From the IMG/VR virus record IMGVR_UViG_3300032898_000488, positions 1 to 28,278 of that record: a stretch of DNA of 28,278 nt. One strand, given 5' to 3'. This DNA comes from a virus. The position numbers were made by a program, and so were the translations under genes. Positions 1 through 28,278 of this stretch are shown here, piece after piece. The notes under the pieces are model-generated. The model had not been told where the DNA came from. It was given only the letters and a program-made list of their open reading frames with translations, and ran no database searches. How positions within the stretch are numbered: position 1 is the stretch's first letter; every line of letters begins with the position of its first letter.

Positions 1-306
1 ATGGACATCCAACGCTTTCCTCTCTGGAGCAGCGAGGAGGATGCGCGCTTGCGCCAGATGGCCGCGAGCGGCTCTACCAAGCATGAGGTTGCAAGCGCCC
101 TTGGGCGTACGGTCAATGCCGTGGCGGCACGGGCGATGGCCACGCGGGTGCGTTTCCGCAGCCGGCGAGAAGGCGGGGGCGAGGCGGCAACGCCGCGCAG
201 ACGGTGCTTGCGATGCCGGAATATGTTCGACGCTGCGTCCCGATACCGTTTCGTTTGCGATCTTTGTCATGCGATCGAGGAATCGCTTGGCCCGGATCTC
301 GGCTGA
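1..306 (+). CDS. small HTH / zinc-ribbon-like phage protein
   Basis: A 101-residue protein with two visible parts. Residues about 8-50 look like a SANT/Myb- or GcrA-type helix-turn-helix, with the pattern W-S-x-E-E-D-A-R-L near the start and a recognition-helix-like stretch A-L-G-R-T-V-N-A-V around 33-41. Residues about 69-89 carry two CxxC pairs (CLRC and CDLC), a likely zinc-binding ribbon. It is therefore probably a small DNA-binding protein, perhaps a regulator of the late genes or a homing-type accessory protein; the target is unknown. It begins at the first base of the window, so upstream signals are not visible. It is followed after 13 bases by the DUF6362-like gene, with a 'gaggtgg' Shine-Dalgarno between them, suggesting co-transcription. 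The domain call is by eye and the function is inference. Confidence 0.6.
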   Translation: MDIQRFPLWSSEEDARLRQMAASGSTKHEVASALGRTVNAVAARAMATRVRFRSRREGGGEAATPRRRCLRCRNMFDAASRYRFVCDLCHAIEESLGPDLG

Positions 307-319
307 GGCGGAGGTGGAA

Positions 320-745
320 ATGAGCGGAACGTTCGACGCAACGCTGGTTGCATCGCGGCTCGAAGAAGCGGGAGCGACGCTGCTTGCGCTTCCCGCGCGC
401 GGGGCACGCACGGGTTTCAGCGCCAGCGCCTGGCCGGCGGTGCATGAGACGATCGACGCTTATGGATGGTCCGGGACGAGGCTCCGGCCGGCTCTGCCGA
501 GCGCGCAGGCGATCAGCCGCATGGACGAGGCGCTTGGCTGGATCCGGCTTATTCCGAAGGAGAATTATGTGCTTCGGCGCATCGTCGGCGCACGTGCGTT
601 GGTGAGCCCGCTCAATGGAAGGCATCTTTTCTCCTGGCGGAGGCTTGGCGGGCTGCTCGGCGCGGATGGGCGAGCGATTCAGCGTTGGCATGGCAAAGGG
701 ATCGCGACGATCGTTACGGCATTGAATGGGGTTGCCTCCGTCTAG
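320..745 (+). CDS. DUF6362-like helix-turn-helix protein
   Basis: A 141-residue protein matching the DUF6362 pattern as I know it: an N-terminal RLEEAGATLLALPARG, a central A-W-P-x-V-x-x-T-I-D-A-Y-G-W, then A-I-S-R-M-D-E-A-L-G-W-I, and a C-terminal helix-turn-helix-like end (R-x-I-Q-R-W-H-G-K-G-I-A-T-I-V-T-A-L-N-G). Such genes commonly sit just before the terminase in alphaproteobacterial prophages, as here, and may regulate late transcription or help packaging; the biochemical role is not established. The ATG at 320 has 'gaggtgg' about 4-9 bases upstream and starts near residue 1 of the family pattern; the same frame is open further upstream but that part only shadows the preceding gene. The W-K motif usual in the HTH of this family is not obvious here, so the C-terminal fold may have drifted. 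Confidence 0.75.
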   Translation: MSGTFDATLVASRLEEAGATLLALPARGARTGFSASAWPAVHETIDAYGWSGTRLRPALPSAQAISRMDEALGWIRLIPKENYVLRRIVGARALVSPLNGRHLFSWRRLGGLLGADGRAIQRWHGKGIATIVTALNGVASV

Positions 746-1000
746 CTGCCACCGCCGTTTCTTGCCTGGGCATCCCTGTGCCCGCGCTTCGTGCGCGGGC
801 ACATGCGCGTACGGCCGGAAAAGTCCAAGAAGAAAAATGAAAAAACGATTGCTTCAATGGAGCATTTTCCGGCATGGTTTGGAGTATGATGGTTGAGGAG
901 AGCGCGCAGGCACGGCGTTTGCGTGCAGCGCCTTCCGAGCCGGAATCCAATACAAATTTTCCCGATTGATCCTCCGTGTGAAAATGAGGTGCTTGGCCGC
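746..1000 (+). other. leader region before the terminase, with a strong hairpin
   Basis: No convincing gene. It holds a perfect 11-bp inverted repeat (777-787 pairing with 793-803, loop TTCGT) right after the DUF6362-like gene, followed by an A-rich stretch (about 824-848) and then a region of lower GC than its surroundings. There is no T-tract after the hairpin on the + strand. The segment 893-1000 is an open extension of the terminase small subunit frame from a TTG codon, but its composition and sequence do not look like the family. A late promoter might lie in 840-990; I see no clear consensus. Confidence 0.45.
777..803 (+). other. 11-bp stem-loop
   Basis: Perfect inverted repeat, arm TGTGCCCGCGC, loop TTCGT, return arm GCGCGGGCACA, starting 32 bases after the stop codon of the DUF6362-like gene. 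The position fits a transcription terminator or an mRNA-stabilising 3' end, but no run of T follows, so intrinsic termination is doubtful. Confidence 0.5.
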
Positions 1001-1501
1001 ATGCGTGTTCGCAAAGAGGCGCGTGCGCGCTTTCTGAAGGTGCTTGCTGCCACCGGCAATGTCACGCTTGCCGCAGTTGCTTCAGAGTTGCCGCGCGGCA
1101 GCCTTTATCACTGGCGCGAGCGTGACAGGAACTTCGCTGCGGCATGGGCCGAGGCGATCGAGGCGGCGACCGATGCCCTCGAGGCGGAGGCGCGGCGGCG
1201 GGCGATTGAAGGGGTTGAGACGACGATCGTGCAGGGCGGACGGCTGGTGCGGGATGACGAGGGAAATCCGTTGACGATCCGGCGCTATTCCGACAGCCTT
1301 CTGGCGCTCCTTCTGCGCGCGCATCGGCCGGAGAAGTATCAGGCTGAGAAATATCAGGCCGAGAAGTATCGCCAGAGATCGGCACCCGGATCAGCCGAGC
1401 CCGAGCCGCGGAAAGTTTCGTTCACGATGAGGATCGGCGATCCGCCGCAGGATGACGAAGACAAGCCCGTTCGGCCCGGCGATGAAGGAACCGGAGGCTG
1501 A
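1001..1501 (+). CDS. terS: phage terminase small subunit-like protein
   Basis: A 166-residue protein whose first ~60 residues form a helix-turn-helix of the kind found in terminase small subunits: R-F-L-K-V-L-A-A-T-G-N-V-T-L-A-A, then S-L-Y-H-W-R-E-R-D-R-N-F, then W-A-E-A-I-E-A-A-T-D-A-L-E-A-E-A-R-R-R-A. The small subunit recognises the phage DNA and recruits the large subunit. The middle (D-x-x-S-D-S-L-L-A-L-L-L-R-A-H-R-P-E-K-Y) is the hallmark end of this family, then comes a short tandem repeat E-K-Y-Q-A and a charged tail. I chose ATG 1001 because the homologous part starts there; the frame is also open back to a TTG at 893, and GTG 989 is another option. The 3' end overlaps the large subunit gene by 50 bases in another frame, which fits translational coupling. 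Confidence 0.8.
   Translation: MRVRKEARARFLKVLAATGNVTLAAVASELPRGSLYHWRERDRNFAAAWAEAIEAATDALEAEARRRAIEGVETTIVQGGRLVRDDEGNPLTIRRYSDSLLALLLRAHRPEKYQAEKYQAEKYRQRSAPGSAEPEPRKVSFTMRIGDPPQDDEDKPVRPGDEGTGG
1331..1372 (+). repeat. 15-bp coding tandem repeat in terS
   Basis: Almost three copies of a 15-base unit (1331-1345, 1346-1360, partial 1361-1372) encoding E-K-Y-Q-A, E-K-Y-Q-A, E-K-Y-R. The units differ at one or two third-codon positions, so the expansion is not brand new. Length change in units of 15 bases would keep the frame. Confidence 0.85.
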
Positions 1502-2906
1502 CTATGTCCGGCCATGGCTTTACCCAAGGCAGCTTGCGGCGATTTTCCATGGCGAACGCTATGGGATCGTCGAGGCGAGCACCAAGGCGGGCAAGACTGT
1601 CGCCTGTCTGGTGTGGCTCGTCGAGCAGGCGATGCACGGCGGCGAGGGGCAGGCCTTCTGGTGGGTGGCGCCGGTCTATGCGCAGGCGGAGATCGCGTTC
1701 CGGCGTATGAAGATCGGGCTGCCGAAGGAATATCGTGTTGTGAATGAAACGAAGCTCACCGTGACGCTCGCGAACGGAGCGGTGATCTGGTTCAAGTCCG
1801 GCGAGAAGCCTGACACTCTCTATGGCGAGGATGTGGGTGCCGCGGTGATCGATGAGGCATCGCGCGTGCGGGAAGAGGCATGGCACGCGATACGCTCGAC
1901 GTTGACGGCAACGCAGGGACCGGTTCGGATCATCGGCAATGTCAAGGGGCGACGGAACTGGTTTTACCACCTTGCCAGGCGTGCCGAGGGGGGCGAGCCC
2001 GGCATGCGATATGCGCGGCTGACGGCGATGGATGCGGTGGAGGCGGGCGTGCTGAACGCGGCGGAAGTGCAGGATGCCGAGAGAGCATTGCCCGCCGCGG
2101 TGTTTCGCGAGCTTTATCTTGCCGAGGCCAGCGATGACGGAGCCAACCCGTTCGGGCTCGATGCGATCGCGGCGTGCGTGACGGACATGAGCGCTGCTGC
2201 CCCGATATGCTGGGGCTGGGATCTTGCCAAGAGCCGCGATTGGACCGTGGGCATCGCGCTCGACGCGGAGGGAGGTGTGTGCCGGCTCGAACGCTGGCAG
2301 GCACCATGGCAGGAGACGATTGCGCGCGTGCGCGAGGCGGCGGGCGAATTGCCGGCACTGGTGGACGCGACGGGCGCGGGTGACCCCGTGCTCGAGGCGC
2401 TGCAGCGGGGAGGCGCCGGCAATTTCGCGGGGTTCAAGTTTTCGGCGACGAGCAAGCAGCAGCTCATGGAAGGTCTGGCGGTGGCGATTCAGCGCCGGGA
2501 GCTCAGGTTTCCCGATGGGGTGCTTCGCGCCGAACTCGACAGCTTCGCGTTCGAGTACACCCGGACGGGCGTGCGCTATGCGGCGCCTGAGGGAGTGCAT
2601 GACGATTGCGTGTGCGCGCTGGCGCTGGCCTGGCGCAAGGCGCGTGAAGCCGAACCGGCTTCCGGCGTACTGGGCTGGATGATGCGGGTTCTAGCAGAGC
2701 AGCGGGAAACTTCGAATCCCAAGGCGCCGGAACCGCGCGGAAACGAAGGGACGCTGGCGATGAACGATACGGGAGCGGATCTCTATGCGGCCGCGCGGCA
2801 GAGGCTCGGGCTCGATGCGCGATGGCTATGCGCGCGCTGCGGTGGCGTGATCGGCGGGAGCCGCGTGACGGATGGCGTGCAGAGCTGGCATCCGGAATGC
2901 CGATGA
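1452..2906 (+). CDS. terL: phage terminase large subunit
   Basis: The DNA-packaging motor: an ATPase that translocates DNA into the prohead and a nuclease that cuts concatemers. A 484-residue protein. ATPase part: Walker A-like S-T-K-A-G-K-T at 43-49, Walker B A-V-I-D-E-A at 131-136 with D134/E135, and a coupling-type G-N-V-K-G at 162-166. Nuclease part (RNase H fold): W-G-W-D-L-A-K with D257, V-D-A-T-G with D305, and H-D-D at 383-385, giving the acidic metal-binding residues. After the usual end (about residue 400) there is an ~80-residue extension ending in C460-x-x-C463 and H480-x-x-C483, a probable zinc knuckle. The start at 1452 overlaps terS by 50 bases; ATG 1482 is an alternative and would lose only ten non-conserved residues. 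Confidence 0.95.
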   Translation: MTKTSPFGPAMKEPEADYVRPWLYPRQLAAIFHGERYGIVEASTKAGKTVACLVWLVEQAMHGGEGQAFWWVAPVYAQAEIAFRRMKIGLPKEYRVVNETKLTVTLANGAVIWFKSGEKPDTLYGEDVGAAVIDEASRVREEAWHAIRSTLTATQGPVRIIGNVKGRRNWFYHLARRAEGGEPGMRYARLTAMDAVEAGVLNAAEVQDAERALPAAVFRELYLAEASDDGANPFGLDAIAACVTDMSAAAPICWGWDLAKSRDWTVGIALDAEGGVCRLERWQAPWQETIARVREAAGELPALVDATGAGDPVLEALQRGGAGNFAGFKFSATSKQQLMEGLAVAIQRRELRFPDGVLRAELDSFAFEYTRTGVRYAAPEGVHDDCVCALALAWRKAREAEPASGVLGWMMRVLAEQRETSNPKAPEPRGNEGTLAMNDTGADLYAAARQRLGLDARWLCARCGGVIGGSRVTDGVQSWHPECR

Positions 2907-4444
2907 ACGACAGGGGCCCTGGCGCACCCGGAAGCTGGTGGACGGGAAAAGCACGGGGGTTCCTCGCGAACACGTTCGGGGCACCCCGCCGACAAGTCGG
3001 CGGGGACCCCGTCGCGGGGGCCTCGCCGCGCCTGAAACCGGGAGCGGTGCAGAGTGCTGTCGTCCCCGCAGGGAGGCCGTTGTCGGGAGGTGCGCGCGCA
3101 CCGATCGATCCTTACGGATGGAGCGGCGGACAGGACTCGCAATACCGGACGGGGCGGGCCGAGACGCCGCCTTCGGTGCTGAGGGATGTCGATATCGGAA
3201 CGAACTTCTTCTCGCCGTTCCAGCCGGTCCGTCCCTTCGCCCCGCCTGCGGGGAATTATGCGAGGGAGTGGGATTACCCAGTTGGCGTCAATCTCGACTA
3301 TCAGCCGAGGCGGCTTGCGCTGATGCCGCAGCTTCGGCTGATGAGCCAGAGCTGGGGATTGCTGCGCGCGGTGATCGAGACGCGCAAGGACCAGATTCTT
3401 TCCGTGCCCTGGGACATCACGGGGCGTGGAGGCAAGGATGGCGGAAAGCGTGCTGCGGAGATCCGCGAATTCTTCCGCAGGCCCGACCGCAAGAACCGTT
3501 TCCCGCGCTGGGCGCGGCTGCTGCTCGAGGATTTGTTCGTGATCGATGCGCCGGCACTTTATGTGTGGCGGACCGCGGGCAGCCACCCCTATGCGCTGGA
3601 AGTGATCGACGGGGCGACCATTTTGCCCCTTGTCGACGATGCAGGACGGCGGCCGGATTATCCGAGCGCCGCCTTTCAGCAGATCATCAAGGGGCTGCCG
3701 GCGATCGACCTGACCGAGCGTGAGCTGATCTACGCGCCGATGCGACCGCGGCCAGAACTGCCGGTCTATGGCTATTCGCCGGTCGAGCAGATTTATCTGG
3801 AAGCGACGGAAGGCATAAGACGCACGCTCTATCAGCTCGATTTCTGGACCGAGGGCACGCTGCCCGAGCTGATGATCACCGTGCCGGATGGCTGGACGCC
3901 GCAGCAGATTGCGATGTTCCAGGCGAGTTTCGATGCGTTGATGAACGGCAATGCGGCGCTCAAGAGCCGGGTGCGCTTCGTGCCGGGCGGGATGAAGCCG
4001 TTCGACATCAAGAATGCGAATGGTGAAGCGTTGAAGAGCGACTACGACGAATGGTTGGCGCGGCTTGTCTGCTACGCCTTCAGTGTGAACCCGCAGCCCT
4101 TTGTGAAGGAGATGAATCGTGCCACCGCGCAGGTGGCTGACGATACGGCCAAGGAAGAGGGGACGCAGGCGCTGCAAGCCTGGTTCAAGGGCGAAATCAT
4201 GGACCCTTTGATCCAGGACGTGTTCGGCGCCGAGGAGCTGGAGTTCGTCTGGCAGAGCAAGCCGGAGGCGGATCCGATGGCGCAGGCGGAGCTTGCGCAG
4301 ATTCACGTCCGCAACGGGATTCGCAGCATCAATGAGGTGCGCGCGGAGATGGGGCTTGCCCCGGTACCGGAGGGCGAGGCGCTGCGTGTCTATACGGCGG
4401 CGGGGGCAGCACCACTCGCGGTGGTGGCGAAGGAGGGAGCGTGA
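2903..4444 (+). CDS. phage portal protein
   Basis: The portal forms the ring at one capsid vertex through which DNA enters and leaves and to which terminase and tail attach. The 513-residue product has the usual core from about residue 120: M-S-Q-S-W-G-L-L-R-A-V-I-E-T-R-K-D-Q-I (148-165) with V-P-W-D-I following, then Y-S-P-V-E-Q-I-Y-L-E-A-T-E-G-I and the late W-L-A-R-L-V-C-Y-A-F-S-V segment. The ATG at 2903 overlaps the terL stop as ATGA, typical of coupled genes; an in-frame ATG at 2897 is possible. The first ~110 residues are a proline/glycine-rich, low-complexity extension whose DNA carries strong palindromes. The gene ends by overlapping the next start as GTGA. Confidence 0.92.
   Translation: MNDRGPGAPGSWWTGKARGFLANTFGAPRRQVGGDPVAGASPRLKPGAVQSAVVPAGRPLSGGARAPIDPYGWSGGQDSQYRTGRAETPPSVLRDVDIGTNFFSPFQPVRPFAPPAGNYAREWDYPVGVNLDYQPRRLALMPQLRLMSQSWGLLRAVIETRKDQILSVPWDITGRGGKDGGKRAAEIREFFRRPDRKNRFPRWARLLLEDLFVIDAPALYVWRTAGSHPYALEVIDGATILPLVDDAGRRPDYPSAAFQQIIKGLPAIDLTERELIYAPMRPRPELPVYGYSPVEQIYLEATEGIRRTLYQLDFWTEGTLPELMITVPDGWTPQQIAMFQASFDALMNGNAALKSRVRFVPGGMKPFDIKNANGEALKSDYDEWLARLVCYAFSVNPQPFVKEMNRATAQVADDTAKEEGTQALQAWFKGEIMDPLIQDVFGAEELEFVWQSKPEADPMAQAELAQIHVRNGIRSINEVRAEMGLAPVPEGEALRVYTAAGAAPLAVVAKEGA
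2984..3005 (+). repeat. 10-bp perfect palindrome inside the portal gene
   Basis: Arm CCCCGCCGAC, two-base spacer AA, return arm GTCGGCGGGG. It lies in codons 28-34 of the portal gene, within the non-conserved N-terminal extension, and is followed by a second small palindrome (CCCCG TCG CGGGG, 3007-3019). It may be a small palindromic element inserted in frame, or a chance structure in GC-rich DNA. Confidence 0.6.
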
Positions 4445-4683
4445 GCGAGCGAGCGGAGGAGATGCGGCTTTGCCGGCACATGCATGTGGATGGGGCAAAG
4501 CTTTCATTCCGCTATACGCTGAGCGACGGTAGCTTCGTCGGCGAGATCGACATCGCGGCGCGCGGCGGGATGACGATGATGCAGATGCTCGCCTACGACC
4601 TCCTGCAGGTGACGAGCGCCTGGGTGGAAAGCGATGAGACGCCGGAGACGAATGCCGTGCCCTTGATGAAGGGATTGGCGTGA
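4441..4683 (+). CDS. small conserved-looking phage protein, function unknown
   Basis: An 80-residue protein starting with GTG that overlaps the portal stop codon (GTGA), so it is translationally coupled to the portal. It reads as a compact alpha/beta protein: a beta-type G-A-K-L-S-F-R-Y-T-L-S-D-G-S-F-V-G-E-I-D around 18-37, then a helix rich in methionine (M-T-M-M-Q-M-L-A-Y-D-L-L) around 44-55, and an acidic tail. No signal peptide, membrane segment or catalytic motif. Between portal and prohead protease, phages often carry small accessory head genes; I do not recognise the family. The overlap, open frame and codon pattern support it being real. Confidence 0.65.
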   Translation: MSERAEEMRLCRHMHVDGAKLSFRYTLSDGSFVGEIDIAARGGMTMMQMLAYDLLQVTSAWVESDETPETNAVPLMKGLA

Positions 4684-4892
4684 GGATCTGAAAACCTCTG
4701 AAGTCGGTTTCGAAATAGTAATCATGGCGCTGCCGGGTCGTGCAAAGTGACATCGCGCACGACGGAAGCGGAGTGAGAGCGTGATGACCGGAGGTCTGAA
4801 TCACGCGGGAAAACAGATGGCGAGAGCGGGATGGGTGAGCGTGAGCGAACGCAACCCGCGCGAGTGAAACAGCAATTTTCTGGAGTGGCGTG
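4684..4892 (+). other. 209-base gap between portal operon and protease
   Basis: No supported gene. It has lower GC near 4690-4730 and contains an open frame of 27 codons (4784-4867, starting M-T-G-G-L-N-H-A-G-K-Q-M) too short to judge and without a clear Shine-Dalgarno. The protease start has GGAG at 4882-4885. A promoter for the protease and capsid genes could lie here; I see no consensus I would defend. Confidence 0.35.
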
Positions 4893-6344
4893 ATGGTTGG
4901 GTTTTACCTGCCGATCGCGAAGATCGATCGTGAGCAGAGGATGGTGTGGGGATATGCCTCCACGCCGACACGCGATCTGGATGGAGAGGTGATCGCGCTC
5001 GAGGCGATCCGCGGGGCGTTGCCGGATTACATGCAATGGCGAAATGTTCGCGAGATGCATCAGCCGAGCGCAGTGGGCGTGGCCGAGGAGGCGAATATCG
5101 ACGGCAAGGGTCTCTATCTCGGGGCCAGGATCGTCGATGACGAAGCGTGGAAGAAGGTTCTCGCGGAGGTCTATAAAGGTTTTTCAATCGGCGGCAACGT
5201 GACCGAGCGCGACGGAAGCACGGTAACCGGCCTTGAGCTGATCGAGATTTCCCTTGTCGATCGGCCGGCAAATCCGGATTGCCGGATCGAGGTGATCAAG
5301 GCCGCGCATGCGGACGGGACCGCCGAGGCGGAGGCGCCGGCCGAGGAGGCGGACTTTGCCGATCCGGGGTACCTTCCGGATGGGCGCAAGCGCTATCCGA
5401 TCGATACGGAAGACCATATCCGCGCGGCCTGGAGCTATATCCATCGGCAGCGGGATGCGGCCGAATATACGGCCGAAGAGCTCGCTGCAATCGAGCAGCG
5501 GATCATTGCGGCATGGCGGCTTGTGATCGACCCGGCGGGGCCGAGGGCGGCCGGCACGATTTCACCAGGAGTGACGAGGATGGCGGAAGGCGATGTGGGC
5601 AAGCGCGCGCCGGCTGGCGCGCATGCGGGACATCTGAAGAAGGCGGTGCGGCATCTCGGCGAGGCGCACAAAAGCCTGAGCGCCGGCTTGACGTGCATGG
5701 CGAGCGCGGAACGTGCGCTCGGCCAGGATGAGGCAGAGGACGGAATGAATGCGTCGGCGCAGCTGGCGCGCGCGAGGCAGCTTTTGGAGCGGGCGCAGGA
5801 GCAGCATGTGCTTGCGCACCATCACATGGCTGCGGCGCTTGGGGCGGCCTCGGCCGGGCATGTGGGCGAGCGCGGAGAGGAACCGGGCGATGAGGAAACC
5901 GGGATCTATGAACCTGGAGGCGGGCTAATGCCGTTCGGGCTCGACCACATGACCGGGGGGAACGTGCCGGACTATGAAGCGGACAGGCCCTATCCGGGGA
6001 AGGCCGCGCGAGGCGTGCTGACGAAGCGTGAGGCGGAAGCGCTGGCCGAGGCTGCTTATCTGCGCGGAAAGGTCGAGGCGCTCGAGAAAATGCCGGCTTC
6101 TCCGCGCGCGAAACTCTTCGCCGTGCCGCGCGGCGCGTTCGGGGTCAGCGAGGCCGACGAGACGAGCACCATGGAGAAGCTGCTCAAGGGCGTCAATCTC
6201 GATGCGGTGGAGCCGGCGCAACGTCAGGCCGCCGGTGCCCGGCTGATCGGCAACATGATCGCCAATGCGGGGATTTTTGCGCGGCCGGTGATTGGCGATC
6301 CAAGCTTTCGTGGCGGCGCGGGTGCCGGACGTTCGGGCCGATAA
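4893..6344 (+). CDS. prohead protease fused to DUF6582-like and scaffold domains
   Basis: Processes the capsid precursor during head maturation. 483 residues. Residues ~1-135 are an XkdF/HK97-type (U35) serine protease: G-Y-A-S-T-P-T-x-D-L-D-G-E, then H56 in E-M-H-Q-P-S-A-V-G, S98 in Y-K-G-F-S-I-G-G, and the strand E-L-I-E-I-S-L-V-D-R-P-A-N-P; H56 and S98 are the likely catalytic pair. Residues ~158-210 (G-Y-L-P-D-G-R-K-R-Y-P-I onward) match a DUF6582-type domain. Residues ~240-320 are helical with a His cluster, and ~345-483 looks like a scaffold (coiled helix at ~370-395). ATG 4893 is preferred to GTG 4890 because GGAG at 4882-4885 is 7 bases away. Two internal in-frame ATGs (5580, 5928) also have good ribosome sites. 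Confidence 0.88.
   Translation: MVGFYLPIAKIDREQRMVWGYASTPTRDLDGEVIALEAIRGALPDYMQWRNVREMHQPSAVGVAEEANIDGKGLYLGARIVDDEAWKKVLAEVYKGFSIGGNVTERDGSTVTGLELIEISLVDRPANPDCRIEVIKAAHADGTAEAEAPAEEADFADPGYLPDGRKRYPIDTEDHIRAAWSYIHRQRDAAEYTAEELAAIEQRIIAAWRLVIDPAGPRAAGTISPGVTRMAEGDVGKRAPAGAHAGHLKKAVRHLGEAHKSLSAGLTCMASAERALGQDEAEDGMNASAQLARARQLLERAQEQHVLAHHHMAAALGAASAGHVGERGEEPGDEETGIYEPGGGLMPFGLDHMTGGNVPDYEADRPYPGKAARGVLTKREAEALAEAAYLRGKVEALEKMPASPRAKLFAVPRGAFGVSEADETSTMEKLLKGVNLDAVEPAQRQAAGARLIGNMIANAGIFARPVIGDPSFRGGAGAGRSGR
5567..5571 (+). promoter_or_regulatory. candidate internal ribosome binding site (start at 5580)
   Basis: AGGAG followed by an 8-base spacer and an in-frame ATG at 5580 (codon 230 of the protease gene), at the boundary between the DUF6582-like domain and the helical region. 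It could yield a 254-residue protein without the protease. Confidence 0.4.
5916..5920 (+). promoter_or_regulatory. candidate internal ribosome binding site (start at 5928)
   Basis: GGAGG with a 7-base spacer before an in-frame ATG at 5928 (codon 346). Initiation here would make a separate 138-residue scaffold-like protein (begins M-P-F-G-L-D-H-M) ending at the same stop as the protease, like the nested scaffold genes of lambda. Confidence 0.5.
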
Positions 6345-6348
6345 GGAG
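6343..6348 (+). promoter_or_regulatory. ribosome binding site of the major capsid gene
   Basis: AAGGAG overlapping the stop codon of the protease gene. It is only 2 bases from ATG 6351 but 8 bases from ATG 6357, so 6357 is the better start. Confidence 0.75.
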
Positions 6349-6356
6349 ACATGAGA

Positions 6357-7958
6357 ATGCTGAACAATGAGATCATCTCGGCCCTGCTCGCCGACGACGG
6401 CTTCATCAAGGGTCTCGGCGGCAGGCTTGGGACCATCGCCAAGGCCGACACGATTGCCCAAGGCACGGGGTTGCTCTGGTTCGACCTGCGGCCGGTGGTG
6501 CAGCTTCTCTATCCGTTCCAGGAATTGATTCCTGAGATCAGCCGGCTTCCGCGCGTTTCGGCCGATGGCGGCAATGCCTTTCACTGGAAGCGCATCACCG
6601 CGATCAATCCGGGGGCGATCGCGCTTGGCGTGAGCGAAGGCAATCGCGGTGGGCGGATCGCGATTACCGAGGAGGATCAGCAAGCGAGCTACAAGACGCT
6701 CGGGCTCGAAAGCTCGGTCACGTTCGAGGCGCGGCTGGGCGCGGAGAATTTGACGCCGGACGCGCTCGGGGTTGCGGTGCAATCGACGCTGCGCAGCGTG
6801 ATGATCGGCGAGGAGCAGGCGCTGATCCTGGGCAATGCGAGCACGCCACTCGGCACCACGCCGACGCCGACGCTCGCGGCTGGGGGAACCACCGGGAGCT
6901 GGGCGGCCGGCACTGCCTTCGTGGCGTGCGTGGCACTCTCGGGCTATGGCTGGCTCAATACCACATCCTGGAACAGCGCCACCGCGACGGGGGGCGTGCC
7001 GGGCCAGATCACCAAGACCAATGCCGATGGCTCGGTCGATAGTTTCGGTAGCGGATCGGCAAGGCCGAGCGCAGCGGCGAGCGTGACGGTGAGCGCCAAC
7101 CAGGTGGTGACGGCGACGGTTGCGCCGGTGCCGGGAGCGGCGGCCTATGCCTGGTTTGCCGGGACGGCCAGCACCTCTCTCTTTTTCCGCGGCATCAGCA
7201 CCTCGAACCAGGCGGTGATTGGCGGGCCCGGTGCGGGCACGAACCAGCCCCTGACATCGCTTCAGACGAACGGGGTCTTCCAGGACAACTCGACGAATCT
7301 TTTGCTGCCGGACGGCGTGCTCTCACAGATTTTCGGCAGCGTGTTCGGCGCCGCGCCGGGCACGGCGATGGCAACCAACCCGAATCTGCCGAGCAATGTT
7401 TCGCTGAGCGGCGGCGGTTCCCTGATCTACACGGCGCCGGCGGGCAATGGCGGACTGACCATTTCAGGAACGAACATCGCCGAGTTCGATGCCGTGCTGC
7501 GCGCGGCCTATGACCAATACAAGCTCGGGTTCGACCGTATTCTGATGTCCGCGACCGATATTCAGAACTTCATGGGGACGATGCTAGGGCAGAATGCAGC
7601 GGCGGCGTTCCGTATTCTCTTCGATGCGGATGCCGAGACCGGACGGATCGTCGCCGGGCGGCGGGTGACCAGCTATCTCAACAAATGGTTTGGCAATACA
7701 CTCGATATCGAAGTGCATCCGTTCCTGCCGCCGGGGACGATTCTGTTCTGGTCCGATCGCACACCGTATGAACTGGCAGGCGTGCCAAACCTGCTCGAGG
7801 CGCATGTGCGGCAGGATTATTACCAGATCCAGTGGCCGTTCCAGAGCCGGCGCTACGAATACGGCGTTTATTGCGACGAGGTGTTCGCCTGCTATTTCAC
7901 GCCGGCCTTCGCGGCGATCACCAACCTCAATGCGCCTTCCGGTATTGTGAGCCTCTGA
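6357..7958 (+). CDS. major capsid protein with Ig-like insertion
   Basis: Main shell protein of the icosahedral head. 533 residues, long for an HK97-fold capsid. The N-terminal part has the N-arm/E-loop-like region (L-L-W-F-D-L-R-P-V-V-Q-L and E-L-I-P-E-I-S-R-L-P-R-V), then a P-domain helix with E-E-Q-A-L-I-L-G-N around residue 150. Between about 165 and 290 there is a Gly/Ser/Thr/Ala-rich insertion ending in a fibronectin/Ig-like strand pattern (P-V-P-G-A-A-A-Y-A-W-F-A-G-T-A), which would project from the capsid surface. The C-terminal part (A-E-F-D-A-V-L-R-A-A-Y-D-Q-Y through R-Y-E-Y-G-V-Y-C-D-E) resembles the A-domain of phage capsids. Position directly after the protease, with a strong ribosome site, fits a highly expressed capsid. 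No N-terminal delta domain is evident, consistent with a separate scaffold. Confidence 0.9.
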   Translation: MLNNEIISALLADDGFIKGLGGRLGTIAKADTIAQGTGLLWFDLRPVVQLLYPFQELIPEISRLPRVSADGGNAFHWKRITAINPGAIALGVSEGNRGGRIAITEEDQQASYKTLGLESSVTFEARLGAENLTPDALGVAVQSTLRSVMIGEEQALILGNASTPLGTTPTPTLAAGGTTGSWAAGTAFVACVALSGYGWLNTTSWNSATATGGVPGQITKTNADGSVDSFGSGSARPSAAASVTVSANQVVTATVAPVPGAAAYAWFAGTASTSLFFRGISTSNQAVIGGPGAGTNQPLTSLQTNGVFQDNSTNLLLPDGVLSQIFGSVFGAAPGTAMATNPNLPSNVSLSGGGSLIYTAPAGNGGLTISGTNIAEFDAVLRAAYDQYKLGFDRILMSATDIQNFMGTMLGQNAAAAFRILFDADAETGRIVAGRRVTSYLNKWFGNTLDIEVHPFLPPGTILFWSDRTPYELAGVPNLLEAHVRQDYYQIQWPFQSRRYEYGVYCDEVFACYFTPAFAAITNLNAPSGIVSL

Positions 7959-7961
7959 GCC

Positions 7962-8273
7962 ATGCGGGTGCGAGTGCCGGAGGGGGTGACAGCGGTCTCG
8001 GCCCGGCAGCAGGAATTCACCCCGGATCGGTTCGGAATCATTACCGTTCCGGACGATCTCGGGGTGTATCTGCTCGGGCTCCGCGCCGGGTTTGCGGTGG
8101 CGGGAGAGCGATCGCCATCGGCGGGAGCGGCGATGCTCTCGGCGGCGGGGAAGCCGACGGCCGCCGGTCTCGGGCCTTCTCCGCCCGGGCGCGAGGGGGA
8201 GGCGGGAAAAGCGCGGAAAGCCGGCGATGCGGAGCGATTTCGGCCCCCGGCTTCCGGCCAGGGGAAAGCGTGA
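7962..8273 (+). CDS. small head-region protein, function unknown
   Basis: A 103-residue protein starting 3 bases after the capsid stop and overlapping the connector start at 8273 (TGATG). Residues 1-48 look ordered (V-R-V-P-E-G, then F-G-I-I-T-V-P-D-D-L-G-V-Y-L-L-G-L-R-A-G-F), a pattern seen in short proteins between capsid and connector genes of many phages. The remainder is rich in Ala, Gly, Pro, Lys and Arg and looks disordered. It may be a head completion or decoration protein; this is inferred only from position. The tight spacing on both sides supports it being translated. Confidence 0.65.
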   Translation: MRVRVPEGVTAVSARQQEFTPDRFGIITVPDDLGVYLLGLRAGFAVAGERSPSAGAAMLSAAGKPTAAGLGPSPPGREGEAGKARKAGDAERFRPPASGQGKA

Positions 8274-9106
8274 TGGCAGATCCGCGCGATCTCACGAACC
8301 TTAGTGCGGTCAAGGCCTTCATTAGCCCGCCGCTGGCGGGAACGAGCGCTTCGGATGCGGTGCTTGCAATGCTGATTTCCGGCGTGAGCCGGTCGATCGA
8401 GGCTTATCTCGGGCGTGAACTGATGGCGCAAAGCCGGACGGAGATGCGCAACGGCACCGGGCAGACGAGCCTGGTGCTCAGGCATTTCCCGCTGATCGGG
8501 GTGGCGAGCGTTGTTATCGATACGAGGCGGATCCCGGCGGCCGGGGTTCCGCCGACGCAAAGCCGGGACGGCTACACGTTCGACGACCGTTTCCTTTATC
8601 TCTCACCGGGAATTGTCGGGTTTCCGCAGCGATTCGTGCGCGGGGCGCAGAATGTGCAGGTGGTCTATTCGGCGGGCTTCGTTACGCCGGGAATGATTGC
8701 CGTGGCAGGGCTGCCGGCATGGGCGCCGAGCACGGAATTCGCGGAGAACGCGGAAGTGGCGGCGAACGGCCTCGTCTTCACGACGAGCGCCGGCGGGACG
8801 AGTGGTGTGGGCGAGCCTGCCTGGCCGGCGCAGCTTGGGGCGAGCGTGGCGGATGGAAGCGTGACGTGGCAAGCGACGGCCATGGCGGTGGGGTTGTTTC
8901 CGGGCGCGCCATTGCTGCCGCAAGGAATTGCGGTGGCGTGCATGCAGCAGGTGGCTCTGACGTTCAAACAGCGCACGCGGGTGGGCGACAGCGGGACAGG
9001 CGAAGGCCCGCAGCGCGTGAGCTACATGAACCAGGCGCTGCACCCGACGACGCTTGCGATGCTCGAACCCTACCGGGATTGGGCGTTTCCGGGGGATGTG
9101 TTCTGA
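8273..9106 (+). CDS. head-tail connector (gp6-like) with inserted module
   Basis: Probable head-tail connector that joins the portal ring to the tail. 277 residues. Residues 1-135 match the gp6-like connector pattern: D-P-x-D-L-T-N-L-S-A-V-K-A-F-I near the N-terminus, S-R-S-I-E-A-Y-L-G-R-E-L at 39-50, then L-R-H-F-P-L-I-G-V-A-S-V-V-I, and a final helix near the C-terminus. Residues 150-202 (8720-8878) are an extra module, W-A-P-S-T-E-F-A-E-N followed by G-T-S-G-V-G-E-P-A-W-P and V-A-D-G-S-V-T-W, that also occurs in the sheath, the collar protein and the tail fibre. After it, the helix Q-G-I-A-V-A-C-M-Q-Q-V-A-L-T-F-K resumes the connector fold. ATG 8273 overlaps the previous stop. Confidence 0.8.
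   Translation: MADPRDLTNLSAVKAFISPPLAGTSASDAVLAMLISGVSRSIEAYLGRELMAQSRTEMRNGTGQTSLVLRHFPLIGVASVVIDTRRIPAAGVPPTQSRDGYTFDDRFLYLSPGIVGFPQRFVRGAQNVQVVYSAGFVTPGMIAVAGLPAWAPSTEFAENAEVAANGLVFTTSAGGTSGVGEPAWPAQLGASVADGSVTWQATAMAVGLFPGAPLLPQGIAVACMQQVALTFKQRTRVGDSGTGEGPQRVSYMNQALHPTTLAMLEPYRDWAFPGDVF
8720..8878 (+). repeat. shared ~55-residue virion module, copy 1 (connector)
   Basis: Residues 150-202 of the connector. Shares the skeleton aromatic-x-A-S/A-T ... G-G-T-S-G-x-x-E-P-A-W ... A-D-G-S-V-T-W with four other copies in this window. It is the most divergent copy. Confidence 0.75.
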
Positions 9107-9570
9107 TGGCGCTTGGACGTGAACCCATCTACGCGGCGCTGTTTTCGCAAATCGGCGCGCTCTTGCTGGCACCGGCAGGCCCGTTCAACTATGCGGGGCG
9201 GCGGCCGGTTTCGATGAGCGCGCTTGCTGTCGAGCAATATCCGGCCTTCATCCTGGTGGAGAAAGGCGAGGAGTACGGCAGGGGCCGGCTCTTCGCGCCG
9301 GCCAAGGTGACGCTGCGTGCCGATCTCTTCATCTATTCGCTGCAGGGCGAAGTGCCGGACGAGAGCGATGTGAGCATGCTGAATGGGCTTGCCGATGCGG
9401 TGGAAGATGCCGTGCAGGCGGCATGCGGGCCAACCGCGCAGAACACGCTGGGCGGACTGGTGGCCGAGGCATGGATTCTCGGGCGGCAGGTGGTGACGCC
9501 GGGTTCCTACGCGCAGCGGCAGTCGGAGCAGGTAATGGCCCTCGCGATAACGCTGCCGCACTCCCGATGA
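9106..9570 (+). CDS. tail terminator-like / neck protein
   Basis: A 154-residue protein with the pattern of a common phage neck family: an N-terminal helix I-Y-A-A-L-F-S-Q-I-G-A-L-L, then R-R-P-V-S-M-S-A-L-A-V-E-Q-Y-P-A-F-I-L-V-E-K-G-E split over 33-55, P-A-K-V-T-L-R-A-D-L-F-I-Y, and T-L-G-G-L-V-A-E-A-W-I-L-G near 113-125. Members cap the tail tube end and connect it to the head; that is my reading by pattern and position between connector and Gp37-like gene. The ATG at 9106 overlaps the connector stop (TGATG) and the end overlaps the next gene (ATGA), so it is embedded in the operon. Confidence 0.72.
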   Translation: MALGREPIYAALFSQIGALLLAPAGPFNYAGRRPVSMSALAVEQYPAFILVEKGEEYGRGRLFAPAKVTLRADLFIYSLQGEVPDESDVSMLNGLADAVEDAVQAACGPTAQNTLGGLVAEAWILGRQVVTPGSYAQRQSEQVMALAITLPHSR

Positions 9571-10427
9571 GCTTTGGATCGTTGCCGGTCTGGCTCGATC
9601 CGACTTCGTGGGCCGGGCGAAAAATTTCGCCGCCCGTGAGCGAGGATATTGGGACCATTCAGAGCGCGATCGCGGCGCAACTCACGGAGTTTTTCTCCGA
9701 CGCCGGGATCGCAATTCCGGTCCATGTCTTCCCGGATTTCGATCTGGACACTTGGTGGGGCAGCAATGCGATTGCCTTCGTCCTGATCTCCTATCACGGC
9801 AGCAGGTTCGGCGCGCCGATGAGCACCGATGCGATGGTGCAGGAGCGTGTCGTCAGCTTCGATGTGCATGTTGAGGCTCGGCAGACAGCGTGGGCGTTGA
9901 CGGGGCCCGGGAGCGTCTATGCGCTGATCGATGCGGTAGAGGCCGCGTTGGGCGGGTTCCGTGCTCCGGGATGCCGCAACGCCTATTTCGTGGAAGAGCG
10001 GTTTGGCGAGCGCGACCCCACCGGTCACGTTTGGCTCTATGACATGCGGCTCGAAGTGCCGACGCTCAAGCTCAAGCAGGAGCCGCAACTTGCGCTCGCC
10101 AATCTCGTGAAGGCGCAGGTCTATGTCGCGGCAAGCGCGAGCGCGCGGGGACGGGCGATGCAGAGTGGAACGTTCACGTTCGCGAGTGGGACGCTGACGC
10201 TGCCCGGTCCGACGCCGATCGTGGTGGGCGCGATCACGTCCGCGGATGGAAGGAGGATTTTCCAGGAGTTCGCGGACTGGACCGCGGACGGGACGACGGG
10301 CGTTGTGACGGCAGTTGCGACGGGAGCCATCGCGCAGAACGCGACGGTGCAGATCGCCTTTGCCGCCGCCGACACGGTGACGGCGGTTTCGACCGGCGGA
10401 AGTTCGCCGACCAATCCAGCAAACTGA
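9567..10427 (+). CDS. Gp37-like (Mu family) neck/tail protein with beta extension
   Basis: 286 residues. Residues ~1-180 resemble the phage Gp37 family (Mu-like), known near the head-tail junction genes: I-G-T-I-Q-S-A-I-A-A-Q-L at the first helix, V-V-S-F-D-V-H-V-E-A-R at ~94-104, and R-L-E-V-P-T-L-K near 165. Residues ~195-286 form a separate Thr/Ala/Gly-rich domain with alternating hydrophobic residues, beginning M-Q-S-G-T-F-T-F-A-S-G-T-L-T-L-P-G-P, which looks like an added beta-sandwich. It starts as ATGA at the previous stop. The 53-base gap to the sheath contains a small GC-rich inverted repeat (around 10450-10467). The family call is moderate; the function is inferred from position. 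Confidence 0.65.
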   Translation: MSFGSLPVWLDPTSWAGRKISPPVSEDIGTIQSAIAAQLTEFFSDAGIAIPVHVFPDFDLDTWWGSNAIAFVLISYHGSRFGAPMSTDAMVQERVVSFDVHVEARQTAWALTGPGSVYALIDAVEAALGGFRAPGCRNAYFVEERFGERDPTGHVWLYDMRLEVPTLKLKQEPQLALANLVKAQVYVAASASARGRAMQSGTFTFASGTLTLPGPTPIVVGAITSADGRRIFQEFADWTADGTTGVVTAVATGAIAQNATVQIAFAAADTVTAVSTGGSSPTNPAN

Positions 10428-10480
10428 GCGGCCGAGAGGCCAAGGGAACGGCCGGCGGCAACGCCGGACGATGAGAACGC

Positions 10481-12244
10481 ATGCCCGCAAACTTCCTGCA
10501 TGGGATCGAGGTTACCGAGGTATCGACCGGCCCGGTGCCGGTTTCGGTGGTGAACTCTGCCGTCATCGGCTTGATCGGCACCGCGCCGCAATGGCTTGTG
10601 GCCGCCAATGCGGCCGTGCTGCCGCCGGGGCCGAATACGCCCGTTCTGGTGGGATCGAGCCGGGCCGCGTCGCAGTTCGGGCCGCTCACGCGCGGCTACA
10701 CGATCCCCTATGCGCTCTCGGCGATCCAGACGCAGGGCGGCGGCTCCATCATCGTGGTCAACGTCTTCAATCCGGCGGTCCACCAGACCACGAAGGCGCC
10801 CGCAGTGTTCAATCTGCCGGCCACCGGAACACAGGTGGTCAATCTCGGGCAGATGGGCCTTGTCGGCCCCGGCCTGCCGAACAGCGGCGCGCTCGAGACG
10901 ACCGTGACGGTTGCTCCGGCCAATGCCCCGCCCAATTGGACCGCGAGCACTCAGGAGACCGTGGGCAACCTGATCAAGCCCACCGCCGAGAATGCCGGCG
11001 GCTTCATCTTCAAGGCCACAACGGCGGGCGAGACGGGCACGGCCGAGCCGGCGACGTGGAATCAGACGGTCGGCGGGACGACCACCGATGGCACCGTGAC
11101 GTGGACCAATGTTGGCGTCAACGGCTACGTCGAGAACACGGACTACACCGTCGATTACGTGAACGGCTTCGTGTTCGCGAAGGCGGGGGGCGCGATTGCG
11201 AACGGCGCGAGCCTCTCCATCGGCTATTCGTTCGCCGACCCTTCGAAGGTGCAGGATGCCGATATCATCGGCGCCGTCAACAACGGGGTTTTCACAGGGC
11301 TACAGGCCCTGCAAACCACGTTTCAGACCATGGGCATCTTCGCGAAGCTGCTCATCGCTCCGGGCTTCTCGCAGGACGAAGAGACCGCCTCGGCACTCAC
11401 CACGCTTGCGGGGCAGATCCGGGCCGTGGCGCTGATCGACGCGGCGCCGAACACCTCGGTTGCGGCGGCGATTGCCAATCGCGGCACCGAGGGGAATGCC
11501 TTCGACACGTCGAGCGGCCGTGTTGTCCTGTGCTTTCCGCAGGAGATGTTTTTCGACACGGGCATCGCGCCGACCGGGAACACGATCAACAACCAGGGGA
11601 TCGCGGTCAACACGCCCTTCAACGCGAACGCCGACAGTCCGTTTTCGCAGTGGGTTGCCGGTGTCACCGCGGCGCAGGACATCGCCAACGGCTATTGGTT
11701 CAGCCCGAGCAACGTGCAGATCCAAGGGATCGTCGGCCCCGACATCTCCATGTATTCCAGCGCCTTCGATCCGAACAGCGACACGAACACCCTGAATGCT
11801 GCGGGCATTCTGACCGTGTTCAACGGGTTCGGAACAGGCTTGCGGACCTGGGGCAACCGGCTCGCTTCCTTCCCGACCGCGACCGATCCGACCACGTTCA
11901 TCCCGGTTCGGCGGACGATGGACGTGGTCGAGCAGAGCGTGCAACTCGCGATGCTGCAATTCCTCGATCAGCCGATCTCGAACGGGTTGATCAATTCCAT
12001 CCTGCAAACCGTCAACGGCTTCCTGGCAACGCTGGTGCAGCGCGGCGCGCTGATCGGCGGGACGTGCAGCTACAACCCGGCGGAAAACGCAGTGACGCAG
12101 CTCGTGGCGGGGCAACTCACCTTCGATATCTCCCTTCTGCCGCCGCCGCCAGCCGAAGAGATCAACTTCAACGTTTCGGTCAACACCGCGCTGCTCAGCA
12201 CGCTCGGGCCGGTGAGCGCCACGACGCAGACGGCAACGAATTAA
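10481..12244 (+). CDS. FI: tail sheath protein with inserted module
   Basis: Contractile sheath subunit that wraps the tail tube and drives it into the host. 587 residues. The N-terminal F-L-H-G-I-E-V-T-E-V (5-14) and I-G-L-I-G-T-A-P are typical of sheath proteins of P2 and Mu relatives; so are V-L-V-G-S-S-R-A-A-S-Q-F-G, G-G-G-S-I-I-V-V-N-V-F-N, and the C-terminal I-P-V-R-R-T-M-D-V-V-E-Q with final beta strand I-N-F-N-V-S-V-N-T-A. Residues 153-212 (10937-11116) are an inserted copy of the shared module, in the surface domain I position where sheath proteins tolerate insertions. Long compared with P2 FI (about 400 residues) because of this and other surface insertions. No strong Shine-Dalgarno is visible before ATG 10481. 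Confidence 0.92.
   Translation: MPANFLHGIEVTEVSTGPVPVSVVNSAVIGLIGTAPQWLVAANAAVLPPGPNTPVLVGSSRAASQFGPLTRGYTIPYALSAIQTQGGGSIIVVNVFNPAVHQTTKAPAVFNLPATGTQVVNLGQMGLVGPGLPNSGALETTVTVAPANAPPNWTASTQETVGNLIKPTAENAGGFIFKATTAGETGTAEPATWNQTVGGTTTDGTVTWTNVGVNGYVENTDYTVDYVNGFVFAKAGGAIANGASLSIGYSFADPSKVQDADIIGAVNNGVFTGLQALQTTFQTMGIFAKLLIAPGFSQDEETASALTTLAGQIRAVALIDAAPNTSVAAAIANRGTEGNAFDTSSGRVVLCFPQEMFFDTGIAPTGNTINNQGIAVNTPFNANADSPFSQWVAGVTAAQDIANGYWFSPSNVQIQGIVGPDISMYSSAFDPNSDTNTLNAAGILTVFNGFGTGLRTWGNRLASFPTATDPTTFIPVRRTMDVVEQSVQLAMLQFLDQPISNGLINSILQTVNGFLATLVQRGALIGGTCSYNPAENAVTQLVAGQLTFDISLLPPPPAEEINFNVSVNTALLSTLGPVSATTQTATN
10937..11116 (+). repeat. shared ~55-residue virion module, copy 2 (sheath)
   Basis: Residues 153-212 of the sheath: N-W-T-A-S-T, T-T-A-G-E-T-G-T-A-E-P, then G-G-T-T-T-D-G-T-V-T-W-T-N-V-G. 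The last segment is almost identical to the copies in the tail fibre and the collar protein. Confidence 0.85.
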
Positions 12245-12258
12245 GGGGGTAGCAGGTC

Positions 12259-12780
12259 ATGGCGAGCCTGGTGATCAACAGTCTTTCGAACGCAAATATA
12301 TATCTTAACGGCAATAATCTTCTCGGCCGTGCTGCCGAATTCACGGTGCCGCAACCCAAGCGCGTCATGCAGGATTATAAAGGGCTTGGGATGGTGGCGC
12401 GGCTTGAAGTGCCGGCCGGCTGGGACAAGCTGGAAGCCGAAATCACCTGGTCCAGCTTCGATCAGACGACCATCGGCTTGCTCATGAGTTCGACCGGGAT
12501 GCAGCAATTCTCGGCGTTGGGTGACTTGCAGGTGTTGAGTGCCGCTGGCGAAACGAGCGAGCTGCCGGTGATCTACAATGTGACGGGGTTGGCAAAGGAT
12601 CCCGGCGCGATACCGTTCAAGGCACAGGAGAATATTTCGTTCAAGACCGCGATCACGGTCTATCACGTCGATCTCAGCGTAGGCGGTATTCAGGTCTATC
12701 TCTTCGATGTGTTTTCCAATCAGTTCATCGTGGGCGGTGTCGATCAGCTCGCTTCGTTCCGGGCAAATATCGGCGGTTAG
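12259..12780 (+). CDS. FII: tail tube protein
   Basis: Inner tube of the contractile tail, P2 FII family. 173 residues, the usual size. The N-terminal I-N-S-L-S-N-A-N-I-Y-L-N-G-N-N-L-L-G-R-A-A-E-F-T-V-P with K-x-x-x-x-D-Y-K-G-L-G-M-V-A after it is the family signature (the loop before D-Y-K-G-L-G), and the end D-V-F-S-N-Q-F-I-V-G-G-V-D is the return beta pair. It directly follows the sheath gene (14-base gap with a G-rich ribosome site at 12243-12249 or AGG at 12253-12255), the standard order. It is followed within 2 bases by a membrane protein gene of the lysis cassette, where P2-like phages would have the tail chaperone gene E. Confidence 0.93.
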   Translation: MASLVINSLSNANIYLNGNNLLGRAAEFTVPQPKRVMQDYKGLGMVARLEVPAGWDKLEAEITWSSFDQTTIGLLMSSTGMQQFSALGDLQVLSAAGETSELPVIYNVTGLAKDPGAIPFKAQENISFKTAITVYHVDLSVGGIQVYLFDVFSNQFIVGGVDQLASFRANIGG

Positions 12781-12782
12781 AC

Positions 12783-12995
12783 ATGAACCCGACGGAACAG
12801 GAACGACTGGCGGCGCTGGAGGCGCAGATGCAGCAGGTGCATGAAGATATCGCTGCGATCCGGGTGGCAACCGAGAGGCTTCTGAGCATCGCCCACATGG
12901 GGCGCGGCGCGCTCTGGCTTGCACTGCATGTCGGTGCGGCGCTCGGCATCCTGGCAAGCGCCTATGAGGCAGTGCGCGTGGCTGGCAAAAATTGA
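12783..12995 (+). CDS. XhlA-like small membrane protein (putative lysis accessory)
   Basis: 70 residues: a coiled-coil-like heptad helix at 4-35 (E-R-L-A-A-L-E-A-Q-M-Q-Q-V-H-E-D-I) and one membrane segment at about 42-64 (A-L-W-L-A-L-H-V-G-A-A-L-G-I-L-A). This layout, charged helix then one transmembrane helix, matches XhlA/hemolysin-type holin partners that assist endolysin release. It lies immediately before the endolysin, which supports a lysis role. It begins 2 bases after the tail tube stop. Alternatively it is a small superinfection or tail-membrane protein; the sequence alone does not decide. Confidence 0.65.
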   Translation: MNPTEQERLAALEAQMQQVHEDIAAIRVATERLLSIAHMGRGALWLALHVGAALGILASAYEAVRVAGKN

Positions 12996-13041
12996 TGTCC
13001 GGACATTGCAGCGTATCGGCGTTGCCGGAGGAGGCCGGGCC

Positions 13042-13578
13042 ATGACGGTGAGTTCGACTCCCTTTGAAACAGCTTTCAACTGGGTGGTCGGGGTCGAAGG
13101 AGATTACACGAATGATCCCGGCGATCCCGGCAATTGGACAGGGGGCGCGGTCGGGTCCGGGCAGTGCAATGGCACGAAGTATGGAATCAGTGCCGCTTCC
13201 TATCCCACGCTCGACATTGCGAACCTGACGGAAGCCGAAGCGGAGGCGATCTATCAGCGCGATTACTGGACGCCGATCCAGGGGGATTCGCTGCCGCAGG
13301 CTTTGGCGCTGGTTATCTTCGATGCCGCGGTGAACTCGGGCGTGTCGCAATCGGTGCAGTGGCTTCAGGTGGTCATTGGCGCGACGACAGACGGCAATCT
13401 CGGGCCGGAAACGCTGGCGGCGATGAATGGCTGGACGGGCGGGGCGGATTCGCTCTGCTCGGAAGTGCTGGCGCAGAGGATCGCCGCGCTCGGGGATGAT
13501 TCCAATTGGAATACGTTCGGCCTGGGGTGGTCGCGGCGTTGTGCCGCGCTCGCATTCCAGGCGGCGACGTTGCTGTAG
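13042..13578 (+). CDS. endolysin, GH108-type muramidase
   Basis: Cuts the peptidoglycan glycan strand at lysis. 178 residues. The N-terminal helix ends in V-V-G-V-E-G-D-Y with E19 as the expected catalytic acid of the GH108 (ZliS/secretion activator) family; Y-G-I-S at 47-50, L-T-x-x-x-A-x-x-I-Y-x-R-D-Y-W at 62-76 also fit. Residues ~85-150 correspond to the PG_binding_3 half: A-L-A-L-V-I-F-D-A-A-V-N-S-G and L-Q-V-V-I-G, then D-G-N-L-G-P-E-T-L. No signal peptide, so it needs a holin. ATG 13042 is chosen because GGAGGAGG (13027-13034) is 7 bases upstream; an earlier in-frame ATG at 12919 overlaps the preceding gene and adds unlike sequence. Confidence 0.9.
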   Translation: MTVSSTPFETAFNWVVGVEGDYTNDPGDPGNWTGGAVGSGQCNGTKYGISAASYPTLDIANLTEAEAEAIYQRDYWTPIQGDSLPQALALVIFDAAVNSGVSQSVQWLQVVIGATTDGNLGPETLAAMNGWTGGADSLCSEVLAQRIAALGDDSNWNTFGLGWSRRCAALAFQAATLL

Positions 13579-13588
13579 GAGAAAATTC

Positions 13589-13864
13589 GTGGACAGGACT
13601 CCGAAGTTCTTCAAGACGCCGCTCAATCAGGCGGCGCTCGCGGGGATGGTGGGCACCGCGGCTGCGGTGCTGGGCGGGCAGATGACGTGGCAGGCGGCCG
13701 TGCCCGTGGTGGTGGGCGGCGTGGTGGCGTTGATCGTTCCCGACAACAGCGTGGCGAAGGAGGATGTGGAGGCGCTGGTGACGGACGCGATCAAGGTCGC
13801 GACCGATCTCACCAACACGCCGAAGCAGGGCCCGACTGCGCCCGTTCCGAACAAGTCCGTCTAA
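13589..13864 (+). CDS. holin-like membrane protein
   Basis: 91 residues starting with GTG, with GGAG (13578-13581) 7 bases upstream. Two hydrophobic segments are visible: about 12-30 (N-Q-A-A-L-A-G-M-V-G-T-A-A-A-V-L-G) and about 34-51 (W-Q-A-A-V-P-V-V-V-G-G-V-V-A-L-I-V-P), followed by an acidic then polar, proline-containing tail. Size, two membrane segments and position directly after the endolysin fit a holin that times lysis by opening the inner membrane. Longer in-frame readings upstream overlap the endolysin and are unlikely. Family membership is not certain. Confidence 0.72.
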   Translation: MDRTPKFFKTPLNQAALAGMVGTAAAVLGGQMTWQAAVPVVVGGVVALIVPDNSVAKEDVEALVTDAIKVATDLTNTPKQGPTAPVPNKSV

Positions 13865-13879
13865 GACTCAGGAGCATTC

Positions 13880-14386
13880 ATGGTGAAGTTCGCAGTGGCC
13901 GCCCTTGTGGGCGGCCTTTTTCTTGCCGGCTGCGCGCAGCAGGCGCCGCAGCCTGTTGTGAGCCTGGCCGGCGCGCAGGCCGAGGCATCGGCGATCCTGG
14001 CCGCGTTGCAGGCTGGCGCCGCGGTTTTCACCACGACCTCGACCACGACGTCTTCCGAGGCGCAGGCGGTCGAGAACGTGCTGGCGACGGCCGAGGCCGC
14101 GGTGAGCGCCTTCGTGGCGGCGCCGGCGAATGAGAGTCCGGCCCAGCTTGCGGAGACCGCAAGCGAGGACATTACGGCCGTTCTGGCGGCTCTGCCGATC
14201 GATCCAACGACCAAGACGGCGATCGATACCGGCCTCGCGGTGATTGACGCTCTGGTGGCGGAATCCGCGTCCGTGCCAAGTTCGGCCGCGCCGGCCGGTG
14301 CCCTTTCGCTCGCGGTGACGGAGCCCGAGAAGCTGGCGCCTCCTGTGCCGATCCCGGCGCCGCACGTTCTGCCCCCGAGGGTTTGA
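13880..14386 (+). CDS. phage lipoprotein of the lysis region, spanin candidate
   Basis: 168 residues with a clear lipoprotein signal: K3, hydrophobic 4-14 and lipobox L15-A16-G17-C18; A follows the cysteine, predicting outer-membrane sorting. The mature part is rich in Ala, Thr, Ser, Val and Pro, with little predicted structure (A-A-V-F-T-T-T-S-T-T-T-S-S-E) and a proline-rich end. Located after the holin-like gene, it could be an o-spanin (Rz1) or unimolecular spanin, but it has no C-terminal membrane segment and is longer than most Rz1 proteins; it might also be a superinfection-exclusion lipoprotein. GGAG at 13871-13874 precedes the ATG by 5 bases. Its first codons contain a terminator-like hairpin. 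Confidence 0.72.
   Translation: MVKFAVAALVGGLFLAGCAQQAPQPVVSLAGAQAEASAILAALQAGAAVFTTTSTTTSSEAQAVENVLATAEAAVSAFVAAPANESPAQLAETASEDITAVLAALPIDPTTKTAIDTGLAVIDALVAESASVPSSAAPAGALSLAVTEPEKLAPPVPIPAPHVLPPRV
13897..13921 (+). terminator. intrinsic-terminator-like hairpin inside the lipoprotein gene
   Basis: Perfect 8-bp stem GGCCGCCC / GGGCGGCC with loop TTGT followed directly by TTTTT (13917-13921). It has the full shape of a rho-independent terminator, but it lies in codons 6-14 of the lipoprotein frame. It may attenuate transcription from the endolysin/holin genes into the tail genes, or the lipoprotein start may be misassigned. Confidence 0.6.
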
Positions 14387-14390
14387 AGGG

Positions 14391-15182
14391 ATGGTGGATC
14401 ATTCGGGGATGAAGCTCGGCAAGCGGGCCGCCAGGCCGTTTGCCGGGCTCCGGCCGTTCGGGCGCTATCTGCGGCTGGAGACGGCCAAGGTGCCGCCGCC
14501 CGTGCCGGCCTCGTGCGACCGGAGCAGGCTCGTCGAGAGTTGGCCGGTGCTCGAGAACGACAGCATCGGCGACTGCACCATTGCGGCGGTCGGCCATGCC
14601 GTGCAGCTCTGGACCGCGGCTTCCGGCCGCATGCGCGTGATGAGCGATAAAGAGGCCGTCACCGGATATGAGGCGTTCGGCTATCGGCCGGGCGACGCGG
14701 GCACGGATCGCGGCGCGCTTGCAACCGAGGTGCTCGCGCGATGGAGCGGGACGGGCTTCGCATGCGGTGGAGCGAACGACGTGCTCGCCGGTTTCTGCGC
14801 AATCGATCCCGAGACCGAGGCCGAGGTGCGCGCGGGCGTGGCGTGGCTCGGCGTCGTTTATGCCGGGTTCGATCTGCCGATCGCGGCGCAGACCATGGAG
14901 GTGTGGGATGTGCCGGCCGGCCAGGCGTTTTCGGGCGAGTACGCGGTGGGGAGCTGGGGCGGCCATGCCGTGCCGATCGTCGGCTATGGGCCTGCGGGCG
15001 TGGTGTGCGTCACCTGGGGTGCGCTGAAGCGGATCACCTGGCGGTTCTGGGATGCCTATGCCGATGAGGCTTATGGGCTTCTGAGCCGGGATTTCGTGGG
15101 CGGTGCTGCCAGCGCCGCGCAGGTGGATTGGGAGCGGCTCGAGGCGGACATGGATGATCTGAAGGCGGAGGTGGGGGCGTGA
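14391..15182 (+). CDS. papain-fold (cysteine hydrolase-like) protein of unknown role
   Basis: 263 residues. A cysteine-hydrolase pattern is visible: N-D-S-I-G-D-C-T-I-A-A-V-G-H-A-V with C62 at the start of a helix, then H192 in G-S-W-G-G-H-A-V-P-I-V-G-Y-G, and V-C-V-T-W-G-A at 205-211 followed by an acidic W-R-F-W-D-A-Y (D221). This is the Cys helix / His strand / polar residue order of papain- and C39-like folds. No signal peptide or membrane segment. Between lysis and tail chaperone genes, it could be a second lytic peptidase, a structural-protein processing enzyme or a host-directed effector. It starts 4 bases after the lipoprotein stop and ends with a GTGA overlap into the chaperone gene, so it is firmly part of the operon. 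Start could also be ATG 14409. Confidence 0.72.
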   Translation: MVDHSGMKLGKRAARPFAGLRPFGRYLRLETAKVPPPVPASCDRSRLVESWPVLENDSIGDCTIAAVGHAVQLWTAASGRMRVMSDKEAVTGYEAFGYRPGDAGTDRGALATEVLARWSGTGFACGGANDVLAGFCAIDPETEAEVRAGVAWLGVVYAGFDLPIAAQTMEVWDVPAGQAFSGEYAVGSWGGHAVPIVGYGPAGVVCVTWGALKRITWRFWDAYADEAYGLLSRDFVGGAASAAQVDWERLEADMDDLKAEVGA

Positions 15183-15499
15183 GCGAAGGGATCAGGATCA
15201 AGGTGCCGGATGCGGTTGCGTCCGGCGACGTGTGGGGGCCGGAGATCGAACTGCCGAGCGGGACGAAGGTGCAGTTCCGGCGCGGCACCGGCAAGGACGT
15301 GCGGCTGGCCCTGACCGCGGTTGGGCAGCCATTCGACAGCACGCGCTATCTCTATGCGATGATCGCGCGCACGTCGCGGTTTGACGGCAAGCAGATCACC
15401 ATGGAAGCGGTGGACGACCTCGATGCGGAGGATGTGGAACGCCTGCTTGAAGAGGCGCGCAAGCCAAGCCCTTCTCCGAAGGCGCCGGCGGAATCGTAA
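15179..15499 (+). CDS. E: tail assembly chaperone (gpE-like)
   Basis: 106 residues. GTG start overlapping the previous stop (GTGA). Position before the tape measure, small size and sequence I-E-L-P-S-G-T-K-V-Q-F-R-R-G-T-G-K-D-V-R-L-A (about 24-44), then R-Y-L-Y-A-M-I-A-R-T-S-R-F-D-G-K-Q-I-T-M-E, fit the tail assembly chaperones (P2 gpE / Mu gp41 type), which bind the tape measure and prevent its aggregation. The core ends about residue 93, followed by a polar tail to the stop at 15497. The -1 frame overlapping the 3' end continues with a coherent protein to 15633, as expected for an E / E+E' frameshift pair. A standard heptamer of the X XXY YYZ type is not visible. Confidence 0.8.
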   Translation: MSEGIRIKVPDAVASGDVWGPEIELPSGTKVQFRRGTGKDVRLALTAVGQPFDSTRYLYAMIARTSRFDGKQITMEAVDDLDAEDVERLLEEARKPSPSPKAPAES

Positions 15500-15519
15500 G
15501 CCCGGCGGCGCTTGGCGAG

Positions 15520-15633
15520 ATGATCGCGTTGGGGTTTCGGCCAGCGGATCTTGATGAAATGGACTTCGCAGACATGCAAAGTTGGCGATCCGTGATGGCG
15601 GCGTATAGCGCGGCGGTGGCGCGAAATCGATGA
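15520..15633 (+). CDS. tail chaperone extension (E'-like), -1 frame or separate ORF
   Basis: The -1 frame relative to gpE is open from before 15463 to the stop at 15631-15633 and reads P-A-A-L-G-E-M-I-A-L-G-F-R-P-A-D-L-D-E-M, then Q-S-W-R-S-V-M-A-A-Y. It looks like a real helical protein tail and its position matches the E' part of tail chaperones, made by ribosomal frameshifting in most long-tailed phages. Slippage could occur around 15463-15476 (codons C-C-A A-G-C C-C-T T-C-T). Alternatively, ATG 15520, 20 bases after the E stop, could start a separate 37-residue peptide by re-initiation. Coordinates given are for this second reading. Confidence 0.5.
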   Translation: MIALGFRPADLDEMDFADMQSWRSVMAAYSAAVARNR

Positions 15634-16064
15634 TCCCCGGGCAGTGGAATCGGGTGCGGGCGAGAATAGAGGTGGGATAGAGACTTTTGCCGCTGGCCAT
15701 TGCTGCCTCTCTTTGGCTGTGCGTGATCAGCTCTGACCAGATGCCCGATCGCATAGTGCCGGATAGGCTCTCGATTTTCACGGTAGTGCCTATCGTCGAT
15801 CGATCTCTCTGAAAGGCGTCTCGGACGCGATGAACGACCCGCACGACTGCGTCGCTCTCCCGGTGCCTTTTTGGCCGGTTCACCGCCGCCGCGCGTTGGG
15901 GGTGAAGCCCTTGCTGGCACGGAGGTTATCGGCGTACCCATCCCGATTTTCGGGACAATCCTTCCGACAGGCTGAAGCATGGGTGATCTCGGGTGATCCC
16001 GTGACGTTCTGAGCCCTTTGACGAACCGGCAAAGCTGGCATGAATTGATGCGTGGAGAGAGGGA
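15634..16064 (+). other. 431-base gap before the tape measure, possibly decayed coding DNA
   Basis: The only sizeable gap inside the tail operon. An ATG (15630) overlaps the E' stop as ATGA but its frame ends after 16 codons at 15680. The frame at 15787-15975 is open for 62 codons and ends E-V-I-G-V-P-I-P-I-F-G-T-I-L-P-T-G, protein-like but without a start codon. A 60-codon ORF from ATG 15830 looks random. A small hairpin TCCCGA-TTT-TCGGGA lies at 15941-15955 and a direct repeat GGGTGATC near 15979-15996. It could be the ruins of a gene between chaperone and tape measure, or hold a promoter. No tRNA or mobile-element end seen. Confidence 0.4.
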
Positions 16065-17723
16065 ATGCCGATTGGCAAGGATGGAGGTGCCGGCGCGATT
16101 TCGGTTGACCATGGGGGATTCTTCGAATCGTTCTCGCGTGCACTCGAACAAGTTTCTGCCCTGCGGGATTCGGTTGAGCGCCTGTCTGGTGGCATCAACT
16201 CCGTGCTGCACGACCAGACTTCAAATTTGTTTGAATTCTTGATCAGCTTTTGGGCGCGCAAGTCGCTCGGCGAGGCGATGCAGAAGAATGAGGCACTGAT
16301 GCGCCCCCTCTTTGCGTTCGATATACAGAGCGGGCTGGCAGAGCAAAAGCAACATCATCTCGATCTCGACGCGCCGCTTGCATTCGCGCAGGCGAGTACT
16401 TTGGGGATGAGTTTCACGACCGAGCAGACCTCGCAAGCCTATGACATGCTGGCGGTGATGCTGCGGACGGCGCCGGCGTTTCAGGGGGCGGACAGGTTCC
16501 AGAACTTCGCGGCCATCGCGCCGATCATTCTGCGCGCATCCGAAGTGGCACAGATGCGCGGCCCTGGCTTACTGGACGACAACATCCGCGCGCTGGTACA
16601 ATATGCGCACCTGATCGGCAACCACGGTCCGGCGTCCACGACGCGGGGCACGGATCAGTTGCTTGCGATCGCCGAAGCGACCGAGCTTCCCTTCTCTCAG
16701 CTTGAGAACATCATGCGCATGGCGATCCCGATGGCGCACTCGGTGAACGCCTACGTTCCGGATACCGCGCTTTTCACGGCGGCGCTGATTCAGGATGGCC
16801 TTGGCGGTAGCACGCATCGCTATTCGCGTTCTGAGATGAACGAGCACGCTGCCGCGCTCCTCAATCTCGGGCTGATGAACAGCGCCGGGCAGCTCACGGT
16901 TCTCAATGCTCAGGGCGGCGTCGATATCGCGCGGGTGGTTGCGGACATCGATGCCGCCGGCCATCGAATGGACCCGATCGCATTTGGGAATGCGCTGCGG
17001 AACGCCTTCTCCCTTCGCGGCCAGCGCGGCGCCGAGCTTCTGAAGGTGATGGACCAGCTCACGCCGGCCCTGTTCGCTGCCGTCAATTCGACGCCGGGGA
17101 CGGCGGCGCAGCAGGCGGCCTTCGCTGCCACGCCCTTGCAGCAGTTCGAGCAGATCATTGCCCGGTTGCAGGATATCGGGAACATCCTGGCGACCACGAT
17201 CCTGCCGGATTTCCTACGCATGGAGACCGGGCTGCTCGCGTTCCTGAATGCGGTGGATGATTTTCTCGCGCACCACCATGTCATCGCATCCATCATCGGG
17301 CATGCGCTGGGCGGAGCCGCGGTCGGATTCACGTTCGGCGGACCTGCGGGCGCGCTGGTTCTCGGGGGTGCCGGGGCCGCGGTGGGAGCGGTCGAGAGCC
17401 TGCCGGCGGGAAATCCCGTTCCGCATGAAATGCCGGGATACGCGCTTTCCCAGGAGGCGCTGTTCGGGCGCCACGACGAGCCCGGCCAGATCACCGTGAA
17501 TGCGCCGCTGACGGTGACGGTGCAGGGCGACATGCTCGGCGATTATGCGAACCTGAGCGCGTTCCTGAGTCAGTGGTGGGCGCAGAACGCCGGTTCCGTC
17601 GGTAACACCGTGAAACAGCAGATCCAGCATATGCAGCGGCAGTCCCGGCGCATGACGATGCAGGACATGCAGCAGGCGGACGGCTACACCGCGGCGATTG
17701 CGGATGGGGCCGGATACCGATGA
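16065..17723 (+). CDS. T: tail tape measure protein
   Basis: 552 residues, lying between tail chaperone and gpU-like gene as tape measures do. It sets tail length, fills the tube and is ejected with the DNA. Features: helical N-terminal part (F-F-E-S-F-S-R-A-L-E-Q-V-S-A-L-R-D-S-V-E-R-L), a long stretch of predicted helices in the middle with many Ala/Gln/Leu, and a Gly/Ala hydrophobic segment about 405-440 (I-I-G-H-A-L-G-G-A-A-V-G-F-T-F-G-G) able to enter a membrane. By the usual ~0.15 nm per residue rule the tail would be roughly 80 nm. Start ATG 16065 follows GGAGAGAGG (16053-16062... purine-rich). It ends with an ATGA overlap to the next gene. It is short for a myophage tape measure. Confidence 0.85.
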   Translation: MPIGKDGGAGAISVDHGGFFESFSRALEQVSALRDSVERLSGGINSVLHDQTSNLFEFLISFWARKSLGEAMQKNEALMRPLFAFDIQSGLAEQKQHHLDLDAPLAFAQASTLGMSFTTEQTSQAYDMLAVMLRTAPAFQGADRFQNFAAIAPIILRASEVAQMRGPGLLDDNIRALVQYAHLIGNHGPASTTRGTDQLLAIAEATELPFSQLENIMRMAIPMAHSVNAYVPDTALFTAALIQDGLGGSTHRYSRSEMNEHAAALLNLGLMNSAGQLTVLNAQGGVDIARVVADIDAAGHRMDPIAFGNALRNAFSLRGQRGAELLKVMDQLTPALFAAVNSTPGTAAQQAAFAATPLQQFEQIIARLQDIGNILATTILPDFLRMETGLLAFLNAVDDFLAHHHVIASIIGHALGGAAVGFTFGGPAGALVLGGAGAAVGAVESLPAGNPVPHEMPGYALSQEALFGRHDEPGQITVNAPLTVTVQGDMLGDYANLSAFLSQWWAQNAGSVGNTVKQQIQHMQRQSRRMTMQDMQQADGYTAAIADGAGYR

Positions 17724-18349
17724 GCGGTGCAATCGCGGCGGCGGCTTCGTCCCCGATCGCGTCCGCGCTCGGCTTCGGCGATTTCGCGGCGTTCGGCGGC
17801 ATCAGTTTCATGCTTCTCGGCTCGCCCGACAAGCTGAGCCGCACCTTCCGCACGAATTACGCGAAGCTGCCGCTGCTCGGGCCGAAGCCGGTCTTGCAGG
17901 CGACCTATGACGATCTGAACCGGATCACCATGGGGATTCGTCTGCATATCTTCTGGTGTCAGCCGGATGATGCGGTCGGGCTGCTCGACCAGCAGCGTCT
18001 TTCGCACCAGCCCGCGCCACTGGTGTTCGCGTCCGGGATCGATTTCGGGCCGGCCCAGACCGGGACGCCGACGCAATACGTCATCACCGAAATGACGGTA
18101 ACTGACCAATGGCGCTATGCGGGCGTCGCTCAATATATCGACGTTGACATGACTTTGCTTGAGTTTGCGCCGACCTTGCCGGTGGGAGCGCCGACCGTGA
18201 CGCCGCCGGCCCCGCCGGCCGGGGTCATCGGCGTTCCGGGCGGGCTCGCGGCGATCCTTTCGTCCGGCGCGGGGATCGGCCTGCCTGTGCCGACCGGAGA
18301 GTTCGCGAGCGTGGCGGCTTCCACCATCGTGCGGGCCGGGGCTCCATGA
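17720..18349 (+). CDS. U: tail protein gpU-like
   Basis: 209 residues. Residues ~20-155 match the P2 gpU family: F-G-D-F-A-A-F-G-G-I-S-F-M-L-L-G-S-P, then A-T-Y-D-D-L-N-R-I-T-M-G-I-R-L-H-I, and a late V-I-T-E-M-T-V-T-D-Q-W-R-Y-A-G-V-A-Q-Y-I-D-V-D-M-T-L-L-E-F in two pieces. gpU is needed for tail completion/baseplate assembly in contractile phages. The remaining ~50 residues are a proline/glycine-rich tail (P-T-V-T-P-P-A-P-P-A-G) that is not part of the family. Start by ATGA overlap with the tape measure; the end overlaps gpX by 4 bases. Confidence 0.87.
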   Translation: MSGAIAAAASSPIASALGFGDFAAFGGISFMLLGSPDKLSRTFRTNYAKLPLLGPKPVLQATYDDLNRITMGIRLHIFWCQPDDAVGLLDQQRLSHQPAPLVFASGIDFGPAQTGTPTQYVITEMTVTDQWRYAGVAQYIDVDMTLLEFAPTLPVGAPTVTPPAPPAGVIGVPGGLAAILSSGAGIGLPVPTGEFASVAASTIVRAGAP

Positions 18350-18660
18350 GCGGATCGCTGAATGCCGCGGCCAGTGCGGCGAGCGCGGCGGAGGAGTTCG
18401 CGCAATCGCTCGGGCTTCTGCCGGGTGGGGAGACGCCGCCACCTTCCGTTCCGCAGTTCGTTGCCATCGTGACCGGGCCGGCGGATCGGTGGGACACGAT
18501 CGCCTTCAAGGCTTACGGAGATCCGACCAAGGTGAGCACGTTGATCCTTGCCAATCCCACGGTTCCGATCTCGCCCGTGCTTCCGCAGGGCATCACGATC
18601 TTCTGCCCGCTGATCCCGGCGCCAGGGCCGGCCGCGGGCACAACCCCGTGGAGTCCGTGA
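18346..18660 (+). CDS. X: tail protein X, LysM-like
   Basis: 104 residues. The core (about 47-90) is the short LysM-like fold of phage tail protein X: W-D-T-I-A-F-K-A-Y-G-D-P-T-K-V-S-T-L-I near 48-66, then N-P-T-V-P, then G-I-T-I-F-C-P-L-I-P. The first ~40 residues are an Ala/Ser/Pro-rich extension that is not typical. In P2-like and Mu-like tails, X proteins help assemble the hub; here it sits between U and D as in many myophages. ATG start overlaps gpU's stop (ATGA); the next gene starts right after the stop. Confidence 0.88.
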   Translation: MSGSLNAAASAASAAEEFAQSLGLLPGGETPPPSVPQFVAIVTGPADRWDTIAFKAYGDPTKVSTLILANPTVPISPVLPQGITIFCPLIPAPGPAAGTTPWSP

Positions 18661-19770
18661 GTGAGCGGCACGACTCTCCCCTGGCAGGCGCCCGCCGGCA
18701 GCGGGAACGCCGTCGCGGTTCCGTCTATCACGGTGGTGCTCAATGGGACCGACATCACGAACACGATCGCGATCGAGCGGCTTGCCTATTCCGAGGCGAC
18801 GGGCGGCGAGGTGCCGACCTTCCAGATCGACGTTCAGGACATCGATCAGCGTTGGCAGAACTTCGGCTTCACGCTCGGCAGCGACACGATCACGGGCACG
18901 CTCGGATGGCAGGGCGGCCAGAGCTGGACGACGGGCAGCTTCACGGTCGATGAGCTGGCGCTGAGCACGCCGCCCGATGTGTTCTCCATCATGGCGGTGG
19001 AAGCGGGGCTCAACAACGCCATCCGCACCCGGCAGAGCGTGGCCTATGAGGGGCAAACCCTGACGCAGATAGCCCGAGCGGTTGCGGCGCGGCACGGCAT
19101 GACTGCGGTGACCGCGGCGGTCAGTCCCGATCCTGTCTTTCAGCGCGTGACGCAGCGGATGGAGACGGATATTTCTTTCCTTCTGCGGCTCGCGCACGAG
19201 CACAATTACGACTTCACGATCCGCGACAACCAACTGATCTTCTTCTCCCGCCCGAGCCTGGAAGCGCAGGCTGTGACGGGGCCGGTGCTGACGCGGCAAT
19301 TGCTGCGCACGCAGGCGCGGTGCCGGCGGCAAGGGCTTGGGGAGCTGTCCTACAAGCAGGCGATCGTTCGCTACTTCAACCCTTATGACAAGAGTCTCAT
19401 CACGGCCCAGGCACTCGACCCCACGATGCAGGTCGCGGATTCGCATGTGCTGGTGGTGAGGGTCGAGAACGGGCAGCAGGCGAGCCTCAAGGCGCAGTCC
19501 AATCTTTGGACCGCCAACATGCGCTCGACCGCGATCGAGTTTCCTCTGGTCGGGACACTGAATTACCGCGCGGGCAACACGGTGAACACTCAGGGCTTCG
19601 GGCTTTGGGACAAGAACACGTATCTCGTGCAGAGGGTCGAGGTGGAGATCACGCCCGAGCAGGGTTTCACCACCGCGCTCGAGTTGCGGACGATCACAAG
19701 CCTTGACGATGGCACGCAAAGCATTGCGAGCCAGGAAGACGTTTCGGCCGATCCGAACGCGGAGGATTGA
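18661..19770 (+). CDS. D: baseplate hub protein (gpD-like)
   Basis: 369 residues, the usual gpD/late control protein size. gpD forms the hub under the tube that carries the spike. Recognisable pieces: an N-terminal beta domain with I-T-V-V-L-N-G-T-D-I-T-N, then T-L-T-Q-I-A-R-A-V-A-A-R-H-G-M at ~131-145, then the family landmark E-T-D-I-S-F-L-L-R-L-A-H-E-H-N-Y (~168-183) and F-S-R-P-S-L-E around 198. It ends in an acidic tail. GTG start directly after the gpX stop; end overlaps the gpV start (TGATG). The protein is complete and well placed. Confidence 0.92.
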   Translation: MSGTTLPWQAPAGSGNAVAVPSITVVLNGTDITNTIAIERLAYSEATGGEVPTFQIDVQDIDQRWQNFGFTLGSDTITGTLGWQGGQSWTTGSFTVDELALSTPPDVFSIMAVEAGLNNAIRTRQSVAYEGQTLTQIARAVAARHGMTAVTAAVSPDPVFQRVTQRMETDISFLLRLAHEHNYDFTIRDNQLIFFSRPSLEAQAVTGPVLTRQLLRTQARCRRQGLGELSYKQAIVRYFNPYDKSLITAQALDPTMQVADSHVLVVRVENGQQASLKAQSNLWTANMRSTAIEFPLVGTLNYRAGNTVNTQGFGLWDKNTYLVQRVEVEITPEQGFTTALELRTITSLDDGTQSIASQEDVSADPNAED

Positions 19771-20471
19771 TGAGCATGCGGCCCTATGCGGTGCAGTTTC
19801 ATCCCGTCTTCCGCACGGGGCTGGTGACGGCGCAGAACATCGCGGCCGGGCAGGTGCGGGTGCAGTTCCCGGACCGGGACAACATCGTCTCCTTCTGGCT
19901 TCCGGTGCATGCGCTCGGCACGCAGGACGACAAGTTCTGGTGGATGCCGGATGTCGGGGAACAGGTCGTGGTGCTCATGGACGAGCACGACGAATATGGC
20001 ACCGTGGTCGGCTCCATGTATTCGACCGCTGATAAGCCGCCGAGCTGGGCCGGGCCGAACGTGCGCGGGATCCAATTCAGCGACGGCACGATGATCCGTT
20101 ATGACCGGGCGGCCCACGCTCTTACGGCCGCGCTCGGGACCGGCGGCAGCGCCACGGTGAGCACGCCGTTGGGCAATCAGTTCGTGCTTGGGAACGATGG
20201 CACCCTGACGTTGCAGGACGAAAAGGGCGCGAGCGTCAAGCTGACGAATGACGGGAATGTGCGTGTCAATGGCAACCTTCTTGTGTCGGGCACCATCGGG
20301 ACTGAGGATGGAGCGTTCGGGAATGGCGACATGACCATCACCGGCACGATCCAGGCGACGGGCGACATCACGGCCGGGCAGGGCGGCAAGAACGTGAGCG
20401 CCTTGAACCATACGCATGGCGGCGTCGAGACCGGCGGCGGGAGCACCGCTTCGCCGAACGCGGGCACCTGA
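19770..20471 (+). CDS. V: baseplate spike protein (gpV-like)
   Basis: 233 residues. Membrane-piercing spike at the tail tip. N-terminal OB-fold part: G-Q-V-R-V-Q-F-P-D-R-D-N near 27-38, W-L-P-V at 43-46, D-V-G-E-Q-V-V-V-L-M (61-70), and E-Y-G-T-V-V-G-S-M-Y. Residues ~100-205 form the trimeric beta-helix (repeated G-N, G-T-I-x-A-T-G-D-I-T strand turns). The apex carries N-H-T-H-G-G with H214 and H216, the HxH motif that binds iron at the spike tip in P2 gpV and relatives, then a short Gly/Ser tail. ATG 19770 overlaps the gpD stop and has GGAGG at 19761-19765; ATG 19776 is possible. Confidence 0.92.
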   Translation: MSMRPYAVQFHPVFRTGLVTAQNIAAGQVRVQFPDRDNIVSFWLPVHALGTQDDKFWWMPDVGEQVVVLMDEHDEYGTVVGSMYSTADKPPSWAGPNVRGIQFSDGTMIRYDRAAHALTAALGTGGSATVSTPLGNQFVLGNDGTLTLQDEKGASVKLTNDGNVRVNGNLLVSGTIGTEDGAFGNGDMTITGTIQATGDITAGQGGKNVSALNHTHGGVETGGGSTASPNAGT

Positions 20472-20923
20472 TGTCCGGCGCTTCCGTGACCCTCGCCGAT
20501 GTCACTTCGGCGAGCTGGTCGCTCGAGCTTGATTCCACCGCGGGCGGCGGTGCGGGCAGCGGCATCGGGCAGGTGGTGCAGGGGCTCGCGGATATCGATC
20601 AGTGCATCCGGATCATTCTCGGCACGCTGCCGGGCGAGGACCCGTTTCGGCCGACGTTCGGGTGCGACCTGACGCAATATATCGACCGGCCGTTGCCGGC
20701 GGCGCTGCCGGCGATCATCGGGGTGGTGACGCAGGCGATCGAGACCTGGGAGCCGCGCGTCAAGGTGCTTGGGGTGACGGCGACGCCGGCCGGTGCCGCG
20801 GCGCCGGGAACGATCGATGTGAGCGTGCAATGGCAGGTTGACCTCGGCACGACGCTCGCGCCGGGGCAGAGCGCGATCGGTGGGGCTGGCCCCCTGACAA
20901 CGACGGTGAGCATCTTCGGATGA
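20471..20923 (+). CDS. W: baseplate wedge protein (gpW / gp25-like)
   Basis: 150 residues. Contains the gp25-family pattern I-D-Q-C-I-R-I-I-L-G-T-L-P-G-E-D-P-F-R-P split at about 42-60, then F-G-C-D-L, an I-x-x-V-V-T-Q-A-I-E-T-W-E-P-R helix (82-96) and a final beta pair. Gp25/gpW anchors the wedges and starts sheath assembly. The E-P-R and T-L-P-G-E pieces are the conserved positions. The N-terminal ~40 residues are a polar extension. Overlaps of 1 and 4 bases with neighbours show tight coupling in the V-W-J order of P2. Confidence 0.93.
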   Translation: MSGASVTLADVTSASWSLELDSTAGGGAGSGIGQVVQGLADIDQCIRIILGTLPGEDPFRPTFGCDLTQYIDRPLPAALPAIIGVVTQAIETWEPRVKVLGVTATPAGAAAPGTIDVSVQWQVDLGTTLAPGQSAIGGAGPLTTTVSIFG

Positions 20924-22146
20924 GCGGAACAGCATCGAATCCGGCCAACAGCCTTCCGACCCCGGTTTTCGTGACGGATGCGGACGGCCTCGACCCGAAC
21001 CTGATCCTGGCCGATATGATCACGCTCTTTCAGAACGTGACCGGGCGCACGCTCTTTCCGGCGCAGGTCGAGCGGTTGCTGATCAACCTCTATGCCTATC
21101 GCGAGGCGCTGGTGCGCTCGGCGATCCAGTTCACCGGCCAGCAAAACCTTCTCGCTTTCGCGAGCTTTCCGGTGATCGATTACCTCGGCCAGCTTGTCGG
21201 CGTGACGCGGCTGGCGGGCGTGGCGGCGACGACCACGCTGCAATTCACGCTGACCGGGCCGCTCACGGTGGACGTGACGATCCCAGCCGGGACGCAGGTG
21301 GGCACGAGCGACGGGAGCTTTCTGTTCGCGACCAATACGGCGCTGACGATCCCGATCGGCAGCACCACGGGGAGCGTGCTTGCGACCTGCACCCTTGCGG
21401 GCAGCGGCGGCAACGGCTTCCTGCCCGGCCAGGTGAATGTGATGGTCGGGGGCAACGCGCTGGTGGCGAGCGTCGCCAACACCACCACGAGCGCGGGCGG
21501 ATCGGAGACGGAGACGGACGATCATCTGCGCGCGCGCATCCAGGCCGCGCCGAACCAGTTCTCCACCGCCGGGCCGAGCGGGGCCTATCGGTTCTTCACG
21601 CTCTCCGCCGATCCGACCATCATCGATGCGGAGATCGCGAGCCCGGTTCCGGGCACGGTCGCGGTGTTCGTGCTGACGGGGCCGATCACGGTGCAGCCGG
21701 CGCCGGCCCCGAACAGCGTGGGCATTCCGTCACAGACCATCCTCAATGAAGTGGTGGCGGCGCTCAATCAGAAGACGGTGCGGCCGCTCACCGACACGGT
21801 GCAGGTCTTTGCCGTGACCGAGGTGGATTACCAGGTCACGGCGACGGTGACGCTGTTCGCCGACGCGGACCCGACCTCGACCGAGGCCGCCTGCCAGAGC
21901 GCGGCGACGGAGCTTGCGATCAACCTCGCGAGCAGCGTGGGCAACGACGTGGTGCCGAGCCAATGGACGGGCGTGCTTTCCGTGGCGGGGGTCTATGACG
22001 TGGACCTGACCATCACCGCCACCGTGAACGGCGCGGCGCTGACGCCGACCGCGGACGGGCGCTTCGTGATGCAGCCGGGCCAGTGGGCCAATTGCACCGC
22101 GCTCAACCTGACCTTCGTGCTCGGGACCGAGAATGAGCCGGCATGA
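20920..22146 (+). CDS. J: baseplate protein J
   Basis: 408 residues, baseplate_J family, which forms the wedge rim of contractile baseplates. Recognisable: V-I-D-Y-L-G-Q-L-V-G-V-T-R (87-99), V-T-I-P-A-G-T-Q-V-G-T-S-D-G at about 121-134, the region S-G-G-N-G-F-L-P-G-Q-V-N-V, then the hallmark G-G-S-E-T-E-T-D-D-H-L-R-A-R-I and S-G-A-Y-R-F-F-T-L-S-A-D, and V-A-V-F-V-L-T-G-P. The C-terminal domain (from ~285) carries the V-Q-V-F-A-V-T-E-V-D-Y-Q-V beta part. Start ATGA overlap with W; end ATGA overlap with I. Longer than P2 gpJ but within the range of the family. Confidence 0.95.
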   Translation: MSGTASNPANSLPTPVFVTDADGLDPNLILADMITLFQNVTGRTLFPAQVERLLINLYAYREALVRSAIQFTGQQNLLAFASFPVIDYLGQLVGVTRLAGVAATTTLQFTLTGPLTVDVTIPAGTQVGTSDGSFLFATNTALTIPIGSTTGSVLATCTLAGSGGNGFLPGQVNVMVGGNALVASVANTTTSAGGSETETDDHLRARIQAAPNQFSTAGPSGAYRFFTLSADPTIIDAEIASPVPGTVAVFVLTGPITVQPAPAPNSVGIPSQTILNEVVAALNQKTVRPLTDTVQVFAVTEVDYQVTATVTLFADADPTSTEAACQSAATELAINLASSVGNDVVPSQWTGVLSVAGVYDVDLTITATVNGAALTPTADGRFVMQPGQWANCTALNLTFVLGTENEPA

Positions 22147-22997
22147 GCGATAATGTTGGCGGCAGCCTCGTCGCGCCTTCGTCCATCAACGATCTGAGGA
22201 CAAAGGCGCATCTTCAGATCGGCCAGCGGCTTGGCAATATCAGCCTTGTGCCGCTCCTGATCTACACCTTTCTCGAGACGCCGCCTTCGCTCATTCCGTT
22301 CCTGGCCTGGCAGTTCGATATCGTCGCACCCTGGTGGCAGCTTCTCACGGGGCCGGAATCGCAGCTCACGATCATCAGGCAGGCGATCCAGCTTCACCGC
22401 TTCAAGGGCACGGTCTTCGCGATCGAGTCCATCATGGCCGGGCTCGGGTTTCAGGCGCCGGTCATCCAGGAAGGCGAGGCCACGTGGGGTGGGGCGACCT
22501 TCCCGCCGAGCCAGGGATGGGCCTTGTTCCGCGTGATCGTGCCCAAGGCCGCCATCACGCTCGCGAGCCCGCAGCCGGCCGAATGGGATGCGGTGAGCGA
22601 CGTGGACATGCTGCTCGATATCGACGGGATCGAGCAGGCAAGCGGCATCGCGGGCGCGGTGGTGACGGCGACGATCGAGACGCAGGCGGTCTCGGCGATC
22701 AACTTCTTCAAGCCGGAGCGGTCCCTTCTCGATTCGCTCTGGTTCCAGGAATTGCCGATCGACGAGCCCGCGCTTGGGATGAGAGACTTCATCACGCTCA
22801 AGGCCGGGAACAGCGTGCTCGAGCCGCCGATCTTCGTTTCCGACATCGTGACCGTGCCGGCCTGGGCGGTGAGCGATGCCAAGAGCACCGCGCCGCTCTA
22901 TTCGGCGCATTTCTTCCATGCCGGCATCACCTACGGCGCGAACGAGCCCGCGGTGGTGGATAGCGGCATCGTCATCAACGGAACCCCAACGGAGTGA
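22143..22997 (+). CDS. I: tail protein I (baseplate, gpI-like)
   Basis: 284 residues. The N-terminal ~115 residues fit P2 gpI: L-P-x-L type helix followed by P-P-S-L-I-P-F-L-A-W-Q-F-D-I (~46-59), W-W-Q-L-L, then R-Q-A-I-Q-L-H-R-F-K-G-T-V-F-A-I-E and A-G-L-G. gpI joins the wedge J to the fibres. The C-terminal half (from ~125) is a beta-rich addition: W-A-L-F-R-V-I-V, then strand-turn repeats, a F-F-K-P-E-R-S motif and H-F-F-H-A-G-I-T-Y-G near the end. This longer form is common where gpI carries an extra fibre-docking domain. ATGA overlap with J. Confidence 0.88.
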   Translation: MSDNVGGSLVAPSSINDLRTKAHLQIGQRLGNISLVPLLIYTFLETPPSLIPFLAWQFDIVAPWWQLLTGPESQLTIIRQAIQLHRFKGTVFAIESIMAGLGFQAPVIQEGEATWGGATFPPSQGWALFRVIVPKAAITLASPQPAEWDAVSDVDMLLDIDGIEQASGIAGAVVTATIETQAVSAINFFKPERSLLDSLWFQELPIDEPALGMRDFITLKAGNSVLEPPIFVSDIVTVPAWAVSDAKSTAPLYSAHFFHAGITYGANEPAVVDSGIVINGTPTE

Positions 22998-23000
22998 CGC

Positions 23001-23834
23001 ATGAGAAGGCCGACCGGCCGCTTCCGCATCTGGCGGAACGGCGTGCTGATGTGCGAGCGCGACAATCTGGTGGTGAATGCGGGGCTTCCGGCCTTTGCCG
23101 AGCAGGCGGCGGGCGGCAACGGGTTTCAGGTGGCGGCGGTGGGTTATGGATCGGGCAGCGCCGCGCCCACCGCGAACGACACCGATCTCACGCTCGCGCC
23201 GAAATACTACAACGCGGTGCAGGGATCGGCCTTCCCGAGCGCGGGGACGGTGCAGTTCAGCTTCGCCTTGCAGGCGAGCGATTTTGCCGCTTCGGGGCTC
23301 AATATCCAGGAGATCGGGCTGTTCGCGAATCCGGCGGGCGCGCAGCTTCCGGCCGCGATCGGCTTTGCCTTCCCGGCCTGGGCCGCGAACAGCAACCAGC
23401 CGGTGGGGAACATCGTGCGCGACGCGGTCGGGCACCCGTTCCGCTCGACCACGCCGCCGAGCTGGACGGCGAGCACGGCGAAGGCGGCCGGCAATCTCAT
23501 CATCGACAGCAACGGCAACCTTCAGCAATGCACCACCGCCGGCACCACGGGAACGAGCGAGCCCGCCTTCGCGACCGCGGTGGGCGGCAAGACCAATGAC
23601 GGCACCGTCGTCTGGACCTGCGCCGCGCTCGCCGGCTACACGCCGACGACCGGCGCGGCCATGCCTTCCTTCAACATCTCGGCGATCGGCGCGCTCACCT
23701 TCGACAACACGGTGGCCTGGTCCTACCTCGCGGGGCTGGTGGTGCCGCAGCCGATGATCGCGCACGCGACGGTGCCGGCCTTCATGTTCTCCGGCATCGC
23801 GAACTATTCCGGCACCTGGGCCTTGACCTTCTGA
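23001..23834 (+). CDS. tail collar-like fibre protein with inserted module
   Basis: 277 residues. The first ~125 residues resemble the N-terminal domain of tail fibre/collar proteins (gpH-type, DUF3751-like): F-R-I-W-R-N-G near 8-13, then V-A-A-V-G-Y-G-S-G-S-A-A-P-T-A-N-D-T-D-L split at 44-63, and F-A-A-S-G-L-N-I-Q-E-I-G-L-F near 95-108. Residues 155-209 (23463-23627) are a copy of the shared module (S-W-T-A-S-T, G-N-L-I-I-D-S-N-G-N-L-Q-Q-C-T-T-A-G). The collar fold then resumes (A-L-T-F-D-N-T-V-A-W-S-Y-L-A). It probably docks the fibre to the baseplate. Starts 3 bases after the gpI stop. Confidence 0.75.
   Translation: MRRPTGRFRIWRNGVLMCERDNLVVNAGLPAFAEQAAGGNGFQVAAVGYGSGSAAPTANDTDLTLAPKYYNAVQGSAFPSAGTVQFSFALQASDFAASGLNIQEIGLFANPAGAQLPAAIGFAFPAWAANSNQPVGNIVRDAVGHPFRSTTPPSWTASTAKAAGNLIIDSNGNLQQCTTAGTTGTSEPAFATAVGGKTNDGTVVWTCAALAGYTPTTGAAMPSFNISAIGALTFDNTVAWSYLAGLVVPQPMIAHATVPAFMFSGIANYSGTWALTF
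23463..23627 (+). repeat. shared ~55-residue virion module, copy 3 (collar protein)
   Basis: Residues 155-209 of the collar-like protein: S-W-T-A-S-T-A-K-A-A-G-N, D-S-N-G-N-L-Q-Q-C-T-T-A-G-T-T-G-T-S-E-P, then D-G-T-V-V-W-T. N-G-N-x-Q-Q-C-T is shared with copy 5, T-A-G-T-T-G with copy 4, and W-T-A-S-T with copy 2. Confidence 0.85.
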
Positions 23835-23843
23835 GGGCGGACG

Positions 23844-24533
23844 ATGAGCGGAACCCTGATCGACAGCGCCGCCTACACGCCGAACTCCGTCCCCTCCCTC
23901 CTGCAGACGGATGCGGTGGAAGGGCAGGGCGCCGGCGCTTCCCATGGCGGCATCGGCAACTCCAATGCCGCTTCGCAGACCCTTGCGAACCGCACCGCCT
24001 TTCTCTTCGGGCGGCAGAACACGAACATCGCCAATATCGCGACGCTGCAAGGGCAGATGTCGCAGGTTCTCAATGTGAACCTGCAACCGCATTCGGTGCG
24101 GAATTTCTTCCTTCAGACTTTCCCCGCCGGGACGCTCCTGGGGAACAATTCCGGCGCCGCCAATCTCCTGACCGCGAACTTCACTCTTCCCTCGCAGTCC
24201 ACCACCGGCATGTTTCGCATTTTCTGCCGGGCGACATTTCAGGGCTCGATTTCCGCGACTGAGGGTGGCGGCATCGGCGCTTCCACCATGGGGATCCGAT
24301 TGGCCGAGAACTCGAACGATGGGCAGGATGTGTTCCATGACATAAGCTCCCACCTGATTTGCGGGTTTCCGGCGGATACCTTCGGTATTGCCGAAGGCGA
24401 TTTCGCGCAGGCTCTTTACGCGCCGGGCCAAAGCTCAAGCATGGTCCTGCAATTCAATGCCGACTTCACGGGGCTGATCGATACCATCGCCGTGCTGCAG
24501 GCATCGATCACTCTGACCGCGGTTCCGGGGTGA
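23844..24533 (+). CDS. small tail/fibre protein, function unknown
   Basis: 229 residues. N-terminal part has a virion-fibre-like signature Q-G-A-G-A-S-H-G-G-I-G-N-S-N-A-A-S-Q-T-L-A-N-R-T (29-51 region), a pattern seen where phage fibre or tail proteins list Q-x-G-G-x-x-x-x-P-N-x-Q-x-L-A-N-R-T. A helix follows, and residues ~85-229 look like a single beta-sandwich domain (alternating hydrophobic strands, e.g. M-F-R-I-F-C-R-A-T-F-Q-G and M-V-L-Q-F-N-A-D-F-T-G), possibly a receptor-binding head. It lies between the collar protein and the large fibre and so is likely part of the adsorption apparatus. GAGG precedes the start. The family is not known to me. Confidence 0.65.
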   Translation: MSGTLIDSAAYTPNSVPSLLQTDAVEGQGAGASHGGIGNSNAASQTLANRTAFLFGRQNTNIANIATLQGQMSQVLNVNLQPHSVRNFFLQTFPAGTLLGNNSGAANLLTANFTLPSQSTTGMFRIFCRATFQGSISATEGGGIGASTMGIRLAENSNDGQDVFHDISSHLICGFPADTFGIAEGDFAQALYAPGQSSSMVLQFNADFTGLIDTIAVLQASITLTAVPG

Positions 24534-24539
24534 CGTGAG

Positions 24540-27500
24540 ATGAGCGAGACCTTCTCCCCCATTCCGAACTTCTCCGGCGTCAATGCCGGGCAGCAATTCC
24601 GCCAGGCGGTGAATGAAGCGTTGGGCGGCTCCGCGCCGATCTCGCCCGTGATCGCGGGCGGCAGCATGACGGGCGGCACCATCAGCGGGGCCAATCTCTC
24701 CGCCGCCGTGGCCGCGGCCATGCTGACCGATGCGGCCGAGCGCACGCTGGCGGCGCGGGCGACGGATGCGGTCAATTTCGCGGATTATCAGGGCGCCGAT
24801 CCGACCGGGGCTGCCGATATGGCGGCGCTGGTCGATCAGGCGCTCACCGATGCGCGGGCGCAGAAGAAGGCGCTGCGCTTCCCGGCCGGGACCTGGGGGC
24901 TGGCCTCGGCCGCCACGATCCAGGCGGGCGACGTGATCGTGGGCGACGGGCCGGAGAGCGTGCTGCAATATATCGGCCCCGTGGGCGGAAACATGGGCGC
25001 GGGCGTGCCCACCGTGCTTTCGACGGCGATTGCGTCCGGCGCGATCAATCCGCCCGCTTCGGGCGCGCCGCTCGTGATCTCGAACATTCATGTGGTCGGG
25101 CCGTGGAACGGCACGAATGTGACGACAGAGCTTGCCGGCCCGATGATCCGGGTGCAGGCGATCGATTCGGTGCTCTTCGATCGCGTCTTCGTGGAGAACG
25201 CAACGAATGTCTCGATCAGCGCGGCCTTCTGCCGCCGCGTGCGGGCGGCCAACTGCAAGATCCGCAATGGCGCGCGGGACGGCATCCAGTGCGAAGGCTC
25301 CGCGATGGTGGAGATCATCGGCGGCGAGTTCGACCATATCGACGACAACTACATCTCCGCCCATTCCAACACCGGGCAGGCATGGGCGCTGGTCTCGGGC
25401 GTCAACATCATCGGCACGCGAGCCTCGGATGTCGGCGGGATTTCCTGCCAGGGCGCGCGGCGGATCAACATTCTGGGCAACGTGATCGAGCGGCCGAAGC
25501 AGGTGGGGATCGAGGTGGCCTTCGTCGGGCTCAACCTGGCGGAGGGGGAGAGCGCGGCGCTGGCGGTGCGGATCGCCGGCAATGTGATCACCGACTGCAT
25601 CAACCGCCAGAACATCGACGGGCTCGATACCGAGTGCAATTACATCGCGATCGGCTCGGTGCCGGCGCAGGCGGGCGCGGCGGCGGCTTCGCCGGGCGTG
25701 CCGGGAACCAACACCACGATCCTGCCGCTGATCTGGCAGCCGGACCTTGCCGTGGCGCTGACGAACAGCCTGGGCCAGCCGGTGCAGACGATCGACGCGA
25801 ACGGCAATATTCAGCGCGTGACCACGGCCGGCACCACGGGCGCGAGCCTGCTCGCGTTCAACGCGGCTGTGGGCGGCACCACGGCGGACGGGACGGTGAC
25901 CTGGACCAATGCGGGCTCGGGCATCGTCGCGGCGCGGGTTGCGGCGGGGCGGCTTTGGATGGCGGACAGGGCCTTCGTGATCGGCGCGCATATCGTGGAC
26001 GCCAACGGCAACGTTCAGCAATGCACGGTCTCGGGTGTGTCGGGCGCGGCGATACCGGCATTCGCGCCAGCGGCGGGCGGGACGACGGCGGACGGGACCG
26101 TGACCTGGACCAATGCGGGGGCGAACGGGCAGAGTGTGCCGGTGGCGCCTTACGCTTCGTTCAATGCGATGAAGACGGCGCCGACCGATACGGCGACCCC
26201 GCTGCCGCCGGGCTGGGCGATCGAGGTGACGCACAATCTCTGCATGCGCACGCTCGACCCGACCGCGAACCTGGCTTACGCGGCGAGCAATGCGGGCGGC
26301 GAGGCCATGTTCACGCGGAACGGATTGCTCAACCCGCTTCTCGGCAGTGTGGAGCTGGTGAGCGAGGCGCATGGCGTGCATCTCTTCAGCTTCGCCGCGA
26401 TCCCGGCGTTGCTGCGGCATGTGCGGATCGCAGGCAACCATCTTCAGGGGCTTGCGAACCCGATCTTCCTGGCGCCCGGCGTGGTGGTGGGCGGGGCGGA
26501 CATCCACGACAACCGGCTGATCGACTTCACCACCATGGGGATCAATTGCGGGCAGGCGGGCGCGAACCATCGGATCGATATCCGCGACAATGAGATCGAC
26601 GGCGATCCGTTTGCGCAGGGCCGGGGCACGGCGACGGGCGGGGCGTGGCAGAGCGGCGTGCTGTTCCCGGCGGCAGTCTTCCCGAATGGCTGCACGGGGC
26701 TGACATTCCGGGGCAACCGGCTGCGGAATCTCGCGCAGGTGACGGACGGTGCTTTCGCGGGCGACGCCGTGGTGAGCGGCAATATCGTCTATTGCGAGCC
26801 GGTTTCGGTGGGGTTCAACGCGGGCAATCTCGGCGTGGGCACCGTGCCGGTGGCGGGCGTGGGCTTCGCGCATGTGATCGAGGGGGCGAACCCGGCGAGC
26901 GCGGGGTTCGGCGTGGCGCTCAACGGGCCGGTGCTCGAGGCCGCCGCGCAGCCCACGAGCGGGATTTTCGTGCAGGGGCAGATCGTGTGGAACGCTGCCG
27001 CCGAGGCGAGCGGCGGGCAGGCGGTGCTCGGCTGGTATCGGGCCACGACGGGCGCGGGGAACGTGACGGGGACGGACTGGCTGCCGATCGTGGTGGGGGT
27101 GGCCCAGGTGCTGGCGCTCGGGAGCGCGGGCGGGGCCGCGACGGTGGAGGCGGCGACGGCCGGCGATGCCGTGCAGGTCAGCGGCAACGGGACCGGAGCG
27201 ACCGAGCTGGGCACGGCGGGCGCGGCCGGCAGCCCGGTGGTGTTCCAGAACGGGCAGGCGGATGGCAGCTTCACCATCGAGGCGGCCGGGACGAGCTTCA
27301 ACATCCCGAACTTCGTGAGCATGGTCTATTTCACGGCCTCGGCGACCATCGCGAGCTTCGCGCTCACCATGCCGACCGTGCCGCCGGCCAATGGCTGGCG
27401 GGTGCGGTTCTCCTTCAATCAGGCCGTGACGGCGCTCGCCATGAACCACGGCACCGGGCAGAGCTTCGACGGCACGCATGCCAGCCTGACCGCGCACCAG

Positions 27501-27554
27501 ATGGTGGAGTACGCATGGGATGCTGCGAATGCCACGTGGAGGATGCTGCAGTAG
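24540..27554 (+). CDS. beta-helix tail fibre / tailspike
   Basis: 1004 residues, the receptor-binding fibre. N-terminal ~75 residues are a docking region. Residues ~80-145 carry the pectate-lyase-like start of tailspikes: A-D-Y-Q-G-A-D-P-T-G-A-A-D, A-L-R-F-P-A-G-T-W-G, and V-I-V-G-D-G-P-E-S. Residues ~150-390 are a right-handed parallel beta-helix (strand-turn repeats such as I-L-G-N-V-I-E, I-A-G-N-V-I-T-D). Two copies of the shared module follow (399-459 and 473-527), then more beta-helix (H-L-Q-G-L-A-N-P-I, D-I-H-D-N-R-L-I-D-F, F-R-G-N-R-L-R-N-L) and a C-terminal beta domain ending G-Q-S-F-D-G-T-H-A-S-L-T. It may bind or cut surface polysaccharide; no catalytic site is certain. It is the last gene of the tail operon. 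Confidence 0.88.
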   Translation: MSETFSPIPNFSGVNAGQQFRQAVNEALGGSAPISPVIAGGSMTGGTISGANLSAAVAAAMLTDAAERTLAARATDAVNFADYQGADPTGAADMAALVDQALTDARAQKKALRFPAGTWGLASAATIQAGDVIVGDGPESVLQYIGPVGGNMGAGVPTVLSTAIASGAINPPASGAPLVISNIHVVGPWNGTNVTTELAGPMIRVQAIDSVLFDRVFVENATNVSISAAFCRRVRAANCKIRNGARDGIQCEGSAMVEIIGGEFDHIDDNYISAHSNTGQAWALVSGVNIIGTRASDVGGISCQGARRINILGNVIERPKQVGIEVAFVGLNLAEGESAALAVRIAGNVITDCINRQNIDGLDTECNYIAIGSVPAQAGAAAASPGVPGTNTTILPLIWQPDLAVALTNSLGQPVQTIDANGNIQRVTTAGTTGASLLAFNAAVGGTTADGTVTWTNAGSGIVAARVAAGRLWMADRAFVIGAHIVDANGNVQQCTVSGVSGAAIPAFAPAAGGTTADGTVTWTNAGANGQSVPVAPYASFNAMKTAPTDTATPLPPGWAIEVTHNLCMRTLDPTANLAYAASNAGGEAMFTRNGLLNPLLGSVELVSEAHGVHLFSFAAIPALLRHVRIAGNHLQGLANPIFLAPGVVVGGADIHDNRLIDFTTMGINCGQAGANHRIDIRDNEIDGDPFAQGRGTATGGAWQSGVLFPAAVFPNGCTGLTFRGNRLRNLAQVTDGAFAGDAVVSGNIVYCEPVSVGFNAGNLGVGTVPVAGVGFAHVIEGANPASAGFGVALNGPVLEAAAQPTSGIFVQGQIVWNAAAEASGGQAVLGWYRATTGAGNVTGTDWLPIVVGVAQVLALGSAGGAATVEAATAGDAVQVSGNGTGATELGTAGAAGSPVVFQNGQADGSFTIEAAGTSFNIPNFVSMVYFTASATIASFALTMPTVPPANGWRVRFSFNQAVTALAMNHGTGQSFDGTHASLTAHQMVEYAWDAANATWRMLQ
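25734..25916 (+). repeat. shared ~55-residue virion module, copy 4 (tail fibre)
   Basis: Residues 399-459 of the fibre, starting at W in L-I-W-Q-P and including D-A-N-G-N-I-Q-R-V-T-T-A-G-T-T-G and A-V-G-G-T-T-A-D-G-T-V-T-W-T-N-A-G. Its last segment is nearly identical in DNA to copy 5. Confidence 0.85.
25956..26120 (+). repeat. shared ~55-residue virion module, copy 5 (tail fibre)
   Basis: Residues 473-527 of the fibre: L-W-M-A-D-R-A-F, V-D-A-N-G-N-V-Q-Q-C-T-V-S-G, then A-G-G-T-T-A-D-G-T-V-T-W-T-N-A-G. It follows copy 4 after 13 residues, making a tandem pair. Confidence 0.85.
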
Positions 27555-27684
27555 CGATTGCCGATTTCGCTGAGGATTTAGGGCGTGCACCAAACTGATT
27601 CGTGTCCATGCTAAATCGCTCTCTCATGACTCTTGAATAAATTATTGATTCAGTTATGGTTCGATCCCAGAGACGGAGCGAACC
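27555..27684 (+). other. intergenic region after the tail operon, lower GC
   Basis: Composition changes here from GC-rich to markedly more AT-rich and stays so through the next gene. It holds an imperfectly spaced inverted repeat (GATTTAG at 27575-27581 with CTAAATC at 27611-27617) but no clear terminator for the tail operon, and a promoter candidate upstream of the methyltransferase-like gene. Confidence 0.5.
27633..27660 (+). promoter_or_regulatory. candidate sigma-70 promoter
   Basis: TTGAAT (27633-27638), 16-base spacer, TATGGT (27655-27660), in the AT-rich stretch just before the methyltransferase-like gene. A GGAG ribosome site follows at 27675-27678, 6 bases before ATG 27685. Confidence 0.45.
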
Positions 27685-28278
27685 ATGGATGCAAGCTACA
27701 ATCTGAATGGTGGGTTCAAACCGACCATTAAGCGAATTGCTGATCTCGATGGGCCAGATTTCTACCCTACGCCACGCTGGGCCACGTTCGCACTAATCGA
27801 CAACGAGTCGTTCCGCGGCGGAATTTGGGAGTGTGCCTGCGGCGATGGTTCCATGTCAGAAGTTCTTGCTGAGACAGGGCACTCAGTTATGAGCTCGGAT
27901 CTCTATGATCGTGGTTACGGAGAGATCGGGCACGACTTCCTAACCACTAATCGGCGTTATCCAAACATCATAACTAATCCCCCATTCCACAGTGCAGAGG
28001 GATTCGTAGCTAGTGGCTTAACAAGCGTACAATGCAAGTTTGCTCTGCTTCTACGGCTCGCGTTCCTTGAGGGTGCCAATCGAGCCAATACAATCTTTCA
28101 CAAACATCCCCCTGCCCGTGTCTGGGTTTTTAGCGAACGCATCACTTTCTATATGAAAGGTGCGCCGTTAGCAGGTAGTGGCACAACCGCATATGCTTGG
28201 TTCGTATGGGACAAGAAGCATAGTGGACCAACGGAACTAGCATGGTTCAAGCCGGGATATCGAAAACGCTACCGGTGA
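27685..28278 (+). CDS. SAM-dependent methyltransferase-like protein
   Basis: 197 residues, complete (the stop is the last codon of the window). The pattern is a class I SAM-dependent methyltransferase with a phage DNA methyltransferase look: D-F-Y-P-T-P at 25-30, motif I W-E-C-A-C-G-D-G-S at 48-56 as the SAM loop, an acidic D72 after the next strand, and motif IV N-P-P-F at 98-101, the usual catalytic motif of adenine-N6 or cytosine-N4 enzymes. The target-recognition part seems short, so it may act with little sequence specificity or on a modified base. It could protect phage DNA from restriction. Its AT content and codon use differ clearly from all genes before it, and it has its own promoter candidate, suggesting recent acquisition as an accessory gene. 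Confidence 0.78.
   Translation: MDASYNLNGGFKPTIKRIADLDGPDFYPTPRWATFALIDNESFRGGIWECACGDGSMSEVLAETGHSVMSSDLYDRGYGEIGHDFLTTNRRYPNIITNPPFHSAEGFVASGLTSVQCKFALLLRLAFLEGANRANTIFHKHPPARVWVFSERITFYMKGAPLAGSGTTAYAWFVWDKKHSGPTELAWFKPGYRKRYR

Follow-up and report, generated by a model that had tools for sequence, protein, structure and literature searches.

Based on a comparison with related loci, we suggest that the gene at positions 4893–6344 of the analyzed window in all likelihood makes two proteins, namely a protease–DUF6582–scaffold fusion and a 254-residue scaffold translated from an internal ATG at position 5580. The window is a 28,278-base IMG/VR virus record (IMGVR_UViG_3300032898_000488) of an uncultured phage. 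An initial annotation of this sequence had proposed two nested starts within the gene, ATG 5580 and ATG 5928. The first of them, understood as a scaffold start similar to that of lambda C/Nu3, is strongly supported by relatives, by constraint on synonymous codons and by one relative that encodes the scaffold as an ORF of its own. No support was obtained for the triple arrangement, as the second start is absent from relatives keeping the same domain order.

Organization of the protease-scaffold gene

The plus strand of the window carries genes for terminase and portal, the protease-scaffold gene, a probable capsid gene and P2-type tail genes (sheath, tube FII, baseplate J and tail protein I). 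The fusion gene (4893–6344, plus strand) encodes 483 amino acids. Its ATG 4893 is preceded by GGAG 7 bases upstream, and GTG 4890 is an alternative start. The N-terminal part was assigned to the PHROG head maturation protease and contains a Peptidase_S78 domain (PF04586, residues 31–139, positions 4983–5309, E 5.4e-6) scoring above the Pfam cut-off. It is followed by a DUF6582 domain (PF20223, residues 152–207, positions 5346–5513, E 9.7e-14), with a profile score of 51.9 bits versus the curated cut-off of 27.3. For the C-terminal part, only a weak PHROG hit was obtained, to a family whose function is unknown (E 0.0009). The next gene (6351–7958, plus strand, 535 amino acids) begins 6 bases past the protease-scaffold stop and matches phrog_13692, whose function is unknown (E 7e-86). 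Its position indicates that the product is probably the major capsid protein; the structure model of this protein (mean pLDDT 35.8) was too poor for use.

Among the tail genes, two long ORFs of the same strand but of different frames, 10471–12252 and 10481–12244, overlap. Pfam sheath domains were found in 10481–12244. Since this ORF is the sheath protein and no PHROG hits were obtained in 10471–12252, the latter 593-codon ORF is probably a by-product of the G+C-rich sequence.

An AlphaFold2 model of the 483-residue fusion (m9863cf339434), built from an 18-sequence alignment, had a mean pLDDT of 67.6 and a pTM of 0.31. It consists of a protease fold, a small helical DUF6582 region and two long helices at residues 243–277 and 287–321 (positions 5619–5855), predicted in blocks of pLDDT of about 70–90, with further helices at 378–398 and 441–457. 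According to this model, the C-terminal part of the fusion is a helical, scaffold-like domain. The best solved match of the protease part in Foldseek was the T4 gp21 protease (5jbl, E 9.6e-5), followed by weak matches to the pseudorabies and cytomegalovirus (herpesvirus) proteases (E 0.02–0.04). Low-confidence linkers were predicted at residues 220–241 and 322–376. Both nested starts had been placed exactly at apparent domain borders. This is true of ATG 5580 (residue 230), which lies in the first linker just before the first long helix, but not of ATG 5928 (residue 346), which lies inside the second linker, where no sharp border was seen.

Both proposed starts are present in frame with 4893–6344. 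ATG 5580–5582 follows AGGAG (5567–5571) at a spacer of 8 bases and ATG 5928–5930 follows GGAGG (5916–5920) at a spacer of 7 bases, and the product lengths originally given, 254 and 138 residues, are correct. In 16 genes of the window, a Shine-Dalgarno match of at least 5 bases at a spacing of 4–11 was found for 7 of the 112 internal in-frame ATGs (about 6%); a longer gene list including the wrong-frame ORF over the sheath gene gave 8 of 132 instead. Two of the seven sites belong to the fusion gene, among its 11 counted ATGs, which is suggestive only. Equally good sites were present at 62 of the 595 internal ATGs (10%) in the relatives' ORFs, scaffold heads included. By duplex energy, the in-frame GTGs 5595, 5964 and 6015 outscore ATG 5580. 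Judged from the window sequence alone, such sites could be due to chance, and the evidence must therefore come from relatives.

Conservation of the start at ATG 5580

Two sets of relatives were used. The first was obtained by protease-based searches of viral and genome contigs, which gave 115 loci, with L033 belonging to a metagenome-assembled bacterial genome; 43 of them entered the nested-start tables, from which duplicate contigs and weaker matches (L014–L032 and L074–L116) were left out. Apart from L015, the loci left out contributed only to the census of 227 sequences described below. After L002, identical to the window over their overlap, and two truncated ORFs had been dropped, 38 non-redundant complete ORFs remained, including the window, with identity to the window reaching down to 32%. 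They were split by eye into 29 scaffold-type ORFs and 9 ORFs with other C-termini, and the scaffold profile derived from the 29 matched none of the 9 others. The second set was ascertained by the neighboring capsid gene, blind to protease or scaffold, and comprised 80 loci, of which 77 were analyzed. The upstream ORF was too short in 8 of the 77, and of the 69 that remained, 29 were already in the first set. This left 21 new non-redundant ORFs, or 20 for testing after removal of one truncated ORF, and these 20 ORFs upstream of the capsid gene carry the scaffold head. A search for closer relatives returned only an identical contig and, again, the contigs of L038 and L039.

The combined sets, without the window and L130 (a relative with a separate scaffold ORF, see below), were tested for a ribosome-binding site 7–9 bases before an ATG lying within 20 residues of the scaffold head, with random placement in 5,000 shuffles as the null. 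A site of at least 4 bases was found in 42 of the 47 non-redundant relatives, where 7.8 were expected and the maximum of the shuffles was 18. With at least 5 bases required, the count was 24 of 47 (null 3.9, maximum 11), and with at least 6 bases it was 8 of 47 (null 0.85, maximum 5). Each set gave a similar picture by itself. When the best ATG within 20 residues of the ATG 5580 column was taken in the first set, 22 of the 29 scaffold-type ORFs had a site of at least 5 bases (null 4.6 ± 1.9, maximum 13 in 5,000 shuffles, window included), or 21 of 28 without the window. For the capsid-ascertained set, the same site length near the scaffold head was observed in 10 of 20 ORFs (null 2.0, maximum 7). 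In 7 of 29 ORFs of the first set and in 10 of 20 of the second, the site either had fewer than 5 bases or lay beyond the range tested. A version taking the nearest ATG, and thus free of choice, spanned all 38 ORFs, 36 of which have an ATG in range; 16 of the 36 had a site, and 4.3 were expected from synonymous codons. In the exact ATG 5580 column of the whole-protein alignment, Met occurs in only 3 of 37 relatives and a gap in 22. Since this region of the alignment contains many gaps, the starts can be equated only by their common position at the scaffold head. Taken over the sequences compared, internal starts at the scaffold head are conserved beyond chance.

The codons in front of the start are also biased. 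Wherever the codon at position -4 before the nearest ATG encodes glycine, it is GGA (12 of 12, 1.54 expected). The same was found before the 29 chosen head ATGs (15 of 15, 1.7 expected), with GGA making up 4–20% of the glycine codons in those genes, and in the capsid-ascertained set when all ATGs up to 20 residues from the profile start were counted (6 of 6, 0.59 expected). The amino acids encoded ahead of the start differ between relatives (SPGVTRM, TQEHINM, TQGEISM, KQEKTVM, TKGAATM and others). AGGAG is read in two codon phases, xxA GGA Gxx or xAG GAG, and stands 8 or 9 bases before the ATG. A motif that occurs in different codon phases with different residues is not kept for the protein. 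In all 29 genes, the 60 bases around the chosen start were predicted to form less stable structure than randomly placed internal stretches do on average. The local folding energy was -17.2 at ATG 5580 and -20.7 for the mean internal place. It should be noted that 12 of the 29 head ATGs in the 15-of-15 and folding counts were chosen by the author and are not the nearest ATG. Judged from these sequence features, the constraint at the first start acts on the RNA and not on the protein.

One relative, L130 (contig IMGVR_UViG_3300037096_000044), carries the protease and the scaffold (region 958–3430) as separate ORFs. The protease ORF (958–2661) is 58% identical to the window protein over residues 2–138. 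The scaffold ORF lies in another frame and overlaps the protease ORF end; its first ATG is at 2651, with TAAGGA 8 bases upstream. Its product aligns with window residues 232–472 (32%, E 7e-21), which places its ATG at the position of ATG 5580. In a census of 227 sequences, as far as the scaffold profile reaches, no further split was found besides L130's own contig, and the remaining protease-less scaffold ORFs start at the edge of a contig. Searches with the L130 scaffold, protease and capsid proteins also revealed no other split relative. L130 is a single contig, in which a sequencing frameshift near the boundary is possible, and since the split was seen in this contig only, it may be derived.

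We infer actual initiation, copy ratio, scaffold function and proteolysis in the window phage as follows. Translation from ATG 4893 would give the full-length protease–DUF6582–scaffold fusion. The AGGAG at 5567–5571, located in a less structured mRNA stretch, would allow independent initiation at ATG 5580, and the nested ORF (5580–6344, plus strand), sharing the protease stop, would yield the 254-residue scaffold without protease. By analogy with lambda and Mu-type phages, the likely purpose is to provide the scaffold in many copies and the protease in few. The fusion would be drawn into the procapsid by its scaffold part, after which the protease would cleave the scaffold.

The second candidate start and alternative readings

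The site at ATG 5928 (5916–5930) differs from the first in its distribution. Conservation of both sites and ATGs in relatives had been proposed as a check. It was found for ATG 5580 (42 of 47) but not for ATG 5928: at least 4 bases at a spacing of 7–9 were found near it in 2 of 28 ORFs, with 5.1 expected. Met is absent from the ATG 5928 column in all 37 relatives, of which 27 show a different residue and 10 are gapped. Also, ATGs with a site within 20 residues of this column occurred in 3 of 29 ORFs versus 4.65 expected. ATG 5928 was consequently rejected as a conserved start, there being no aligned Met and fewer nearby starts than expected. Most likely it is just an internal methionine.

It is nevertheless conceivable, though unlikely, that ATG 5928 is used as well and yields a third product, a 138-residue C-terminal scaffold fragment, perhaps from a recently gained start. 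Its GGAGG at a 7-base spacer is a strong site, with a duplex energy of -9.3 kcal/mol versus -6.9 for ATG 5580, yet the local folding energy (-20.4) is close to that of the mean internal place. The codon at this position in the four nearest relatives is ACG (L038), GCG (L039), ACG (L040) and GAG (L033), and all four have a purine run there, namely GAGG at a distance of 8 bases in both L038 and L039, AGGAGG at 5 in L040 and GGAGG at 8 in L033. On the one hand, a single codon change behind such a run would create a start; on the other hand, the run exists without a start in these relatives, which indicates that the ribosome-like sequence accompanies the coding of Pro-Glu-Gly/Glu. Seven relatives have Met two residues after the ATG 5928 column. 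One of these, L058, has a site of at least 5 bases before it (AGGAG, spacer 8), which favors a start in this area, and the remaining six do not. Strong sites elsewhere in the scaffold of L004/L034 and L035 would also be in line with additional products. If a third product is made, one stop ends three proteins: the protease fusion, the full scaffold and a short C-terminal scaffold.

The narrower proposal that ATG 5928 newly became a second nested start in this lineage, by one codon change behind a pre-existing purine run, is improbable. If it is true, the second starts in L004/L034, L035 and L058 would each have arisen independently in a similar way. The second strong sites before a matching scaffold ATG are located at L004:4657 (AGGAGG, spacer 5; MHHLAKAMAVWV) and L035:5681 (AGGAG, spacer 6; MHHLNKAMAVWV); such sites are also present in L034, of the L004 cluster, and are absent from the window.

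Both starts might have arisen by chance from purine-rich codons, the gene being rich in G+C, with only the full-length protein made. The frequency of comparable sites among internal ATGs of the window and of the relatives (about 6% and 10%, as given above) speaks for this reading, and it fits ATG 5928. For ATG 5580 it is opposed by the conservation, the GGA bias, the folding and L130, so that as an explanation of both starts it is very unlikely. It is even less probable that the site at ATG 5580 is a disused relic from a time when protease and scaffold were separate genes, before their fusion. The separate genes in L130 could represent the ancestral state, but this split is confined to one contig and may be derived, and a relic would decay, whereas the site and ATG are kept in 42 of 47 relatives. 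Finally, we consider it barely credible that the internal Shine-Dalgarno motif, which does sit at a domain border, serves without initiation to pause ribosomes between domains for protease folding, because pausing would require neither an ATG at 7–9 bases nor a weakly structured start region and would leave the separate scaffold ORF of L130 unexplained.

Relation to known systems and to relatives with other C-termini

The gene very probably belongs, on sequence grounds, to the nested protease/scaffold kind exemplified by lambda C/Nu3 and KS10 28/29. In lambda, the head protease C bears a C-terminal scaffold, and an in-frame internal start gives the scaffold Nu3 with the same stop. The window gene likewise pairs a protease-scaffold with an in-frame internal start and a shared stop. 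The lambda C protease is of the SppA/ClpP type and, to our knowledge, has no DUF6582, whereas the window protease is of the S78 type and carries this domain. The Mu I/Z genes are also of the nested protease/scaffold type. Nested arrangements have already been published for other phages; for KS10 28/29, the scaffold is listed in the source's table with a separate AGGA site and ATG and with the end coordinate shared. The window gene differs from both KS10 28/29 and Mu I/Z in having an S78 protease with a DUF6582 insert. The window scaffold had no tblastn match at E 0.1 among 50,697 phage records.

In phage P2, protease and scaffold are encoded in one gene, O, according to PMC8508860. The window is similar in having protease and scaffold in one gene, together with P2-type tail genes. 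We know of no separate scaffold start in P2 gene O, whereas a nested start is conserved in the group of the window phage. Herpesviruses provide a more distant parallel: UL26 is a protease with a scaffold C-terminus, and UL26.5 is the separately expressed scaffold in the same frame. The window protease also has the weak Foldseek matches to herpesvirus proteases given above (E 0.02–0.04). However, the UL26.5 scaffold comes from a separate transcript, and that of the window is predicted to come from an internal ribosome site.

Literature searches on DUF6582 and on nested scaffold starts gave, among the titles listed, none about this phage group. Our results would add an uncultured phage group, with P2-type tail genes in the window, to those with a protease-nested scaffold. 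ORF callers reporting one gene per stop would miss this scaffold, which is probably the more abundant protein. The comparative test used here (synonymous GGA bias, change of codon phase and a split relative) could serve to annotate hidden scaffold starts elsewhere.

The initial annotation had considered the DUF6582-like linker to be part of an unusual arrangement. Among ten relatives scanned, DUF6582 was matched in five (L033, L035, L038, L004 and L040), with no match in L003, L005, L010, L050 and Polewnik. The scaffold-head start is kept in L003, L005, L010 (with a weaker site, AGGA) and L050, and is not kept in Polewnik. Since relatives without a DUF6582 match keep the nested start, DUF6582 is not tied to the arrangement and was rejected as part of the mechanism.

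Of the 38 protease ORFs, nine have another C-terminus, and eight of these nine lack such a site near the ATG 5580 column. The cultured Brevundimonas phages Polewnik and Strzyga are relatives that share the capsid gene at 37%. Polewnik has another C-terminus in its protease gene, in which no internal ATG with a site of at least 5 bases was found. Together with L007, L008, L036 and L037, Polewnik (L117) forms a subgroup in which the protease is followed by a GARHSK-like C-terminus. In the listed stretches of this subgroup, a nested ATG with a site of at least 5 bases is present in L037 alone, where GGAGG lies 11 bases before an ATG. L007 has a GTG at the GARHSK-like motif, with GAGGTG 9 bases upstream. 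In L012, also with another C-terminus, AGGAGGT precedes an in-frame ATG at a 6-base spacer (L012:3859), giving 145 residues. This strong internal site of its own suggests that nested starts may recur with unrelated scaffolds.

In addition, an 863-residue ORF in L017 (2800–5391) matches the DUF6582 part near its N-terminus (54% over query residues 145–220), and its later part, judged by eye, looks like protease and capsid protein. The location of the DUF6582 segment near the N-terminus of this ORF suggests that the segment may change position among phages.
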